Positions 1 to 64,000 of a stretch of 64,000 nucleotides of DNA are shown piece by piece; the stretch's first letter is position 1, and every line of letters starts with the position of its first letter. The position numbers were made by a program, and so were the translations under genes. The stretch covers positions 228,039-292,038 of the forward strand of contig JAKAWX010000002.1 of assembly GCA_021816865.1 (NCBI GenBank), given 5' to 3'. The notes beneath the pieces were generated by a model. That model made no database searches. It saw nothing but the letters and a program-made list of their open reading frames with translations, and was not told where the DNA came from. This stretch comes from Thermoplasmata archaeon. GTDB lineage: Archaea; Thermoplasmatota; Thermoplasmata; Lutacidiplasmatales; UBA184.

Positions 1-267
1 GCTCGACCCGGCTCTCGCGGGCAGACCGTTCAGGCTCTCGACGTCGAAGTCGGTGGCGACGACCTCTCCGCCGAGCTCGGTGAGGGCGCTGAGGAGCCGC
101 CCGAAGCCCGTGCCCAGCTCGAGGATCCGTCGTCGGTCCGCCGAGCCCAGCTGGCGCGAGACGATCGCCCGCTCCACTTCGGTGACCCTTTCCCGACCCC
201 GCCACAGCGCCGCGAAGTCGAACCGCGCGTAATCGCTGACGGACTCGTGCGCGTCGCCGTTCGTCAT
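1..267 (-). CDS. Class I SAM-dependent methyltransferase, N-terminal part (cut by window edge)
   Basis: The 89 visible residues begin at an ATG at 267 and run off the left edge. They contain the Rossmann motif I ILELGTGFGRLL followed by the post-I acidic strand VVATDFD, the usual SAM-binding signature of class I methyltransferases. The substrate cannot be read from this fragment. The start codon overlaps the TGA stop of the upstream glycosyltransferase fusion by four bases (ATGA), so the gene is probably translated as the last visible member of an operon that also holds a cupredoxin and a secreted membrane protein. A role in methylating a surface glycan or lipid is only suggested by context. 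Confidence 0.85.
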   Translation of the reverse strand, partial: MTNGDAHESVSDYARFDFAALWRGRERVTEVERAIVSRQLGSADRRRILELGTGFGRLLSALTELGGEVVATDFDVESLNGLPARAGSS

Positions 268-2300
268 CGGGCGGACGGGAGGGCCGACGGATACGTTACT
301 CCCGTCGATGCCTCCGACGGCTCGTGCCCTTCCACGTACTGGGAACGGAGAGCCTCGAATCGACGGGAAACGAAGGCGACTCGTCCGAATCGCGTCACCG
401 TCCGGAAGGCCCCGGTCTCGTTGGAACGATTCCGCGCGTTCCTCCAGAGACCGGCCAATTGAAGGTACGTCGCGAGGAGAGGGTAGGCGACCGCGTCCGC
501 GACCCGGAGCGCGATCGGCGCGGGGAGGGAATCGGGGTCGTCGGAAGGTCGAGCGCGGACCGCATACAATCGCGGGATCTCGGTGGCCATCCACGGGCAG
601 CGGGCGAGGAGTCCCTGATAGTAGGCCGCTCCCAGGATAGGCTTCGCCGAGAGCGCGTCGCGGGCCGTCAGGAAGTCTCGGCGTTCGGTCAGGGCCTCGG
701 CGGCCGTCGAGTCCTCGATCGTGTAATTGAAGCACGCGACCGGCCCGAACCCGCGGCCCCGACGCCACCGCTCGATCCGCAGGGCGAGGTACGTGTAGCC
801 CAGGAACCACCAAAGCGCCCCCTTTCGAACGACCACGAACAGGTCCAGGTCGTCCTCCGGCTGCGGTTCGCCGTAGGCGACCGAGCCGGTGACGGAGACG
901 CAGCGAACCCAATTTCGGGTCGGTCGAAGCGGTCCGTTGAACAGCTCGAGCGCGTGGCGAAGGGATGCCTCTCCTCGGGTCCGCCGCTCGTCCTGCCCGA
1001 CCGTGGTCGCGCGTGGGGCAAGGACCAGGTCACCGTCCACTCGCGCGAGGCTGGGATGCCCTTCCAGCCAGCCCCGAGTGTCCCCCGGCGTAAAGGGCCC
1101 GTCGGGAGGGAGGAGGGAGATGAGGTCCGGCAGCGCTATGCCCGTCCCGAATCGCGCCGCCACGTCCACTAAGGTCGCTACCCGCAGCTCGAGAGGCGGG
1201 GCGGTCAGTCCCCTCGCGTTGTGCGAGAGTCGAGCGCGCGAGAGCGAGTGAGGGGCGGTTCGCCGAGCCGGGGGTCGAATCCGCTGCCACCGGACGTGGT
1301 CCTTCGGTGGGGGCAGTCGGTCCCAGATGGAGAGGGTGGCCGCCGCGAGCTCGAGGGCCGTCAGCGCCACGAACCGTCGCCAGCCCCGGGTCTGACGGCG
1401 CGCCGATCGCTGGACCACCTTCGCCACCGCACCCGGTGTAGACCGCGCGTGTCCCACGAGGGTACTCGGCCGTCGACCGAGGGCCGCGGTGACCTGGGAG
1501 TTTCCGACGTGGATCCGTCGGCGCTGGTGGAGATGGTCCGTGAGTCGCGTCGGGATCGCGATCTGTACGCGGGCCCCGGGCGCGTAGAGTCGTCGCCCTC
1601 CGTGCTGCGCCAGCCAGACCCCGAAGTACGAGCCGTCGTTGACGATCCCCTCCGGAAGCGGGGGGTGAGGGTCGAGGCTGATGAGGAGAAGCTCGTCGGA
1701 GAGGTGGGCTCCTCCGCCTTCCGACGCGAGGTGGAGATGGAACTCGTGATGCAGGTCCCACATCAGTCGCAGCAGCGGGGCCATGCGACCCGGGGCGTCG
1801 GGGGGCACGACGGGGCGGGCCATGACGGCGTAGGGAGGGGAGTGCCCTCGTGCGCGCCGAAGGAGTTCGGCGACGGCTCCCGGCGCCGCCTCGGCGTCCG
1901 AGTTCAGGAGCACCACCGCGTCGCCCCGGGCGCGGTGGAAGATCTCGCGAAGGGCCCGCGCCTTTCCGGTCCGCTCCGGCTCCACGACGACCATGACCCT
2001 CGGGTCGCGGGCGGCCACGCTCCGGGCGATGTCGACCGTTCGGTCCGTGCAGCCGCTCGCGACGACCCAGATCTGCCCCCAGCGGACCCCGTCCGGAAGG
2101 TCTTGGGCCAGGAGCGACTCCAGGGCCCGCTGGATGTGGGTCTCTTCGTTGTGAGCTACGACGCCCCCCGCGAGCTCGAGACGAGCCTCCGTACGCCCAT
2201 CGCCCGCCCGCCGGGTCGCGCCTCCCACGTCGACGACTCCTGGGCCCTCGCTCAATCTATCCCTCCCGTGCCACACGACTCCCGAAGACCCATGGCCCAT
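264..2300 (-). CDS. Family 2 glycosyltransferase fused to a winged-helix/nucleotidyltransferase
   Basis: A 678-residue protein with two enzyme-like halves. Residues about 43-300 are a GT-A family 2 glycosyltransferase: VVAHNEE at 47-53 and the DxD-equivalent LLNSDAE near 131-137. Residues about 375-440 look like a winged helix. A minimal nucleotidyltransferase follows, with a Gly-Ser pair near 471 and, about twelve residues on, the metal-binding DDLDLF. Free-standing proteins with this helix-plus-nucleotidyltransferase order are known; the fusion to a glycosyltransferase is unusual. It starts 6 bp after the cupredoxin gene and overlaps the methyltransferase. The first ~45 residues precede the recognisable domain, so the true start may be internal. 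A hydrophobic stretch near residue 630 could associate with the membrane. Donor and acceptor are unknown; glycan or lipid modification at the cell surface is an inference. Confidence 0.85.
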   Translation of the reverse strand: MGHGSSGVVWHGRDRLSEGPGVVDVGGATRRAGDGRTEARLELAGGVVAHNEETHIQRALESLLAQDLPDGVRWGQIWVVASGCTDRTVDIARSVAARDPRVMVVVEPERTGKARALREIFHRARGDAVVLLNSDAEAAPGAVAELLRRARGHSPPYAVMARPVVPPDAPGRMAPLLRLMWDLHHEFHLHLASEGGGAHLSDELLLISLDPHPPLPEGIVNDGSYFGVWLAQHGGRRLYAPGARVQIAIPTRLTDHLHQRRRIHVGNSQVTAALGRRPSTLVGHARSTPGAVAKVVQRSARRQTRGWRRFVALTALELAAATLSIWDRLPPPKDHVRWQRIRPPARRTAPHSLSRARLSHNARGLTAPPLELRVATLVDVAARFGTGIALPDLISLLPPDGPFTPGDTRGWLEGHPSLARVDGDLVLAPRATTVGQDERRTRGEASLRHALELFNGPLRPTRNWVRCVSVTGSVAYGEPQPEDDLDLFVVVRKGALWWFLGYTYLALRIERWRRGRGFGPVACFNYTIEDSTAAEALTERRDFLTARDALSAKPILGAAYYQGLLARCPWMATEIPRLYAVRARPSDDPDSLPAPIALRVADAVAYPLLATYLQLAGLWRNARNRSNETGAFRTVTRFGRVAFVSRRFEALRSQYVEGHEPSEASTGVTYPSALPSAR

Positions 2301-2306
2301 CGGGCC

Positions 2307-2945
2307 TCACTTGGGCGAGCGCCGCGAACGTCGCCAGATAGCGAGGCCAGAACCGACTCCGACCACGACCACCACGGCGCCGAGGACGATGAGCACGGTC
2401 GGTGTAAGGAGAGTCGATGATCCGCCCGACGGAGCGGCGACCGACGAGACCAGAGTCCCGTGCATCCCGGACTGGAAATGCCCGGGGATCTCGCAGACGA
2501 ACTCATACGTTCCGACGGACGGCGCCGTGAAGTTCGCGTACGCTCGGGCCCCCGGGGTTCCCGGCAAGCTGAGGTTCACGAGGGGCGGGTGGGCATCAAA
2601 GAACGCGAAGAGCTGGGCGGGCGTGTCGTTCGCGGGGATCGTGAAGTTCGCGACGGGCGACAGGACGAACGTGTGGGGGATTGACGCCTCCTGGATCACG
2701 ACGAGTTGAACGAGGGCACCCGGGACGACATCCAGCACGTCAGGCACGAATGCGAGCGACGAGGTCGCCTGCACGCTGATGTCGCTCGTGGTCGCCGGCG
2801 CAAGCTCCTGGGGACCACTCGGGGTCGTGGGAGCCAATCCCGAGGCAAGCGCGAGTGCGACCAAGCCAACGATTACCCCGACGATCAGCGGGGTCCGTAG
2901 GAGTCCCGCCGATCCCGGGCCGATCCGACCGCTCGAGTCGGTCAC
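2307..2945 (-). CDS. Membrane-anchored cupredoxin (small blue-copper protein)
   Basis: 212 residues with a membrane segment at 18-36, a plastocyanin-like domain at about 55-168 and a second membrane segment at 181-204 followed by an Arg/Lys-rich tail. The type 1 copper ligands are visible: His91 (IPHTF), Cys151 (EFVCEIPGH), His156 and Met161 (GMHG), in the canonical spacing. Such proteins shuttle electrons on the outer face of archaeal membranes (sulfocyanin and halocyanin are examples). The start is GTG at 2945, preceded by GGGAGGT, and overlaps the stop of the small upstream ORF by four bases. No terminal oxidase gene is visible nearby, so the redox partner is unknown. Confidence 0.9.
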   Translation of the reverse strand: MTDSSGRIGPGSAGLLRTPLIVGVIVGLVALALASGLAPTTPSGPQELAPATTSDISVQATSSLAFVPDVLDVVPGALVQLVVIQEASIPHTFVLSPVANFTIPANDTPAQLFAFFDAHPPLVNLSLPGTPGARAYANFTAPSVGTYEFVCEIPGHFQSGMHGTLVSSVAAPSGGSSTLLTPTVLIVLGAVVVVVGVGSGLAIWRRSRRSPK

Positions 2946-3169
2946 GGGACCTCCCTTGGGGCCGAGTCCGTCACCGGGCCGCGTCGCGGTCGGAGGCCGC
3001 CGCGCAAGGTGTCGAAGGCCCTCCGAAGGATGATCGTCTCGTGGGGGCGGGAAGCGTGGGCGGGAGGAGGCCCGGAGGGTGAACCCGAACGGGATCTCCG
3101 CTCTCGCTCGTCCACGGCAATCGCACGATCGTCGGCCTGCCTCTTCTCCCTCGTTCCCCCGTCGTTCAC
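2942..3169 (-). CDS. Small basic ORF linked to both neighbours by GTGA overlaps
   Basis: A 75-codon ORF whose GTG start overlaps the TGA stop of the secreted-protein gene and whose TGA stop overlaps the GTG start of the cupredoxin gene, four bases each. The product is rich in Arg, Glu, Ser and Pro, has no membrane segment and resembles no family I recognise. The double overlap is the main evidence for translation, because such junctions are typical of translationally coupled archaeal genes. The composition is close to what random GC-rich DNA would give, so it may be a chance reading frame inside a 220-base spacer. Confidence 0.4.
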   Translation of the reverse strand: MNDGGTREKRQADDRAIAVDERERRSRSGSPSGPPPAHASRPHETIILRRAFDTLRGGLRPRRGPVTDSAPREVP

Positions 3170-4158
3170 GGTTGCTCCTCCACGAAGGTGAGGTCGGAGG
3201 GTCTCCGGCGCACTCGGCGCGCCGTCAGAGCGAGCGCGGCCACTGCGACCGATCCCGCTCCGCCCACGGCCGCGTAGTCGTAGGGCGGAAGTCCCGCGAG
3301 GGTCTTGGGCACGGGAAGTGAGATGACCGACAGGTACGAGAGCGACCGGAACTCTCCGGCGACGGCGCTGACCCACACGCCGACCGAGGCGTAGGCGCCC
3401 TGCCCCGCGATCTGGACCTCGGGGGTAACGGGAACCAGCGCGGTCCCGTTTCCGGGGAGGCTGACGTTGGCCGACCGACCGAGGTCCACGAACTCCCGCG
3501 GTTCCCCAGTTTGGACCTCGACGCTCGTCACCGAAAAGCTCGTGGGCGAAGGGGCGGTGAGACGTTCCAGCGCGGTGAACGTTGGCCAAAGGGAGACACC
3601 AAGGGCGAGTCGGTCGCCGGCTCCCTGCCACGTCCAGTCCGTGATGGTGACCTCCTGAGTGACGGTACCGAGGTCGACGCCAGGGGAATCCGCGTAGGCG
3701 GGAAGGAGGTAGTCCACTCGCAGACCGACCGAGCCGAGGACCCGAGCGGGATGGACGGGGGAGACGATCGCCACGTAAGCGGCGTAGGCCATGTCGAACC
3801 GATCCGGGCTGCTGAGGTTCGTCGAGTTCCATGTCGCCGAAGAGAGGGCCGCCACCGCGGTGAGGTTGCCAGACGCGGTGACCTCGTCGAGAGACGTGAG
3901 GGTCGTCGAGAGACCCGCGCCGGCGAGGCTCATCGCCGACACGGCGACCGTCGGGGCACCGGGGACGAAGATGCACTGGGTCACTCCGTTGCTCCAGGCG
4001 AGCGTGGTCGAGGACCAGTCCGCCCCCAGCGAGGATCCCGACCCGAACGGCGCGAGCGTGACCGCGAGGACAAGCGCGGTCGCGGCGATCCCGAAGAACG
4101 CCCGGAAGTCCCACCGACCTCTGCGGGGACTTCCGTAGGGCGATCGTCGGTCGGCCAC
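3166..4158 (-). CDS. Secreted membrane-anchored surface protein of module 1
   Basis: With the GTG start at 4158 the protein has 330 residues: a short basic N-terminus, a signal/anchor helix (FFGIAATALVLAVTLAPF), an ectodomain with several N-glycosylation sequons, and a C-terminal helix (VGGAGSVAVAALALTA) followed by an Arg-rich stop-transfer tail. It is similar in length and layout to the protein at 10698-11687 (329 residues). They share a Trp-x-Trp-Gln patch followed by D-x-L-x-LGV/GVEV (WTWQGAGDRL versus WPWQSASDSL) and a (F/Y)RSL(S/G)Y segment before the C-terminal helix. I chose 4158 because GGTAC at 4184-4188 lies 28 bp upstream, where the TATA element falls in this genome. The longer frame to 4299 would read through the operator and into the regulator. 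Function unknown; it probably displays or senses something at the surface. Confidence 0.8.
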   Translation of the reverse strand: MADRRSPYGSPRRGRWDFRAFFGIAATALVLAVTLAPFGSGSSLGADWSSTTLAWSNGVTQCIFVPGAPTVAVSAMSLAGAGLSTTLTSLDEVTASGNLTAVAALSSATWNSTNLSSPDRFDMAYAAYVAIVSPVHPARVLGSVGLRVDYLLPAYADSPGVDLGTVTQEVTITDWTWQGAGDRLALGVSLWPTFTALERLTAPSPTSFSVTSVEVQTGEPREFVDLGRSANVSLPGNGTALVPVTPEVQIAGQGAYASVGVWVSAVAGEFRSLSYLSVISLPVPKTLAGLPPYDYAAVGGAGSVAVAALALTARRVRRRPSDLTFVEEQP

Positions 4159-4183
4159 CGGAAGAGAGCAGGGCGTTCCCCTT

Positions 4184-4224
4184 GTACCTTCTTTTGGTCC
4201 AAGACCGTAAGCGGTTGGTCCGAA
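4184..4224 (-). promoter_or_regulatory. Operator C plus TATA-like element of the module 1 surface-protein gene
   Basis: On the plus strand TTGGTCCAA (4194-4202, a perfect palindrome about its central base) and TTGGTCCGAA (4215-4224) are 21 bp apart, two helical turns. They are separated by a CCGTAA-containing spacer. Read toward the gene, the operator ends in CCAAAAGAAGGTAC, and GGTAC (4188-4184) sits 28 bp before the GTG start. The operator therefore lies just upstream of the BRE/TATA region. Two related copies occur at 11723-11755 and 12647-12678. Confidence 0.75.
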
Positions 4225-4234
4225 CCCGACGGCG

Positions 4235-4762
4235 CTACGGACGAAAGAGCTCCGACCACGTCTCGAGGGTACGCTCGATCCACTCGTCGGCGAACCCACG
4301 ACGGAAGGCGACGAGCGTCCGGAGGACTCGTTCGCGGTCGGTGAGCTCGAAGGTGCGCAGCCGGCCGGCGCGTCCCGTCCGCACGACCCCTATCTCCGCT
4401 AGGCGACGGAGATGGACGGAGAGGCGGCCCTCGCTCAGTCCGGTACGCGTCTCGAGGTCCGGGACGGTCGACCCCGGCGCTTCGAGCAGGGCGATCAGAA
4501 GTCGGCGCGCGGAACGGGAGCGGGTGAGCTTGAGCAGGCTTCGGTCCGCGAGAGGAACCGTCGCGACGAAGTAATGGTCCTGATATCCCGAACGTTCTCG
4601 ATGGAGCAGTCCGGACGTCGTCAGACGATCGAGGTGGTACACCGTTTCGCCCCAACCGGTCCCGGCACGACGCTGGGCTTCGCGGGCCCCGGTGCCCGGG
4701 GCCGTCCGCACCGCCTCATAGAGCCGACGCCGCGTTTCGAGAGCGAGGGGGTCTTCCTCCAT
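4235..4762 (-). CDS. Tandem winged-helix transcriptional regulator, module 1
   Basis: A 175-residue soluble protein with two ArsR-like winged helices, at about residues 8-70 and 88-150. Each carries a recognition-helix and wing pattern; GWGETVYHLDRL in the first copy and GRLSVHLRRLAEIG in the second are the clearest. It matches the 174-residue regulator at 11779-12303 along its whole length, including GWGET.YHLD.L and a C-terminal helix (W.ELF.P versus W.GLLGG). The start is three bases after the stop of the small membrane protein, so the two are co-transcribed. Its stop lies about ten bases from operator C. Double winged-helix proteins can bind tandem half-sites as monomers or dimers, which fits the two half-sites. 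The ligand or signal is unknown. Confidence 0.85.
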   Translation of the reverse strand: MEEDPLALETRRRLYEAVRTAPGTGAREAQRRAGTGWGETVYHLDRLTTSGLLHRERSGYQDHYFVATVPLADRSLLKLTRSRSARRLLIALLEAPGSTVPDLETRTGLSEGRLSVHLRRLAEIGVVRTGRAGRLRTFELTDRERVLRTLVAFRRGFADEWIERTLETWSELFRP

Positions 4763-4765
4763 CGC

Positions 4766-5044
4766 TCAGACGTGACGGGGCCAGAGGGTGGCCGCCAGGC
4801 CGAGGAAGACCGCGACCAATACGATCGACAGGACGGGCAGCTGGACTTCGGTGTACGGAGGAGGGTTCCCCGGAAGCTGACCCCACGTCCAGAGGCCTCC
4901 CAGGGTCGCGAGAGCGAGGTTCCCTCCCGCCACGAGGGCGAAACGGCCGTCCCGCGAGCGGGCCCACGCGGCGAGCGGTACCGCCGCGTTCAGGAGTGCC
5001 ACCCCGGTCAGCAGGACCGCCACGAAGAGCTCGAGGAGGCTCAC
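4766..5044 (-). CDS. Small three-helix membrane protein, module 1
   Basis: 92 residues from a GTG at 5044, with membrane helices at about 4-25, 33-52 and 68-88. It aligns with the 96-residue product at 12305-12595: both begin M-(S/D)-LL..F.AV.L.G, carry a conserved SR.RD.R..LV..G turn after the first helix, and have an aromatic/proline-rich loop before helix 3. The start was chosen over upstream ATG codons because CTTAAAC (5072-5066) is 25 bp upstream. It is followed directly by the winged-helix regulator, the same order as in module 2. Such a membrane protein could hold the regulator at the membrane or pass it a signal; that is inference. Confidence 0.75.
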   Translation of the reverse strand: MSLLELFVAVLLTGVALLNAAVPLAAWARSRDGRFALVAGGNLALATLGGLWTWGQLPGNPPPYTEVQLPVLSIVLVAVFLGLAATLWPRHV

Positions 5045-5451
5045 GGGCCTCGGGAAGGCCCCACGGTTTAAGGAGTTGATTCGCGGCCGAACTCGCCGGC
5101 CGGGCGACCCGGTACGCTCGTGAGGGGCCGAACCCATTTGGCGCCCCGTGCTCCGCATCGCGGGCTAGGAAGCCTCTCCTGACCGAGTCCGGGGGTCGAA
5201 GGCAGAATGTCAAGGTCGGATCCCGAGGACCCTGGGAGTGCGACCTACGCCTTGGGAGACCGGCGGGTCCTCGAGCGACCCGGCTCCGCCGTCCGTGAGG
5301 CGTACCACCGGGGGTCGAGGGCGGGCGGTGTTCGGTCGCCTCTCGGTTCCGAGGGTCGCCGATCCGTGGCCACTCTCCGCGGCGGCACTGGACCGGCGTT
5401 TCCTGAGCCGCACCAAGGTTTGTATAGTCGAACAAGCCACGAAAGACCGAC
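5045..5451. promoter_or_regulatory. Divergent promoter region between module 1 and the thermopsin-like gene
   Basis: About 400 bases without a convincing gene. On the minus strand CTTAAAC at 5066-5072 lies 25 bp before the start of the small membrane protein. On the plus strand TTTGTATAG at 5419-5427 lies 28 bp before the ATG at 5452. A single CGCACCAA at 5410-5417 next to the latter resembles one operator half-site, but no partner is seen 21 bp away. Confidence 0.6.
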
Positions 5452-8400
5452 ATGGCCGCGTTGCCGTCCGTACGAAAAGCAGTCTATGCGTTGCCGATCG
5501 TTGTCGTAATCGCCGCGTTGATGGTGCTCCCCGCCGGAGCGTTCGCCGGCGCCACGTCCGTCACGGGGACATCCCTGACGAGCGCGAGCGGGTCGGGCGC
5601 TCACGCGGCGGCCCTAGGCTCGACCCCCTGGGGCGGGAACTTCGCCGCTTTGAAGGGTTCGTTCCCCACCGTGCCGACCTCGACTCCTTTCTCCCCGGGA
5701 CATTATTCTCCTGCCTCTCCCAGCGTATCTCCCCCGTCGACCGCGGGGTTCTCGGCGAGCTCGACCGTCGCCAGCGTCCTGGGTTCGATCTCCTCGGGCC
5801 GAGTGCCGTCCTACGCGGCGTACCTTCCGAACTACAACCTCCTCGCCCACCCGGCGTCGAACGCTGGCCAGCTCATCAGTCCGTTCTACACGGCCTCTCC
5901 CGCCCCGATGGGTGTGGGGGACCTCGGAATCGGTTCGAGCGGACCCTACCAGTACTGGACTCCGTCCTTTGACGGCCAATTCACGCTCAACAGCTACAAC
6001 GCGACCGCCGGTCAGCTCTACGAAGACACCGGTGGGTACTACTGGAACGGCCTCCCCGCCAACCAAGCCTCGAGCCCGTACCAGTCCGGCGTCCAGCTCA
6101 ACACCGTGACGACCAACGTCTCGATTCCCGGCTCGACCACGGCGGCGTTCTGGACCCAGAACGTCATCGACTTCTCGGGCAACCAGCTCCAGTTCATCGA
6201 CAACGTCTGGAACTTCTCCGGGGCCTCGCTGAACCCGGGGACCCTCTACTCCTTCAACGGAACGTTCGTCCCGGGCCAGTTCTACTACGACCTCGGGCCC
6301 ACGATGCCCCTCGCGTTCCCGGTCACGATCGCGCTCTACAACAACGTCTCGAACAACCCGAACGGCCGCAGCCAGGTGACGTTCGGCTACCGGGTCACGG
6401 AACCGGGCCACGTCTTCGCGGGCATCTACGACACGGTGGTCTTCAATTCCATCGCTCCCCCGCTGCCCGCGGACTTCCTGGTGAACGGCAACACGGCGAC
6501 GCCGATCGGCGCGCTCTACGACTCCGAGCTCGTCTTTACCGGACCGGGCGCGGGCTCGAACGCCGTCATCAACTCGGTGAACGGCAGCCTGAGCCTGATG
6601 CGCCAGGTCGGCCCGGCCTACTCGGGAGTCCCGGCCGCATTCGACTATGGCGGCGACACCGGCGAGACGGCGGTCGGAGTGGCCAGCACGTGGTTCGGTA
6701 CGACCGAGAACGTCACGACCGGTCCCTCGCTGCTCTACGGGCTCTGGAACACCCTTCAGACCGGCAGCGGGAGCATCCACTTCACGGCGCACGTGACGCC
6801 GAGTTACGGTTTCGTGTTCGTCGGGCCTGCGCTCGCCCAGTCGTACAATTTCAGCTGGGCGCCGACAGACCTCTCGGGGACCGTTAGCATTTACCTCCCG
6901 CCCGTGCTCTTCGGCTACAACTTCACCGTGTTCGCCGACGGCTACCATCAGTTCGCCGGCACGCCGTTCTCCGCATCGACCACCGATACGGTCGCGATGA
7001 CCGCCGCTCCGGCGGTCCTCGACGCACCCCTCTACATGGGGTCGGCGGCCCAGGCGTCCGCGTTGGCCGCCGCGGTCGGCGGCAGCGCGAGCGCCCCGTA
7101 CACCTTCAAGAATCTCGAGGTGCGGGTGAACCTCACGTTCAATCGGTTGAACGACTGGGGTTTCCCGACCTTCAGCCTCGTGCAGGCGACCGGGTTCTCG
7201 GCCGCGGTCGACGTCAACAACGTCTACGTCGGACCCAACTGGTACGGGATCACCCAGTGGTTCCAGTCGCCGTTCGGGTACACCGGCAACATCCCGTATC
7301 TGGGTCAGCAGTACGTGGTCTACGACGGGACGAATGACGTCTTCTCGAACCTCGACCTCTTCGGCGTCCAGATTCCGGCCGGGGTGATGCAGGGCGGGGC
7401 GATCTCGCTCTGGAACGATGTCGGTGCGAGCGTCACCGACGTCAGCTCCGGCTACGGCTCCTTCGGCGTCTGGGCTGCCGCATCGCCGGGCACGACCGTG
7501 ACGAACTCGATCTCGGGCCTCGGCGCGGCGGTGTTCAGCGTGATCGCGTCCTCGGGTGCGGTGGGGACCAACCTGAGCGCCGAGTTCGGCGCGGCGGACG
7601 TCTTTGACGAGGGCGGCTCCGGGGGGACGTTTACCACCCTGGACGCCTCCTCTGGCTCGGTCGGCTTCCAGAGCTTCTGGGCGAACGCCACCACGCTGGA
7701 CGGGGTCTCGGCCGTTGCCGGTTCTGAGGCGGTCTACGCGACCGGCGGGATCGGTCTCACGGTGACGACGGTCAGCGCGAGCGGCGCCGCAGGAGTCGTC
7801 GGGTACGGCGTCACGACGAGCTTGGTGAGCGGCGTGACCGCCACGAACGCGAGCCCCGTCGCCGTCGGCTTCCTCGGGGGCTCAGGCGCGTCGGTCTCGA
7901 ACGTGCGGGTGAACGGCAGCACGGGCGTCATTTTCGAGAGCTTCCTGTCGGGTACGCTCACGGGCCTCACCGCCGAGAACTCAAGCTCCGGTGTGGCGAT
8001 GCTCGGTTCCGAATGGGTCAACGTCTCGAGCGTCAACGCGACCACGGGCAGTCAAGCGGCGCTCGTCGACACCTCCTCGTTCGTCTCCCTTTCGGGAATC
8101 TCGGCCGGCCCCGCGAGCGGTGGCTCGACCATCGTGGCGTCGACGAGCGTGAACGTTACGGGGGTCACGGTCTCGGGCGAAGACGTCGGAACCGCCATCC
8201 AGAGCTCCCAAGAGGTTACCGTGCGCGGGACTTCGGCCTCGGACAGCTCGGTCGGGGTCTTCGCCCTCGGTTCGTCCTGGGTCACCGTCGACCAGACCAC
8301 GGTCTCGGGCCAGTCGCTCGCGGTCGGACTCAACCAGGACACCGACGCGAGCGTGAACGGGGTCACGGCGACCAACGCGACCCTCTCCGGGCCCTGGGCG

Positions 8401-9696
8401 CCGGGATTCGTGTTCACGACTTTCGGCGCGCCGGCCCTCGCCGCGGTCGTGACGACCCTTGACAGCCTGACGACCGTGTCGAACGTCACCGCGACCACCT
8501 ACCCTTCCGCGGTCTACGACGGCGGGTCGGGTGCCGCGCTCACGGGCAGCGTCACCTTCTCGAACGTCAACGCCACCGGCGGCGAGTTCGCGGTCCTCCT
8601 CAACGGAACCGAGTTCGCCACGCTGTCGAACATCGGGGCGTTCCGGGACGTGGTCGGCGTCGAAATGAACGACAACGCCCAGTCCAACCTGATCACGGGA
8701 AGCTCGTTCGTCGGCGACTCGAGCTTCGGCGTCTACATCGTCTACGGGCAAGGGAACCTGGTCTACAACAACAACTTCGTGGGCGACAACGGCGCCACCG
8801 CCACCTACGACCCGACTCACGTCCAGGCGTGGAGCTACGTCTACAACTCGTTCGAGCTCAACGGCGTGGGCAACTACTGGGCAGACTGGCACACGTACAC
8901 CTCGTACGGCGTCCTCGCCCCGTACTACGTGTCGAGCGGCGTGTGGGACTACTATCCGATCGGCCCGGACGAGTACCAGATGTTCGCGGTCACGTTCAAC
9001 GAGACCGGCCTCGTGGCCGGGACGAGCTGGACCGTGAACTTCGACGGCATCGCCGAGACCTCCTCGGCGGCGTCGATCGCCTTCTCGGTGCCGATGGGCA
9101 GCTACCCCTACGCGGTCGGGCCGGTGCCGGGCTATTCGGCGTCCCCGTCGACCGGCACGGTCGCCGCGGGTCCGGGCGCCTACCTGGTCGGAGTAACCTT
9201 CTCGCGGTTGACCTACGCGGTCACCGTCAGCGAGGGAGGGCTCCCGAGCGGGACCAGCTGGAACGCGACCGTCAACGGCGTGACCCAGTCGACCTCGGGA
9301 ACGACGCTCGTCTTCTACGAGCCGAACGGAACGTACACATACGCGCTCGGTTCGGTCGGAGGCTTCAACGTGAAGGGCGGGAACGGCAGCGTGACCGTGG
9401 CCGGCCAGCCGACCAGCATCTCGGGGATGTACTCGCCGTCGAACCCGGCGCCGCTCGCGACGAAGTCGGACCTCAACAACTACTTCGCGCTCGCGCTCCT
9501 GGTCGCGGTGATCGCGCTGGTAGTCGGGTTGATCGCGCTCTTCCTCCGCCGCGGAGGAGGCAAGTCGTCCCCTCCGTCGTCGCCCCCCGAGGCCTGGACG
9601 CCTCCGGCCGGCGCGAGCGGCCCCGGCTCGCCCGCGAGCGGGAGCTCGAGTTCGAACACCTGGAGCGAGGGCCCGGAGAAGCCCCCGTCGTCGTAG
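5452..9696 (+). CDS. Giant surface protein: thermopsin-like domain, beta-helix and C-terminal anchor
   Basis: 1414 residues. An N-terminal signal segment (about 9-32) leads to a thermopsin-family (peptidase A5) domain at about 135-520, recognised by LISPFYTASPAPMGVGDLG and later Gly/Tyr/Asn-rich sheets. Thermopsins are acid proteases secreted by archaea; I could not assign the catalytic residues. Residues about 620-1170 are a long right-handed beta-helix of NosD type, with repeated V..VNAT / TVSG / GVTATN rungs ending in GVGNYWADW. Two Ig-like repeats follow, starting near 1182 (FNETGLVAGTSWTVNFDG) and near 1260 (VSEGGLPSGTSWNATVNG). A membrane helix at about 1345-1366 and a Pro/Ser/Gly tail end the protein. 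It is rich in sequons and Thr/Ser, as expected for a glycosylated S-layer-associated protein. Transcription is probably leaderless from the TATA element at 5419-5427. Confidence 0.85.
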   Translation: MAALPSVRKAVYALPIVVVIAALMVLPAGAFAGATSVTGTSLTSASGSGAHAAALGSTPWGGNFAALKGSFPTVPTSTPFSPGHYSPASPSVSPPSTAGFSASSTVASVLGSISSGRVPSYAAYLPNYNLLAHPASNAGQLISPFYTASPAPMGVGDLGIGSSGPYQYWTPSFDGQFTLNSYNATAGQLYEDTGGYYWNGLPANQASSPYQSGVQLNTVTTNVSIPGSTTAAFWTQNVIDFSGNQLQFIDNVWNFSGASLNPGTLYSFNGTFVPGQFYYDLGPTMPLAFPVTIALYNNVSNNPNGRSQVTFGYRVTEPGHVFAGIYDTVVFNSIAPPLPADFLVNGNTATPIGALYDSELVFTGPGAGSNAVINSVNGSLSLMRQVGPAYSGVPAAFDYGGDTGETAVGVASTWFGTTENVTTGPSLLYGLWNTLQTGSGSIHFTAHVTPSYGFVFVGPALAQSYNFSWAPTDLSGTVSIYLPPVLFGYNFTVFADGYHQFAGTPFSASTTDTVAMTAAPAVLDAPLYMGSAAQASALAAAVGGSASAPYTFKNLEVRVNLTFNRLNDWGFPTFSLVQATGFSAAVDVNNVYVGPNWYGITQWFQSPFGYTGNIPYLGQQYVVYDGTNDVFSNLDLFGVQIPAGVMQGGAISLWNDVGASVTDVSSGYGSFGVWAAASPGTTVTNSISGLGAAVFSVIASSGAVGTNLSAEFGAADVFDEGGSGGTFTTLDASSGSVGFQSFWANATTLDGVSAVAGSEAVYATGGIGLTVTTVSASGAAGVVGYGVTTSLVSGVTATNASPVAVGFLGGSGASVSNVRVNGSTGVIFESFLSGTLTGLTAENSSSGVAMLGSEWVNVSSVNATTGSQAALVDTSSFVSLSGISAGPASGGSTIVASTSVNVTGVTVSGEDVGTAIQSSQEVTVRGTSASDSSVGVFALGSSWVTVDQTTVSGQSLAVGLNQDTDASVNGVTATNATLSGPWAPGFVFTTFGAPALAAVVTTLDSLTTVSNVTATTYPSAVYDGGSGAALTGSVTFSNVNATGGEFAVLLNGTEFATLSNIGAFRDVVGVEMNDNAQSNLITGSSFVGDSSFGVYIVYGQGNLVYNNNFVGDNGATATYDPTHVQAWSYVYNSFELNGVGNYWADWHTYTSYGVLAPYYVSSGVWDYYPIGPDEYQMFAVTFNETGLVAGTSWTVNFDGIAETSSAASIAFSVPMGSYPYAVGPVPGYSASPSTGTVAAGPGAYLVGVTFSRLTYAVTVSEGGLPSGTSWNATVNGVTQSTSGTTLVFYEPNGTYTYALGSVGGFNVKGGNGSVTVAGQPTSISGMYSPSNPAPLATKSDLNNYFALALLVAVIALVVGLIALFLRRGGGKSSPPSSPPEAWTPPAGASGPGSPASGSSSSNTWSEGPEKPPSS

Positions 9697-9882
9697 AGGC
9701 ACCTCGTTCGGCCGACGGTCGGCGGCACCAACCCCTTCGTCCCACCCCGGGCCCGCGAGGACCCGGGGGAGGTTCTTCGAGCTCCGTTCGGAGGTGAGGA
9801 TCCGGGCGCGGTTCCGGGTCCGGTCCGGGACGATCGGACCGCCCGCTCAAGAGGGTTCGTCGGCTGGGGAATCCGGGAACGG

Positions 9883-10332
9883 ATGCTCGACCGGATCCTT
9901 GTCGGCTTCGACGGGTCGCGCGAGGCCCGACGCGCCTGCCTCGTTGCGAGCGAACTCGCGGCCCGCTTCCGCTCCTCGCTCACTCTCGTCGTGGTGCGGC
10001 CGGCCCGACGGCCGTCCGCCGACCCCTATCTCGAGGGGCTCGTCCCGCTCGACGACGACGGGCGCGCCATGGCGACGATCCTCGACGAGGTCCGGGAGAA
10101 GGCCATCGCCCGGGGCGCCGCCAAGGTCGAGACCGTCTTCCTCTGGGGCGACGTGCTCCGGGCGCTCCTCGAGTGGCTCGACCGACACCCCCAGGACCTC
10201 GTCGTGGTGGGCTCGCGGGGGCTCTCCCGCGGGTCCCGCCTCCTCCTCGGAAGTGTCTCCTCCGGGCTCGTCAACGAGGCGCCTTGCCCGGTGCTCGTCG
10301 TTCGGGGCGGGCGGGACCACCGTGCCCGCTAG
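9883..10332 (+). CDS. Universal stress protein (UspA family)
   Basis: 149 residues, the usual length of a single-domain Usp. It begins with the typical first strand ILVGFDGS. Near the C-terminus it has the ATP-binding signature G-x2-G-x9-G-(S/T) as GSRGLSRGSRLLLGSVSS, followed by the last strand CPVLVVR. It is therefore probably an ATP-binding member that acts in the cytoplasm in stress or starvation responses; the exact output is not known for most archaeal members. It stands alone between the thermopsin-like gene and module 2, which reads toward it. Confidence 0.92.
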   Translation: MLDRILVGFDGSREARRACLVASELAARFRSSLTLVVVRPARRPSADPYLEGLVPLDDDGRAMATILDEVREKAIARGAAKVETVFLWGDVLRALLEWLDRHPQDLVVVGSRGLSRGSRLLLGSVSSGLVNEAPCPVLVVRGGRDHRAR

Positions 10333-10697
10333 AGGGAGAGCGTATCTCTCGCATCGTCGGCGCGAGCGAGGTTTTCGAGCCGTGGGCCGCTTCCTCCGTC
10401 CCGGAGGGGCTTACGGCGCGGACGATGCGAGAGGGGCCGCAGGCGGATCGGGACGGCCCCCTACGGGCTCGGGCCCGCCCTCGAGAGGGGCGACCTGGAG
10501 ACCGTGGTCGCCTTGCGGACCGGGGTCAGAGGCCCGCGGCCTCCGCCGGACTCCTACTTTCGGGTTGCCCACCTCGGGAGCCGTACCCGGCGCCGGGCCC
10601 TGGGCGAAATCCTGGCCTTCCAGAGTCCCGCGATGCAGGGGCCAACGAGGGCCACCCGTCGGAGGCCTACGAGCCGCGCGAGGCGCGACATCCGCGC
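10333..10697. other. 365-base spacer, no convincing gene
   Basis: A plus-strand frame ending at the TAG at 10699-10701 gives VALRTGVRGP... followed by an Arg-rich tail. It has no TATA element or ribosome-binding site at a sensible place and no family resemblance. No RNA gene or repeat was recognised. Confidence 0.4.
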
Positions 10698-11687
10698 CTA
10701 GAGTTCGCTCTCGGGCGCCCGGCGCCGCCGGAGCGCGACCGCCGCCAGGGCGATCGAGAACGCCGTCCCGGCGCCGATCGTGACGAGCGCGTCCGGGCCC
10801 AGAAGCCAGGCGGGCACGAGACGGGAGAGGGGGCTGCCGACCGCGAGGGTGAGCCAGGGGTCGTAGCCGAGCGAGCGGTACCCCCCGGACACGGTGCCGA
10901 AGTCGAGTCGGACGAGCGAGCTCTGCCCGTTCGTCGAGACGTTGTGGTACGCGCCGACGGAACTGTTCGACTCCTGACCGCTCGCGTACGTCGCGGTCGC
11001 CGATGTCCCCCAGGCGTACGTCGCGACGGTGCCGCCGGTCGCGCTCGACCGTTCGGTGATCGAGTTGGCTCCGTTCGCCTGCCAGTACCCCGAGGGCCCG
11101 CTCGTGTTCGTGAGGACCTCGACCCCGAGAGAATCCGATGCGGATTGCCACGGCCATCCCGTGACGTTGAGCAGGTACCCGACGGTCGAGGGCGAGGGGC
11201 CCGAGGAGCTGTTCAGCGTGAACGTCAGGGAGACGTTCACCGATCCGAGGGAGGCGTTGCCGCCTTCCTGTGCATCGTCCCCCGACTCCCACTCGCCGCT
11301 CGCGAGACGCGCCGGCACGGCCGCCGCGAGCCGCATCCAGGTCGATGCGGAGGAACCCCCCGTCGACCCGCTCCAGGCGACCCCCTGACCGCCGAAGAGA
11401 GCGAAGGCGACGATCTGGCCGGTGCCGTTGACCTCGGCGAGCCCACCGAGGGACTGCGAGAGCCCGAGCGAACCGTTCGCGACCGACACGAGCGTGAACG
11501 ACGGCGCTGCCGTCGGAAAGTCCGCGCGAACGAGACCGTTCGTCAGCGTGAACGCGGCCGCCCCCCCGCGGATCGAAGCCGCGGGGAGGCCGTGACCGAC
11601 GGCCGGCCCAACGACCCCGACGAGGGACGCCGTGAGTGCGACGGCGAGCGCTATCGCCGTCAGAAGGGGTTTCCCGGTACCCGGCAT
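10698..11687 (-). CDS. Secreted membrane-anchored surface protein of module 2
   Basis: 329 residues from the ATG at 11687. A signal/anchor helix (about 7-28) is followed by a Ser/Thr/Asn/Gly-rich ectodomain with many sequons, then a C-terminal helix (LVTIGAGTAFSIALAAVAL) and a basic tail. It is the paralogue of the module 1 protein at 3166-4158: nearly the same length, same topology, with the Trp-rich patch (GWPWQSASD) and YRSLGY near the end of the ectodomain. GGTATC at 11713-11718 is 28 bp upstream of the start, and operator A lies directly beyond it. Upstream ATG/GTG codons would make the protein read through the operator, so they were rejected. No enzymatic motif was seen. Confidence 0.8.
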   Translation of the reverse strand: MPGTGKPLLTAIALAVALTASLVGVVGPAVGHGLPAASIRGGAAAFTLTNGLVRADFPTAAPSFTLVSVANGSLGLSQSLGGLAEVNGTGQIVAFALFGGQGVAWSGSTGGSSASTWMRLAAAVPARLASGEWESGDDAQEGGNASLGSVNVSLTFTLNSSSGPSPSTVGYLLNVTGWPWQSASDSLGVEVLTNTSGPSGYWQANGANSITERSSATGGTVATYAWGTSATATYASGQESNSSVGAYHNVSTNGQSSLVRLDFGTVSGGYRSLGYDPWLTLAVGSPLSRLVPAWLLGPDALVTIGAGTAFSIALAAVALRRRRAPESEL

Positions 11688-11712
11688 CGGATTCGACCAC
11701 GGGCGTCGTCGA

Positions 11713-11755
11713 GATACCTCCCTTTTGGCGCAAGACCCGTAACCGTTGGTGCGAA
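11713..11755 (-). promoter_or_regulatory. Operator A plus TATA-like element of the module 2 surface-protein gene
   Basis: On the plus strand TTGGCGCAA (11725-11733) and TTGGTGCGAA (11746-11755) are 21 bp apart, with CCGTAAC between them. Read toward the gene the element ends CCAAAAGGGAGGTATC, with GGTATC centred 28 bp before the ATG at 11687. It is nearly identical to operator B at 12647-12678 and similar to operator C at 4192-4224. Confidence 0.78.
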
Positions 11756-11778
11756 GCCCAGAGCAACGCTTCATCGGC

Positions 11779-12303
11779 TCACCCTCCGAGGAGGCCGCTC
11801 CAGGCCTCCACGAACCGGTCGACAAGCCGGTCCTCGAACGACTCGCGGTAGCGCGTCACGAGGGCGGCGACCCGTTCCGGGCGCGTCGGTCGGTAGCGGC
11901 GAAGGTGCCCGTCCCGAAACCCCTCGACCGCACTCTGCGCGAGCAGGTGGCGCAGGTGAAAGGAGGTCGTGGAGAGGCTCAGCCCCGTCGCCTCCTTGAG
12001 CTCGGCGAGCGTGCGGCCGGGCTTTGCGCTCAGCTCGAGCAAGAGCCGTCGCTCGGTCCCGCTGCGGAGGACCTGGAACAGCCGTCGGTCCTCCCACGTC
12101 ATCGTCGACGGGAAGTAGTAGTCGCGTCGGCCGCCGCGCTCGCGGCGCAGCGCCCCGGCTCGCGTCAGCTGGTCGAGGTGGTACGCGGTCTCCCCCCAGC
12201 CGAGGGCGGCCCGCCGCTGCACTTCGCGGGCGCTCGACCCCGGATGCTCGGTGACGACGTCGACGATCTTCCGGCGGGTGGGCTGCGCGACCAGTCCCTC
12301 CAT
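11779..12303 (-). CDS. Tandem winged-helix transcriptional regulator, module 2
   Basis: 174 residues with two ArsR-like winged helices, at about 6-70 (QPTRRKIVDVV ... GWGETAYHLDQL) and 85-150 (ATGLSLSTTSFHLRHLL). It is the paralogue of the regulator at 4235-4762. It begins one base after the stop of the small membrane protein gene and ends 24 bases from operator A, so the operon, operator and surface-protein gene are contiguous. By position it is the likely ligand of operators A and B, which share the half-site GG(C/T)GC. The upstream position of the sites relative to TATA suggests activation, although this is inference. Confidence 0.87.
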   Translation of the reverse strand: MEGLVAQPTRRKIVDVVTEHPGSSAREVQRRAALGWGETAYHLDQLTRAGALRRERGGRRDYYFPSTMTWEDRRLFQVLRSGTERRLLLELSAKPGRTLAELKEATGLSLSTTSFHLRHLLAQSAVEGFRDGHLRRYRPTRPERVAALVTRYRESFEDRLVDRFVEAWSGLLGG

Positions 12304-12304
12304 G

Positions 12305-12595
12305 CTACGGGGATCGGCTCCGTGCGGCGCCCCGGACGAGCGCGACGTAGAGGAGGGCGACCGCGAGGACCGTCAGCCCGAGCGGCACCGGCGCGACCTC
12401 GAACGGTTCGCCGTAGCGCGGCGACACCTGGTTCAAGACGTCGAGGCCGCCGACAACGGCAAGGACCGCGAGGCCGGCCGAGACGAGCCCGAGCCTCGGG
12501 TCGCGGTAGCGGGACGCCGCCGCGGCGCCGATTCCGGCGAGAGTGGCCGACAACCCGGCGAGGACGACCGCGAGGAAGACCGTAAGAAGGTCCAT
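12305..12595 (-). CDS. Small three-helix membrane protein, module 2
   Basis: 96 residues from the ATG at 12595, with helices at about 3-25, 33-52 and 68-88 and an Arg-rich C-terminus. It is homologous to the 92-residue protein of module 1 (shared LL..F.AV.L start and SRYRDPRLGLV turn). CACTTACC at 12618-12625 is centred 26 bp upstream, so the transcript is probably leaderless. The gene and the regulator behind it are transcribed away from the glycosyltransferase at 12712; operator B lies in the shared intergenic region. Function unknown. Confidence 0.75.
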   Translation of the reverse strand: MDLLTVFLAVVLAGLSATLAGIGAAAASRYRDPRLGLVSAGLAVLAVVGGLDVLNQVSPRYGEPFEVAPVPLGLTVLAVALLYVALVRGAARSRSP

Positions 12596-12646
12596 GCGGC
12601 CCCCACGCGTCCGAGAAGGTAAGTGACTTTCCCTCGAATACGGGGC

Positions 12647-12688
12647 CCGCACCAACCGTTACGGACCTTGCGCCAAAATCGAGGTAGA
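12647..12688 (+). promoter_or_regulatory. Operator B plus TATA-like element of the processive glycosyltransferase gene
   Basis: On the plus strand CGCACCAA (12648-12655) and TTGCGCCAA (12668-12676) carry CCAA cores 21 bp apart with CCGTTACGG between. GGTAGA at 12683-12688 is centred 26 bp before the ATG at 12712. Orientation and spacing to the start match operators A and C. The same intergenic region must also hold the promoter of the small membrane protein on the other strand. Confidence 0.78.
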
Positions 12689-12711
12689 GCCGTCGGCCCC
12701 ATGCGAGCCCG

Positions 12712-14460
12712 ATGTCCGCGGCGCGTCGATTGCTCTCGGGTCCCCTCGCGCGTCGGTCACCGACCGACCGAACCGACGACGCCGTGCCGGTCGCCTACGA
12801 GAGCGCACCCCCGAACCTTCCCGGGGTCCGCCGTCTCTTCTATGGGCTGTTCGCAGGGATCTACGCGACCCTCGTCGCGGGCATGGCACTGTTCGTCATC
12901 CGGTGGAGCCATCCCGCGTCGATCGCGCTCTTCGGGGTCCTTGCCATCCTGTTCGTGGGGGCCGCGTACGGGCTCGCTCGTCAGGTCGTCGCGCTCGCGA
13001 GCCGCCACGGGGATCTCCCCGCGCTCGCGGAGCTCGCGACCCGACCGAAGGTCGCGGTCCTCTACGCCACGATGAACGACGTCGTGCCGGAGTGCCTGCG
13101 CGCGATCCACCAAGACTACCCGGTGGACGTCTACGTGCTGGACGACTCGAACGCGCCGACGGCCCGGGAGGTCGTCGATCGGATCGCGCAGGAACGCGGG
13201 TATACGGTGCTCCGCCGCGCGGGGCGCCGCGGCTTCAAAGCCGGGGCGATCAACGATTGGTACGCCCGACACGGCGCCGCGTACGATTACTTCGTCCTGC
13301 TCGACTCGGACTCGTTCCTGCCGACCGACTGGGTCCGCGAAGCGCTGAAGTACGCCGAGCACCCCGCCCAGGCCCGGGTCGGCATCTTCCAGGGCCTCGT
13401 CAACATCTGGAACTTCGACACCCGGTTCGTCCAGACGCTCGCCCCGATGTCCCGGGTCGGACAGTTCGTGTGGGAGAGCCGGCTCGCGAACGCGCTCGAT
13501 ACGATCTTCTGCTACGGCCACAATTGCCTGGTGCGGCGCGCGGCGGTCGATACCATCGGCGGCTTCGTCGAGGGGTACGTCTCCGAAGACTTCGCGACGG
13601 CCGTCGCCCTCGCCGACCGGGGGTGGCACTCCCGCTTCGTCCCGTTGCACACCTACGAAGCGATGCCCGAAAACGTCCGTGGGTTCATCAAGCGCCAGAA
13701 CAAGTGGACCCGCGGCGCGATGGAGTTCATCGAGTTCTCGCGCCGCTCGAACGTGAGCCGCTCGCGCAAGTTCCATCTCTGGCAGACCCCGTTGGGTCAC
13801 TTCACCAACCTCATCCTGCCGCTAGGGATGCTCCTCACGGTCTACGGGTTCGCGTCGACCCCGGCCGCCGCGCTCGCCTTCCTCGGCCAATTCGCGGCCC
13901 ACCCCGTCAGCACGTTCTGGTCGATCCCGCTGTTCCGGTTCCTGCTCGTGGTCGGACTGCTTTCGACGATCCCGACGGTGCTCGTCTACCGGCAGTGCGG
14001 CATCGGGTGGGGCACCTACTGGCGCCACCGCTGGCTGAGCGCCGCGGTGAGCGCGGTCTCGCTCCCCTACGAGGCGATCAGCATGGTCGCCCTCCTGCGG
14101 CGACGCCTCGGCCAGGTGCCCGTCACGCCGAAGAGCGAGGCGGCGCTCGGCCTCGGCGAAGTGCTCTCGATCTCGCGCTACGCCCTGGTGCTGGACGGAG
14201 CCCTGCTCGTGGGCATGGTCCTGTTCAACCCGCTCGCCACGGTCTTCAACGGGGTCTGGCTCGTCCCGATGATCTTCGCCCCGCTCGTCATCCTGCGCTT
14301 CTCGGGGCACCCGGTCCCCGAGGAGGGGCCCCGGTCGGTGCCCGTGGGTGCCGCCGAGGAGGTGGTCGCCCGCGAGGCCCGGGAAGGCGTCGTGCACGCC
14401 TCACTCGCCGAGATCCGCTCGACCGGACGGCTGCCCGGGGCCTGGTCGGGAGCCGTCTGA
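12712..14460 (+). CDS. Processive family 2 glycosyltransferase (cellulose/hyaluronan synthase-like)
   Basis: 582 residues. Two N-terminal membrane helices (about 42-85) precede a GT-A domain with the full processive signature: Asp144-Asp145 (LDDSN), Asp198-Ser-Asp200 (LDSDSFLP), Glu292-Asp293 (YVSEDFAT, the TED position) and RQNKW at 328-332 (the Q(Q/R)xRW position). Several C-terminal helices follow, as in BcsA-type enzymes that polymerise and extrude a polysaccharide. The sugar cannot be predicted. Its promoter carries operator B, so it is likely co-controlled with the module 2 surface protein. A second glycosyltransferase lies in the operon behind operator C, which links both modules to glycan synthesis. 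Confidence 0.88.
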   Translation: MSAARRLLSGPLARRSPTDRTDDAVPVAYESAPPNLPGVRRLFYGLFAGIYATLVAGMALFVIRWSHPASIALFGVLAILFVGAAYGLARQVVALASRHGDLPALAELATRPKVAVLYATMNDVVPECLRAIHQDYPVDVYVLDDSNAPTAREVVDRIAQERGYTVLRRAGRRGFKAGAINDWYARHGAAYDYFVLLDSDSFLPTDWVREALKYAEHPAQARVGIFQGLVNIWNFDTRFVQTLAPMSRVGQFVWESRLANALDTIFCYGHNCLVRRAAVDTIGGFVEGYVSEDFATAVALADRGWHSRFVPLHTYEAMPENVRGFIKRQNKWTRGAMEFIEFSRRSNVSRSRKFHLWQTPLGHFTNLILPLGMLLTVYGFASTPAAALAFLGQFAAHPVSTFWSIPLFRFLLVVGLLSTIPTVLVYRQCGIGWGTYWRHRWLSAAVSAVSLPYEAISMVALLRRRLGQVPVTPKSEAALGLGEVLSISRYALVLDGALLVGMVLFNPLATVFNGVWLVPMIFAPLVILRFSGHPVPEEGPRSVPVGAAEEVVAREAREGVVHASLAEIRSTGRLPGAWSGAV

Positions 14461-14483
14461 GGGCGGGTCGCGAGCCGGCCCCG

Positions 14484-16421
14484 TCAACCGTCGTAGTCGT
14501 CCGGACCGTCCGGGTCGTCCGGCCCGTCCGGCCGGCGGGGCCCCGGCGTGTCGGTCCGAGCGCGAGCCGTAGCGGTCGGTCGGGCGGGCGGCGGCGGAAC
14601 GACCCGCCGGTTCCAGAGCATCACGGGAAGGACCCCGGCGAGGATGACGGCGCCCGCGACGGCCCCGGCGATCACGTACCCTTCGACCGGCGAGAACGAG
14701 GACGCGTTCGCCGGGGGGGTCGGGGCGGTGACCGTGATCGTGATCCAGGCCGCGGTCGACTCGTGCGTGACGTCCTCCACGATCACCTCGATCGCGAACG
14801 TTCCCGTGACGCCGGGCAGGCAGCTGAAGGTCGAGGTGTTCCGTTCCGGGCATCCCGGCGGGAGGCCGACGTAGGCGTACGTGTACGGTCCCGTGCCGCC
14901 CGAGATGTTCGTGACCAGGTTCAGGGTCTCGCCGAGCGTGAACGCGGACGGAAGCGCCTGGAAAAGCAGGATCGCGGGGGTCGGATGGATGACGACCGTC
15001 GCCGTCGAGTCGCCCGAGACCCCGGAGCTTCCCACCGCCGAACAGGTCGCAGTGTACGTCCCCGGCATGGCGTAGGAGTGAGGGGCGAGCGCCCCTCCGC
15101 CGAAGGCGCCGTCCCCGAACGACCAGGTGTAGTTGAACGGCGCGCCGGCGCCGGCGGCGCGGCATGAGAACGTCACGGGATGCCCCACATCGGTCCCGAG
15201 GGGGGAGGTGGCGACGGCGACGCCGATCGGCGAAGACCCCTCGTTCGAGACGAGCGGCATCGGGTCGGGGACGCTGCGCGCGCGCACCCACGAGACGTTC
15301 CATGTCGAGCAGTTCTGACCGCAATACTCGCCGACCCCGACCTCGGCCATGGACGCGCCCGTCGCGTTCGTCTGGACAACGAACGGAATCCCGTTCACGC
15401 TCCCGGTCTCGGTCGCGTTCGTCCCGTTCCAGCTTAGGCCGATGACGTGCAGGGCCTGGGCGAAGTCGGCCGGCGCGGGGGTAGGCCCGGTCGTCGAGCG
15501 GGGCGCCGCCGTCGAGTTGCTCGAACGGAGGACGGCGTTCGACGTCCCGTTCGCGCCGACGTCCAGGGCGTAGGCCGAGGGGAAGAACTGGTATTGGCCG
15601 CTGAACCCGGGCGCCCCCGCGACGAAGAGGCAGAGGGGGCTCGTGGTGCCGTTCATCCGCGCGTACGTTTCGACCGTCACCGCCCGCGACGCGAAGGCAC
15701 CGAGCGGCGCTTCGATCGCGCCCATGCTGTAGACGGCCGACACGGTGAGCCCGTTGCGGACAGTTCCCGCCCAGCTACCGAGGGCGGTCCAGCGGGCGGG
15801 GAGGATCGTGCCCGAGAAGTTCTCGTAGGCGTCGAACACGCGCCAGCCGTTGTCCCACTCGGCGTACTGGGGGCTGAGGCCGGGACTCTCCCCGAGGTAG
15901 CCGTCCTCCGAGAGGTTGAACGCGGTCTTCGGCCAGAAATAGAAGGAGACGTTCGTCCTCGCCCGCGGGCCGATCGAGTCGAGTCGGAGCCACACGAGCG
16001 AGCCGGTCGAGGCGTTCGATGCCCCCGACTGGATCCACGCGTAGATGGGTGTTCCGTTCGACGTGTATACCGCGAGACCGTTGCTCCAGTTCGAGTTGAT
16101 CAGCGAGGCGTACCGAGAGCTGTTGATCGCGACCGGCTGGGCGTACGTCCCCGTTGCGTTCGATCCGGGGTTGTACACGGTGAGGTTGAGGCTTCCGACC
16201 GCGCCCGGCGGGATCGACGGCAGGCCCGCGGTCGGGGCACGAGGGGACGGCGGGGCGGTGGGGCCCGTTCCTCCGAGCGCCGCGGCGCCGGGGTCGACGG
16301 GGCTCACACCGCGCGAGCCCGACGGAACCGCCCACAGTGAGGCGAGCACGAGGACGCCGACGGTCGCCGCGAGGACCCACGGGGCCGCCCGGACCGGGCC
16401 CGGTCCCCTCCCTCCGACCAT
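14484..16421 (-). CDS. Secreted PKD-domain surface protein with DUF2341-like region
   Basis: 645 residues. A signal helix (about 13-33) is followed by a DUF2341/concanavalin-like region at about 75-400, with the pattern of paired strands around YAQPVAINSSRYASL and SFYFWPKTAFN. Then come a PKD domain at about 405-490 (YTWSFGDGAFGGG ... YAMPGTYTATC) and a second Ig-like domain with Cys pairs. A membrane helix near 590-612 and a Pro/Arg/Asp tail end the protein. DUF2341 and PKD modules are common in archaeal cell-surface adhesion proteins. The start has GGAGGAAGG just upstream, and TATAA lies about 47 bp upstream, so this transcript probably has a short leader. The gene converges on the glycosyltransferase. 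Confidence 0.82.
   Translation of the reverse strand: MVGGRGPGPVRAAPWVLAATVGVLVLASLWAVPSGSRGVSPVDPGAAALGGTGPTAPPSPRAPTAGLPSIPPGAVGSLNLTVYNPGSNATGTYAQPVAINSSRYASLINSNWSNGLAVYTSNGTPIYAWIQSGASNASTGSLVWLRLDSIGPRARTNVSFYFWPKTAFNLSEDGYLGESPGLSPQYAEWDNGWRVFDAYENFSGTILPARWTALGSWAGTVRNGLTVSAVYSMGAIEAPLGAFASRAVTVETYARMNGTTSPLCLFVAGAPGFSGQYQFFPSAYALDVGANGTSNAVLRSSNSTAAPRSTTGPTPAPADFAQALHVIGLSWNGTNATETGSVNGIPFVVQTNATGASMAEVGVGEYCGQNCSTWNVSWVRARSVPDPMPLVSNEGSSPIGVAVATSPLGTDVGHPVTFSCRAAGAGAPFNYTWSFGDGAFGGGALAPHSYAMPGTYTATCSAVGSSGVSGDSTATVVIHPTPAILLFQALPSAFTLGETLNLVTNISGGTGPYTYAYVGLPPGCPERNTSTFSCLPGVTGTFAIEVIVEDVTHESTAAWITITVTAPTPPANASSFSPVEGYVIAGAVAGAVILAGVLPVMLWNRRVVPPPPARPTATARARTDTPGPRRPDGPDDPDGPDDYDG
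14496..14531. repeat. 18-bp tandem repeat, two copies
   Basis: Two adjacent 18-base units (14496-14513 and 14514-14531) differ at one base. They encode the Asp/Pro/Gly-rich tail DDPDGP/DDYDG of the preceding surface protein, so the repeat is in frame and could vary in copy number without disrupting the gene. Confidence 0.85.
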
Positions 16422-16526
16422 CGACCTTCCTCCACGCCCGAGAGAACAACCGGACGGCCGACTTATACTCCACTCCCCCGCCCCGCGACCAAGCCACGTC
16501 GTGCGAGGGAGCGCGTCCTCCCGGGG

Positions 16527-16907
16527 TCAGCGGTCCGGCTCCGGTGGGGAGAAGACCTGCCATTCGGCGATCCGGGCGTCTCGCACGACGACGCGCCAAG
16601 CCGTCGGAACGACCCAGTGCTGTCGTGGGAGGCCGCCACCGCCGAGCCGGGTCCCGCTCGCGGTCCCAAAGAGGGCGATCACGGAGCCCTGGCAGAGGTG
16701 GTCGTGGATCGCGAGGCGCAGGTCGGGGGTCCGGCGGAACTCCTTCGCCCACGCCGCGCATCCCCGGTCCCGGCCGAGGGTCTCCTGGCCGGACGGGTCG
16801 ACCCAACGAAAGTCGGGCGCCATTAGACCTTCGAGCGCCTCGAGGTCGTGCCGATTGATCTCGTTCACGAAGCGTAGCGCGATACGTCCCGGGTCGATCT
16901 CCGCCAT
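16527..16907 (-). CDS. SnoaL/NTF2-like protein
   Basis: 126 residues from the ATG at 16907 (MAEIDPGRIAL). The sequence follows the NTF2-like cone fold: an N-terminal helix with FVNEINRHDLEALEGLMAPDFRWVDPSG, a middle helix around WAKEFRRTPDLRLAIHD, and final strands ending in AEWQVFSPP. SnoaL-like proteins include polyketide cyclases, isomerases and many small-ligand binders, so the reaction cannot be assigned. The neighbours, a GltD-type flavoprotein and a surface protein, give no further clue. Confidence 0.8.
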   Translation of the reverse strand: MAEIDPGRIALRFVNEINRHDLEALEGLMAPDFRWVDPSGQETLGRDRGCAAWAKEFRRTPDLRLAIHDHLCQGSVIALFGTASGTRLGGGGLPRQHWVVPTAWRVVVRDARIAEWQVFSPPEPDR

Positions 16908-17051
16908 CGTGCGGTGTCCCGGTCCCCGACGCCGGAGGCCTCGCACTCCCCGTAGGGGGACCCGGGATAAGGCACTCGCGGCGCCGGCCGGGAGCCGTTC
17001 GCCGCCCCCGGCCCGGTCCCGGACCCTTCCCCGGGCGTTCCGCCCCGTCGC

Positions 17052-18497
17052 TCAGTCGGAGTGCCAGGTCGGGCCACCGTAGCCGTCCGGGAGCGGCGCT
17101 CGGGCTCCCCGTCCGAAAGGGTCCGGCCGGGGGGTCGGAGGCCGTCCGCCCTTCGCGCTGAGGTAGGCGTCGATCGCCTCCGCGACGCGCGAGCCGGCGG
17201 ACATGGCGTAGACCACGGAGACGCCCCCCGTCGCGAAGACCCCGTCGACGTCGGTCCGTCCGTCCGGGCCGCGGCCTTCGGGAAACCCGTGGGGCGAGAC
17301 CTTGAGGTCGAGCTCCCCCGGTAGGCCGGCGAGGTCGCTGGTCTCTCCGACCGCCACGATCACGGTGTCGCAGGCGATCGTCTCGTCCGAACCGGCTACC
17401 AGCTCGAGCGTCGGGCGGCCCGAAGCGTCGGCCGGTCCCGCTCGCGTAGCCCGTACGACGATCCCCGAGACCTGGCCCGAGCCGAGGATGCGCACCGGGG
17501 CGCGCCCGAAGAGAAAGCGAATCCCCTCGGTCTCGGCTCCCGTTACCTCCTCCTCGCCCGCGGGCAGGTCGGCCCTTGCCTTTCGGTAGACCAGCGTCAC
17601 GTCGCCCGGTCCCGAGAGCCGCAGGCTCGAGCGGGCGGCGTCGAACGCCACGTCCCCTCCGCCGATCACCACGACCTTGCGTCCCTTGCGGCCGAACGAG
17701 CCCTCGGGCCCCCGGTTCACCGCGAGCAGGAACGGCAGGGCGGAGAAAACCCCCGGGAGCTCCTCGCCCGGTACCCCGAGCGTCCGGGGACGGGAGGCCC
17801 CGACCGCAAGGAGGACCGCCACATACCCCCGAGCGAGGAGGCTCGCCGGGGTAAAATCGACGCCCGCCTTCTGGTCGACCACGAACCGGACGTCGAGGTC
17901 CCGGAACCGGGCGAGGTCCCGGTCGAGCTCGGTCCCGTCCAGGTGGTACTGGGGGATGGTGTCGACCTGGCCGCCGAGGAACGGCTCCGATTCGAAGACC
18001 GTCACCGAGTAGCCTCGAAGGGCGAGCTCCCACGCGGCCATCAGTCCGGTCGGCCCGCCTCCGACGACCGCGATCGGCTGGTGCTTGGACGGCCCCGGAA
18101 CGTACCGCGCGTCCGAACGACCGAGCTCGAGCGCGGCGCGTTTGAGGTGACGGATGGCGATGGGCACGCCGCGGCCGCCCATCACGCAATCCTCCTCGCA
18201 GTAGTGGTAGCACGTCTTGCACAGCACGGTCGCGAGCGGGTTGTCGATGAGCGTGAGCTCTGCGGCGTCGTCGAATCGCCTCTGGGCGATGAGCGAGATG
18301 TACCCCCGGCAGTCCTGGGTGATCGGGCACGCCTGGACGCAGAACGGCATGGCGCACTGCAGGCACCGCTGCGCCTCGAGCACCGCCTCGTCCGAGGAGT
18401 ACGGCTCGAGGATCTCGCCGAACGTCCGAGTCCTCTGCGGGATCGACTCTTCGGGGATCGGTGTCCGCTCGTAACGCGAGTTCTCGTTGGTTGGCAT
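17052..18497 (-). CDS. GltD-type NAD(P)H-dependent iron-sulfur flavoprotein, copy 1
   Basis: 481 residues from the ATG at 18497 (MPTNENSRYE). The N-terminal Fer4_20 domain carries two Cys clusters, CLQCAMPFCVQACP and CKTCYHYCEEDC, that bind 4Fe-4S centres in glutamate synthase small subunits. A FAD site (AVVGGGPTGLMAAWEL) and an NAD(P) site (VVVIGGGDVAFDAARS) follow. No large glutamate synthase subunit is in the window. Stand-alone members of this family transfer electrons between NAD(P)H and partners such as ferredoxin or dihydropyrimidine/NfnB-type subunits. The paralogue at 23943-25376 has the same length and domain order. The flavodoxin on the opposite strand, 294 bases away, is a plausible electron partner but that is inference. 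Confidence 0.88.
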   Translation of the reverse strand: MPTNENSRYERTPIPEESIPQRTRTFGEILEPYSSDEAVLEAQRCLQCAMPFCVQACPITQDCRGYISLIAQRRFDDAAELTLIDNPLATVLCKTCYHYCEEDCVMGGRGVPIAIRHLKRAALELGRSDARYVPGPSKHQPIAVVGGGPTGLMAAWELALRGYSVTVFESEPFLGGQVDTIPQYHLDGTELDRDLARFRDLDVRFVVDQKAGVDFTPASLLARGYVAVLLAVGASRPRTLGVPGEELPGVFSALPFLLAVNRGPEGSFGRKGRKVVVIGGGDVAFDAARSSLRLSGPGDVTLVYRKARADLPAGEEEVTGAETEGIRFLFGRAPVRILGSGQVSGIVVRATRAGPADASGRPTLELVAGSDETIACDTVIVAVGETSDLAGLPGELDLKVSPHGFPEGRGPDGRTDVDGVFATGGVSVVYAMSAGSRVAEAIDAYLSAKGGRPPTPRPDPFGRGARAPLPDGYGGPTWHSD

Positions 18498-18791
18498 ATC
18501 GTGTCCCGCGGCCGTCGGGCGGCGGCGAGCGATGCGCACCTCGCGTGGAGGGGACGCGGTCGCGCGTCGGTCGGCGCCGCTCGAGCGGTGGACTCCCGGG
18601 CGGGACCCTCAATCCCGCGGGGGATAAAGTGACGCCGAGTGGCGTGCGCCGCCTCTCGGGCGGCGACGTGCGGCGGGCCGACGCCGCGGCCGGCGCGGGA
18701 ACCCTTCCCGGGCGCGTCAATCCCCCCTGACCTACGGCCTATGTACTCTCCGGCGAGACTCTCACCCCGAGGGCCGCCGAGCGAGGACCCC

Positions 18792-19259
18792 ATGGTGAGG
18801 GCGATCGTCATCTACGATTCTTGGTACGGCTGCACGAAGGGGATCGCCGACGAGGTGGCCCGGGGACTCTCCGCCGACGGGCGGGTCCCGACGATCGTGG
18901 CGAAGGTCCGTTCGACGTCGCTCGAGCATATCGTCGACCACGACATCATCGTGGTCGGATCGCCGAACCACTTCGGGGCCCCCACCGCCCACATCAAGCA
19001 GTTGCTCGCGGAGCTGCGGAAGTCCGACCTGAGGGGAAAGCGACTCGCGTTCTTCGATACTTGTTTCGCTCGGGATCGGGGGAAGGCGGTCGGTAAGATG
19101 GAGGCGGCCCTGCGGGAGAAGAACCCGCTCATCTCCCCGCCGTTCCTGGGGCTCTCGGTCGTCGTCGAAGGCGTGCAGGGCCCGGTCGCCCCGGGGGCGC
19201 TCTCGGAGAGCCGGGAGTTCGGCCGGTCGGTGCGAGCGAGCACGGCCCTCCTCGCCTAG
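18792..19259 (+). CDS. Flavodoxin-like protein
   Basis: 155 residues from the ATG at 18792. It opens with the flavodoxin strand and phosphate-binding loop AIVIYDSWYGCTKGIADEV (S/T-x-x-x-x-T type) and has the 50s-loop strand DIIVVGSPNHFGAPTAHIK and RLAFFDTCF. It therefore binds FMN and acts as a cytoplasmic one- or two-electron carrier, or as a flavodoxin-fold NADPH:quinone or protoporphyrinogen-type oxidoreductase. The upstream ATG at 18741 would add 17 residues without homology. The stop overlaps the stop of the convergent DUF1028 gene by four bases. Confidence 0.88.
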   Translation: MVRAIVIYDSWYGCTKGIADEVARGLSADGRVPTIVAKVRSTSLEHIVDHDIIVVGSPNHFGAPTAHIKQLLAELRKSDLRGKRLAFFDTCFARDRGKAVGKMEAALREKNPLISPPFLGLSVVVEGVQGPVAPGALSESREFGRSVRASTALLA

Positions 19260-20038
19260 CCGTCGGAACGGACGGAGCCGAGCCCGTCCTCCCGAGGCGG
19301 ATCGGCGGGCGTCGGCGAGCGACGCCCCAAGGCGCGCGCCCGCCGCGTCGAGCGCGGTGGACGCGCGACGCGCCGGGCGGCAAGGAACCGCCGGGTGGCG
19401 GCCTCGTCCCGCTTGAGTATCCGGCCGATCTCGGCGACCGGTTGCGGGTGCTGGTCGACCCGCAGGTCGACCCAGCGGTCGCTCCAGGCGCGGTCGAACC
19501 ACGGCTCACGGTGGACAACGAGCATCGCCGACGATTCCATCCCCCGACGGTCCCCCCCGGCCTCGGCGCCGGCGACGAGACCCGCGTACAGGCGTCGCGG
19601 GAGGCTCCCCCGCGCGCGCTCGAACGCGGCCGCCATCGCTGGCACGACGGTCTCGTCACGGAGGATATTCCCCTGGCAAGTGTACCCCTCTCCCGTGACG
19701 TGGCCCGCCCAACGGAGACACTTCGACCCCGTCCACGCGGCCGACCTCCCCCGCGCGTCGACCACGCCTAGCTGACGATGTTCGCGTTCGGGGTCGGCCC
19801 TAGTCAGCCGACGTACGACCTCCTCGGCCCCGAATCCCCGGCGCAACAGCTCGAGGCCGCGAGGACCGTACGCGTAGTTCGACTGGGCCTGGGTCGCGAT
19901 CGCGCCCCGCCGCCATTCGGCCCAGGGAACGACCGCACCGACGCTCATCGGTTTCGTCGCCACCACGACTCCCCAGTATCCCCGCTCGCGGTCGCACGCG
20001 ACCAGCGAGAAGGTTCCGTGCTCGTCCCGGCCGTACAT
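19256..20038 (-). CDS. DUF1028 family protein
   Basis: 260 residues. It matches the DUF1028 pattern from start to finish: an N-terminal FSLVACDRERGYWGVVVATK, then VPWAEWRRGAIATQAQSNYAYG, a DxEREHRQLGVVDARGR.AAWTG core, GYTCQGNIL and AGAEAGGDRRGMESSAML. The fold resembles Ntn-type hydrolases and gamma-glutamyltransferase-like proteins, but no activity is established for the family. The last ~40 residues are a basic extension beyond the conserved domain. Confidence 0.88.
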   Translation of the reverse strand: MYGRDEHGTFSLVACDRERGYWGVVVATKPMSVGAVVPWAEWRRGAIATQAQSNYAYGPRGLELLRRGFGAEEVVRRLTRADPEREHRQLGVVDARGRSAAWTGSKCLRWAGHVTGEGYTCQGNILRDETVVPAMAAAFERARGSLPRRLYAGLVAGAEAGGDRRGMESSAMLVVHREPWFDRAWSDRWVDLRVDQHPQPVAEIGRILKRDEAATRRFLAARRVARPPRSTRRARALGRRSPTPADPPREDGLGSVRSDG

Positions 20039-20116
20039 GGCCCGGCGCCCAGCGTCCGGGGCCTTATCACGCCTGAGACAAGAGCGCTCGGTGACGCGCG
20101 AGCGGTCGGTCGAGCG

Positions 20117-20497
20117 TCAGGCTCGGGGCGTAAAGACGAGCGAGATGGAGTTGACGCAGTGCCGGCGGTTCGTCGCCGTGAACCCTTCGCCCTCGAACAC
20201 GTGCCCGAGGTGCGCGCCGCACCGGACGCACTGGATCTCGGTGCGCGAGCCGTCGGGGTCCGGCAGGCGCCGGACGGCGCCCGGAATCTCGCGGTCGAAG
20301 CTCGGCCACCCGCACCGTGCGTCGAACTTGTCGTCCGAGCGGTAGAGGGCGCTCCCGCACCGTTTGCACGAGTAGGTCCCCGGGGCAAACGCGCGCTCGT
20401 ACTCCCCCGAGAACGGGGCTTCCGTTCCCTTGCGGACGATGACCGCTTCCTCGCGGGCGGTGAGCTTGCGCCACGGAGGGGCCGAGGACGAGGCCAT
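20117..20497 (-). CDS. msrB: Peptide-methionine (R)-S-oxide reductase MsrB
   Basis: 126 residues from the ATG at 20497. Zinc is held by two CxxC pairs (CKRCG and CVRCG). The catalytic segment near the C-terminus reads RRHCVNSISLVF, with the reactive Cys in the RxCxN position, and the conserved GWPSF and GHVFEGEG blocks are present. It reduces methionine-R-sulfoxide in proteins using thioredoxin-type reductants. It lies between the DUF1028 gene and the flavin reductase on the same strand, in a region rich in redox genes. Confidence 0.95.
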   Translation of the reverse strand: MASSSAPPWRKLTAREEAVIVRKGTEAPFSGEYERAFAPGTYSCKRCGSALYRSDDKFDARCGWPSFDREIPGAVRRLPDPDGSRTEIQCVRCGAHLGHVFEGEGFTATNRRHCVNSISLVFTPRA

Positions 20498-20585
20498 GGC
20501 GGAGCATCGGCGCGGCCGTACATAAGCACCGGGTCCCCGTCCCGGTGTGACGGGTTCTCCCCGCGGCGCCGTCAACCCGCGGCGG

Positions 20586-22247
20586 TCAGAGGAGCTCGGG
20601 AAGGTGCTCGGAGACGTAGCGGGAGACCTTGCGCCGGCCGGCCACGATCGCCTGGCGCAGGTCGTACTGCCGGGGTTCGTGCAGCACGACGTCGAACGAC
20701 CGCTCGGATTCCGCGACGAACGTGACGCCTTTCGACTCCGCGAGCGCGCGGTAGCCGGCCGCGCGCACTCGATCGAGGCTTTCGAGGCTGCGACGGCTGA
20801 CGACGACCGGGCCGGACGCGGCCAGCGAAAGGATCTGGTCGTGGTGCTGGAAGATGTTCGAGTCGACCGACGTCGGACGCACGTCGAGGAGGTCCGGGTA
20901 CTCGACTTCGGGAGTGCAGACGATCCCCGCGCCGGTATAGCGCGTGCCGGTCACGAGCTCGACCTTCCGACCGACGAGGGCACGCTCGTAGAAGCGGACC
21001 AACGGGAGGAACTCTCGGCGCTTCGCCTCGTCCAGTATTGCGAGCAGTTGACCTCCGACGCTTTCGGCCCGCTCGTACAGCGTGACGCGCAGACCCCGGG
21101 ACGACGCCGCGAGCGCGGCCTCGAGGCCCTGGACGCCTCCCCCGACGACCACGACGTCGCCGCGGAGGGGCCGCGCGGGTCGGGAGAGGCCCTCGTAGCC
21201 GACGTCCGGGTTCACCGTGCACCGCACCTCGCCCCACGCGAGGTCGCGGCACGCCTGGTTGCAGCGGATGCACGGGCGTAGCTCCCGCCGTCTCCCGAGC
21301 ACGGCCGCCGCGAACGAAGGGTCGGCCAGCATGCCGCGCGCGACCGAGACGAAGTCCGCGAGCGCGAGCGCCTCCTCGACGTCCCGGGCGTCGACGACCG
21401 ACCCGACGACCATCGTCGTCAGGGTCAGCCGCCGGGGCAGGCGGTGCGCCACGTGAAGACGCGGCGAATAGAACGCCGCGGAACTTCCCGGGGGCGCGAA
21501 CCGGCCGGCCGAGAAGTGCACGTAGTCGAGGCCCTCGACGGCTTCGGCGACCGAGACGCCGTAGTCGGGCCCGTAGCCGTCGGGCTCGTCCTCGTAGAGG
21601 CTCAGGCGCAGTCCGACCGGGAGCCCGACCTCGCCCCGGACCGCCCGCACGACCTCCCGGACGAAGGCGAGCCGCCCGTCAAACGAGCCGCCGTAGCGGT
21701 CCTGCCGATGGTTTAGCGCCGGAGCGATCGTCTGGTGGATGAGGTAGCCGTGGGCCCCGTGGATCTCGAGGCCGTCGAATCGGGCCCGCTCCCCGAGCCG
21801 GGCCGCGCGAACGAAGTCGTCGACGACGGATTCGAAATCGCCCGGGGTCATTTCGTGGGGCGTGGTTCCGGGGTAGTCGAGGAGCGACGGGGCGATCGGG
21901 CCCTCCGGGTTCGTCTCGAGCCCTGCGCGTCCTCCGCAGTGGACCAGCTGCAGGAAGATCCGGCTCCCCTCGTCGTGGACGCGTTCGGTGAGGCGCCGGA
22001 GCTTCGGGACGAAGTCGGGGTTGTACGCCCCGAGCTCGTTGCGGGAGCCGCGGGCGTTGCGGCCGTTGACGAACGCATACTCCGTGATGAGCAGGCCGGC
22101 TCCCCCTCGCGCGCGCGCCGCGAGGTAGGCGATGTGGGTCTCGTTGGTCGAGCCGTCCGGGTTGGCGAGGTTGGAGATCATCGGCGCCATCACGATGCGG
22201 TTCGGAACGGTGAGGGACCCGATCCGGCCCGTCTGGTCGGCGCGCAT
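20586..22247 (-). CDS. Old Yellow Enzyme-type NADH:flavin oxidoreductase (2,4-dienoyl-CoA reductase family)
   Basis: 553 residues. The first ~350 form the FMN-binding TIM barrel: VPNRIVMAPM, QLVHCGGRAG, the active-site GLEIHGAHGYLIHQ and the RYGGSFDGR segment. A 4Fe-4S cluster site follows (CIRCNQAC then Cys about ten residues on), then a dinucleotide-binding motif VVVVGGGVQGLEAALAAS. Bacterial FadH and related enzymes are about 640-680 residues with a complete FAD/NADPH domain. Here the C-terminal part is shorter and does not show the second Rossmann repeat clearly, so NAD(P)H use may be altered. The substrate is unknown. TTATAA at 22271-22280 is 28 bp upstream of the ATG. Confidence 0.87.
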   Translation of the reverse strand: MRADQTGRIGSLTVPNRIVMAPMISNLANPDGSTNETHIAYLAARARGGAGLLITEYAFVNGRNARGSRNELGAYNPDFVPKLRRLTERVHDEGSRIFLQLVHCGGRAGLETNPEGPIAPSLLDYPGTTPHEMTPGDFESVVDDFVRAARLGERARFDGLEIHGAHGYLIHQTIAPALNHRQDRYGGSFDGRLAFVREVVRAVRGEVGLPVGLRLSLYEDEPDGYGPDYGVSVAEAVEGLDYVHFSAGRFAPPGSSAAFYSPRLHVAHRLPRRLTLTTMVVGSVVDARDVEEALALADFVSVARGMLADPSFAAAVLGRRRELRPCIRCNQACRDLAWGEVRCTVNPDVGYEGLSRPARPLRGDVVVVGGGVQGLEAALAASSRGLRVTLYERAESVGGQLLAILDEAKRREFLPLVRFYERALVGRKVELVTGTRYTGAGIVCTPEVEYPDLLDVRPTSVDSNIFQHHDQILSLAASGPVVVSRRSLESLDRVRAAGYRALAESKGVTFVAESERSFDVVLHEPRQYDLRQAIVAGRRKVSRYVSEHLPELL

Positions 22248-22270
22248 CCGCCGGGTCGCTGGCGCCGGCG

Positions 22271-22280
22271 GTTATAATCT
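22271..22280 (-). promoter_or_regulatory. TATA element of the OYE-family gene
   Basis: AGATTATAAC on the minus strand, centred 28 bp before the ATG at 22247. It is one of the clearest TATA boxes in the window and implies a leaderless transcript. Confidence 0.7.
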
Positions 22281-22313
22281 ATCCTCGCGCGGCGGCCGGG
22301 TCCGACCCACCGG

Positions 22314-23864
22314 CTATTGCGAGATCCGCTCGAGCCGTCGGCCGGTCGCGCGCGGTCCGAAAATGGCGATCGCCCCGGCGGCGAGGCCCGTAACGCCGAC
22401 CGTCGTGAACCCCGCGAAGAACGACGTCGCCGCGATCAGCGCCGGCAGCCCGAGCGCGCCGACCGCACCGCCCAGATGGCCGAGCCCGTCGCTCCATGCG
22501 AACCCCGAGGTCCGCGCCCTCGTCGGGAAGCTCTCGGCCGTGTAGGTGTAGGCGACCTGAAGGTACATGCCGAGCGAGAGGGAGGCCAGGAACGAACCGG
22601 CCGTAAGCACGAGGCCGCTGGCCAACGTCCCGATGAGGAGCATGCCGAGGAACCAGATGGCGGTGGCGACGACGATGAGACGGTACCGCTCGACCCGGTC
22701 GGCGGCCGCGAGCATGAGGAGAGCTCCGACAGGATAGCCCACCGCGCCGACCGCGAGGTAGAGGATCGAGCTCCCGATCGCGATCCCCTGCGCCGCGTAG
22801 AGCGTGGCCGCGTCCCCGAGAAAGGCGTAGTTGCCGACGTACCACAGGAACCACATCGCGACAAACACCGCGAGGCGCGAGGCGTACGGTCGACGGAACA
22901 GGTAGCGTGTGGGAAACCGGCCGTGCTCGAGACTGACCTCGCTCGGCCGCGGCTCTGCGAGCGCTTCGCCCCGGCCACGGGCCGTCGACTCCATCCGCCG
23001 GACGATCGCGTCGGCCTCGTCGGACCGACCGCGCATCACGAGCCAGCGGGGCGATTCGGGGAGCCGGCTCTGGAGCGCGAGTCCGACGACCGCCACGGCC
23101 CCTCCGATGACGAAGAGCAGCCGCCAGCCGACCTCGAACGTCGGCACGAGCGCGAGCGCGACGAACGGTGTGACCGCCTGGCCCAGGATGCCGATGAGGA
23201 ACGTGAGGACCGAGATCCGACCCCGTCGGGCGGCCGGCGAGAGCTCCCCCACGTACGTCGAGACGAGGTTGAGGCCGGCCCCGACCCCCACTCCGGTCAC
23301 GAATCGCCAAAGCGAGAGCGTAAAGAGGTCGGTCGCGACCGCGTCCCCGAACGAGCCGAGAGCGACGAGCGCGAACGTCACCAAAAGCATCCTCAGTCGG
23401 CCGTGCCGGTCCGAGAACGTCCCGATGACGAACGAGCCGAGGATGTAGCCCAGCAGGCCCACGGCGAGCGCGACGAAGAGTCCCTCGTCGCCCGTGAGGT
23501 GCATCTGGACCGCGATCGCGGGGAGTCCGAACCCGATGTCGGTGATGTCGTAAAAGACGAAGAAGTATCCCAGCCCTACGATCGCGAGGTAGGAGTACGG
23601 CAGCGACCACTCGGGGATCCGGTCGAGGCGGGCCAGAACCTCCGCTCCCCGGCGAGCACCTTCCGCCGACACGGTGGCGGCGGAAGGTGCGGCGGAAGAG
23701 ACGCCCCTCGGTGTGTCCGGCGTGGCGCGGGACCCGGAAGGAGGCACGGCCGGACGAACGACGGCGGGGGCATGAAGGTCGCCCCTCCGCCTAGGGTCCT
23801 GTGGGGAAACCCTCCGGTCGACCCCGGGCCGCCGGGCCGTGGAACTCTCGGGTCGGTGTGCCAA
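22314..23864 (-). CDS. MFS transporter, sugar-porter type
   Basis: 516 residues from a TTG at 23864, or 452 from a GTG at 23672. The twelve-helix MFS fold is clear: motif A GTFSDRHGRLRML after helix 2, and PESPRWLVMRGR after helix 6, the mark of sugar porters and related sugar/acid transporters. The transported solute is unknown. The first ~85 residues are Pro/Ala/Arg-rich and precede helix 1. CTTAAAC at 23887-23893 is about 25 bp before the TTG, which favours the long form, but the GTG is a strong alternative. A perfect 13-bp inverted repeat has that GTG in its loop. The gene is divergent from the second GltD-type flavoprotein. Confidence 0.87.
   Translation of the reverse strand: MAHRPESSTARRPGVDRRVSPQDPRRRGDLHAPAVVRPAVPPSGSRATPDTPRGVSSAAPSAATVSAEGARRGAEVLARLDRIPEWSLPYSYLAIVGLGYFFVFYDITDIGFGLPAIAVQMHLTGDEGLFVALAVGLLGYILGSFVIGTFSDRHGRLRMLLVTFALVALGSFGDAVATDLFTLSLWRFVTGVGVGAGLNLVSTYVGELSPAARRGRISVLTFLIGILGQAVTPFVALALVPTFEVGWRLLFVIGGAVAVVGLALQSRLPESPRWLVMRGRSDEADAIVRRMESTARGRGEALAEPRPSEVSLEHGRFPTRYLFRRPYASRLAVFVAMWFLWYVGNYAFLGDAATLYAAQGIAIGSSILYLAVGAVGYPVGALLMLAAADRVERYRLIVVATAIWFLGMLLIGTLASGLVLTAGSFLASLSLGMYLQVAYTYTAESFPTRARTSGFAWSDGLGHLGGAVGALGLPALIAATSFFAGFTTVGVTGLAAGAIAIFGPRATGRRLERISQ
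23656..23690. repeat. Perfect 13-bp inverted repeat at the N-terminus of the MFS gene
   Basis: GCACCTTCCGCCG (23656-23668) and its exact complement CGGCGGAAGGTGC (23678-23690) flank a 9-base loop. On the minus strand the loop contains GTG (23672-23670), in frame with the transporter. It could be an operator or an mRNA hairpin, or just GC-rich coding sequence. Confidence 0.6.
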
Positions 23865-23942
23865 ACGGTCGCACGGTTCCGCGGAGTTTAAGGGGTGGAG
23901 GGGAATGGTTTAGGCGACCGCGGAGGGTTCCGCGGACGGACG

Positions 23943-25376
23943 ATGACCGCGGCCGACTCACGGTACCTTAGGATCGAGGTCCCCGAGGAACGCCCCGAGG
24001 ACCGCGTCGTGGACTTCCGGGAGGTCCTTCACTCCTACACCCGGGAAGAGGCGATGCTCGAGGCCCAGCGGTGCCTGCAGTGCGCGCTGCCGTTCTGCGT
24101 CGAGGCGTGTCCGATCACCCAGGACTGCCGGGGCTACATCGGCCTCGTCGCGAACGGCCAGTTCGACGAGGCGGCCCGCCTCACGCTCCGCGAGAACCCG
24201 CTCGCGTCGACCCTCTGCAAGGTCTGCTACCACTACTGCGAGGACGCGTGCGTCATGAAGGGCCGGGGCGTCCCGATCGCGATCCGGCACCTCAAACGGG
24301 CGGCGCTCGAGTTCGGCAACTCGAACCTCGAGTACGTCCCGAGCGCACCGCGCCACCAGCGCGTCGCGGTCGTCGGAGCGGGCCCTGCGGGGCTGATGGC
24401 CGCGTGGGAGCTCGGGCTGCGCGGTTACGCGGTCACGCTCTTCGAGCGGCAGCGGGCGGTCGGCGGACAGGCCGGGGCGATCCCGCATTACCGCATGCCG
24501 AACCACGAACTTCTGGTCGACCTCCAGCGGTTCCGCAACTTCGACCTCACCTTCGTGGAAGGGAAAAGCGCCGGCGCGGAATTGACCCCCGAGAGCCTTC
24601 TCGCCGAAGGGTACGCGGCGGTCTTCCTCGCGATCGGGGCATCGAAGGCGGGGACGCCCGGGATTCCCGGCGAGACACTCCCCGGCGTGCTCCACGCGCT
24701 CGACTTCCTGTACGACGTGAACCAGGGACGCCCCGTGATCCTCGGCAAGAAGGTGGTCGTGGTCGGCGGCGGTGACGTCGCGGTGGACGCTGTCCGCTCC
24801 TCGTTGCGCCTCTCCCCCGGCGCCGAGATCACGATGGCGTACCGGAGAACCCGACAGGAGTCCCCCGCCGGCGAGGAGGAGATTCGCGAGACCGAGCCCG
24901 AGGGGATCCGGTTCCGCTGGCTGCTCTCCCCGTCGAGGGTGCTCGGTACCGCCCACGTCGAGGGGATCGAGTTTCAGAAGATGGAGGTCACCGCGCCCGA
25001 CGCATCGGGCCGCCGGGCCGTCCGTCCGATCCCTGGGGCGACCGAGGTGATAGAGTGTGACACGGTCATCCTGGCCGTCGGCGAGAAGGCCGACCTGACG
25101 GGCCTCTCCCCCACGCTCGGACTCAAGATCGGTACGAAGGGCTGGCCCGAAGGGGGTCACCCCGACTACATGACGGATCTCCCCGGCGTCTTTGCCGCGG
25201 GCGGGCGATCGGTGGTTCACGCGATGGCGGCCGGTACCAAGGCCGCGATCGCTATCGACGCGTACCTCTGCCAGAAGGCGGGCCATTCACCGGGATCCCG
25301 ACCCGACCCTTTCGGAGAGGGCCACCCGCCTCCTCCGCACCCCGAGGGGTACTCCGGGCCTGTCTGGAAGCCGTAG
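23943..25376 (+). CDS. GltD-type NAD(P)H-dependent iron-sulfur flavoprotein, copy 2
   Basis: 477 residues from the ATG at 23943 (MTAADSRYL). It has the same order as the copy at 17052-18497: Fer4_20 domain (CLQCALPFCVEACP and CKVCYHYCEDAC), FAD motif VAVVGAGPAGLMAAWEL, NAD(P) motif VVVVGGGDVAVDAVRS and the C-terminal ATG-like segment DLPGVFAAGG. The N-terminal ~90 residues are nearly identical between the copies, while the C-terminal halves differ more, so they may share a partner but differ in regulation or substrate. A TTTAG element lies about 32 bp upstream. An 11-bp direct repeat, GGTTCCGCGGA, occurs at 23875-23885 and 23926-23936 on either side of it. Confidence 0.88.
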   Translation: MTAADSRYLRIEVPEERPEDRVVDFREVLHSYTREEAMLEAQRCLQCALPFCVEACPITQDCRGYIGLVANGQFDEAARLTLRENPLASTLCKVCYHYCEDACVMKGRGVPIAIRHLKRAALEFGNSNLEYVPSAPRHQRVAVVGAGPAGLMAAWELGLRGYAVTLFERQRAVGGQAGAIPHYRMPNHELLVDLQRFRNFDLTFVEGKSAGAELTPESLLAEGYAAVFLAIGASKAGTPGIPGETLPGVLHALDFLYDVNQGRPVILGKKVVVVGGGDVAVDAVRSSLRLSPGAEITMAYRRTRQESPAGEEEIRETEPEGIRFRWLLSPSRVLGTAHVEGIEFQKMEVTAPDASGRRAVRPIPGATEVIECDTVILAVGEKADLTGLSPTLGLKIGTKGWPEGGHPDYMTDLPGVFAAGGRSVVHAMAAGTKAAIAIDAYLCQKAGHSPGSRPDPFGEGHPPPPHPEGYSGPVWKP

Positions 25377-25496
25377 CGGCCCCGTCCGCGCCGGGCCCGG
25401 GGGGCGCTCCCGCGAGCTCCCCCCCGTGCCTCGAGCAGCGGTAAGGAGGCCATCGGCCTCCGGTCCGTCGGCGCGCAGGTCCGGCCGGCGCTACCA

Positions 25497-26432
25497 TCAA
25501 AGGCTCGCTTCCGTCCGTTCGGCCGGATCCGCCGGTAGCTTCTCGAGACTCTCCGAGAGGGCGCGTTGGTAGCGCTTCCGAGCGGACCGTCCCCGGGTCT
25601 CGACGGCGAGGAGGAGACCGTGAAGCGGCACGACCCGACGGTAGAAGTCAACCCGACGTTCGAACGTTCGATCGCCCGACCCCTTCCTTCGGAGGCAGAG
25701 CGCGGCGAATGTCTCGGGAACGAGCGGGGCGAGAGCGGTGAGGTCGAACGCCGGATCGCCCACGCAGACGTCCTCCCAATCGATCACCCCCGTGGGCCGG
25801 GCGAGCTCCTCCGACCAGAGGAGGTGGTCCGCCGAAAGGTCCCCGTGGGTCGCCACGGGTCGAAACCGTGCGTCGCGCAGGTCGGCGTAGTAGGCGTCGA
25901 ACCTCTCCATCAGCCGGGCGTGGAGGCGTGCCGGCGTCGTTCGCTCCGCGGAACGGGCGTACCGCCGCTCGAGATCGTGGACCGACCGGGCCCACGCCCT
26001 CGCACCGTTCGGCCATACGTCGAGGCGTCTCAGCGAGGGCGTGGCGAGCCCCGAGAGCTCATCGAGGAGGCACGAAAGGAATCGTCCCAATGTCGCGCGA
26101 TCCCGCGTCCGCAGCGGGCCGAGGTCGGAGAGGGGTCGCCCGGGCAGCTTCCGATAGACCATCATCGGCCCGTGTCGCGTGCGCATTCGGAGCGCCACGG
26201 GCTCGGGGACCGGGGCGGAGAGGCGGGGGGCCAGGAACCGAAGGACCCGGGCCTCGCGCTCGAGCGCCGCGCCGCGTCGGCCCTCGCGGGGGAATCGGAA
26301 GACCCATCGGTCGTTCGCGACCAGGACACGGTTCGTCCAACCTTCCTCCCGCCACCTCATCCGCTCGAAGGGTTCGTGGGGCATCGCTGCCCGGGCGGCT
26401 CGTTCGAGGTCGGCGCGGGACGGTGCGCGCAT
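25497..26432 (-). CDS. APH/choline-kinase family phosphotransferase
   Basis: 311 residues with the kinase-like fold of the aminoglycoside phosphotransferase family. The catalytic loop is THGDLSADHLL (Brenner motif, HGDxxxxN variant with His for Asn), and the metal-binding segment is GVIDWEDVCVGDPAFDL. The N-lobe shows WVFRFPREG with a candidate Lys/Arg position and MVYRKLPGRPL. These enzymes phosphorylate small molecules with ATP; homologues act on antibiotics, homoserine, choline or sugars. The substrate is not predictable. His in place of the usual metal-ligand Asn is worth noting. Confidence 0.82.
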   Translation of the reverse strand: MRAPSRADLERAARAAMPHEPFERMRWREEGWTNRVLVANDRWVFRFPREGRRGAALEREARVLRFLAPRLSAPVPEPVALRMRTRHGPMMVYRKLPGRPLSDLGPLRTRDRATLGRFLSCLLDELSGLATPSLRRLDVWPNGARAWARSVHDLERRYARSAERTTPARLHARLMERFDAYYADLRDARFRPVATHGDLSADHLLWSEELARPTGVIDWEDVCVGDPAFDLTALAPLVPETFAALCLRRKGSGDRTFERRVDFYRRVVPLHGLLLAVETRGRSARKRYQRALSESLEKLPADPAERTEASL

Positions 26433-26544
26433 GCGCGGAGCGCTCCTACCGCCGGGGCACGGGTCCAGAGGCTAAGGAATGCCGGTCGGTGCGTCGAGTC
26501 GGGTTGACGGAGCGGGTAAGCGTCCGTCGGAACCTGCCTCAGTC

Positions 26545-26805
26545 ATGACGCACGCGCCGGGGAGTCCTGAGTTCGGACCCGAATTCTTTGCCCACCGTCT
26601 CGACCGGGGCTTCCGCTGGGGGGTCTTGGTCTCGATCATCGGTCCCATCGCCTGGCTCAGCTTCACGCTGCTGTACGTGGGGTTCTGGGCTCAGGGATTC
26701 AGCCTGTTCCAGAGCATCGTGCTGATCATCGTTTCGCTCCTCATCCTCGCCGGCGTGATGGGGAGCGTCTGGACCGCTTGGGGGATGCGACGCCACACGC
26801 CGTAG
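26545..26805 (+). CDS. Small two-helix membrane protein
   Basis: 86 residues from the ATG at 26545. A soluble N-terminus (PGSPEFGPEFFAHRLDRGFRWG) precedes two hydrophobic helices, at about 25-46 and 53-77, and a short Arg/His tail. The charge pattern places both ends in the cytoplasm. No domain is recognised. It stands alone between divergent and convergent neighbours, and codon use is like that of its neighbours, so I regard it as real but unassigned. Confidence 0.7.
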   Translation: MTHAPGSPEFGPEFFAHRLDRGFRWGVLVSIIGPIAWLSFTLLYVGFWAQGFSLFQSIVLIIVSLLILAGVMGSVWTAWGMRRHTP

Positions 26806-27026
26806 GAGCCCCCACGGCGCGGCGACCCTCCCCCGGGGGAGCCGGGACCGAAAGCCACCGCCGAACCGGCGACATCGAGCGAGGCCCGCCTCCGTCGGTT
26901 CGTGGAACGGAAGGGTTCCGGGCCCGAATCAGTGACCCGGTCGGTGGGGGTCGGAGCGGGCCGTCGAACGCCGTCGGGTCGGATTCTTCGACAAGGACCA
27001 AGGCCGTCCGCGCGGGGCCGTCGGGC

Positions 27027-27596
27027 TCAGGCCGGGCGGGCCGACCCGGTGAGAAGGTCGGTTCGGGTCACGATCCCGACAAGCTTACCGTTTCGCACGA
27101 CGGGCAGTCGGTTGAACCCTCGCTCGATCATGAGCCGGATCGCTTCGTCGATCCGCGCGGTCGGGGTAAGGGTCACCGGAGAGCGGCTCATCGCGTCACC
27201 GACCGTCGTCGCCTTGAGAGTCGCGAGGCACTTTGCCGGCAGGTCGGCCCGGCCGGCCCGACCGACGTCGAGGACGAGGTCGAAGACCCCTCCCGGCAGC
27301 GAGAGTCCGTGCCGGTCGTGCAGGAGCCGGACGATGTCCTTCTGGCTGAGCACGCCGACAACACGACGCTGGCCGTCGACCACGGGAACGCCCGACACCC
27401 GGCGGCGGCTCATCACGGACGCGGTGGCCTCGAGGGAGTCGGTGACGCGGGCGACGGCGACCTTCCGGGTCATGACGTCGCTCAGACGGAACGTGTAGAA
27501 TCCGAGGTCGCGTTCGGGGAGGGCCCCGTGCCGCCGGCGCGTCGCCTTCGCTCGCGGAGGGGGGGATGCGCTTCGGGCTCGACGGGACCGCGGCAT
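27027..27596 (-). CDS. CBS-domain pair protein
   Basis: 189 residues. After a basic N-terminus (1-30) there are two CBS motifs, at about 38-98 (LSDVMTRKVAVARVTDSLEATASVM ... VVGVLSQKDIVRLL, shown in part) and 128-185 (TVGDAMSRSPVTLTPTARIDEAI ... GIVTRTDLL, shown in part). CBS pairs bind adenine nucleotides or S-adenosyl methionine and act as energy sensors, usually attached to or regulating another protein. There is no effector domain here, so the partner must be separate. An inverted repeat, GTTTTG-GT-CAAAAC, lies about 80 bp upstream. Confidence 0.9.
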   Translation of the reverse strand: MPRSRRARSASPPPRAKATRRRHGALPERDLGFYTFRLSDVMTRKVAVARVTDSLEATASVMSRRRVSGVPVVDGQRRVVGVLSQKDIVRLLHDRHGLSLPGGVFDLVLDVGRAGRADLPAKCLATLKATTVGDAMSRSPVTLTPTARIDEAIRLMIERGFNRLPVVRNGKLVGIVTRTDLLTGSARPA

Positions 27597-27676
27597 GTTT
27601 CTCCTGCTCGGGAGCCCCGAAGACCCCGTACCGGGGCCTGGGTCCCCCAGGTGTCAGGGTGCGGCGCGTCCTTTAG

Positions 27677-27690
27677 GTTTTGGTCAAAAC
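27677..27690. repeat. Short AT-rich inverted repeat upstream of the CBS gene
   Basis: GTTTTG-GT-CAAAAC, with perfect 6-bp arms and a 2-base centre. It lies in a 131-base spacer between two minus-strand genes. The AT-rich core stands out from the GC-rich background and could be an operator. Confidence 0.5.
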
Positions 27691-27727
27691 GCGTGTCGAC
27701 CCAACAACCGATTCGGGGCCGAGGGCG

Positions 27728-27997
27728 CTACGGACGACCGTGCATGGCGTCCCGCGCCGAGTCGAGCGCGCCGCGCAGCTCTCGCCACGCCGACGTCGCA
27801 TCGTGGGCCGGTGGCAGCTTCTCGCCGGCGCGCTCCCGCAGCCGCCGGTCCACGTACTCCTTCGCCCAGCGGCACACCTCGCAGTGTTGACACTCGTCCG
27901 CGATCGGCGTGTGACCGAGGCTCACGAGGGAGTCGTCCGCCTGCGGTCCGCTGCACAGGGCGGCGTCGTGCCACCCCCGCGCCTCGGCGTTCCCCAT
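27728..27997 (-). CDS. Small Cys-rich protein, unassigned
   Basis: 89 residues from the ATG at 27997. The middle has DECQHCEVCRWAKEYV, a C-x2-C-x2-C cluster, with an additional Cys and His upstream (GWHDAALCSG and LGHTPIADEC), which could bind zinc or iron. The C-terminal half is helical and basic. A T-rich element (CCCTTTTTCTCC) lies about 30 bp before the ATG. No family is recognised. The longer frame to 28126 adds a Pro/Arg-rich segment typical of noncoding translation, so it was not used. Confidence 0.6.
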   Translation of the reverse strand: MGNAEARGWHDAALCSGPQADDSLVSLGHTPIADECQHCEVCRWAKEYVDRRLRERAGEKLPPAHDATSAWRELRGALDSARDAMHGRP

Positions 27998-28164
27998 CGA
28001 CCGCGACAACGCTCCAAAGGAGAAAAAGGGGTGGCCCCCGGACCCGGAATCGCCGGGCGGTGCCGGCCGCGTCGCGTGCGGCTCCCGGTGGGCGGGTCGG
28101 TTCCGTTGCCCCGCCCGCTCGGCCACGGGGCTCTAATCCCGGAAGGTATTCGCCCGGGACGAGG

Positions 28165-28782
28165 ATGGTAAAGCCCGTGTCGCCCTCCCGACCCCCAGCG
28201 CTCCCCGCACCCGACTCCGCACGGACCGGCGGATCCAGCCCCGCCGGCCGACGGTTCTGCCGGCTCTCCCTCGAAGCAGCGCCCGCGAACGGAACGTGGC
28301 CCGTTCCGCCGGACGGCCTCTGCCTTTCGTCGTTCCTCCTTCTCTCGCCCGCGGGTCGGCCGAAGGAGGTCTTGGTGGGGAAGCTCGACCCCCGCGCGCC
28401 CTGGGCCGAGATCGGCGCGCTCGACCCACGACGAGTGGCGCTGAACACCTCGGGCTGGATGCTCCCGTCGTGCCACCTTCTGTATTTCGAGTCCCCCGAG
28501 ACGGCCGCGCGTCGCGTGGCCAACGAGCAGCTCGGTATCGCTCGCGTGGAGCTCGAAGCTCCCCGCATCTTTTCCGAAGCGTACCCGCCGGTCCGGCATC
28601 CGGAGCGAGGCGAACACTGGGACCTCGAGTTTCTTTTCCGGGGCGTCGTGCCGGCGGGTTGGCGACCGCACCACCCGGCCTGGACCGAGCTCAAGTTCCT
28701 CGACCCGTCGGCGACCCCGCGGGTCGAGTTCACTCGGTCCCACGATCAGGTCCTCGAGCTCGCGGGATTCGCTATCGGGTAG
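28165..28782 (+). CDS. Degenerate Nudix-like protein
   Basis: 205 residues from the ATG at 28165. The pattern of strands (CLSSFLLLSPAGRPKEVLVGKL, in part) and the helix SPETAARRVANEQLGI resembles the Nudix box REUXEEXGU, but the catalytic Glu pair is replaced (RRVANEQLG), so hydrolysis of nucleoside diphosphate derivatives is doubtful. The last part (FLFRGVVPAGWRPHHPAWTELKFLD) fits the terminal strands of the fold. It may be a binding protein derived from a Nudix hydrolase. CTCTAATCC about 30 bp upstream is a possible TATA element. Confidence 0.65.
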   Translation: MVKPVSPSRPPALPAPDSARTGGSSPAGRRFCRLSLEAAPANGTWPVPPDGLCLSSFLLLSPAGRPKEVLVGKLDPRAPWAEIGALDPRRVALNTSGWMLPSCHLLYFESPETAARRVANEQLGIARVELEAPRIFSEAYPPVRHPERGEHWDLEFLFRGVVPAGWRPHHPAWTELKFLDPSATPRVEFTRSHDQVLELAGFAIG

Positions 28783-28827
28783 GCCCCGGTACTTCGGCGC
28801 CACCGGCCGGGAGGGGCCGACCGCCCC

Positions 28828-29670
28828 CTACCGGGCTACCGTCGGCACGACCGCGCGCGACCCCCGAGGGTCGAGCGTGACAGCCGACTCGAGAAGATAG
28901 GAGCTTCCGACCAGACCGTCGTAGATGATCTCCTGGAACATCACCTCGCCCACCTCACGCGCCGACGCGGGGACTCCGGAGAACCGGACGGGGCCGGCCA
29001 CACGGGCGAAGTGCCGGGTGAACGCGTGGTGGGTCTCGTCGACACCCTCGACGGTTCGCACCCCCGGGGCACCGGGGCGCACCCCCAGTTCGGGCATGTA
29101 CCTCGAGTGGAGGATCAACGCGCCCGAGCCGGTGTCGACCTCGACGGTCGCTCGGGATCCGCTCGGCAGGTCGAGGTCCACGAACAGGTCGACGGCGGGG
29201 CCGGTGCGGTCGACGCGCAGGGGGATCGAAGTGCCGTTACGGAGACGATCGGTGATCGATCGGTCGTCCTCGAGAACGATGGAGCGGTTCGGTCCGTCGA
29301 GCGTGAACGGGCGACCGTCGAGGAGCCCCGACGAAACGATCCCCTCCACCTCCGCGAACTCCGCGGATCGCGACGCGCGCGGAGGCAGGAAGTCGAGGAT
29401 CCCGACCGGGACGTCCGACGCCCGGTATGGGCCGAGCTCGAGCGACCCGAGACGGGAGAGCGGCACCACGACCTTCTGGCCGGACATCCGACGCCCGGTG
29501 AAGGCCTCGCCGGTGGGCCGACACCCCACGGCGGCGGCGAGCGCGGTCGAGAGGACCGAGATCCCGATGCCGGTGTCGAAGAGGAGCCGGACATCGGTCG
29601 ACCCGCCGACTCGTGCGGGAACGGAAAGGAAATGACCGCCGACGAGCTCGAACGGGACGACGTCCGCCAC
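28828..29670 (-). CDS. Duplicated retropepsin-like aspartyl protease
   Basis: 280 residues from a GTG at 29670. Two copies of the retropepsin-like half are present: LLFDTGIGISVLS near residues 29-41 and VEVDTGSGALILHS near 176-189, each with the Asp-Thr-Gly catalytic triplet and the following hydrophobic psi-loop. Pepsin-type enzymes use one Asp from each lobe, so a single chain could form an active site. No signal peptide is seen, so it acts in the cytoplasm, unlike thermopsins. GTTCAAATC lies about 27 bp upstream and could be the TATA element. Confidence 0.8.
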   Translation of the reverse strand: MADVVPFELVGGHFLSVPARVGGSTDVRLLFDTGIGISVLSTALAAAVGCRPTGEAFTGRRMSGQKVVVPLSRLGSLELGPYRASDVPVGILDFLPPRASRSAEFAEVEGIVSSGLLDGRPFTLDGPNRSIVLEDDRSITDRLRNGTSIPLRVDRTGPAVDLFVDLDLPSGSRATVEVDTGSGALILHSRYMPELGVRPGAPGVRTVEGVDETHHAFTRHFARVAGPVRFSGVPASAREVGEVMFQEIIYDGLVGSSYLLESAVTLDPRGSRAVVPTVAR

Positions 29671-29738
29671 GCCGTGTTCACCCGGGCCGCCGATTTGAAC
29701 GTTTCAGACCGCACGGGATCGCCGGCACGGCGGGGAGG

Positions 29739-31358
29739 CTAGCCCATGAACGGTCGTCGCCACTCGTCCGGCAGCAGCGCGGTCTCCTTGATGTTGCGCG
29801 GCGTGAGCCAGCGCAGGAGGTTCAGCATCGAGCCCGCCTTGTCGTTCGTCCCCGACCGCCGGGCCCCCCCGAACGGTTGGCGAGCGACGATCGCCCCGGT
29901 CGGCTTGTCGTTGATGTAGAAGTTGCCGGCGCTCCAGCGAAGCCTCGCCTCGGCCGTCGCCACCGCATGCGCGTCCTTCGCGAAGATCGATCCCGTGAGC
30001 GCGTAGGGCGACGTGCGGTCGCACAGCGCGAGGGTCGGCTCGAACTCCGCGTCCGGATAGACGTACACCGTCAGCACCGGCCCGAAGATCTCCTCGGACA
30101 TGAGCTTCCCGCCGGGGTCGCTCGTGCGCAGGACGGTCGGGCGGACGAACCATCCGCGGGACGGGTCGGCGCCGCCGTCGACGACGAACTCGTACTCCCT
30201 CGGATGCTGGCGAGCGTAGTCGAGGTAGCGCACGATGTTCCGGAACGCCGCTTCGTCGATGACCGCGCCAAGGAGGTTCCCGAGGTCGTCGACCGGCCCG
30301 ACGGGCACTTTCGCGACTTCCTGCTTCAGGATCCGCTCGACCTCGGGCCAGCGGGTCTCGGGAATGTACGCCCGCGAGCAGGCGGAGCATTTCTGGCCCT
30401 GGTACTCGAACGCTCCGCGGACGAGGTTCATCGCGGTGCCCCGGACGTCGGCGCTGGGGTGCATGAAGATGAAATCCTTCCCGCCGGTCTCGCCGACGAT
30501 GCGGGGGAAGTTCCGGTACGTCTCGATGTTGGCCGCGACGCGCTTCCAGACACGGACGAGGGTGTCGTAACTGCCGGTGAAGTGGACCCCCGCGAGCGCC
30601 GGGTGGTCGAGGAGCGCGTTCGCGTGCTGGCTCGCAAACGGTACGAAGTTGATGACGCCGGGCGGCAGCCCCGCCTCGACTAGGACCCGGTAGATCTCGT
30701 AGTTCGCCAGGATCACAGAGCGCGCCGGCTTCCAGACGACGACGTTGCCGACCATCGCGGGGGCGGTCGGAAGGTTGCCCGCGATCGAGTAGAAGTTGAA
30801 CGGGGGGATCGCGAGGACGAACCCCTCGAGCGGGCGCCAGTCGAACCGGTTGGTCTCGCCCGGGTACTGGTTCGGCTGCATCTCGAGGATCTGACGGGCG
30901 TAGTAGACGTTGAAGTTCCAGAAATCGACGAGCTCCGCGAGATCGATCTCGGCCTCGTAGGGGTTCTTCGACTGGTTGAGCATGATCGAGGCGATATTGC
31001 GTGTCCGGCGGGGTCCGGCGAGCAACGTCGCGGCCTTCTGGAAGACCGCGAGCCGGTGGTACCCGTCGAGGCGCGCCCAGTCGGCTTGCGCCGAGATCGC
31101 GCTCTCGGCGGCGTCCCGAAGCTCCTCGGGGCCGGCGAGGTGGGCCCGGGCGAGGACCACGCGCGTGTCGTGGGGGCAGACCACATCGACCACCCCAGCC
31201 GTGCGAAGCTCGCGGCCCCCGATGACGAGCGGGACCTCGACCGTAGACTCCCGCTGGCGCTTCAGCTCCTCCTCAAGCCGCAGACGGTCAACCGACTTCG
31301 GCGCGTACGACCGGATGGTGTTGACGTCGTTGACCGGGCGCTCGACGTTGTAGTTCAT
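29739..31358 (-). CDS. L-glutamate gamma-semialdehyde (P5C) dehydrogenase
   Basis: 539 residues from the ATG at 31358 (MNYNVERPVNDV). It is an aldehyde dehydrogenase of the PruA/RocA type: NAD-binding and helix segments around PPFNFYSIAGNLPTAPAMVG, catalytic Glu290 (VGETGGKDF) and the nucleophile Cys324 (FEYQGQKCSACSRAY). The last step of proline breakdown is oxidation of glutamate semialdehyde to glutamate. The gene is divergent from a proline dehydrogenase-type operon with only a ~100-base gap, so the two are likely one catabolic unit. Length and motifs are complete. In bacteria this activity is often fused to PutA; here it is separate. Confidence 0.93.
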   Translation of the reverse strand: MNYNVERPVNDVNTIRSYAPKSVDRLRLEEELKRQRESTVEVPLVIGGRELRTAGVVDVVCPHDTRVVLARAHLAGPEELRDAAESAISAQADWARLDGYHRLAVFQKAATLLAGPRRTRNIASIMLNQSKNPYEAEIDLAELVDFWNFNVYYARQILEMQPNQYPGETNRFDWRPLEGFVLAIPPFNFYSIAGNLPTAPAMVGNVVVWKPARSVILANYEIYRVLVEAGLPPGVINFVPFASQHANALLDHPALAGVHFTGSYDTLVRVWKRVAANIETYRNFPRIVGETGGKDFIFMHPSADVRGTAMNLVRGAFEYQGQKCSACSRAYIPETRWPEVERILKQEVAKVPVGPVDDLGNLLGAVIDEAAFRNIVRYLDYARQHPREYEFVVDGGADPSRGWFVRPTVLRTSDPGGKLMSEEIFGPVLTVYVYPDAEFEPTLALCDRTSPYALTGSIFAKDAHAVATAEARLRWSAGNFYINDKPTGAIVARQPFGGARRSGTNDKAGSMLNLLRWLTPRNIKETALLPDEWRRPFMG

Positions 31359-31458
31359 AGCGCCCGAGAACCTCCGGAGGGTGCTAACGGTTTCGTGAAC
31401 TCTCCTTGAGTGGTCCTTAATGACCGCTCCCGACCCTCGATCTCCTCGGAGGCGCTCG

Positions 31459-33549
31459 ATGGAGTCCTCGCGGATCATACGTCATCCCGTCCTCGACGTC
31501 CCGAGCGTCCCCGCCAGCGTGGAATTCTCCTTCGACGGTCGGCCGCTCACGGCGCGCCCGTCCGAGACCTACGCGGCCGCATTGATCGCGAACGGGGTCA
31601 GTGTCTTCGGTCACCATGCCCGCGACGGGGCTCCCCAGGGGATCTTCTGCGCCAACGGCCAGTGCGCCCAGTGCCTGGTCGTCGAGGACGGCCGCCCGGT
31701 CAAAGCGTGCGTCACTCGGGTGCGGCCGGGGGGCCGCGTTCGGTCCCTCGACGGCGCCCCCGAGCTGGAGCCCGACGACGTCCCGCTCCGCGCGGTCCCG
31801 TTCCTTCGGACCGTCGACACCGACGTGCTGGTCGTCGGGGGCGGACCCGCCGGCCTCTCCGCCGCCGCGGAGCTCGCCGTGCGCGGGCTCCGCGTCATTC
31901 TCTGCGACGACAAGTCGGAGCTCGGCGGGAAGCTCACGCTGCAGACGCACAACTTCTTCGGCTCGGTGGCGGACTGCTACGCCGGGCAGCGGGGAAACGA
32001 CATCGGCCATCGCCTCGAAGCCGAGGTACGCGCGCTGCCGAACGTCGACGTCTGGACCGACTCGCCTGCGGTCGGCGTGTTCGACGGCGGCGGGGTCGGC
32101 GTCGTGCGACAAGGACGGTTCGTCGAGGTCCGGCCGAAGCGTCTGCTCGTGGCGACGGGAGCGAGGGAGAGGGCGCTCGCGTTCCCCGGTGCCGACCTCC
32201 CCGGGGTCTTCGGCGGGGGCGCGTTCCAGACCCTCGTGAACCGGGACCTCGTCCGACCGTCGAAGCGGCTGCTCGTGGTCGGCGGTGGGAATGTCGGGCT
32301 GATCGTCGCCTACCAAGCGCTCCAGGCCGGGATCGACGTTGTCGCGTTGGTCGAGGCGATGCCCGAATGCGGGGGGTACAAAGTCCACCGGGACAAGATC
32401 GCCCGGCTCGGGGTGCCGGTCTACACCTCGCATACGGTCGTTCGAGCCGAGGGGAAGGGCCGTGTCGAGCGCGTGGTCGTCGCCCAAGTCGGGGCGGGCT
32501 TTGTCCCGATCCCCGGAACCGAGATCTCCTTCGCGGTCGATACCGTCCTCATCGCCGTGGGGCTCTCACCCGTGGACGAACTCTACGGGGAAGCCCGGCG
32601 GCTCGGCCTACCGGTCTTCTCGGCCGGGGACGCGCACGAGATCGCCGAGGCGTCGGCCGCGATGTTCTCCGGCCGGATCGTCGCCCGGAAGATCCTCGCC
32701 GACCTTGGGATGCCGGCCGAGGTACCGCCCGAATGGCTCGAGCGCAGCCGCGAACTCTCCGCTCGCCCGGGTCCGGTGCTCGGCCCGTATCCGGTTCCGG
32801 AGGACGTCCGGGTCTACCCCGTGATCCGCTGCGCGCAGGAGATCCCGTGCAATCCGTGCACGGAGGTCTGCCCGAAGGAGAGCATCACGATCCCCGAAAG
32901 GACCCTCCTGGGTCGACCGAAGCTCGTCGGGGAGTGCGTCGGGTGCCTGAAATGCCTCGCCGTCTGCCCGGGCCTCGCGATCACGCTCGTGGACCGGCGT
33001 ATCGACCCCTCCGGCCGGTCGGCGAAGGTCACGGTCCCCTGGGAGATGCCGGACGGCCTGGTCGAGGCGGGAACGACCGTTGCCACCACCGGGGCGGAGG
33101 GAGGGCCGGTCGGGACGGCCCGCGTGATCCGCGTCCTATCGGGCAAGGCGCTCAACCGTCGAAAGATGGTCGTCCTCGATGTACCGGCCGACGAGGCCGA
33201 CCGCGTCGCCGGGATCCGGGTTCGCGAGACCGAGCGCCCGAAACGGCCGGCGAACGTCCTCCCGGTCCGCGATGCGGAGGTCGTCCTGTGCCGATGCGAG
33301 CGGGTCACGAAGGCGATGGTCGAGGACTACGTGCGGGCGACCGGCACGCGGGACATGAACGCGCTCAAGGCCGCGCTGCGTACGGGCATGGGGCCGTGCG
33401 GCGGGAAGACGTGCGGGGAGCTCGTCCTGCGCGTCTTCCGCGAGCTCGGCATCGAGGGGGCCGCGGTGACGACGGCGACACGTCGTCCGTTCCTCCAGGA
33501 GGTCCCGATCCGGGCGTTCTTGACGGAGGAGCCACATGACGCATCCTGA
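31459..33549 (+). CDS. Dye-linked (proline/opine-type) dehydrogenase alpha subunit with fused Fe-S domains
   Basis: 696 residues from the ATG at 31459, which has GGAGG seven bases upstream; an ATG at 31420 is a less likely start. Domains in order: a 2Fe-2S region (FCANGQCAQCLVVEDG ... KACVTR) at about 60-90; a pyridine-nucleotide oxidoreductase with DVLVVGGGPAGLSAAAEL and a second LLVVGGGNVGLIVAYQ; a two-cluster ferredoxin domain (CNPCTEVCPKE and CVGCLKCLAVCPG); and a C-terminal BFD-like region (CRCERVT ... GPCGGKTCGEL). Thermococcal dye-linked proline dehydrogenase spreads such parts over separate subunits; here they are one chain. The start of the beta subunit overlaps its last codons. Proline is the favoured substrate because of the divergent P5C dehydrogenase; sarcosine, hydroxyproline or opines remain possible. 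Confidence 0.85.
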   Translation: MESSRIIRHPVLDVPSVPASVEFSFDGRPLTARPSETYAAALIANGVSVFGHHARDGAPQGIFCANGQCAQCLVVEDGRPVKACVTRVRPGGRVRSLDGAPELEPDDVPLRAVPFLRTVDTDVLVVGGGPAGLSAAAELAVRGLRVILCDDKSELGGKLTLQTHNFFGSVADCYAGQRGNDIGHRLEAEVRALPNVDVWTDSPAVGVFDGGGVGVVRQGRFVEVRPKRLLVATGARERALAFPGADLPGVFGGGAFQTLVNRDLVRPSKRLLVVGGGNVGLIVAYQALQAGIDVVALVEAMPECGGYKVHRDKIARLGVPVYTSHTVVRAEGKGRVERVVVAQVGAGFVPIPGTEISFAVDTVLIAVGLSPVDELYGEARRLGLPVFSAGDAHEIAEASAAMFSGRIVARKILADLGMPAEVPPEWLERSRELSARPGPVLGPYPVPEDVRVYPVIRCAQEIPCNPCTEVCPKESITIPERTLLGRPKLVGECVGCLKCLAVCPGLAITLVDRRIDPSGRSAKVTVPWEMPDGLVEAGTTVATTGAEGGPVGTARVIRVLSGKALNRRKMVVLDVPADEADRVAGIRVRETERPKRPANVLPVRDAEVVLCRCERVTKAMVEDYVRATGTRDMNALKAALRTGMGPCGGKTCGELVLRVFRELGIEGAAVTTATRRPFLQEVPIRAFLTEEPHDAS

Positions 33550-34705
33550 GTTCGACGCGATCGTGATCGGCGCGGGGTCGGTGGGCAATCCCACGGCCTA
33601 CTTCCTCGCCCGCGAGGGATTGCGGGTCCTCGTCCTCGACGAGCTCCCCTCGTCCGGCCAGGGTCAGAACAAGGCCGCCATCGGCGGGGTACGCGCGACC
33701 CACTCCGACCCGGCCAAGATACGGCTCGGCCAGCAAAGCCTCGAGATCTTCTCCACGTGGGCGACGACGACGGGCACCGACATCGGATGGAAGAAGGGGG
33801 GATACCTCTTTCCCGCGTACGACGAGGCCGTGGAGGGAGAGCTCGAGCAGCTCCTGCCGACCCAGAAGCGGTTCGGGCTGACCATCGACTGGTGCGACGC
33901 GGAGACCGTCCGCCGCCTCGTCCCCGGAATCACCCGCATCGGCCTACGGGGGGGAACGTACTCCCCCGACGACGGGCAGGTGAGCCCGCTCCGGGCTTCG
34001 GAGGCGTTCACGAACGCAGCGGTCCGTCACGGCGCGGTCTACCGGTACCGCGAGTCGGTGACGTCGCTGCGGATGGACGACCACGCCGTGACCGGCGTGG
34101 GAACCGACCGGGACGTCTATCGTGCCCCGGTCGTCATCGACGCGGCCGGTGCCCACGGTTCCCGCATCGCGCGAATGGCCGGTCTCGATGTCCCGGTGCT
34201 ACCCGAGAGCCACGAGGCCGGGATCTCGGCGCCGGTCCGGCCCTTTCTCGACCCGCTCGTGGTCGACCTGCGGCCCGGGCCCGAGGGGACGACCTCGAAC
34301 TTCTACTTCGGACAGGACGCCGACGGCCAGATCATCTTCTGCTACACTCCGAAGCAACCATTCCCCGGCGAGAACCGGACCTCGACGTTCGAGTTCATGC
34401 CGACGGTGGCCGCCCGGCTTGTGGAGCTCGTGCCCCGGCTCAAGAATCTCACGATCCGTCGGGTCTGGCGGGGCCTCTACCCGATGACCCCGGACGGACG
34501 CCCGATCGTCGGTCCGGCCCCGGGCGTGAAGGGGCTTCTTCTCGGGCTCGGGATGTGCGGCCAGGGACTCATGCTGGGGCCGGGCGTGGGGCGCAATCTC
34601 GCGTCCCTCGTCCTGCGAGGTCGACCATCAATCGACCCGGACGTTTTCGCGCTCCTGAGTCCCTCGCGCGACCTTCGCACCGACCGGAAGGAGTCGCTGA
34701 AGTGA
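33536..34705 (+). CDS. FAD-dependent amino-acid (proline) dehydrogenase beta subunit
   Basis: 389 residues of the DAO/DadA family. The FAD-binding fold opens with AIVIGAGSVGNPTAYFLAREG; the conserved DGRPIVGP near the C-terminus and GLGMCGQGLMLGPGVGRN close the FAD site. It starts 14 bases before the stop of the alpha-subunit gene, and GGAGGAG lies just upstream of the ATG, a clear ribosome-binding site within the alpha gene. In the dye-linked proline dehydrogenase complexes of archaea this subunit carries the substrate site and passes electrons to the alpha subunit. The pair probably acts at the membrane or with a ferredoxin-type acceptor. Confidence 0.88.
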   Translation: MTHPEFDAIVIGAGSVGNPTAYFLAREGLRVLVLDELPSSGQGQNKAAIGGVRATHSDPAKIRLGQQSLEIFSTWATTTGTDIGWKKGGYLFPAYDEAVEGELEQLLPTQKRFGLTIDWCDAETVRRLVPGITRIGLRGGTYSPDDGQVSPLRASEAFTNAAVRHGAVYRYRESVTSLRMDDHAVTGVGTDRDVYRAPVVIDAAGAHGSRIARMAGLDVPVLPESHEAGISAPVRPFLDPLVVDLRPGPEGTTSNFYFGQDADGQIIFCYTPKQPFPGENRTSTFEFMPTVAARLVELVPRLKNLTIRRVWRGLYPMTPDGRPIVGPAPGVKGLLLGLGMCGQGLMLGPGVGRNLASLVLRGRPSIDPDVFALLSPSRDLRTDRKESLK

Positions 34706-34722
34706 GGGGGGCGCCTTTGGCC

Positions 34723-35358
34723 CTACCGGTCGTCCCGGACGGGGGGAGGAACGTACGGGTGCTGAGAGAAGGGGATTGGTGGCTGGCGTCGTCGTCGACG
34801 ACGAGCGAAGAGAAGGATGAGAAGCGTGCTCGCGACGGCCGCCCCGATGCCGACGAGCCCGGCAAAAAGGTAAGTGGGGCCCGAGACCACGGCACCCGAG
34901 CCGGGGTTCTGGGTCGAGTTCACGAACAGCGTGGTCGCGTTGGCCCGGCTCTGTCCGGTGCTGTCCGTGACCGTAACGCCGGGCCTATAGGCCCCGACGG
35001 TCGTGGGCGTGCAGTCGAGGCTCGAGAGGTTCTGGGTCGCGCAACCCGGGGGGAGCGGCGCCCAGACGAAGCTGTACCACGGCGTCCCGTCCGCAAGGAG
35101 CGCGGTCAGGACCGTGGTGTTGCCGAGCGTAAGGGTCGACGGACTCGCCACGACCTCGACCCGAAGGGGAGCCACGGTGGGGGCGGACGCCGCGGGCTCG
35201 ACACCGGCGCCCGCGGGGGGGACCGACGCCCGTAAGCCGCCGGTGAGCAGCGTCGCCAGGATCGTCAACGACACCCCGAGGACCGTGGCGGGGAGCAGGG
35301 CGCGTCGTCGCGTCGCCCGTGATCGGAGACGAGGCGGGGAGGAAACCCTGGCCGTCAA
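34723..35358 (-). CDS. Small secreted Ig-like membrane-anchored protein
   Basis: 211 residues from a TTG at 35358. An N-terminal basic stretch and helix (about 20-42) are followed by a short beta-rich domain with the Cys pair in LPPGCATQNLSSLDC, a feature also seen in the Ig-like domain of the protein at 14484-16421 (LPPGCPERNTSTFSC). A C-terminal helix (about 166-187), six arginines and a Pro-rich tail end the chain. TATAT at 35394-35398 is 38 bp upstream, so a leader of about ten bases is likely. No function is assigned; the domain is common in surface proteins of this lineage. It converges on the proline dehydrogenase operon. Confidence 0.75.
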   Translation of the reverse strand: MTARVSSPPRLRSRATRRRALLPATVLGVSLTILATLLTGGLRASVPPAGAGVEPAASAPTVAPLRVEVVASPSTLTLGNTTVLTALLADGTPWYSFVWAPLPPGCATQNLSSLDCTPTTVGAYRPGVTVTDSTGQSRANATTLFVNSTQNPGSGAVVSGPTYLFAGLVGIGAAVASTLLILLFARRRRRRQPPIPFSQHPYVPPPVRDDR

Positions 35359-35700
35359 TCGGGGGCCTCAATGGAGAGAACGCTGCCTCACCGTATATGA
35401 ATCTGACGCGGGCGGTCCTCCTTCCCTCGGGACGAGCGACCCGCCGAGGATGCGGGCGCGCCCGGTTCCGGTGCGCGGCCCTCGCGGGTCCGGCTCCACC
35501 TCCTCCTCGCGTCCGCGGGGCGAGGATCGCGGGGGTGGTGGCGCGCGTGCTCGCGCCCGTCCGCCGGCCCGTTCGAAGCCCGGCCACTGGAGCCGGCCCA
35601 ACGTCCCGATCCTCGATCCCCGTTCCGCGGTCGGCTCCGCGGGTCCATCGGCTCGGGGCCCTTCAGCATATCTACGTCCGGAGCGAATAGGATTCGCGAC
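35359..35700. promoter_or_regulatory. 342-base divergent promoter region
   Basis: TATAT at 35394-35398 serves the minus-strand surface protein and CATATCTA at 35667-35674 lies about 31 bp before the plus-strand ATG at 35701. The rest is GC-rich without a convincing reading frame, repeat or RNA. Confidence 0.5.
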
Positions 35701-36555
35701 ATGCCGGTTCAGGTCGAGAGGGCCGAGAGGTTTCGCGCGCTCCACGGTCGCCGTCGACTGTTCGTCCTGCCGAACGCCTGGGACGTACCGAGCGCCCGGA
35801 CGTTCGAGGACGCGGGGTTCCCCGCGGTCGCGACCTCGAGCGCGGGGCTGATGGTGTCGTTTGGATACCCCGACGGACAGACGATGCCCCGGCGGGAGCT
35901 GGTCGCCGCCGTACGACGGATCGCGGACCGCCTTTCCGTCCCGCTCAGCGCGGACGTCGTCGCCGGGTTCGGAAGGAGCCCCGGCGAGGTCGCCCGCACG
36001 GTCCGCTCCGTCCTCGGCGCCGGAGCCGTCGGCGTCAATCTCGAGGATCTCGAACCTTCGCGCGGTCGGCTGTTCCGCGTCGGGGCACAGGTCGAGAAGA
36101 TCCGCGCGGTCCGGAGGACAGCCGAGGCGGTCGGCATCCCTCTGGTGATCAACGCCCGCACGGACGCGCTGCGCCACCATCCCGGCACCCCGACGGCTCG
36201 ATTCGAGGAGGCGGTTCGTCGCGCGTGCGCCTACCGGGATGCGGGGGCCGATTGCGTCTACCCGATGGGGCTCACCGACGCGGGGTCGATCTCCGCGTTC
36301 GTCCGTGCGGTCGACACGCCGGTGAACGTGATGGTCCGCGCCGGTCTTCCGCCCGTCACGGAGCTGGAACGGCTCGGAGTCCGCCGTCTCAGCTTCGGCC
36401 CCTCGGCTTCCTACGCGGCGATGGGACTCCTTCGGCGGGCGAGCCGCGAGATCCTGACGTACGGTACCTTCGCTTCGCTCGTCGACGGGGCGATCACGTT
36501 CGACGAGCTGAACCTTCTCGCGATGCCGAAGCCCTCGGGACGCTCCCGCGGCTAG
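35701..36555 (+). CDS. Isocitrate lyase/PEP mutase superfamily protein
   Basis: 284 residues. The (beta/alpha)8 barrel of this superfamily is recognised by LPNAWDVPSARTFEDAGFPAVATSSAG at the start (shown: LPNAWDVPSARTFEDAGF), LSADVVAGFG, GVNLEDL, NARTDALRHHPG and VMVRAGLPPV. Members cleave or rearrange C-C or C-P bonds of 2-methylisocitrate, oxaloacetate or phosphonopyruvate. The ICL signature KKCGH is absent, so it is not a classical isocitrate lyase; the subgroup is usually annotated only as 'isocitrate lyase/phosphoenolpyruvate mutase family'. The citrate synthase at 44381 is not adjacent. Confidence 0.87.
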   Translation: MPVQVERAERFRALHGRRRLFVLPNAWDVPSARTFEDAGFPAVATSSAGLMVSFGYPDGQTMPRRELVAAVRRIADRLSVPLSADVVAGFGRSPGEVARTVRSVLGAGAVGVNLEDLEPSRGRLFRVGAQVEKIRAVRRTAEAVGIPLVINARTDALRHHPGTPTARFEEAVRRACAYRDAGADCVYPMGLTDAGSISAFVRAVDTPVNVMVRAGLPPVTELERLGVRRLSFGPSASYAAMGLLRRASREILTYGTFASLVDGAITFDELNLLAMPKPSGRSRG

Positions 36556-36669
36556 ATCGCGCTCCTTCCGGACCCCGAACGCGCCCTCGACCGTGGATTC
36601 GGTTTCACGGACCGACCAAATAGCCCGGTTCGGGTGGACCGCGTGTTCCCCTCGGAGGGGAGCCAAAGG

Positions 36670-37266
36670 ATGAGCGCGAACCAGGTCGTTGGGAAGAATT
36701 GGTGGGTCCGCCACGTCGGCGCGTTGAAGACCACGTTCCGGGTGTTGCTCGGCGTGGTCTGGCTGGTCAATGGGGTGCTCAAGTTCACGTCCGGGTACGT
36801 CAACAGCTTCCTCGGGGACGTCCAGAACTCCCAGGCCAGCGCCCCGAGCTGGCTCTCGGGGTGGTACTCGTTCTGGGCCACCCAGGCCGGCAGCAACGCC
36901 TCGCTCATTGTCTATACGGTCGGGGCGTTCGAAGTGATGCTCGGCCTCGCGCTCGTCTTTGGATTCGCGCGAAAGATCGCCTACTCGGGCGGCGCCCTGC
37001 TGAGCCTCTTGATCTGGGCGATCCCGGAGGGGTTCGGAGGACCCTACCAGGCGGGAGCCGGAGGGACCGATGTCGGGACCGGCCTCGTCTACGCCATCGC
37101 TCTGTTCGGGCTGATCGTCATCAATGCGACCTACGGACCCAGTCGCTACAGCCTCGACAGCGTGATCGAACGGGTCTATCCCGGCTGGGCACGCCTCGCC
37201 GAGTTCGGCCCACGAGAAGCACGGGCGACGCCCGACCGTCCCCGCAAGGAGCTCCCCGCGGCCTGA
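36670..37266 (+). CDS. DoxX/DoxD-like membrane protein
   Basis: 198 residues from the ATG at 36670, preceded by GGAGGGGAGCC. About four membrane helices are visible: RVLLGVVWLVNGVLKF (the typical DoxX first helix), LIVYTVGAFEVMLGLALVFGF, ALLSLLIWAIPEGF and LVYAIALFGLIVINATYG. Family members include the small subunit of thiosulfate:quinone oxidoreductase (DoxD) and many uncharacterised proteins, so thiosulfate oxidation is possible but unproven. No DoxA partner is seen. CCAAATAG about 50 bp upstream is a possible TATA element and would give a leader containing the ribosome-binding site. Confidence 0.82.
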   Translation: MSANQVVGKNWWVRHVGALKTTFRVLLGVVWLVNGVLKFTSGYVNSFLGDVQNSQASAPSWLSGWYSFWATQAGSNASLIVYTVGAFEVMLGLALVFGFARKIAYSGGALLSLLIWAIPEGFGGPYQAGAGGTDVGTGLVYAIALFGLIVINATYGPSRYSLDSVIERVYPGWARLAEFGPREARATPDRPRKELPAA

Positions 37267-37392
37267 CGAAACCGACGGCCGGACGCGGGGGAAACCGAGC
37301 GCCGACCTCCCGGGGCGGGGGAGCGAGACCCGCCCCGGGCCCGGAGAGACGGCCCCGTGCCTAACGGCCGGCGTTCGGGGTCGATGGCTCGC

Positions 37393-38091
37393 TCAGTCGC
37401 GCCGTCGCCGGGGTCGATCCTCGGACTCCTCGTCGTCGTTCCGCGGAGGACCGCGCCGACGGTACGAGCTCGGTCGGTCGCGCCCGCCCGGGGGACTCCA
37501 ACCGCCGCGGGACCGCGGACGGGAACCCGCGCCGGGAGGACCCCGGCCGAAGCCGCCTCCGCGGCGGGGGGCGAAGCCGCCCCGGCGGTTGTCTTCGCGC
37601 CGCGGGGGAAGCGTGAACCGGTTCCCGCACGAGGAGCATTCGCCCATGACGAGGCCGTCGTCCCCGGTGGTGAATCGGAGGGGACCCCCGCACTCGCGGC
37701 ACGGGCGCGACGCCGGTCGTGCGCCCCCCTCGAACGGCTTGCGGAACGGCCGTTCAGGGCGGTCGGGTCCGGCGGAGGGCCGCGAAACTACGTAGCTGAT
37801 CGTCGTCGCGCAACCCCGGCAGGACGCCTCGAGGCCGCTTTCCCCCACGCTGCGGATCGTGAGCGGTCCCCCGCACTCGACACACGCCGGGGCGCTTGCA
37901 TCGGCCGCCGGGCCGACGACCGCGGCCGCCGCGACTCCCTCGGGCGCACCCGCCGGCGCCCGGGTGCCCGGTTCGACACCCTCGAGTACCATGGAGGCCT
38001 TCCCGCAATCGGGACACGTCCCGCTCAATAGGCGGGCACTTTGGCTCTGGAATTCCATCTCGGCGCCACAGTCGGGGCAAGAACTCGGCAA
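37393..38091 (-). CDS. Multi-zinc-ribbon protein with an Arg/Gly-rich tail
   Basis: 232 residues from a TTG at 38091; longer frames reach 38229. Three treble-clef or ribbon units are seen: CPDCGAEMEF...CPDCGK, CVECGGPL...CRGC and CRECGGPL...CSSCGNRF. The last ~65 residues are almost entirely Arg, Gly, Pro and Asp, ending RPRRRRD, an RGG-box-like tail. This pairing suggests a nucleic-acid-binding protein, perhaps an RNA-associated one. TGTAAAG at 38124-38130 lies 36 bp upstream. A similar RGG tail is found on the DEAD-box helicase at 42829-44187. Specific function unknown. Confidence 0.78.
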   Translation of the reverse strand: MPSSCPDCGAEMEFQSQSARLLSGTCPDCGKASMVLEGVEPGTRAPAGAPEGVAAAAVVGPAADASAPACVECGGPLTIRSVGESGLEASCRGCATTISYVVSRPSAGPDRPERPFRKPFEGGARPASRPCRECGGPLRFTTGDDGLVMGECSSCGNRFTLPPRREDNRRGGFAPRRGGGFGRGPPGAGSRPRSRGGWSPPGGRDRPSSYRRRGPPRNDDEESEDRPRRRRD

Positions 38092-38249
38092 GGTTTCCTC
38101 TACGGACCGAGTCCACCTGACCTCTTTACATCGAGCCTGCCGCGAGCCGGCCGTTAGCTCCCCTCTTCCCGCCCGGGGGCGGGGTCCGACGTACGCGTCG
38201 GGCCCTCGGTCGAGGATACTGCTATCCACGGACCACCGATCCGGGCGCC

Positions 38250-38831
38250 GTGGTAACGTACGTCGCTCTCCTTCGAGCGGTCAACGTCGGAGGCATCCGG
38301 ATCACCATGGACGACCTCCGGGCGCTTGCCGAGAGCCTGGGGTACGGGAACGTGCGGTCGCTCTTACAGACCGGGAATCTCGTGTTCGACGGCGAGCGGG
38401 GACGGCCGGCCGCGCTGGAACGTCGGCTCGCGACAGTCACCGGACGCCGTCTGGGGATCGAGACGGAATTCTTCGTCCGGACGTCGTCGGAGTGGGCCAC
38501 CGCGATCGAAGCGAATCCGCTCACCGATGCGGCCGTCCGGGATCCGAGCCACCTGGTGGTCGTCTTCCTCCAGGAGAGTCCTTCCGGCGAGGCGGTGAGA
38601 GCGCTGCGATCGGCGATTGCCGGACCCGAGATTGCCGAGGTCATCGGCCGGCAGGCCTACATCTCCTACCCGGAAGGCATCGGCAAATCCGGGCTCACGC
38701 TCTCGCGGATCGAACGCGCGCTCGGCACTCCGGGAACCGGCCGGAACTGGAACACGGTACGGCGCATCGGGGCCGTCGCAACGGGACGGGCGAACTCCTC
38801 CTCAAGGCCGACTCGTCCGGCCCGGAGCTAG
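38250..38831 (+). CDS. DUF1697 family protein
   Basis: 193 residues from a GTG at 38250. The conserved start MVTYVALLRAVNVGG, the following MDDLRALAESLGYGNVRSLLQTGNLVF (shown: SLLQTGNLVF) and the late GIGKSGLTLSRIERALGTPGTGRNWNTV block match DUF1697 over its normal ~180 residues. The fold is known but no reaction is assigned. The last 18 residues are Ser/Arg-rich and outside the domain. GGATA-ctgc-TATCC at about 38215 forms a small inverted repeat near -30 and may be part of the promoter. Confidence 0.9.
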   Translation: MVTYVALLRAVNVGGIRITMDDLRALAESLGYGNVRSLLQTGNLVFDGERGRPAALERRLATVTGRRLGIETEFFVRTSSEWATAIEANPLTDAAVRDPSHLVVVFLQESPSGEAVRALRSAIAGPEIAEVIGRQAYISYPEGIGKSGLTLSRIERALGTPGTGRNWNTVRRIGAVATGRANSSSRPTRPARS

Positions 38832-38892
38832 GCCCGGGGTCGGTGGAGGGGGCCGCGAAAGAGTTTTTGGGCCGGTTCGGCCTGGCGGCGTT

Positions 38893-39006
38893 GTGTCCGG
38901 ACCAGCCGTGGCGTGCGCCTGCTGTGACTGCGGCTCATGCTGCAAGTGTTGCGCGTGCTGCTCGGTCGACGAAGCCTGCTGCACGAGCTGCCCGGCTCCG
39001 GCCTAG
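38893..39006 (+). CDS. 37-residue Cys-rich miniprotein, metallothionein-like
   Basis: From a GTG at 38893 to TAG at 39006 the frame encodes 37 residues, 13 of them Cys: positions 8, 10, 11, 13, 16, 17, 19, 20, 22, 23, 29, 30 and 33. The core CACCDCGSCCKCCACC has the CxC and CC doublets of metallothioneins; there are no aromatic residues and no His. GAGTTTTTGG at 38861-38870 is centred 27 bp upstream, the distance used by leaderless genes here. It probably binds several metal ions (zinc, copper or cadmium) in the cytoplasm. The frame has no homologue that I recognise. It lies between a DUF1697 gene and a zinc-ribbon membrane protein. Confidence 0.7.
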   Translation: MSGPAVACACCDCGSCCKCCACCSVDEACCTSCPAPA

Positions 39007-39118
39007 CTCCCCGAGGGTCGGCCGGGCCGTGGGATGCCCCACACCGGGCCCCGCGTCGAATTCGATGTGAAGCCGGCCCGACGGATGTATGAGAAGGGCG
39101 CTCGCCGTCCGGGTTCTC

Positions 39119-39676
39119 ATGTCCGTCGCGTACCCGACCCCCGGGGGAGCCTACCCAGCCGTCCGGAATCGACCGCCCTCAGCCGGCACGGCCGAATCGC
39201 TCGTGCTAGTGGCACTCGTCCTCCAGGTGATCGGCGCCGCGGTGCTGATCATCGGCCTGTCGATCGCGCTCGGCGTATCGGTGGTCACTCCGTTCAACTA
39301 CTCCTGGGTGGTCGCGATCGTCGCTGTCGTCATCGGCGGTATCGCCCTCCTGTTCCTGTACCTCGCCTACGAGTACTCCTACAGCCGCATCAAGGCCGGG
39401 GAGTACGAGGCCGCCCAGACGGCGACCTTGCTGATCGGCATCCTGTCGCTCTTCGTCGGGATCGTCCCGGGGATACTCTACATCGTGGGCTACGTGAAGC
39501 TCGGCGACGCCGTGCGGGAGCAGCGGTCTATGCTCGCTCCTTCCCCGGCCGGGTCCACGGCCGGGACCCTTGCGTCGGGCGCCGGGACACAGGTCGCGTG
39601 CCGCGGATGCGGCCGGGTCTACCTCGTCGGGCAGTTCCCGTTCTGCCCCAATTGCGGCCAGAAGATCGGCGCTTGA
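39119..39676 (+). CDS. Membrane protein with C-terminal zinc ribbon
   Basis: 185 residues from the ATG at 39119. Three to four hydrophobic helices (VALVLQVIGAAVLIIGLSIAL, VVAIVAVVIGGIALLFLYLA, TLLIGILSLFVGIVPGILYIV) are followed by a soluble linker and a zinc ribbon CRGCGRVYLVGQFPFCPNCG. The membrane part with a cytoplasmic YSRIKAGEY loop is a common architecture in archaea but carries no known function. GATGTATGA about 32 bp upstream may be the TATA element. The gene follows the Cys-rich miniprotein by 113 bases on the same strand. Confidence 0.78.
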   Translation: MSVAYPTPGGAYPAVRNRPPSAGTAESLVLVALVLQVIGAAVLIIGLSIALGVSVVTPFNYSWVVAIVAVVIGGIALLFLYLAYEYSYSRIKAGEYEAAQTATLLIGILSLFVGIVPGILYIVGYVKLGDAVREQRSMLAPSPAGSTAGTLASGAGTQVACRGCGRVYLVGQFPFCPNCGQKIGA

Positions 39677-40061
39677 ACTATCCGAGCGTGAACGTCGGTC
39701 GCTGGGCTGCCCCGCCGGACTTCGGGGCCGTCCGGAACCGGCGGGAGCGATCGTGCTTGTTGGCTCGAAGTCGGCCGAGGGACGGTACTCGACCCGTCGG
39801 TTCGGGGATCGTTCCCTGCAGCCACCCGGGCCGCGCGGTGGGAACGAGGCCCCGAGCGCGCGCGCCCCGCGTGTCGGGCCGGGACGACGAGCCGTCCCTC
39901 GCCGGGACGCGCTGGCGCCCGCGGCGCACGACCGGGCGTTCCCGTCCGGCCGTTCGTCGCGGGGTCCTTAGGGGTAGCACCCCTCCGAGGCGCGCCCGCC
40001 GGGGGACGCCCTTCCGTCGGGGTTCTATAGAGGGGGCGCTCTCGTACCGCCGACTCGACCG
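39677..40061. other. 385-base spacer, no gene seen
   Basis: GC-rich, with no reading frame of protein-like composition and no recognisable RNA gene. TTCTATAGAGG near 40024-40034 could serve as the TATA element of the acetyltransferase at 40062, with a short leader. Confidence 0.4.
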
Positions 40062-41033
40062 ATGATCCGTATCCAAGAGTGGAGCGAGCTCAGTGCCTGG
40101 GCCCGGGATCGGGTCTCGCTCCTGGACGTTTCCGACGGCGATCCCGCGTCGTATTCGGAGCGCCAGCACAGCTACCGCGTCGACGGGGGCCCTTACCGGG
40201 GGTACCACGCCCTCTTTGCGGTTCGGGACGGTGACGTCCTCTCCCGGGCGGTCGGGCTGGACCTTACCCTGACCACTCGTTCGTGCGACGAGCCCCTCCT
40301 CGGCATCGCGGATGTGGTGACGCGACCGGATTCCCTCGGACGTGGGCTTGCCCCCCTCCTGATCGAGGAGTTGCACCGCCGGGCCAGGGCCCGAGGAATT
40401 CGTTGGGCGGCGCTTTGGACCCATCGGACCTGGAGCGCGCACCGGGGGTACGAGCGACTCGGGTACCGCGACGCGTACTCGCCCGCGTTCCTCCTGAAAC
40501 GGATTCGGGCAATCCCGTCCGCCGATCCGCCCGAGGGCTACACCCTGCGACCGTGTCGCCTCCGCGACGCGGCGCTCCTCGACGCCCTCTTCGATCGGGC
40601 CAGCGCCGAGCGCGTCGGATTCGTCCGTCGGCCCCCCCGGGCCTTCGAGGCCCGGTTCCGTCTCGGAGGACGACGGTCGAACACCGTGCAGCTCCTCCTC
40701 CACCAGGGGAAACCCACCGGGTACGCCGTCCTCGACGCGGACCAACACCAAGTGGTCTGCCACGAAGCGCTCGCGGTCCGGCGGGCAGACCGGATCGCCC
40801 TCCTGCGGCTGCTCGAGCGGCGGAGCGTCGGTCGCTGGCTCGTCTTCCGGCGCACGACCTTCGTGGGCGAGCTCGGCGTGCGGGCCGCCCGGAGGGGGTA
40901 TTCGGCCCTGCCGCTCGAGCACTCGACGCTGATGGTGAAGCCGCTCGGACGACTCCCCCCGGCCGATCGGGCGGCGCTGGCGCGCACGTTCGGGGACCCC
41001 CGGTTCTCCTGCCATACCGGCGACATGTTCTAG
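40062..41033 (+). CDS. GNAT acetyltransferase (Eis-like, double GNAT)
   Basis: 323 residues. The first half is a GNAT domain with the acetyl-CoA loop VVTRPDSLGRGLAPLLIEEL and a following RGIRWAALWTHRTWSAHRGYERLGY strand-helix pair (in part: SAHRGYERLGY). The second half (about 165-320) resembles another GNAT-like lobe without a clear CoA loop. The layout is like enhanced intracellular survival (Eis)-type acetyltransferases. Substrate unknown. It is a single gene, convergent with the zinc-ribbon protein behind it. Confidence 0.85.
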   Translation: MIRIQEWSELSAWARDRVSLLDVSDGDPASYSERQHSYRVDGGPYRGYHALFAVRDGDVLSRAVGLDLTLTTRSCDEPLLGIADVVTRPDSLGRGLAPLLIEELHRRARARGIRWAALWTHRTWSAHRGYERLGYRDAYSPAFLLKRIRAIPSADPPEGYTLRPCRLRDAALLDALFDRASAERVGFVRRPPRAFEARFRLGGRRSNTVQLLLHQGKPTGYAVLDADQHQVVCHEALAVRRADRIALLRLLERRSVGRWLVFRRTTFVGELGVRAARRGYSALPLEHSTLMVKPLGRLPPADRAALARTFGDPRFSCHTGDMF

Positions 41034-41087
41034 CCGGGAATCCGGACCGAAGTCCGCGTCCGGCGGTGTCGGCTCCGAGACGATTCC

Positions 41088-41399
41088 TCAGAGCTTCCGT
41101 AGAAGCCGGTCGAGCTCTTCGGCGGCGCGGTCGAGTTCCTTCGCCGCGCGCCGGGCCGCTTTCTTCGCGGAGCCCGAAGGATCCTTGGCCGCGACCTCCG
41201 CCTTCGAGAGCAGGCGCTTCGAGAGGCGCGCCGTCGCCGTAGCGAGGTCTTTGGCCGCGTGCTTCGCGTCCGCGACGAGCTGGTCGACGGGATCGGAACG
41301 AACCGGTCCGGTGTTCGACCCGGTCGTGCCCGGGCCAGAGCAGTGCGGGCAGGATTCGGCACCGGGCGGCAGGGGGGTGCCGCACCACTGACAGTACAT
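41088..41399 (-). CDS. Zinc ribbon with a basic Ala/Lys-rich helical tail
   Basis: 103 residues from the ATG at 41399. The first 22 residues form a zinc ribbon (MYCQWCGTPLPPGAESCPHC). After a Gly/Thr linker, residues about 45-103 are a continuous amphipathic helix rich in Ala, Lys and Arg (AAKDPSGSAKKAARRAAKEL), resembling histone H1-type tails or a coiled coil. DNA or RNA binding is likely but unproven. Upstream codons extend the frame to 41615 but give a Pro/Arg-rich sequence without homology. Confidence 0.72.
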   Translation of the reverse strand: MYCQWCGTPLPPGAESCPHCSGPGTTGSNTGPVRSDPVDQLVADAKHAAKDLATATARLSKRLLSKAEVAAKDPSGSAKKAARRAAKELDRAAEELDRLLRKL

Positions 41400-41632
41400 C
41401 GTCTTTGGTAACGCGCCGCTCCCCCAAAGCGCTTGCTCTGCCAGAGGTTCGAACACCCGCCTCCGACCCGAATCCGATCTCAACGGCGTGAATCTGGACA
41501 TGGGGTCCGGAGGCGGTTGCGATTCAAGCCTCCGCCCGCGGCGGGCGAGGCCGTGGAGCCGAACTTCGGGCGAGTGAGTTAAGGCCTCGGAGCGGTCGGC
41601 CCTAATGCGGGGCACGGGCGGGAGACCGACGG

Positions 41633-42415
41633 ATGCGGAACCCCGCCGGGTCGCCCACGGGGGTGCAAGCGACGACAGCGGGAGCTCCGGGACCTTCGGA
41701 ATCGCTCGAGAGTCTCTTCGCCCGGCACGCGCCCCACGACGGCGTCAGCCAACTATCGCCGGAGGCCCTCGAGCTCCTTCGGGCGACCGGTTCGACCGAG
41801 GTCACGGTCACGGTGGTGGTCGGCGACCTGCGGCTCTCGGGGTTTGTGCTCAAGGAAGCGATCTACCCCGCCTTGTTCGCCCGGTTCATCATCGGGTTCA
41901 CGGAAGCGGTTCGCGGACTCACGCACGCGAACGACGGGTGGTTCGACAAGTTCACCGGGGACGGCTTCATCTCCTTCTGGATCCATCAGGCCGCGTACGG
42001 ACGGGAGGTCGCCCGGATACCGGGGTTCTGCCAGGCGGTGCTGCCGGCGTCCGAGACGCTGGTCGCAAACCTCCGGGCCAACTCGAGGAACTTCCCCCTC
42101 GGGGTGGGGCTCTCGCTCGGCGCGGACTCGGGGACGTGCGAGCTCGCGAGGGTCGGCGAGGCGCTGACGTTGATCGGGGGTCCGATCGTCGGCGCGACCC
42201 GCATGGTCGCCGGCGCGTCGGCGAACCGGCTCGTGGCGAACGTTCTCCTCGGTCGGGCACTCGAACAGGAGCGCACGGCCCTCGAGGAACGCGGGATCCG
42301 GATCCGGCGGACGAACGTTCGGACGAAGGAGTATCCGAGCGGTCAGGAGGCGTTCGAGCTCGCGTTCCCGGTTCGGTCTCGGGACGCCGCGAGTCCTCCG
42401 CGAGCTCGCCGATAG
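41633..42415 (+). CDS. Class III adenylate/guanylate cyclase-like protein
   Basis: 260 residues. The cyclase homology domain spans about 55-215. The two metal-binding Asp residues appear as Asp65 (VVVGDLRLSG) and Asp110 (DKFTGDGFISFW), and Lys106 occupies the adenine-specifying position. Arg190 in IVGATRMV matches the transition-state Arg, but the Asn usually four residues before it is Val. The N-terminal 50 residues are unique. Class III cyclases are common in bacteria and rarer in archaea. If active it would make cAMP or another cyclic nucleotide; the Asn change makes that uncertain. No effector protein (CRP-like) is seen nearby. Confidence 0.78.
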   Translation: MRNPAGSPTGVQATTAGAPGPSESLESLFARHAPHDGVSQLSPEALELLRATGSTEVTVTVVVGDLRLSGFVLKEAIYPALFARFIIGFTEAVRGLTHANDGWFDKFTGDGFISFWIHQAAYGREVARIPGFCQAVLPASETLVANLRANSRNFPLGVGLSLGADSGTCELARVGEALTLIGGPIVGATRMVAGASANRLVANVLLGRALEQERTALEERGIRIRRTNVRTKEYPSGQEAFELAFPVRSRDAASPPRARR

Positions 42416-42828
42416 CGGCTCGCCTCCTCTCGGATAGGGACCCCGACCTTCGAGTCCCCGCCCGACGCCGCCTCCGACGAGAATGGGCATAGTATCGAAA
42501 GTTGTTCCATGTCATGGAGTTGTAGCGCCCGCCCTCGCGGGCTACGGGCATGGCGGAGGGCCCGGCGGAGACGCGACCAAGGTTCCTTCAAGTAGTAAGG
42601 TCGCTTACCCTCACTCCGTATGCCCAAGAAGGGTGCCAAGAAGAAGGCGAAGAAGAAGCGCTAAACCTCTTTCCGACGGGGCCGTCGGATTCGCGGAGGG
42701 CGCGACCCGCACGTCGGGATCGCGTGGACGCTGCGGGGAGAGTTCTCCCTGCGCTATCGTCCTTTCTGCGCCGGCGGCTCAGGGCCGGCGTGGGCCGGCC
42801 CACCCCGTCTTAGGAGCGACTGCTCGTC
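42416..42828. other. 413-base spacer holding a lysine-rich microORF
   Basis: Apart from the 14-codon ORF at 42620-42664, this spacer has a palindrome CCATG-T-CATGG near 42508-42518 and a GC hairpin GCCCGC-CCTC-GCGGGC near 42527-42542. These could belong to an RNA or a terminator of the upstream cyclase gene, but no RNA family is recognised. Confidence 0.4.
42620..42664 (+). CDS. 14-residue lysine-rich microprotein
   Basis: ATG at 42620 to TAA at 42664 encodes MPKKGAKKKAKKKR, with nine basic residues of fourteen. CAAGTAGTAAGG is centred about 26 bp upstream, the TATA distance used by leaderless genes here. Eight consecutive-type AAG codons give it a base composition unlike the surrounding GC-rich spacer, which is evidence for selection. 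Such a polycation would bind nucleic acids or anionic surfaces. Translation is not proven. Confidence 0.5.
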   Translation: MPKKGAKKKAKKKR

Positions 42829-44187
42829 CTACCAGCGACGGTCCCGACGGCGTGCGCCCTCGGCCGGGGACGACCCTCGGGACTCTCCGTATCGCGACCT
42901 TCCGGACGGCGGGCGCGAGCGCCCCCGGTCCTCACGAGGTCGGTAGCGACCCCCTCCGCCGCCGCGGTCCGGGCCTCGGGTCCGGGAGGCTCCTCCTTCG
43001 AGGCGCGGCGGAGCGGGCGCGCCGTAATCGAAATCCGGGATCTTGGCCCGGGGGATCTCGAAACCGAGGAGCCGCTCGATCCGGTCCAGGTCCGCGCTCT
43101 CCTCGGGGCTCACGAGCGTGAAGGCATCGCCGCGCCGCTGCGCCCGGGCCGTCCGCCCGACCCGGTGGACGTAGACCTCGGGTTCGTGCGGGACGTCGAA
43201 GTTGACCACGTGACTGACCCCCTCTACGTCGATCCCGCGCGCGGCGATGTCGGTCGCCACGAGGACCCGGTGCTGGCCCCCCCGGAACCCTTCGAGGGCC
43301 CGGATGCGCTGGCTCTGGCTGCGGTTTCCGTGGATCACACCGGCGGAGATCCCCCATTGCGAGAGCTGCCGGGCGACGCGGTCGGCACGGTGCTTCGTCC
43401 GCGCGAAGACGAGGACGCTCGACATCGTCTCGTCCTGCAGGAGGTCGCGCAGTAGCAGGGGCTTCAGGTGCGCCGAGACAGGGAGCGCGAGGTGCGAAAC
43501 CCCGACCGCCGCGACGGTCGTCGGGTCGACATGGACCATGCGAGGGTCGCGGAGGAACTCCCGCGAGAGCGCCACGATCTCGGGGGGCATCGTGGCGGAG
43601 AAGAGCATCGTCTGGCGATCGCGGGGAACGGCGGAAAGGATCTTGCGCACGTCGGGCAGGAACCCCATGTCCAGCATCCGGTCCGCTTCGTCCAGAACGA
43701 GGATCTTCACGGAGCTCAAGTCGACGTGGCCCTGCCGCATGTGGTCGAGGAACCGCCCGGGGGTCGCTACGATGATCTCCGCGCCCCCGCGGAGCGCCCG
43801 CGTCTGAGGATCCATGCCGACCCCGCCGTAGACCGCCGCTCCGCGCCGGGGCGTGTAGTGGCCGAGCTTGTGAAGGAACCCCTCGGCCTGCAGGGCGAGC
43901 TCGCGAGTGGGCGTCAGGACCAGGGCATAGATGCGGCCCGGCGGCAGGTCGAGGGTCCGCTCGAGGATCGGGAGGAGGAACGCCGCCGTCTTGCCCGTAC
44001 CGGTCTGGGCGGTCGCGACCACGTCGCGACCGAGCACCGCCTCGGGGATCGCCCGGCTCTGGATCGGGGTCGCGGCCTGGTAGCCCATCTCCTTGATCCC
44101 TCGTCGCAGGCTGGGGTGCAGCGGAAGCTCTTCGAATCGGATGTGGGTCGACGGCGACGGACGTGTCGGACGCTCGGTATCGGCCAT
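42829..44187 (-). CDS. DEAD-box RNA helicase with RGG-like tail
   Basis: 452 residues with all helicase motifs: Q motif (GYQAATPIQSRAIP), I AQTGTGKT, Ia PTRELALQ, II DEAD, III SAT, IV VLVFARTK, V VATDIAARGIDV and VI HRVGRTARAQR. The C-terminal ~70 residues are rich in Arg, Gly and Pro (SRTRGPDRGGGGGRYRPRED), an RGG-like RNA-binding extension. It unwinds short RNA duplexes with ATP and probably acts in RNA processing or ribosome assembly, as DEAD-box proteins do in cold or stress adaptation. Gene length and motifs are complete. Confidence 0.95.
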   Translation of the reverse strand: MADTERPTRPSPSTHIRFEELPLHPSLRRGIKEMGYQAATPIQSRAIPEAVLGRDVVATAQTGTGKTAAFLLPILERTLDLPPGRIYALVLTPTRELALQAEGFLHKLGHYTPRRGAAVYGGVGMDPQTRALRGGAEIIVATPGRFLDHMRQGHVDLSSVKILVLDEADRMLDMGFLPDVRKILSAVPRDRQTMLFSATMPPEIVALSREFLRDPRMVHVDPTTVAAVGVSHLALPVSAHLKPLLLRDLLQDETMSSVLVFARTKHRADRVARQLSQWGISAGVIHGNRSQSQRIRALEGFRGGQHRVLVATDIAARGIDVEGVSHVVNFDVPHEPEVYVHRVGRTARAQRRGDAFTLVSPEESADLDRIERLLGFEIPRAKIPDFDYGAPAPPRLEGGASRTRGPDRGGGGGRYRPREDRGRSRPPSGRSRYGESRGSSPAEGARRRDRRW

Positions 44188-44380
44188 TGGGTCGGAGGTC
44201 GGACTCCGTGCGAGGTTAAGAGCCGGCGGGAGGACCCTCGCGGACGGGCGAGCCGCTTCGGCGAGCCGCGCGGCGCCGGAGGAGAGGCGGTCGGCGCGAA
44301 TGCTCGGGTCCGTTCGGACGAGGTCGTCCCGAGCGCGGCTCGCGCGGTTCCCCCCGCGTCGCGGGTCGTAACGGCTCGGG

Positions 44381-45721
44381 TCACGCCGGGCGAGGCCCGG
44401 GCTTCGCCGTGTCGTGCCGCTCGGGCAGCCCGACGTAGAGCTGGCGCGGGCGCGCGATCTTCTGTTCCTCGTCGACGATCATCTCTCGCCACTGGGCGAG
44501 CCAGCCGCTCATCCGCGGGATCGCGAACAGGACCGGGAACATGTCGGTGGGGAAGCCCATCGCCTGGTAGGTGATGCCCGAGTAGAAATCGACGTTCGGA
44601 TAGAGGTGGCGTTTGATGAAGTAATCATCGGAGAGCGCGACCTTCTCGAGCTCGAGCGCGATGTCGATGAGCGGGTTGCGTCCCATCTCGGAAAAGACCG
44701 ACTCGGCGACCTTCTGCACGATCCGCGCGCGCGGGTCGTAGCTTTTGTAGACCCGGTGGCCGAACCCCATCAGCCGGCGTTTGCCGGCCTTGACCTGCCG
44801 GATCAGTTTCGGGACGTTCTCCTTCGACCCGATCTCCTGGAGCATCCGCACGACCTGCTCGTTCGCCCCGCCGTGGAGCGGCCCGTAGAGCGCGGCGGCC
44901 GCGGCGGAGGCGCAGACGTATGGGTCGGCGTAGGAGCTCCCGACCGTCCGCATCGCGCTCGTGCTGCAGTTCTGCTCGTGGTCCGCGTGCAGCACGAAGA
45001 GGGTGTCGAGCGCCTTCGCGAGCACCGGGCTCGGGTCGTACCCCGTCGTCCAGGACGGCCGGTACATCATCGACAGGAAGTTCGCCGCGTAGCCGAGGTC
45101 GTTGCTCGGGTAGATGTACGCCATACCGATCGAGTGCCGGTAGGCGAACGCGGCGATCGTGGGGATCTTGGCGACGAGCCGGTGGATCTGCCGTTCGCGG
45201 AGGACGGAGTCGTGAATCTGCTTCGCCTCGGGGTAGAACGTCGACAGGGCCGCGAGCGTGCTGACCATCATCCCCATCGGGTGGGCGTCGTGATGGAATC
45301 CGTCCATGAACTTCTTGACGTTCTCGTGGACCATCGTGTGGTGCGTGATATGGTGCAGCCAGTCGTCGAGCTCGGTCCGCGTGGGAAAGTCGCCGTGGAT
45401 CAGCAGGTACGACACCTCGAGGTATGTCCGGCGCCCGGCGATCTCCTCGATCGGGTACCCCCGGTAGCGCAGGATCCCCGCGTCGCCGTCGATGAACGTG
45501 ATCGCGCTGCGGCACGATGCGGTGTTCTGGAACGCCGGGTCGTAGCTCAGGAGGCCGAAGTCGTCCGGCGAGGTCCGGATCTGGCGCAAGTCGGTGGCAC
45601 GCACCGCTCCGTCCTCGATCGGGAGGACGTACTGTCGCTGGGTCCGCTGATCGGTCACGGTGAGGGAACGTTTCGGGTCGGGAGACGGGACCGGGGCATC
45701 GGCCGGCGCTCGAACGGGCAT
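44381..45721 (-). CDS. gltA: Citrate synthase
   Basis: 446 residues from the ATG at 45721. Catalytic residues are in their usual places: the His of LHADHEQNCSTS, the His of GFGHRVYKSYDPRA and the Asp of NVDFYSG. The PGGANEQ-type segment appears as PLHGGANEQV. The enzyme condenses acetyl-CoA and oxaloacetate in the TCA cycle. The N-terminal ~35 residues are longer than in many archaeal citrate synthases, giving a length closer to the bacterial type I enzymes. It is transcribed alone; the gene upstream on this strand starts at 46810. Confidence 0.95.
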   Translation of the reverse strand: MPVRAPADAPVPSPDPKRSLTVTDQRTQRQYVLPIEDGAVRATDLRQIRTSPDDFGLLSYDPAFQNTASCRSAITFIDGDAGILRYRGYPIEEIAGRRTYLEVSYLLIHGDFPTRTELDDWLHHITHHTMVHENVKKFMDGFHHDAHPMGMMVSTLAALSTFYPEAKQIHDSVLRERQIHRLVAKIPTIAAFAYRHSIGMAYIYPSNDLGYAANFLSMMYRPSWTTGYDPSPVLAKALDTLFVLHADHEQNCSTSAMRTVGSSYADPYVCASAAAAALYGPLHGGANEQVVRMLQEIGSKENVPKLIRQVKAGKRRLMGFGHRVYKSYDPRARIVQKVAESVFSEMGRNPLIDIALELEKVALSDDYFIKRHLYPNVDFYSGITYQAMGFPTDMFPVLFAIPRMSGWLAQWREMIVDEEQKIARPRQLYVGLPERHDTAKPGPRPA

Positions 45722-45844
45722 GCGGACCCGTAGGGGGCGCCGGGTATAGGCGCTTTGTCCGAGCGGATGCTTTCCGACACCCTCCTCTGGGTAGGCGCCG
45801 CTCACCGAAGCACCCGGGGGCCTACGGCGCGACCGACCACGGCT

Positions 45845-46810
45845 TCAGTTCGTTCCGTCCGCCCGGGCGAGGACCCGCAGGGCGCGGAGCGTGATCATCT
45901 TGCTCGGGCGACCCGCCGTCTCGAGGGCGAGCGGGGTCGGTCGGGCCCCGGGATGGTCCCGGTAGAAGCGAGCGATCGGTCCGACGACGTCGGGGTGAAC
46001 GGCGTCGAGGTTCCAGCGGCCGTCCGGTCGGCGCCTCCGACGGAGATGGTCGAGGGCGAACCCGAGCCGTCGGTCGTCGGAGTGCCCGAGGCTCGTCAGG
46101 AGGTCGAGCCCCACGAGGAGGTCGTAGTAGTAGTGGACCGGGTAGTGAAACCGAAACCAGGGCGCGTAGCGGGCTCCCTGGCGATGAAGTTCCCGTTCCA
46201 GGAAGAACTCCGCCGCAGCGTCGACGCATCGGCCCATGGCGGCGGTCCACTTCGAGCGAGGGTACGCGGCGAAGGCTGCGAGGCCTTCCCAGGAGTCGAG
46301 CCCACGACCGCCACCGAAGCACGACCAGCCGCCGCGCGGGTTCGCGGTCTCGATTAGCCACTCGAGACTGCGATGGATGCGGCTGTCGTCTACGTAGCCC
46401 ATTCGGACGAGCGCCGCGGTCATGTTTCCGACGACGCAGTGGTGACCCGTCCCCTTGGTATTCCCCCCAACGCCTCCGCCTCGGAGGGCAAACCGGGTCA
46501 TCCAGAGTTCGCACGACCGGCGGACCGCAGGCGTCGCGCGCGTGACGCCGAGGTCGGCGAGCACGAGGAGATTCCAGTGGGTGGAGATGTACTTCGGAGT
46601 GTACAGGCTCTTCTCCGCGTGCCACCAGCCGCTCGGGGCCCGCCGGGCGAGCAGGTCCGCCGCCCAACCCTCGCGCGGGATCGCCCGCTTCGCCTCGCGG
46701 ACGGCCGGGTCGGACTCGGGCCGTCCGAGGACGTCGCGAAGGGTCCGGTAGCGAACGGACGGCTGGTCCGTCTCGAGCAACCAGTCCACAACGGTCGGAG
46801 CGGAGGGCAC
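45845..46810 (-). CDS. Alpha/alpha-toroid (terpene cyclase/prenyltransferase-fold) protein
   Basis: 321 residues from a GTG at 46810. Repeated helical hairpins with Gly-Trp segments (SGWWHAEKSLYTPKYISTHW, in part; PRGGWSCFGGGRGLDSWEG; PDGRWNLD) match the alpha/alpha-barrel of squalene cyclases and protein prenyltransferases. The cyclase DxDD motif is not visible, so it is probably not a terpene cyclase. CTTAATCC at 46833-46840 is centred 26 bp upstream, which supports this GTG over the longer frame to 46978. Function unknown. Confidence 0.72.
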   Translation of the reverse strand: MPSAPTVVDWLLETDQPSVRYRTLRDVLGRPESDPAVREAKRAIPREGWAADLLARRAPSGWWHAEKSLYTPKYISTHWNLLVLADLGVTRATPAVRRSCELWMTRFALRGGGVGGNTKGTGHHCVVGNMTAALVRMGYVDDSRIHRSLEWLIETANPRGGWSCFGGGRGLDSWEGLAAFAAYPRSKWTAAMGRCVDAAAEFFLERELHRQGARYAPWFRFHYPVHYYYDLLVGLDLLTSLGHSDDRRLGFALDHLRRRRRPDGRWNLDAVHPDVVGPIARFYRDHPGARPTPLALETAGRPSKMITLRALRVLARADGTN

Positions 46811-46949
46811 GAGGCGACAAGAAAACGTCGCGGGATTAAGCGCGCGCCCCGGACGGGGCGGGGCCGTGGGAACCGAGACCCGCCCCGCAGCCCCGAGACC
46901 GCATATGCGCACCGACCGTGCCCCCGGCGTTCCGGTGAAGGAGGACGGG

Positions 46950-47447
46950 ATGGAGCGGAGCGCCGCACGGCGTATCATCGATCTCGACGGCGCCGCCCGC
47001 GAGCGCGCGCTCCCGACACTGAACGAAGGGTTTGTCGGGATCTATCGCTGGCACGCGAAGCGGATGCTGGGGCGGGTTCCGAACGTACGCGCCGCCGAGC
47101 TCGGCGGAGAGATCGTGGGGGTCGCCCTGCTGGACCGACCTGCGCCCGACGTCGGTTACGTCTACTACCTCTCGGTCGGCGGTCGCCACCGGCGCGAGGG
47201 CATCGGAGGCGCTCTCCTGGACGACGCGCTGGAGCGGTTCCGGCACGACGGGACCAAGGTCGTCTACGCGGCGGTGGAAGGGGACAACCGGGCCTCGCTC
47301 GCCCTGTTTCGGTCCCGAGGTTTCCGGGTGGTGGAGCGTGACGAGAGGAGCTACCGTGACGGGGGCCTCGGACCGAAAGGCCTCCGAAGCCGCATGTGGG
47401 TCGTGTCGGGCGAGCAGGTGCTGGGGATCCGCTTCGGCCCACCCTAG
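46950..47447 (+). CDS. GNAT acetyltransferase
   Basis: 165 residues from the ATG at 46950, with GGAGG seven bases upstream; an ATG at 46905 is possible. The core has YVYYLSVGGRHRREGIGGALLDDAL with the acetyl-CoA pyrophosphate loop R-x-x-G-x-G/A, then KVVYAAVEGDNRASLALFRSRGF. The last residues (GEQVLGIRF) resemble a dimer strand. This is a typical single-domain GNAT protein, likely acetylating a small molecule or protein N-terminus; RimI-like sequence is not specific enough to say which. Confidence 0.85.
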   Translation: MERSAARRIIDLDGAARERALPTLNEGFVGIYRWHAKRMLGRVPNVRAAELGGEIVGVALLDRPAPDVGYVYYLSVGGRHRREGIGGALLDDALERFRHDGTKVVYAAVEGDNRASLALFRSRGFRVVERDERSYRDGGLGPKGLRSRMWVVSGEQVLGIRFGPP

Positions 47448-47501
47448 CACGTCACGGGGCGCGCGCCCGCCCCGGTCGACTCCCCGGAACGGTCCGTCCG
47501 C

Positions 47502-48161
47502 CTACGGCGGGTTCTGAAGATGGCCCCACGCCGTCGAGAAGCCGTAGAGCACCGCGGCGATCCCCGCGAGCACGACGACGATGAGGAACAGACCCAGCAG
47601 GGCGGCCCATACACGGGGGTACGACGGCGTGGGCGAGCCGCTCGGCAGGGGGTCGACCCCGGGGACCTTTGGCCCGGTGACGAACCAATCGACGTAGAGC
47701 GTCGCCGGGTAGGAGAGGATCGCGACGCCGCCGAAGGCGAGGTACATGAGGAACGTCTCGAGCGGGTCCTTGGTGAGGCCCAGGATGTAGGCCCGCGCGC
47801 CGTAGTAGATCACACCCGAACCGACCACGACCCCGAGCATGCCGACAAAGTGCGTCGGGAGACGGAACCACGTCGCCGCCCAGAACGAGAGCAGCAGCAG
47901 GCTGAGCATGAGGAGCGGGTCGAAGAAGAACAGGTTGTAGGACCCGGGAAGCGGCCACGTCAGCTCTCCCCAGAGGGCGATGATCCCCACGAGGCCGCCG
48001 AGCACCCCGAGGAGGAATCCCCCTTCGCGCAGGTGGGTCAGGGCGCGATCGGGGTCCTTTCGACGGGAATGGAGCCAGACGAAAAACGCCGTATAGAACA
48101 CCGCGGCCGCGATCAGTACGAGGAGGTCCAGCACCAAGGTCAGATCGTCGACGAACGCCAT
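47502..48161 (-). CDS. DUF981 family membrane protein, copy 1
   Basis: 219 residues from the ATG at 48161 (MAFVDDLTLVLD). About six membrane helices are visible. The DUF981 signature WPLPGSYNLFFFDPL after helix 2-3 and LGLTKDPLETFLMY in the second half are present. The family is restricted to archaea and a few bacteria; no function is known. Its paralogue at 58168-58914 shares MAF.D, WPLPGSYN, LTK.PLE and the final WGHLQ-like/SHLQ end. Confidence 0.85.
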   Translation of the reverse strand: MAFVDDLTLVLDLLVLIAAAVFYTAFFVWLHSRRKDPDRALTHLREGGFLLGVLGGLVGIIALWGELTWPLPGSYNLFFFDPLLMLSLLLLSFWAATWFRLPTHFVGMLGVVVGSGVIYYGARAYILGLTKDPLETFLMYLAFGGVAILSYPATLYVDWFVTGPKVPGVDPLPSGSPTPSYPRVWAALLGLFLIVVVLAGIAAVLYGFSTAWGHLQNPP

Positions 48162-48365
48162 CTCTCCTGTTCCCCTCCCCGAGCACCGGTTCCGGCCCTC
48201 CGGTCGGACGGTGGCCATCCGGTGGAGGTGGGTTATATCCGTCCCGTCAATCGTCGTTTACTCAAGTGCGATGGCGACGGTCGGTCCCGATGCGACCCCT
48301 CGGGCCCTCCGCCCGACGATCGCTTCCCGGGGATCGGCGGACCGCCCGGCGGCCCCCGGTACGAG

Positions 48366-48875
48366 ATGAAAGGACGACACCCCGCCCCAGGCATCCGCTC
48401 CGAGCCGACGGACCGCATCGAGCGAGCCCTCGACCCCGGCTCGGTCGGTGAGGTCCGCGCGTTGTTCCGGGAGTACGCGTCTCAACTCGGGTTCTCCCTC
48501 GAGTTCCAGGGGTTCGACCGCGAGCTCGTTCTACTGCCGGGCGAGTACGCGCCGCCTTCGGGAGCGCTTTACCTGGCCCGGGTCGGCCGCGACCCGGCCG
48601 GGTGCGTGGCCGTTCGCGACTTGGGCGACCGCACGTGCGAGATGAAGCGCCTGTACGTCCGACCCGGGTACCGCGGGCATGGTCTCGGACGGCGCCTCGC
48701 GGAACGGGCCATCGCCGAGGCCCGACGACTCCGCTACGCGCGGATGCGACTCGACACGGTCGCCGGGATGACCGAGGCGCTCGCCCTCTATCGTGACCTC
48801 GGGTTCCGAGCGATAGCCGCTTATCGGTTCAATCCCCGGACCGACGCGGCCTATTTCGAGCTCGAACTGAAGTAG
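48366..48875 (+). CDS. GNAT acetyltransferase
   Basis: 169 residues from the ATG at 48366. It has the classic GNAT pattern: EMKRLYVRPGYRGHGLGRRLAERAI (CoA loop RGHGLG, in part) and RMRLDTVAGMTEALALYRDLGF, with a DRIERALDPGSVGEVRALFREY N-terminus typical of PhnO/YpeA-like members. Substrate unknown. The stretch upstream (48219-48365) holds no other gene. Confidence 0.83.
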   Translation: MKGRHPAPGIRSEPTDRIERALDPGSVGEVRALFREYASQLGFSLEFQGFDRELVLLPGEYAPPSGALYLARVGRDPAGCVAVRDLGDRTCEMKRLYVRPGYRGHGLGRRLAERAIAEARRLRYARMRLDTVAGMTEALALYRDLGFRAIAAYRFNPRTDAAYFELELK

Positions 48876-48991
48876 TCCGAGAGCGGACGGGGGGGGCACC
48901 CTGTCGTCCCGTTCGAGCCTTGCGGACAACGCCCGAGTCCTTCCGCGACGAGCGAGAGGCTCCGCTCCTGTTTCATGGAGAGGCGGACGCG

Positions 48992-49402
48992 CTACGCCTT
49001 CGCGACCGGGCTGTGGGGTCTGCGCACGCGCTCTCGTGCCGACCGGACCGCGCGGGCCACTTCGGCCGAATCGACCCCGCGAACGAGCCGAAACCGGTGC
49101 GCCCCGATCTCGATGCCGGGGAGCTCTACGCGGTCGCCGTAGCCGATCCGCAGCCAGAATCGGTGGGGCACGACCGTCTCGATGGAACCGAGCGATTGGG
49201 AGAAGGTCGGCGTCGGTTCGAGCCGGCGTCCGCCCAAGACGCCCGCCCGACGATAGAACAGGCACCGACGGTCGGTCAGCACGAGGCAGCCCGTGCGCTC
49301 GCGGGCCCCCTCCTCCTCGGCAGCCTGCGCGGTCCAAGTACCGAGCACGGACTCGCCCGGTTCAAGCCCGGGCGCGGATTCGACCGGCGCATCGCGACTC
49401 AT
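48992..49402 (-). CDS. PH-domain-like protein
   Basis: 136 residues from the ATG at 49402. The sequence TGCLVLTDRRCLFYRRAGVLGG, followed by repeated short strands and a C-terminal helix (DSAEVARAVRSARERV), fits bacterial/archaeal PH-like (GRAM/bPH) domains, which bind phospholipids or proteins. No membrane segment is present. GGTTAAATCG at 49431-49440 is about 34 bp upstream. Role unknown. Confidence 0.68.
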   Translation of the reverse strand: MSRDAPVESAPGLEPGESVLGTWTAQAAEEEGARERTGCLVLTDRRCLFYRRAGVLGGRRLEPTPTFSQSLGSIETVVPHRFWLRIGYGDRVELPGIEIGAHRFRLVRGVDSAEVARAVRSARERVRRPHSPVAKA

Positions 49403-49634
49403 GCGTGGCCCGGATCCCCACGGCACCGCCCGATTTAACCCGCGCCGTGATGCTCCTCCGAGAACGAGGGCGCGAGGAGTGTCGGTGCCACGCGATCGGC
49501 CCCAGCCCACGGGCCGCTCGCGCGTGCGAGCCCGCAGACCGCTCTTCGACCGCGGCCGAGCCCACGTCGGGAGCCTCCGGGCCCACCCTACGAGTTTTTC
49601 TCCCGTGGCGAGATATCGGGGAAGCCCCCGAACG

Positions 49635-49859
49635 ATGCCGTACGTCGAGTACGACGAGGTCGAAGCGGTTTGTTCCGATTGCGGACGAGCGTTCCGTTCG
49701 GAGGAAGCGCTCGCGGAGCACCGGGCGCAGGCGCACGCGGGTACGGGGCCGACGCCCCCGAAGGCGGTGCCCGTCACGGTCGCGTGCTCGGTATGCCACC
49801 AGAAGTTCCCGTCCACGGCGGCCCTGGTGCGTCACAACGCGAGAGCGCACACCGGTTGA
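49635..49859 (+). CDS. Two-finger C2H2 zinc-finger protein
   Basis: 74 residues with two classical C2H2 fingers: CSDCGRAFRSEEALAEHRAQ (His pair H-x4-H) and CSVCHQKFPSTAALVRHNAR (His pair). Each has the Phe and Leu core positions. C2H2 fingers are common in eukaryotes but also found in small archaeal proteins. It probably binds DNA or a protein. It starts at the ATG at 49635 and is followed after 73 bases by a VOC-family gene on the same strand. Confidence 0.88.
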   Translation: MPYVEYDEVEAVCSDCGRAFRSEEALAEHRAQAHAGTGPTPPKAVPVTVACSVCHQKFPSTAALVRHNARAHTG

Positions 49860-49932
49860 ACCGCTCGCTCGGGGCGGCCGTCGGGGACCGGGTTATGTAG
49901 GCCGTTCCCCTTTCACGGCCCAGAGTGGACCC

Positions 49933-50481
49933 ATGCCCGCCCGAAAGCGCGCCCGAAATCGTCGGCCCCGTCCTCGAGCAGTACCCCCGATCCCTCGAGG
50001 GTACCCGACGATCGTCCCCTACCTCGCCGTGCGGGACGGGGTGGCCGCCCTCGAGTTCTACCGGACGGCGTTCGGGGCCAAGGAGCTCGCCCGGCGCACG
50101 ACGCCCGACGGGAAGCTCATCCACGGGCGGATCAAGATCGGCAACTCCGTCGTAATGCTCTCGGACGTCTTCCCGGGAGCGAACGTGGCCGCCCCCTCGA
50201 TGGTCGGAACCACAACCGTCACGCTCCACCTCTACTCGAAGAACGTGGACGCCCTCTGGGACCGAGCGGTGGCGGCCGGGGCAAAGGTCACAATGCCGCT
50301 CGAGAACCAGTACTGGGGGGAGCGGTACGGTCACCTCGAGGATCCGTTCGGCCACCACTGGTCGCTCTCGATGCGGGTGACGATGAGCCGCTCCGAGCAG
50401 GCCGCGAAGCGGGCCGACGCCGAGGCCGCGTTCGCGCGGGGCGAGCACCCTCAGCGCGAGCCGCCGTTCGGCGACGCGTAG
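49933..50481 (+). CDS. VOC-superfamily protein (glyoxalase/PhnB-like)
   Basis: 182 residues. The vicinal-oxygen-chelate fold is recognised by PTIVPYLAVRDGVAALEFYRTAFGAKEL (in part), IGNSVVMLSDVF and EDPFGHHWSLSMR at the end. PhnB-type members are usually metal-poor and of unknown function; others are dioxygenases or glyoxalase-like. The C-terminal ~35 residues are an Ala/Glu-rich extension. GGTTATGTAG about 38 bp upstream is a possible promoter. Confidence 0.86.
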   Translation: MPARKRARNRRPRPRAVPPIPRGYPTIVPYLAVRDGVAALEFYRTAFGAKELARRTTPDGKLIHGRIKIGNSVVMLSDVFPGANVAAPSMVGTTTVTLHLYSKNVDALWDRAVAAGAKVTMPLENQYWGERYGHLEDPFGHHWSLSMRVTMSRSEQAAKRADAEAAFARGEHPQREPPFGDA

Positions 50482-50613
50482 TCCGGCGCGCCCGCCGGGA
50501 ACCGCGAATCTCCCGGCGGGCCGGCCGAGCGGGCGCGCTCCCCGGCCCGAGGGTGAACCCTTGTTGACCATTGGATTATGCGGTTCGACGCCGAACCCAC
50601 CGGGAGGGGAACG

Positions 50614-52248
50614 ATGCTCGCGGGAACGCCGGTGATCCTGCTGCGCGAGGGTACGGAACGCGCTCAGGGAGTGGACGCTCAGAAGGAGATCATTCGTGCG
50701 GCCCGGGCGGTCGCCGATTCGATCCGGTCGACGCTCGGCCCGCGCGGGAGCGACAAGATGCTCGTCGACTCCCTCGGCGACGTCGTGATCACGAACGACG
50801 GGGCGACGATCCTCCAGAAGATGGAGGTCCAGCATCCCGCGGCCAAGATGCTCGTCGAGGTCGCGAAGGCGCAGGACCAGGAGTGCGGAGACGGGACGAA
50901 AACGTCGGTGATACTGGTGGGAGAGTTGTTGCGTCGCGCCGAGGAGCTGATGGAGGAGAAGGTCCACCCGACGATCATCACGCGCGGCTACCAGATGGCT
51001 GCCGAGAAGGCGCTCGAGGTCCTGCAGTCGATCGGCCGCCCCGTCGGGCTCACCGACACCGAGCTGCTGCGCCGCATCGCGATGACGTCGATGATCTCGA
51101 AGGGGGTCAGCGGATACCGCGCCGACCTCGCGAGCCTCGCCGTGCGCGCGGTGACGGAGGTCATCGACGCGCACGACGGCGGCCTCCGGTTCGATCGCAA
51201 GAACATCCAGATCGTCAAACGCCAGGGTGGCGACATCCCGGACTCCGAGGTCGTCGAGGGTCACATCGTCGAGCAGGCGGCCGTCCACTCCGATATGCCG
51301 AAGCTCGTGACGAACGCCCGAATCGCGCTCGTTGAGGCCCCCATCGAAGTGAAGAAGACCGAGTTCACCTCCGAAATCCGCATCACCGAGGTGCGGCAGG
51401 TTCAAGGGTTCCTGGACGAGGAAGCCCGGATGGTCCAGACGATGGTCGATGCGATCGTCCGCTCGGGAGCGAACGTCATCTTCTCCGAGAAGGGGATCGA
51501 CGACGTCGCGGCCGAGCACCTCGCGAGGGCCGGGGTCTACGCGGTCCGGCGTGCGAAGCGGACCGACCTCGAACTGCTCGCCCGCGCCACCGGCGCGCGG
51601 CTCGTCGCTCGACCCGTTGACCTCGGTTCGGACGACCTCGGCCGATCCGGTCGGGTCGAGGAACGGAAGATCGGGGACGACCGCCTGACCTTGGTCACGG
51701 ATTGTCCGCACGCCCGGGCGGTCACGCTGCTCGTCCGCGGGGGGAGTCAGCACGTCGTGGACGAGGTCGAGCGCTCGCTCGAGGATGCGATCCGGACGGT
51801 GGGCATCGCGCTCGAGGACGGTCGGATCGTCACCGGCGCCGGCGCCGCGGCGGTCGAGCTCGCATCGGGACTGCGCGAATTCGCCGTAACGGTCGGGGGC
51901 CGGGAGCAGATGGCGGTCGAGGCGTTCGCGAACGCGCTCGAGGTCATCCCGCTGACCCTCGCCGAGAACGCCGGCATGGACACGATCGATGCGCTCATCG
52001 AGCTCCGCCGGCTGCACAAGGCCGGCGACGTCCACGTGGGGGTGAACGTCCCCGAGGGGCGGATCTCCCGGATGGACGACGTCGCCGTCGAGCCGTTGCG
52101 GGTCGACCGCCAGGCGATCCTCAGCGCGACCGATGCGAGCGTCATGCTCCTGCGGATCGACGACGTCGTTTCCTCGCGGCGCGCCGCGGCCGGCGCACCG
52201 GCTCCCCCGCACCCCGCCCCGTCCATGCCCGGCGAGGCGTACGCCTAA
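50614..52248 (+). CDS. Thermosome subunit (group II chaperonin)
   Basis: 544 residues from the ATG at 50614, preceded by GGGAGGGGA; an ATG at 50578 would add twelve residues not found in the family. Diagnostic segments: [16 protein letters not shown] at the start, [20 protein letters not shown] (in part), NDGATIL and the ATPase [15 protein letters not shown], plus [17 protein letters not shown] and [10 protein letters not shown]. This is the ring-forming ATP-dependent folding machine of archaea and confirms the domain of the host. Only one subunit gene lies in the window; others may be elsewhere. The next gene (52285) follows by 36 bases. Confidence 0.97.
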
Positions 52249-52284
52249 GGGAGGGAGCCTCCGCTCCGGGGACCCGGAGGTACC

Positions 52285-53028
52285 GTGCTTCGGGTATGGC
52301 CGGGGGCTCGCCGAACGGCCGCGGCGCCGGGGGACGACGCCTCCGACGTTCTCGACCCGCTCGGCGAGCTCGTGACGTTCCTCGTCCCCGGAGGAGAAGT
52401 CTGGGGCGACCTCGCCCTGCCGACGAACTCCCTCGGGACCGTCGTCTTCGCCCACGGGAGCGGAAGCGGGCGGACGAGCCCGCGCAATCGGTGGGTCGCG
52501 ACCGAGCTCGCGGACGCCGGGATCGCCACGCTGCTCCTCGATCTATTGACCCCGACCGAGGCGGAGGTCGACCGGTCGACCCGCCGGTTTCGGTTCGACA
52601 TCCCCCGGCTCTCCGAGCGCCTGATCGCCGTGGCGGACGCGCTGGCCAGGCGAACGGGAACGGGAGGAAAGCCGATCGGCCTGTACGGAGCGAGCACGGG
52701 CGGCGCGGCGGCGCTCATGGCGGCGGCGGCGCGGCCCTCGACGATCCGGGCGCTCGTCTTGCGTGGGGCGAGGAGCGACCTCGCCGGACCGGCGGTGCAT
52801 CGGGTCACCGCGCCGACCCTCTTCCTCGTCGGCGAGCTTGACCCCGCGATCCAGGAGGTCAACCGGTCGACCTTCGACGCGATGCGCTCGGAGAAGCGTC
52901 TCGAAGTGGTCCGGGGCGCGAGTCACCTCTTCGAGGAGCCCGGCACGCTCGAGGAGGTCGCCCGTCACACCCGGGAGTGGTTCCAGAAATACTTCCTTTC
53001 CCCTTCGGGCCGGAGAGGGGGGACCTGA
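52285..53028 (+). CDS. Alpha/beta hydrolase of the dienelactone hydrolase family
   Basis: 247 residues from a GTG at 52285. The catalytic triad is visible: the nucleophile Ser in GLYGASTGGAAAL, the Asp in FLVGELDPAI and the His in GASHLFEEPG. The oxyanion strand VVFAHGSGSGRTS is typical. The family hydrolyses esters of many kinds. In several bacteria this domain is fused to a phosphoribosyltransferase; a phosphoribosyltransferase of that kind is encoded separately at 56920-57600. A 52-base overlap with the following RNase H/SWIM frame suggests co-expression. Confidence 0.87.
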   Translation: MLRVWPGARRTAAAPGDDASDVLDPLGELVTFLVPGGEVWGDLALPTNSLGTVVFAHGSGSGRTSPRNRWVATELADAGIATLLLDLLTPTEAEVDRSTRRFRFDIPRLSERLIAVADALARRTGTGGKPIGLYGASTGGAAALMAAAARPSTIRALVLRGARSDLAGPAVHRVTAPTLFLVGELDPAIQEVNRSTFDAMRSEKRLEVVRGASHLFEEPGTLEEVARHTREWFQKYFLSPSGRRGGT

Positions 53029-53768
53029 CGCCGCAGCGTCGCCTCGACCCGGAACTCGAGCCGGTCTCGCACGGGGAGTGCACCCTCGAGATCGACGCGC
53101 TGCTCGAGGGGACGACCCACGTCTCGGGGATCGGTTGGCGGCTCACAACCCCGGAGGGGTCGGGAAAGGTGCACCGCGAGACGCGGCGCTACGGTCGAAC
53201 GCTCATCTTCTCCGAGCTGGCCGCGCTTCGCGGGGGGCTCGAGGAGGCCCGACGAGCGAACTGCCGAGGACTGCGCGTCGTGAGTCCGAACCCGCTCCTC
53301 GAGCGGCTCCTCCTCGGTCCGTCCCCGCCTCGACTTCGGCGTGCGGGGCGCGCCGCCGAACGGCTCGCGCCGATCGTCTCGGCGTTCGATCGCGTGGCGT
53401 TCGAGGTCTCCCCCCTGCCCGAGGCGGAGCTGCGGCACGCCGTCGGTGAGGCGCTCGACGTCGGTCTCCATGCCGCCGCCGAACGAACCGAGCACCGGAT
53501 CGCCGTCATGGAGGGCATCGTCGCCCGTTCGCGGGAAGTCCTTCTCGAGCGGCGGGACGGGGGGTGGGTCGCGAACGGACGCTACCGCGTGCGGCTCGAC
53601 CCTCTGAGCTGCGAGTGTCCCGCGTGGACGGCGCGATGGTCGAGGGCCCCGGTCGCCGGCCGGAGGGCGGGACGGCTTCCGTGCAAGCACCTGGTTGCCC
53701 TCGCCGTCCACGAAGGGATCACCGTCCCGGCGGATCTCGCGCAACTGGGCCGGCGGGCGTCGAGCTAG
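52977..53768 (+). CDS. RNase H-like domain fused to a SWIM zinc finger
   Basis: 263 residues from a GTG at 52977; no better start exists between this and the conserved region. Residues about 35-150 follow the RNase HI/reverse-transcriptase-associated fold (LEIDALLEGTTHVSGIGWRL, RTLIFSELAALRGGLEEA), with Asp and Glu at two catalytic positions. The third acidic residue of the SDN-type segment is replaced (VVSPNPLL), so nuclease activity is doubtful. The C-terminus has a SWIM finger: SCECPAWTARW ... LPCKHLVALA (CxC...CxH). This pairing suggests nucleic-acid recognition. It overlaps the hydrolase gene by 52 bases. Confidence 0.74.
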   Translation: MVPEILPFPFGPERGDLTPQRRLDPELEPVSHGECTLEIDALLEGTTHVSGIGWRLTTPEGSGKVHRETRRYGRTLIFSELAALRGGLEEARRANCRGLRVVSPNPLLERLLLGPSPPRLRRAGRAAERLAPIVSAFDRVAFEVSPLPEAELRHAVGEALDVGLHAAAERTEHRIAVMEGIVARSREVLLERRDGGWVANGRYRVRLDPLSCECPAWTARWSRAPVAGRRAGRLPCKHLVALAVHEGITVPADLAQLGRRASS

Positions 53769-53802
53769 GGCCGGTCCCCTAGGATGGGGTATCCGGGCGG
53801 AG

Positions 53803-54936
53803 TCACTCGAGCACGAAGATCTGCTTCTTCGCGCCGATCTCTTTGAGGATCTTGGGCCAGACGGTCACGCTCACCTCGCCGATGTGCGCCTTGTGCAAGA
53901 GGAGCATCTGGGTCCGCGCCTGGCCGATCCCGCCGCCGATGCTGAGCGGGATCTCCCCGCGAAGGATCGCCTGGTGGTACGGGTACCGAAGGAAGTCGAG
54001 CTGGCCCGAGATCTCGAGCTGTTGACGGAGCGTGGTGGGCGTCACTCGGATGCCCCCCGACATGAGCTCGTGGCGGCGCCGAGTCACCGGATTCCAGACG
54101 AGGATGTCGCCGTTGAGCCCGTGCCGGACCTCACCGCCCTCGCTCCGCGTTTCGGTCGCCCAGTCGTCGTAGTCGGCGGCCCGCATCTCGTGCGGGTAGC
54201 CGTCCCGGAGCGGCCATCCGATCCCGATGATGAAGACCGCGGGATACCGCTGGACCAAAAGCGTCTCCCGCTGCTTGCGCGGGAGGTCCGGATAGAGGTC
54301 GAGGACCTCTTCCGCGTGGAGGAACCGGATCTCCTCGGGCAGCGCGGGATACCGGGAATCCCGGAGCGGGGGGAAGAGCGAACGCACGTGGCGCTGGGCG
54401 CCGGTGAGGACCTTCCAGATCGAGCGCACCGTCCCCTTGAGGTAGTCGAGCGTACGCTCCGTCTCGGTGATCGCCTTCTCCCAGTCCCACTGGTCGACGT
54501 AGGCGCTGTGGTCGTGGTCCAGGAAGTAATCCTTGCGGACCGCGCGCATGTCGGTGAGCAGGCCCTCGCCGGGCGCGAAGCCGAACTGGCGCAGGGCCAT
54601 GCGCTTCCACTTGGTGGCGGCCTGGACGACCTGGGCCTCGACCGGATGCACGTTGCGGTCGTTCGATATGTGGAACTGGATGGGCGTGCGCGACCCGTCC
54701 CGGTCCAGGAGGTCGTTGACGCCGCTCTCGGCCTCCACGATCAGCGGGACCTGGACCATCGTGAGCCCGAGCTGGCGCGCGAGGTTCTCCTCGATGTACG
54801 CCTTCACCGCAAAGACCGCTCGCTGCGTGTCGCGAGGACTCAGCAGCGAACGATAGTCGTCCGGCAGCGCCTTCTCAACGTCCGCGTAATTTCCGATCCC
54901 CGGGCCGGCGAGGTCGGCTTTCTTCTCGGCGTACAT
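53803..54936 (-). CDS. asnA: Aspartate--ammonia ligase (AsnA-type asparagine synthetase)
   Basis: 377 residues from the ATG at 54936; an ATG at 55002 is less likely because CCTTTATCC at 54971-54979 lies between the two and looks like the TATA element. The protein matches AsnA throughout: LTMVQVPLIVEAESGVNDLL (in part), PIQFHISNDRNVHPVEAQVV (in part), GEGLLTDMRAVRKDYFLDHDHSAYVDQWDWEK (in part) and the C-terminal SIGGGIGQARTQMLLL. It makes asparagine from aspartate, ammonia and ATP and shares its fold with class II aminoacyl-tRNA synthetases. AsnA is mostly bacterial; archaeal copies are scattered, which suggests transfer. Confidence 0.95.
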   Translation of the reverse strand: MYAEKKADLAGPGIGNYADVEKALPDDYRSLLSPRDTQRAVFAVKAYIEENLARQLGLTMVQVPLIVEAESGVNDLLDRDGSRTPIQFHISNDRNVHPVEAQVVQAATKWKRMALRQFGFAPGEGLLTDMRAVRKDYFLDHDHSAYVDQWDWEKAITETERTLDYLKGTVRSIWKVLTGAQRHVRSLFPPLRDSRYPALPEEIRFLHAEEVLDLYPDLPRKQRETLLVQRYPAVFIIGIGWPLRDGYPHEMRAADYDDWATETRSEGGEVRHGLNGDILVWNPVTRRRHELMSGGIRVTPTTLRQQLEISGQLDFLRYPYHQAILRGEIPLSIGGGIGQARTQMLLLHKAHIGEVSVTVWPKILKEIGAKKQIFVLE

Positions 54937-55058
54937 GGACCCGCCCTGGTCGTCGGGTCCCGCCGGTGGGAGGATAAAGGCCCCGTCAATCAACGTCCAC
55001 ACCGCGCCCGCCGGTCGGGGGCGCCTCCCGCCGACGCTCGCGAGATCGGGACGATCGC

Positions 55059-55799
55059 TCAGAGCGTCGCGAGCGCTTCGTTGGCGACGTGGATCGCCGT
55101 CTCCTCTCCGCGCGGGAGAGGGGTACCGTCCCGCCGTTCGCCGAAAACGGCGCAGACAGCACCCGCGCGCAACCCGTAGACGCCGGCGATCGTGAGCAGC
55201 GTCGCCGTCTCCATCTCGACGTTCAGGAATCCCAGCCGGCGCAGACGCTCGCGGGCGTCGCGGAGGTCCGGGGGAAGGTACCCCCCAAACCCGGGCCGTC
55301 CCTGTTCGAGGTAGAACGTGTCGACCGACGCGGTGGCACCGACGTGGAACCGGGCCCGGTGCCGGGTCGCGGCACTCTCGAGCGCTCGCACGATCTCGGG
55401 GCTCGCGACCGCCGGATACCCCGGGGGAGCGTACGCCCGACTCGCCCCGTCGAACCGACCGCTCGCGGACGTGATCACGAGGTCGCCCGCGCGGACGGAC
55501 GGGGCGACCGCCCCCGAGCTTCCCACGCGAAGGAGGGTCGTCGCCCCGAGGCGGGCGAGCTCCTCGACGGCGATCGCCATCGCGGGGCCACCGATGCCGG
55601 TGCTGACGACGCCGAGCGGCACCCCTCGGAACCTACCGGCGTAGCTCGAGAATTCCCGGTGCCCCGCGAGCGCGGCGGGCGAGCTCCAGGACTCCGCGAC
55701 CCTTCGCGCCCGGGCGGGGTCGCCCGTGAGCAGGACCCGTTCCGGCATCATGCCCGGCCGGATGCCCAAGTGGTAGGTCGCCCGCCCGGGAGGAGACAT
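55059..55799 (-). CDS. udp: Uridine phosphorylase-family nucleoside phosphorylase
   Basis: 246 residues from the ATG at 55799. PNP/UDP family motifs: VLLTGDPARARRVAES, VVSTGIGGPAMAIAVEELARLG (in part), LRVGSSGAV and NVEMETATLL, the last holding the ribose-binding Met-Glu pair. It cleaves nucleosides with phosphate to free base and ribose-1-phosphate in nucleoside salvage. Uridine is the likely substrate from the overall pattern, but purine nucleosides cannot be excluded. It is next to AsnA on the same strand. Confidence 0.9.
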   Translation of the reverse strand: MSPPGRATYHLGIRPGMMPERVLLTGDPARARRVAESWSSPAALAGHREFSSYAGRFRGVPLGVVSTGIGGPAMAIAVEELARLGATTLLRVGSSGAVAPSVRAGDLVITSASGRFDGASRAYAPPGYPAVASPEIVRALESAATRHRARFHVGATASVDTFYLEQGRPGFGGYLPPDLRDARERLRRLGFLNVEMETATLLTIAGVYGLRAGAVCAVFGERRDGTPLPRGEETAIHVANEALATL

Positions 55800-56233
55800 G
55801 CCCGGGCTCCGCGGACGGGCCACGGAGGTGCGAGGTCTTCCGGCAACTTACGGGTTGTGTCTACCCCGATCGACCGGGGCCGGCGGGGCGAGTGCCGCCC
55901 GGCCCCTTCTCCGGGGGAGCGACCGGCCTTCGGAGGTGCCGACACGTGCCTCCAGGGTCAAGGGAGGAGCGCAGGGCCCCATCGCCTCGCAGGGCGTGTC
56001 GCGGATCGGACCACTCGCGCCCGCGAGGCAAAACCGTCCCGTGGTCGCCCGAGAAGCGGCCGGACCGGCAGCCGTCGACTCGGGCCAGAGCGCCGGGCGG
56101 GTGACCTCAAGCGGACGCGATTCGGGCCCCCCTCGCGACCGTCGGGACCGCCACGGTCCCCCCCGCTCCGACCCAAAGCTTCTCCTCGTCCGGCGGTTCC
56201 TCCCGCTCCAGGTTTCGGGGTCGAGGGACGGTC
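55800..56233. other. 434-base spacer, no gene seen
   Basis: GC-rich with no convincing reading frame, repeat or RNA. It separates the divergent phosphorylase gene from the membrane-anchored protein at 56234. An AAAGCTT stretch near 56173 is the only locally AT-rich segment. Confidence 0.4.
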
Positions 56234-56773
56234 ATGGTCGACTGGTTCAACATCACACTCTGGTCCGTCGGGGGAACGTGGGCGCTCGTGGTCGGCACCC
56301 TGGCCGTGATGTACTGGCAGACCCGGGAGGCGCAGCGACTCAACTCGGCGAACGCCGTGATGGCGCTCAGGGAACGGTTCGACGGACAACGGATGCGGGC
56401 GGCCCGCCGGCATCTCGCGGACCGACTCCTGCGGCAAGCGCACGACGACATCGCTAACGTCGAGGTTGTCTCGTTCTTCGAGCTCGTGGGCGCGCTCACC
56501 CACCGGAAGGTCCTCGACCAAGACCTTGTCTGGGAGGCGTTCGGTACGTGGGTCGAAGGGTACTACACCGCTTTGCGCAAGCCGGTCGATATGATCGCGC
56601 AGTTGCGGACCACGTTGCACGACCCGCTCGTCTTTCACGAGTTCGAGTGGCTCTACGACCACCTCGTAGCCATCGACCGAAAGCGGCTCGGCCCGGAGGT
56701 GTTCGCGCAGACCGAGACCGCGGACACGGTCACCGGGCTCCTGCGACGCGAGGTCGCCCTCGAAGCGATTTAG
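56234..56773 (+). CDS. Membrane-anchored helical protein (DUF4760-like)
   Basis: 179 residues. One N-terminal helix (TLWSVGGTWALVVGTLAVMYW) is followed by a soluble all-alpha region with NSANAVMALRERFDGQRMRAARRHLADRL (in part) and VVSFFELVGALTHRKVLDQDLVWEAFGTWVEGYY (in part). This layout matches DUF4760 proteins, which occur in bacteria and archaea without known function. The C-terminal part is acidic and charged. It precedes the phosphoribosyltransferase gene by 146 bases on the same strand. Confidence 0.7.
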   Translation: MVDWFNITLWSVGGTWALVVGTLAVMYWQTREAQRLNSANAVMALRERFDGQRMRAARRHLADRLLRQAHDDIANVEVVSFFELVGALTHRKVLDQDLVWEAFGTWVEGYYTALRKPVDMIAQLRTTLHDPLVFHEFEWLYDHLVAIDRKRLGPEVFAQTETADTVTGLLRREVALEAI

Positions 56774-56919
56774 GCGCGATCGGGGCCGCCGGTGGACCCC
56801 CGGCGGCGATCGGTCGAAGCCGCCCGCCAAAGTCGCTCCCCGGAGCGCCGCGCCCGTCAAGTCGGTTCGACACCGAGATTAACGGTCCTGACCTGCATGG
56901 GATCTGCGGTCGATTCCGT

Positions 56920-57600
56920 ATGGCGACCGGTCGCTCCGGCTCGGAGATGCTGCAAGACCGCCAAGAGGCGGGGGAGCGCCTTGCGGCCCGGCTCCTCGGG
57001 TACCGGGACCAGCGTCCCGTGGTGCTGGCCCTCCCCCGGGGAGGTGTGCCGGTCGCGGACGAGATTGCGCGCCGACTCGGGGTTCCGCTCGACGTGCTGA
57101 TCGTCCGCAAGGTCGGGGCGCCGTCGAATCCCGAATACGGTCTCGGCGCCCTGGTCGAGGACGGTACGCGCTACCTCGACGAGGACCGCGTGCGCGCGGC
57201 GGGCTACACACTTCGCGACCTCGAGCCGACGATCGCCGAGGAGCTTGAGGAGATCCGACGCCGGGCCCGGGCCTACCGGGGAGAACGTCCGCGACCCGAC
57301 CTTCGGGACCGGGTCGTGATCCTCGTGGACGACGGTGTCGCGACCGGTGGCACGTTGCGCGCGGCGATCCGGTCGGTCCGGTCCCAACATCCCCGCCGCG
57401 TAGTGGTCGCCCTCGGCGTCAGCCCCCGGGACACCCTGCGTCAGCTCGAGCGCGAGGCGGACGAGGTCGTGGCGGTCCTTGTCCCGGACCTCTTCTTCGC
57501 GGTCGGGCAGTGGTACCGCCGGTTCGACCAGGTGAGCGACGAGGAGGTTGAGCGCCGACTCGCCCGCGCGCCCGAGATGCCCTCGACCTCCGCCGCGTGA
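56920..57600 (+). CDS. Phosphoribosyltransferase
   Basis: 226 residues from the ATG at 56920 (an ATG at 56947 is also possible). The PRPP-binding loop is VVILVDDGVATGGTLRAAI (in part: VDDGVATGGT), and the N-terminal segment ALPRGGVPVADEIARRLGVPLDVLIVRKVGAP (in part) is typical of the PRTase domains that in some bacteria are fused to a dienelactone hydrolase. Such a hydrolase is encoded at 52285-53028. Base or acceptor is unknown. The C-terminal region (WYRRFDQVSDEEVERRL) is conserved in these bacterial fusion partners. Confidence 0.88.
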   Translation: MATGRSGSEMLQDRQEAGERLAARLLGYRDQRPVVLALPRGGVPVADEIARRLGVPLDVLIVRKVGAPSNPEYGLGALVEDGTRYLDEDRVRAAGYTLRDLEPTIAEELEEIRRRARAYRGERPRPDLRDRVVILVDDGVATGGTLRAAIRSVRSQHPRRVVVALGVSPRDTLRQLEREADEVVAVLVPDLFFAVGQWYRRFDQVSDEEVERRLARAPEMPSTSAA

Positions 57601-57652
57601 GGTCGGGTCGGCTCGCGCTCAAGGGCGCTGGCGGAGATGTGAGGGGGGGACG

Positions 57653-57790
57653 TTGACCACACGCGGACACCACCGGGTCCGGTCGAAGCGGAAGAAGAAG
57701 GGCGCGCACAAGACCCGCTGGGCGCTTGAGTTGCTCGAACGACGGGAGACCGACGAAGCGAAGACCGGGACGACCCCCTCTCCCGACTGA
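57653..57790 (+). CDS. Small basic protein, tentative
   Basis: 45 residues from a TTG at 57653, with GAGGGGGGGA directly upstream. The N-terminal half is strongly basic (RGHHRVRSKRKKKGAHKTRW), the C-terminal half is acidic and Thr-rich. It could be a nucleic-acid-binding protein of ribosomal type, but there is no TATA element at a fitting distance and no homologue is recognised. It may be a chance frame 52 bases after the phosphoribosyltransferase gene. Confidence 0.4.
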   Translation: MTTRGHHRVRSKRKKKGAHKTRWALELLERRETDEAKTGTTPSPD

Positions 57791-58167
57791 GAGATCGCAC
57801 CGGTCCTTGAGGGGGGAGCGGCCTCCCCACCGGGACGGTCGTCGGACGTCGACGCGTGAGGAGTCGAGTCGATCGGGATGACCAGGAGAGTCTTCGAGCG
57901 GCCGAAGACCGTGTCCCTCGCGTTGGGGGTACGGTGAGGTCGGCTCCCAAGCCCTCGAGCCCTTCCGCAATCTGGATCGCGTGCGGGAACCGAGGCGGTC
58001 GGATGGGCGTGGGGACGGAGGTCGCTCGACCGGAGTCGCGGGCCGCGCGCTGGCCCGCCCGAGGGATCACGAGGGGCCGGCCCGGCCCGCCGGTCGATGG
58101 GGGTCGAAGGAGCGGGAGGGGGTTTCCCCCCCCCGGGAACGGGTTCGTCCGCGGCGCAGCGAGTCGG
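57791..58167. other. 377-base spacer, no gene seen
   Basis: The only feature of note is a C-run around 58126-58136. No frame with protein-like composition, repeat or RNA was recognised. Confidence 0.4.
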
Positions 58168-58914
58168 CTACGGCGCACTCTGGAGGTGGGACGGTACGGT
58201 GCTGCCGAGGAAGACGGCCGCCGCTATCCCCGCGAGGAACATGAACACCGGGAACGCGAGCGCCATCGCGCTCACGTACCGCGGCAACGCGAACCTCGCC
58301 GAAGTGGCCGGGCCGTCACCCGCCCCGACGGGAGCGAGACGCTGAACCGCACGGCTCCCGAGCCCCCGGGAGCGCTCGGCGGGCGCGCTTGCGGCGCCCG
58401 TCCAGAAGGTCGAGCGGGCCGTCGGGTGGTGCAGGAACCGGTCGACCGCGATCGTGGCCGGGAGGGCCGCTATCGCTGCGAGTCCGAACCCGCTGTAGAG
58501 GAGCAACATCTCGAGCGGCTCCTTCGTGAGGTTGAGGTGGTAGCCCGAGTAGCCGTAGACGACCGTGACCGCACCCGCCCCCAACGCGAAGAGGCCGGCA
58601 TATTGCAGCCGGAGCCCATGGTAGGCGACGAACGCGAGCGCGACGAGGACCAGCCCGAAAAGTAGGTAGACGTCGCTGAAGAGGATGTTGTAGCTTCCGG
58701 GGAGGGGCCAGACGACCTCGCCCCAGAACCCGAGGAACACGGCGACGAAGCCGAGCCCACCGATCGGGACGGCCGCGCTCTTGAGCGAGTGCAAAAGACC
58801 TTCCGGGTCGTTGCGCCGCATCGCAAAGTAGCCGATGAGCGAGACGTAGGTCAGGGTCACCGCGACCAGCAGGAGGGTCGCGATCTCGAACGCGAGAACA
58901 TCGGTGAACGCCAT
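58168..58914 (-). CDS. DUF981 family membrane protein, copy 2
   Basis: 248 residues from the ATG at 58914 (MAFTDVLAFEIA). About six membrane helices; the family signature WPLPGSYNILFSDVYLL and LNLTKEPLEMLLLY are present. A ~45-residue Ala/Arg/Gly-rich loop (about 180-225) before the last helix is longer than in copy 1 at 47502-48161. No function is known. The ATG was chosen because the family begins MAF in both copies and longer frames add only Arg-rich sequence. Confidence 0.85.
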   Translation of the reverse strand: MAFTDVLAFEIATLLLVAVTLTYVSLIGYFAMRRNDPEGLLHSLKSAAVPIGGLGFVAVFLGFWGEVVWPLPGSYNILFSDVYLLFGLVLVALAFVAYHGLRLQYAGLFALGAGAVTVVYGYSGYHLNLTKEPLEMLLLYSGFGLAAIAALPATIAVDRFLHHPTARSTFWTGAASAPAERSRGLGSRAVQRLAPVGAGDGPATSARFALPRYVSAMALAFPVFMFLAGIAAAVFLGSTVPSHLQSAP

Positions 58915-59370
58915 GGGTCCCTTCCTCTCCGCCCTCCGCTCAGTCGGGCCCTCGACCCGAGACCACTCCCGTTCCGCGACCGCTCGCTCGCCCCCGGCGC
59001 TCCGACGTCCGAAGCATGCGGCACCTGGGCCAGCCACTGAGGCGTTGGCTACTTCAATCGGGTCTCAACTGCGGTTAACTCAAACCGGATTGACCTCTCG
59101 GAGAACGGTTCCAGCGACCGCTCGGGCCCGGGGGAGTGGGCGGCGAGGTCGAGTGGGAACGGATCTTCACCGACCCGCCATTCCGCGCGGGAGGTGGTCC
59201 TGCCCCCGCGGGTCCCTCGAACCGCGCCGAACGTCGGGGCGTGCATCGGGGAGCGGCCGGGCGCTCGGGATCGACCGTCAGGGCTCTCGGGGAACGGACC
59301 GCCCGGGCCCGACCGTCCCCGGTTCCCGGGTCGGGACCCCGTCCACGAAGGTCGCGCCGGAACGGGCGAC
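58915..59370. other. 456-base spacer, no gene seen
   Basis: GC-rich, except for an AT-rich patch at 59050-59090 containing GGTTAACTCAAACC, which could be a promoter element for either side. No reading frame or RNA of note. Confidence 0.4.
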
Positions 59371-59793
59371 CTAGGGGCCGATGGCAGAGGGAACCACGAT
59401 GGGGGTGACCTCGACGGGGATGTGGGCCTGCTCGAAGATCACACCGACCGGGCAGGTCTTCAGCGTGAGGCGAAGGGCCGTTTCCACCTCGTTCACGTCG
59501 GCCTTCGTATGCACCCGCAGGGTTCCTCGCACCCGGGTAAGGGTCGGGGCCTTCGCGGGGCGTTCGGCCTCGAGGGCGATGCTCATTCCCTGGAACCCCA
59601 AGTGGCGCTTGCGGGCGACGAGGGCGAAGATCGTGGTGATACACCCCGCGAGGGAGAGCAGCGCGAGGTCGAGAGCGGAGGGCCCGGCGCTCCGGCCGCC
59701 TTCGTCGATGGGCAGGTCCACAACGACCGTGTGCGCCCGGTCGTCCTCGAGCACCGTCTCGAAGCCGCCCTTCCATGTTCCGATCGCCTGCAT
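59371..59793 (-). CDS. OsmC/Ohr family peroxidase-like protein
   Basis: 140 residues. The two redox Cys positions of the family are present: Cys in LSLAGCITTIFALVA and Cys in LKTCPVGVIFEQ. The N-terminal IGTWKGGFETVLEDD and GPSALDLALLSLAGC match OsmC-like proteins that reduce organic hydroperoxides with dithiol reductants. Length is normal. It fits the other redox-defence genes of the window (MsrB at 20117). Confidence 0.9.
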   Translation of the reverse strand: MQAIGTWKGGFETVLEDDRAHTVVVDLPIDEGGRSAGPSALDLALLSLAGCITTIFALVARKRHLGFQGMSIALEAERPAKAPTLTRVRGTLRVHTKADVNEVETALRLTLKTCPVGVIFEQAHIPVEVTPIVVPSAIGP

Positions 59794-59853
59794 CGTCGAC
59801 CCTCTGGGACGGTGAGAGTGCCGGACGCTAAAAACGAGCGGGACCCCGGGCGG

Positions 59854-60234
59854 TCACGCCCGTCCCGCGCGGCCCTTGGCCGAGGTCTCCCGACGGAGGC
59901 GGGGGAAGTTCGCGGGCCAGTCCCGCGGCGGGGTCACTCCCGCCTCGAGCATCTCCTCGAGGAGCCGTCGGACCATCGGCACCGTCCAGGCGCCCCAGAC
60001 GTCTTCGGAGGTGACGAGCCCGGCATCGGTACGGGCGGCCGTCCGGACCGGTTCGCTCGGGGGGGTCCAGAGGTAGGCGACGCCGGGAATCTCGCCTTCG
60101 CCCCGGATCCTCACCCCGGAGCTCCGCGGTCGGATGCAGACGTGGGCGCCCGGGTGCCCGTCGACGAACACGCACCGGGCGGCTTCGTCACGGAACTGGC
60201 ATTGGCTCTGACGGTCGGGGCGCTGGCGCGGCAC
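59854..60234 (-). CDS. Hypothetical protein with a Cys/His cluster
   Basis: 126 residues from a GTG at 60234. The N-terminal part contains CQFRDEAARCVFVDGHPGAHVC, a Cys/His arrangement that could bind a metal. The C-terminal part is helical (AWTVPMVRRLLEEMLEAGV) and ends in a basic tail. CCTCTATGC at about 60268-60276 lies some 36 bp upstream. No family is recognised; codon use resembles that of the neighbours. Confidence 0.6.
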   Translation of the reverse strand: MPRQRPDRQSQCQFRDEAARCVFVDGHPGAHVCIRPRSSGVRIRGEGEIPGVAYLWTPPSEPVRTAARTDAGLVTSEDVWGAWTVPMVRRLLEEMLEAGVTPPRDWPANFPRLRRETSAKGRAGRA

Positions 60235-60314
60235 GCAGTACCTCGAGGAAGGTAGGGGCTCCGGACCGCATAGAGGTTGCACGTCCGTCCACGGGAATCC
60301 GGCCCCGGGCCGGA

Positions 60315-61004
60315 CTACGGGTGGGACGCCGCGAACTCGCCGAGGGAGACCGGCTGGTCGCGGGCAAAGCGCGAGCCTTCCGGGACCTGCTCGGGGATCA
60401 CCCGGCACTCGCTCCAGGGACGCTCGGCCGTGCCTTCGACCCGGAACACGGCATCGAAGAACGGGCGGTATTCGTCGAGCGGCACCGAGGCGACGGTCGC
60501 GATGAGGGCGATCCGCGCCCTCCGTAAAACGTGCAGGAGGCGGAGCGCATCGCCCGGCCCGTGGACGAACCGCGGTACGAGGCGCTCGACGTGGGAGAGC
60601 ACAACGGCCGAGAAGGCCGAACGGCCGCGCCGTCGTTCGGCGAAGTCTCGGAGCGGTGTGGGCAACCACAGGAGGTCCATGAGTTCGGCCGACGCCTCGA
60701 TCGTTCGCTCGTCCCGGCCCGCGAGGAAGACCCCGAGGCTGGCCGCGGCCGAATCGGGAACGAGCTCGTCGGCCCGCTCGACGGCGAGGAACCGACCCGA
60801 CCCGAGCTCGGCCCGGAGCCACTCCTCGTCGAGGTCCGGTGCCCCGGCGGGGTCTCGGACCTCGACCCAGGCATACTCGGGATCGATCGAGGTGGCGATC
60901 GCCATCGCGAAGCGGTCGGCCGCGTGGCGCGGCTGACCCCAGCACATCGCAAGTTCGGGCGGGCGGCGCGGCGAGAAGAGCGGCGGATCGATTCCCCCGA
61001 CCAC
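60315..61004 (-). CDS. Hypothetical cytoplasmic protein
   Basis: 229 residues from a GTG at 61004. The sequence alternates predicted helices and short strands (AAASLGVFLAGRDERTIEAS, SAFSAVVLSHVERLV, RIALIATVASV) in a pattern like a Rossmann- or RecA-type fold, but no Walker motif is present. GGTTAAGCC at about 61037-61045 is roughly 37 bp upstream. Function unknown. It may be an inactive relative of an ATPase family; that is speculation. Confidence 0.6.
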   Translation of the reverse strand: MVGGIDPPLFSPRRPPELAMCWGQPRHAADRFAMAIATSIDPEYAWVEVRDPAGAPDLDEEWLRAELGSGRFLAVERADELVPDSAAASLGVFLAGRDERTIEASAELMDLLWLPTPLRDFAERRRGRSAFSAVVLSHVERLVPRFVHGPGDALRLLHVLRRARIALIATVASVPLDEYRPFFDAVFRVEGTAERPWSECRVIPEQVPEGSRFARDQPVSLGEFAASHP

Positions 61005-61096
61005 GCGCTCCCCTTCGCCGAAGAGGACCGCGGACTCGGCTTAACCGTGTCGTTCGAACGGGGGCGCCCTCCGTTCCGGGGGCGGTCACGTCGAGC

Positions 61097-61561
61097 TCAG
61101 GCCCGGACCATGAGCTGGACGAACTGCCCCCCCAACCACCCGCCGCTCCACTCGACGGCCCAGAGGTCGTCCGGGGAGAGGTAGAGGGCCGGACGGGACC
61201 CGTTCGAGAGGATCCCAAGGGTGAACGAGGAGGCAGAGCCGTTCGCCTCGGTCCCCGTCCCGTGGACGAGGCCGCCCGAGATCGAGTACCAGTCGGTAAG
61301 CCACAGGGTGAAGGTGACGTCCCGGAAGCTCACGTTCCACGGCGCCGACGTGTTGGTCAGGAACGGCGCCTTGAGGAGGGTCGATTGCAGGTAGTAGAGG
61401 TGGCCGTCGAGCATCGTCACGTTCGGGGCGGCGTAGTTCGGCTTGAGCCCGGGGAGGAGGCCGCCGAAGAGGGCCACCCCCAGCACCCCCATGACGACCA
61501 GGCCCACGATGAGGACGAAGGCCGCTCGCCGGCCGATCGGGTAGTCGCGGTCCATCGTCAT
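61097..61561 (-). CDS. Secreted or membrane-anchored hypothetical protein
   Basis: 154 residues from the ATG at 61561 (or 152 from 61555). A basic N-terminus (MTMDRDYPIGRR) and one hydrophobic helix (AAFVLIVGLVVMGVLGVALFGGLL) are followed by an ectodomain with sequons (NVT, NTS, NVS, NGS) and many aromatic residues. No C-terminal anchor is seen. CCTAATAGG upstream, near -35, is a possible promoter. Likely an extracytoplasmic protein of unknown role, divergent from an oxidoreductase. Confidence 0.68.
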   Translation of the reverse strand: MTMDRDYPIGRRAAFVLIVGLVVMGVLGVALFGGLLPGLKPNYAAPNVTMLDGHLYYLQSTLLKAPFLTNTSAPWNVSFRDVTFTLWLTDWYSISGGLVHGTGTEANGSASSFTLGILSNGSRPALYLSPDDLWAVEWSGGWLGGQFVQLMVRA

Positions 61562-61667
61562 GGCGGTCGACGTCCCTCCAGTTCGAGGGGCCCTATTAGG
61601 CCGCTCGCCGGTCGGGCGGCACGGGGCCGGGCGCCGTCTTAGATACCGATACCGCGTTCGGACTTCC

Positions 61668-62609
61668 GTGAGAGCGGTGGCGGTCGACCGATTCGGCGGC
61701 GAGCCCCGCGTCGTCGAACTTCCCGTACCGGTCGCCGGGCCGGGCGAGGTCCTGGTCCGGGTCGCCGCCGCCGGGATCAACCCGTATGACGCTAAGGTCG
61801 GAGACGGGATCCTCGAGGGACGACCGCACGTGTTCCCGCTGGTCCTGGGGGTTGACGGTGCCGGCACGGTGGAGGCGTGCGGACCCGGCGTCACCCGCTT
61901 CGTCCGCGGCGACCCGATCTTCGGTCAGTTCCTGCACGACCCGGTGGGGGTCGGCACATACGCCGAGTACACTCTCGTGCCGGAACGTATCGGAGTCACC
62001 AAGGTCCCGCGGGAGCTTTCGTCCGTGCAAGCCGCCGCGTTGCCGACCTCCGGCATGACCGCGCTCGCGGCGCTCGACACGTTCGCCCTCCGGCCGGGCG
62101 ACTCCCTGGCGATCGTGGGGGCCTCGGGGGGGATCGGCTCGATCGCGATCCCGCTGGCAGCGGGACGGCGGGCCTCGATCGTCGCCTTGGCCCGACCGGC
62201 GTCCGCGGCGCGGCTGCGCGCCTTGGGCGCCGCCGAGACGATCGACTCTGCGCCCGACGGCCTCCCCGAGCGATTGCGTCGGCGCTTTCCCGGGGGGGTC
62301 GACGCGCTCCTCGACCTCATGAGCGCTGCTCCTCGGTTCGCCGAGCTCGCGTCGTCCGTGCGGCCGGGCGGCACCGCCGTCTCGACCGTCTACGCCGCCG
62401 ACCCTTCGCGAGCGGGCCCGAGCGGGGCCCGCCAGATCAACCTCTCGCTCGAACCGAGTGCCGCCCTGCTCGACCGCCTGGTGGACGAGGTCGTGTCGCG
62501 TCGCATCCCGGTCCCCGTCGAGCGGACGGTGTCGCTCGACGGGGCGATCGGGGCGCTCCGTGAGGTGAAGGCAGGACGCGGTGCCGGAAAGACGGTGATC
62601 GTGATCTAA
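61668..62609 (+). CDS. Zinc-independent MDR-family oxidoreductase (quinone reductase-like)
   Basis: 313 residues from a GTG at 61668. MDR fold: an N-terminal GroES-like part (VRVAAAGINPYDAKVGDG), LGVDGAGTVEACGPGV and the NADPH motif LAIVGASGGIGSIAIPLAA (in part). The structural and catalytic zinc Cys residues of alcohol dehydrogenases are missing, so it is a quinone oxidoreductase/enoyl reductase type that reduces quinones or enones with NADPH. CTTAGATACC is centred 26 bp upstream, which supports this GTG and a leaderless transcript. Confidence 0.9.
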   Translation: MRAVAVDRFGGEPRVVELPVPVAGPGEVLVRVAAAGINPYDAKVGDGILEGRPHVFPLVLGVDGAGTVEACGPGVTRFVRGDPIFGQFLHDPVGVGTYAEYTLVPERIGVTKVPRELSSVQAAALPTSGMTALAALDTFALRPGDSLAIVGASGGIGSIAIPLAAGRRASIVALARPASAARLRALGAAETIDSAPDGLPERLRRRFPGGVDALLDLMSAAPRFAELASSVRPGGTAVSTVYAADPSRAGPSGARQINLSLEPSAALLDRLVDEVVSRRIPVPVERTVSLDGAIGALREVKAGRGAGKTVIVI

Positions 62610-62752
62610 GCCCTGCAGCCGCCACCTCGCCCGGTGGGCCCCCCGCGTCGCTCGTCTGAAAGCCCCGGCCCCTCCGCGGGTGCCTGCCTAGCCGTCGCGG
62701 GCACGCCGGCCCGAACGCGACCGTCCGGGGGATGGTCCGGGGCCGTTACGAT

Positions 62753-62929
62753 CTATTCTAGGACAGTTAACCGACCGCCGGGCGCCTTGAAGCCGACCTT
62801 CGCATGCGTCCCGTCGCACAACGGCTTGTGGCTCGAGTGGCCGCACCGGCACAGCGCCATCGCAACCTTCCCGTCGACCATCACCAGATTCGGACCGTTC
62901 TCGTTCGACACGATTTCGACCTTCGGCAT
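62753..62929 (-). CDS. CDGSH iron-sulfur domain miniprotein
   Basis: 58 residues from the ATG at 62929 to TAG at 62753. The cluster motif CRCGHSSHKPLCDGTH fits C-x-C-x2-(S/T)-x3-P-x-C-D-G-(S/A/T)-H: three Cys and one His bind a 2Fe-2S cluster, as in mitoNEET. The rest is a short strand pair (EIVSNENGPNLVMVDGKVAM, in part) that closes the fold. CTTATGGGGC at 62951-62960 is about 28 bp upstream. Stand-alone archaeal CDGSH proteins of this size exist; they probably transfer electrons or clusters. It converges on the MDR oxidoreductase. Confidence 0.9.
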   Translation of the reverse strand: MPKVEIVSNENGPNLVMVDGKVAMALCRCGHSSHKPLCDGTHAKVGFKAPGGRLTVLE

Positions 62930-63018
62930 GATGGTCGTTCACCGTATCCGGCCCCATAAGCCCACCGTGACGCTCGAGCCGCGTGGTGACGCAAAGGCCA
63001 CCACGCCCTCCCTGGCCT

Positions 63019-63627
63019 TCACCGCCCGACCGCGACGGTTCGACACCGAGAAAGAGGCGCGAGCGGATCTTCCCCTTCGCCGATCGACAAAATGACCTCG
63101 ACGGCGTGAGGCCCGGACCACTCGGTCACGGGGAACCCGCTCTGGCGGAAGACGCCGAGCATCCGGGTGTTCTCCCCCCGGACGGTCGCGTGAAATCTCT
63201 TGATTCCTTCGGTCCGCGCCGCCCGTGCGAGCCGGTGGAGGAGGAGCGTCGCGCACCCTCGGCCCTGGTAAGCGTCGGCGACCAGGAACGCAACCTCGGC
63301 CCCCGGCGCCTGGACCCCGTCCCGCAGGTACTCCCCCTGGGCGATGATCACCTCGCGCCCCCCGGTCACGGTTCCGAGAACGAGGGCGAGCCGATCGGAC
63401 GACGAAGCCCCCCGAACGAGCTCGGCGAACGCCGTGCTCCGAGAGACCGGCGAGAAGAATCGGTCCGCGAGCGACGCGTCCGAGAGTCCCGCGAGCCACT
63501 CCTCGATCCGGGGTCGCTCGATGGCGCTCAGGCACCGGACTGCGACCGCCAGCCCGTCGCGGAGGACCGCCGGCCCTTCCGCCTCGAACGACGACGGTGG
63601 TCTTTCCAACCGTGGGCGCTCGAGCAT
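63019..63627 (-). CDS. GNAT acetyltransferase (Pat-like)
   Basis: 202 residues. GNAT core: AEVAFLVADAYQGRGCATLLLHRLARAA (in part: VADAYQGRGCATLLL) with the CoA loop Q-G-R-G-x-A, then FHATVRGENTRMLGVFRQSGF. The N-terminal segment (LSAIERPRIEEWLAGLSDASLADRFFSP, in part) resembles the region preceding the acetyltransferase domain in bacterial protein acetyltransferase Pat. It may acetylate proteins or small molecules; no cAMP- or nucleotide-binding domain is attached. Start at the ATG at 63627. Confidence 0.84.
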   Translation of the reverse strand: MLERPRLERPPSSFEAEGPAVLRDGLAVAVRCLSAIERPRIEEWLAGLSDASLADRFFSPVSRSTAFAELVRGASSSDRLALVLGTVTGGREVIIAQGEYLRDGVQAPGAEVAFLVADAYQGRGCATLLLHRLARAARTEGIKRFHATVRGENTRMLGVFRQSGFPVTEWSGPHAVEVILSIGEGEDPLAPLSRCRTVAVGR

Positions 63628-63832
63628 CCTCTGCCCTCGACTCCCGAGACGCGTTGCCGATTCGAGGTCCGGGGGATGAAGCCCGCGTCAACGGCCGTTG
63701 ACGGGAGGCCCGGGGGCACGGGCGGCCGCTCCAGAGCGATGGGCCCCGGGGGAGTCGATCGGCCAGTTCACCGGACGCGAACGAGAGGTCGATGGCAGGA
63801 CGATTGCCGGACTCGGTGCGTCCGAACATCGA

Positions 63833-64000
63833 TCAGGCGAAGAGATCCTCGAGCGGGTTTCCGAGTTCCTTCGCTTCCCTCACTCGGACGCCCTTCTCGC
63901 CCAACTCCTTCAACAACCCCGATACTTCCTCGGGCCCGGAGAGTTCGAACACATAGTACTCGCCCTTGAGTCGCTCGGGAGGAAGCGCGCGCTCCCCTCC
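63833..64000 (-). CDS. C-terminal fragment of a gene cut by the right edge
   Basis: The last 55 codons of a minus-strand frame, ending at TGA 63833-63835. The translated end runs YYVFELSGPEEVSGLLKEL, then a short helix, and closes NPLEDLFA. The strand-helix pattern and NPLEDLF ending look like a genuine protein, but the family cannot be named from this piece. Confidence 0.6.
   Translation of the reverse strand, partial: GGERALPPERLKGEYYVFELSGPEEVSGLLKELGEKGVRVREAKELGNPLEDLFA

Follow-up and report, generated by a model that had tools for sequence, protein, structure and literature searches.

A glycosyltransferase 2 domain fused to a Pol-beta-type nucleotidyltransferase in Thermoplasmata, and its association with SAM methyltransferases

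An open reading frame that joins a family 2 glycosyltransferase (GT2) to a nucleotidyltransferase (NTase) raises the question of whether the gene is real and, if it is, what pathway its product could serve. We addressed both points for a frame lying within a 64,000-nucleotide stretch of contig JAKAWX010000002.1 (the window), from a Thermoplasmata archaeon of the UBA184 lineage.

A single-frame gene shared by related species

On the minus strand, one open frame runs from window position 2300 to 264 and encodes 678 aa from its first ATG, with no internal stop. Its exact start, either this ATG or position 2255 (663 aa), is uncertain, because a coding-score caller preferred the TTG at 2255 and homology to relatives begins around residue 40; residue numbers of the parts listed below and of the NTase half refer to the 663-aa form. 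The same frame, likewise uninterrupted, was found in 18 named contigs, one of them 97% identical and the others 42-55%, which represent at least 18 related species, and the named relatives that carry it are Thermoplasmata MAGs, UBA184 included. The preliminary description of this DNA had asked whether the fusion recurs elsewhere and whether it could stem from an assembly join. Because the 18 single-frame homologs sit on other contigs, both a join and a chance frame are ruled out, and the GT2-NTase fusion is genuine. At L127, a contig titled "bacterium" (DAIDCO010000025.1) encodes a fusion that shares 55% identity with the window protein; it is probably a mislabelled archaeal MAG.

The gene, its parts and the two methyltransferase genes that follow it are listed below (window coordinates unless stated).

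264..2300, minus strand: fused GT2-NTase gene (open frame, coding-score caller, homologs)
1278..2186, minus strand: GT2 (GT-A) domain, residues ~24-326, without a predicted TM helix (Pfam, model, Foldseek, hydropathy)
1893..1904, minus strand: NSDA motif of the GT2 domain, DxD-like, its N and D conserved in alignment A2
1635..1640, minus strand: invariant ND of the GT2 domain, which may correspond to TED/ED, the catalytic base of processive GT2s (alignment)
1512..1526, minus strand: QRRRI motif of the GT2 domain, with QxxR kept and the Trp of QxxRW absent (alignment)
1200..1277, minus strand: disordered linker, residues 327-352 (pLDDT < 50)
1017..1196, minus strand: winged-helix-like domain, three helices and two strands (secondary structure of the model; aligned with other-class NTases)
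552..995, minus strand: Pol-beta-type nucleotidyltransferase core (Pfam, structure models, Foldseek, profile-profile comparison)
882..887, minus strand: G-S motif of the NTase (24/24 sequences)
843..854, minus strand: D-D-x-D motif of the NTase (24/24 sequences)
714..734, minus strand: third strand of the NTase, C-x-N-x(3)-[DE], ending in the candidate third carboxylate, to which a catalytic role is provisionally assigned (C 24/24, N/S 24/24, D/E 23/24)
327..515, minus strand: helix and hairpin at the C-terminus of the NTase half (model)
1..267, minus strand: start of the next operon gene, which runs off the window, a SAM methyltransferase whose C-terminus carries a zinc-ribbon-like CxxC pair
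L040:8076-9335: second SAM methyltransferase, with a split-barrel-like N-terminus, following the first

Two folded halves with conserved active sites

The window protein is ordered as GT2, a disordered linker of ~26 residues, a winged helix and a Pol-beta-type NTase, and its AlphaFold2 model consists of two well-folded domains (mean pLDDT 86) on either side of the disordered stretch 327-352. By its sequence, the identity of the N-terminal half as a GT2 is unambiguous (PF00535, residues 47-168, E=1.1e-20, 74.7 bits against a cut-off of 23.3). Its putative metal/nucleotide motif is an N[SGA]DA variant, accompanied by the invariant ND. In Foldseek searches the best match was the archaeal mannosyltransferase PcManGT (6yv7), followed by hyaluronan synthases, and PcManGT was also the best sequence-profile match. 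No TM helix was predicted in the GT2 half (highest 19-residue hydropathy 1.31). A processive, cellulose-synthase-like GT2 was considered and rejected, given QRRRI in place of QxxRW and the lack of predicted TM channel helices.

The second half scored 16.2 bits against PF01909, under the cut-off of 21, in the single-sequence Pfam search. In profile-profile comparison, however, its family matched the NTases of other classes of the phylum (alignment A8) with 99.2% probability, and one of the latter, from L117, passes the PF01909 cut-off with 24.0 bits; judged from these sequence comparisons, membership in the Pol-beta NTase superfamily is firm through its relatives. The 24 sequences behind the motif counts given above come from families f1 and f11, and G-S, DxD and the Cys are invariant also in the f19 and outer-class NTase sets. 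Modelled alone, the NTase half reached a pLDDT of 88 and a pTM of 0.86, its core being preceded by three helices and a pair of short strands; the model thus predicts a winged helix with a two-strand wing, although no Pfam HTH or winged-helix match was obtained for the window protein or the 24 members. The claim of the preliminary description, a GT2 and a winged-helix NTase in one frame, is supported.

Foldseek matches of the NTase half were weak (best E=0.014) and included AadA, ANT4'' and MNT, the aminoglycoside NTases scoring E 0.014-0.07, prob about 0.8-0.9 and TM 0.22-0.27. AadA and ANT4'' are enzymes that place AMP on a sugar hydroxyl. Because these matches are weak, the acceptor of the NTase cannot be read off from them. 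No LicD (PF04991) match appeared at E<=1 for the window protein or at E<=0.1 for the 24 members, nor did either give a Tam41 match in Pfam; a search for the NTase on plasmids returned no match, and a related-locus search with a broad NTase alignment gave no usable pattern. Both active sites look intact and both halves are probably active, since NxD, ND and QxxR of the GT2 and G-S, DDxD and D/E of the NTase are conserved. A dead NTase serving as a scaffold is disfavored by this conservation.

Fused and separate states

In a class-wide sample of 200 genomes, the single GT2-NTase frame was confined to the genus of the window. In other members of the genus and family each half has its own gene: either the NTase precedes the GT2 on one strand and the two overlap slightly, or the genes converge and their 3' tails overlap by 47-230 bp. 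Such convergent coding overlaps, long for antiparallel genes, were observed in L145, L146, L147, L148, L150, L151, L153 and L157. In family f11 the order is GT2, stop, NTase (TGA in G047, TAG in G369), which reads as a two-gene state. A stop dividing the two halves, raised earlier as evidence against a true fusion, is confined to this distant family; within the genus of the window no frameshifted or stop-split gene was seen. The two genes are adjacent in families f1, f11 and f19. Fused members cluster in trees of the domains, but 4-5 changes are needed to explain their distribution, so that one origin with later rearrangements and a few origins are both possible.

Methyltransferases and other genomic partners

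The preliminary description also held that the NTase normally stands alone. Outside the genus it is indeed a separate gene, but in most sampled NTase-bearing genomes it adjoins the GT2 and/or a SAM methyltransferase. In the window, the start of the downstream methyltransferase overlaps the stop of the fusion by 4 bp (ATGA). The split-barrel assignment of the second methyltransferase derives from weak PNPOx-type matches in one relative and from reading by eye. In genome G015 (L041:1115-3337, plus strand) a 740-aa protein consists of the NTase fused to a split-barrel-like SAM methyltransferase. In family f19 the NTase, in a form too short for a winged helix, and the GT2 have three genes nearby: those for the ~76-aa orphan, for the split-barrel methyltransferase and for another GT2. 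Outside the class, in f37, f45 and f42, a homologous methyltransferase (homology 99.9%) is encoded close to the NTase, as is a large membrane protein that in one case weakly matches PMT mannosyltransferases; most of these neighborhoods also contain a sugar epimerase/dehydratase-like gene.

Among 293 genomes of the phylum, all 32 methyltransferase-positive genomes and all 19 genomes positive for the ~76-aa orphan were also NTase-positive (35 strong NTase positives), counts whose Fisher values ignore kinship and are descriptive only. The SAM methyltransferase is the deepest and most widespread partner of the NTase, more so than the GT2. Methyltransferases were absent near the f11 GT2-NTase pair within the stretches read, and methylation is therefore not a universal part of the arrangement. 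Some NTase genes lack this GT2 and lie among genes of other kinds, and other glycosyltransferases (GT2, GT4-like, GT-C-like) recur in f1 neighborhoods.

Several further genes were observed around these loci. The orphan family (alignment A6; L059:6336-6569, L107:8365-8595 and others) has no Pfam match and the consensus ...SER..KYL.S..G.C.G.D.K..SYLFL....RRPVGDKVVENLDYEI; within the 293 genomes it occurs only where the NTase does, and a divergent second type exists. Upstream of the fusion and on the same strand, window 2307-2945 (minus) encodes a secreted protein that is cupredoxin-like by eye, a cluster that recurs just upstream in L041 and L045. A protein of 1414 aa, predicted to lie at the surface and carrying GLPSGTSW-type repeats close to its C-terminus, is encoded at window 5452-9696 (plus). 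At L040:6725-8041 (plus), a 438-aa membrane protein, GT-C-like by eye and with no Pfam match, belongs to cluster c2, which recurs in 10 neighborhood loci.

Proposed role and alternatives

Because the linkage of NTase, methyltransferase and glycosyltransferases spans families and includes two kinds of fusion, it argues for one pathway, and because the genomic company points there, this pathway would belong to glycan or glycolipid assembly. Our preferred reading, held tentatively and as close to an even call, is that the protein is bifunctional and serves, in Thermoplasmatota, a glycoconjugate pathway for sugar transfer, nucleotidyl or phospho decoration and methylation of a surface glycan or glycolipid. 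The cytosolic GT2 half, with its core resembling PcManGT and hyaluronan synthase, would use a nucleotide-sugar to glycosylate an acceptor, which would be a glycan or be linked to a lipid. The metal-dependent Pol-beta-type half would next add a nucleotidyl (or LicD-like phospho-alcohol) group to that acceptor; the two SAM methyltransferases of the operon would then methylate the decorated acceptor. The winged helix may dock the acceptor or a partner, although it could also bind nucleic acid, and the fusion would keep two successive steps together. Here the surface glycan or glycolipid as substrate, the succession of steps and the nature of the transferred group are what we infer. Precedents exist in the NTase-fold LicD/FKRP enzymes, which use CDP conjugates on glycans (PMC11666461), and in WbdD, which puts phosphate and then methyl on a glycan end (PMC3482155). 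Because of these precedents and the glycan-type neighbors, we favor decoration of the acceptor over activation of the donor, with modest confidence.

Under donor activation, the coupling suggested in the preliminary description, the NTase would make a nucleotide-activated small group or sugar for direct use by the fused GT2. Fusing two consecutive steps would channel such a donor, and both active sites appear intact, but the weak fold matches are to the acceptor-modifying AadA, ANT and MNT enzymes and not to pyrophosphorylases that form sugar nucleotides. The most widespread partner of the NTase is, moreover, a methyltransferase, and known NDP-sugar synthesis is the work of Rossmann-like pyrophosphorylases and not of Pol-beta-type NTases; we consider this explanation unlikely.

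Two other explanations are distinctly improbable. In the first, the NTase would switch the pathway by AMPylating or UMPylating the GT2 or the methyltransferase, in the manner of GlnE or MntA; this agrees with its weak structural similarity to MNT antitoxins, which AMPylate a partner, and with its fusion to one or the other enzyme depending on the genome, but no conserved target motif was identified and the NTase is also found without this GT2 among other gene kinds. In the second, the predicted winged helix would bind RNA, and a hypermodified nucleoside would be the joint product of NTase, methyltransferase and GT2. NTases and methyltransferases each feature often in RNA modification; against this, the neighborhoods are rich in glycan genes, membrane GT-like proteins included, and the f19 NTases lack room for the winged helix. 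Least probable is a Tam41-like lipid-phosphate cytidylyltransferase making a CDP-lipid head for subsequent glycosylation and methylation, given that Pfam yields no Tam41 match and that in Archaea CarS supplies CDP-archaeol, despite a long hydrophobic helix in the NTase half near residues 581-608. A review of the NT fold does place phosphatidate cytidylyltransferases such as Tam41 near antibiotic NTases (PMC11646218).

The fusion combines known families in a new way, inside a module for which the literature searched yielded no description, although the clusters of an archaea-wide gene-fusion screen (PMC11237513) may list it. A broader proposal, which we put forward as speculative and rather unlikely, is that the Pol-beta NTase, SAM methyltransferase, GT2 and small orphan constitute an undescribed Thermoplasmatota module that caps archaeal surface glycans or glycolipids with a methylated nucleotidyl or phospho group, its enzymes fused in differing pairs by species. 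The two kinds of fusion (GT2-NTase and NTase-methyltransferase) and the strict co-occurrence link several poorly annotated families to a single pathway. Genes named merely "GT2", "nucleotidyltransferase" or "methyltransferase" in databases thereby become a testable unit, which offers a handle on how Thermoplasmata, most of them uncultured, build their surface glycans and glycolipids.

Comparison with known systems

The GT2 half shares its GT-A core with PcManGT and the hyaluronan synthases, but it has no predicted TM helix, lacks the Trp of QxxRW and is fused to an NTase. With the aminoglycoside NTases AadA and ANT4'' and with MNT, the second half shares a Pol-beta-type core, G-S, DxD and a candidate third acid; it differs from them in its winged-helix N-terminus, C-x-N third strand and large C-terminal region, and has no sequence match above the Pfam cut-off. 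The LicD/FKRP phosphotransferases resemble it as NTase-fold enzymes of glycan assembly (PMC11666461), whereas the window NTase does not match PF04991. Finally, WbdD of the E. coli O9a O-antigen carries a kinase in place of an NTase and has no GT2, so that the analogy is one of logic only, but this fused kinase-methyltransferase likewise joins successive modules in one protein, adding a terminal phosphate to a glycan and then methylating it (PMC3482155).
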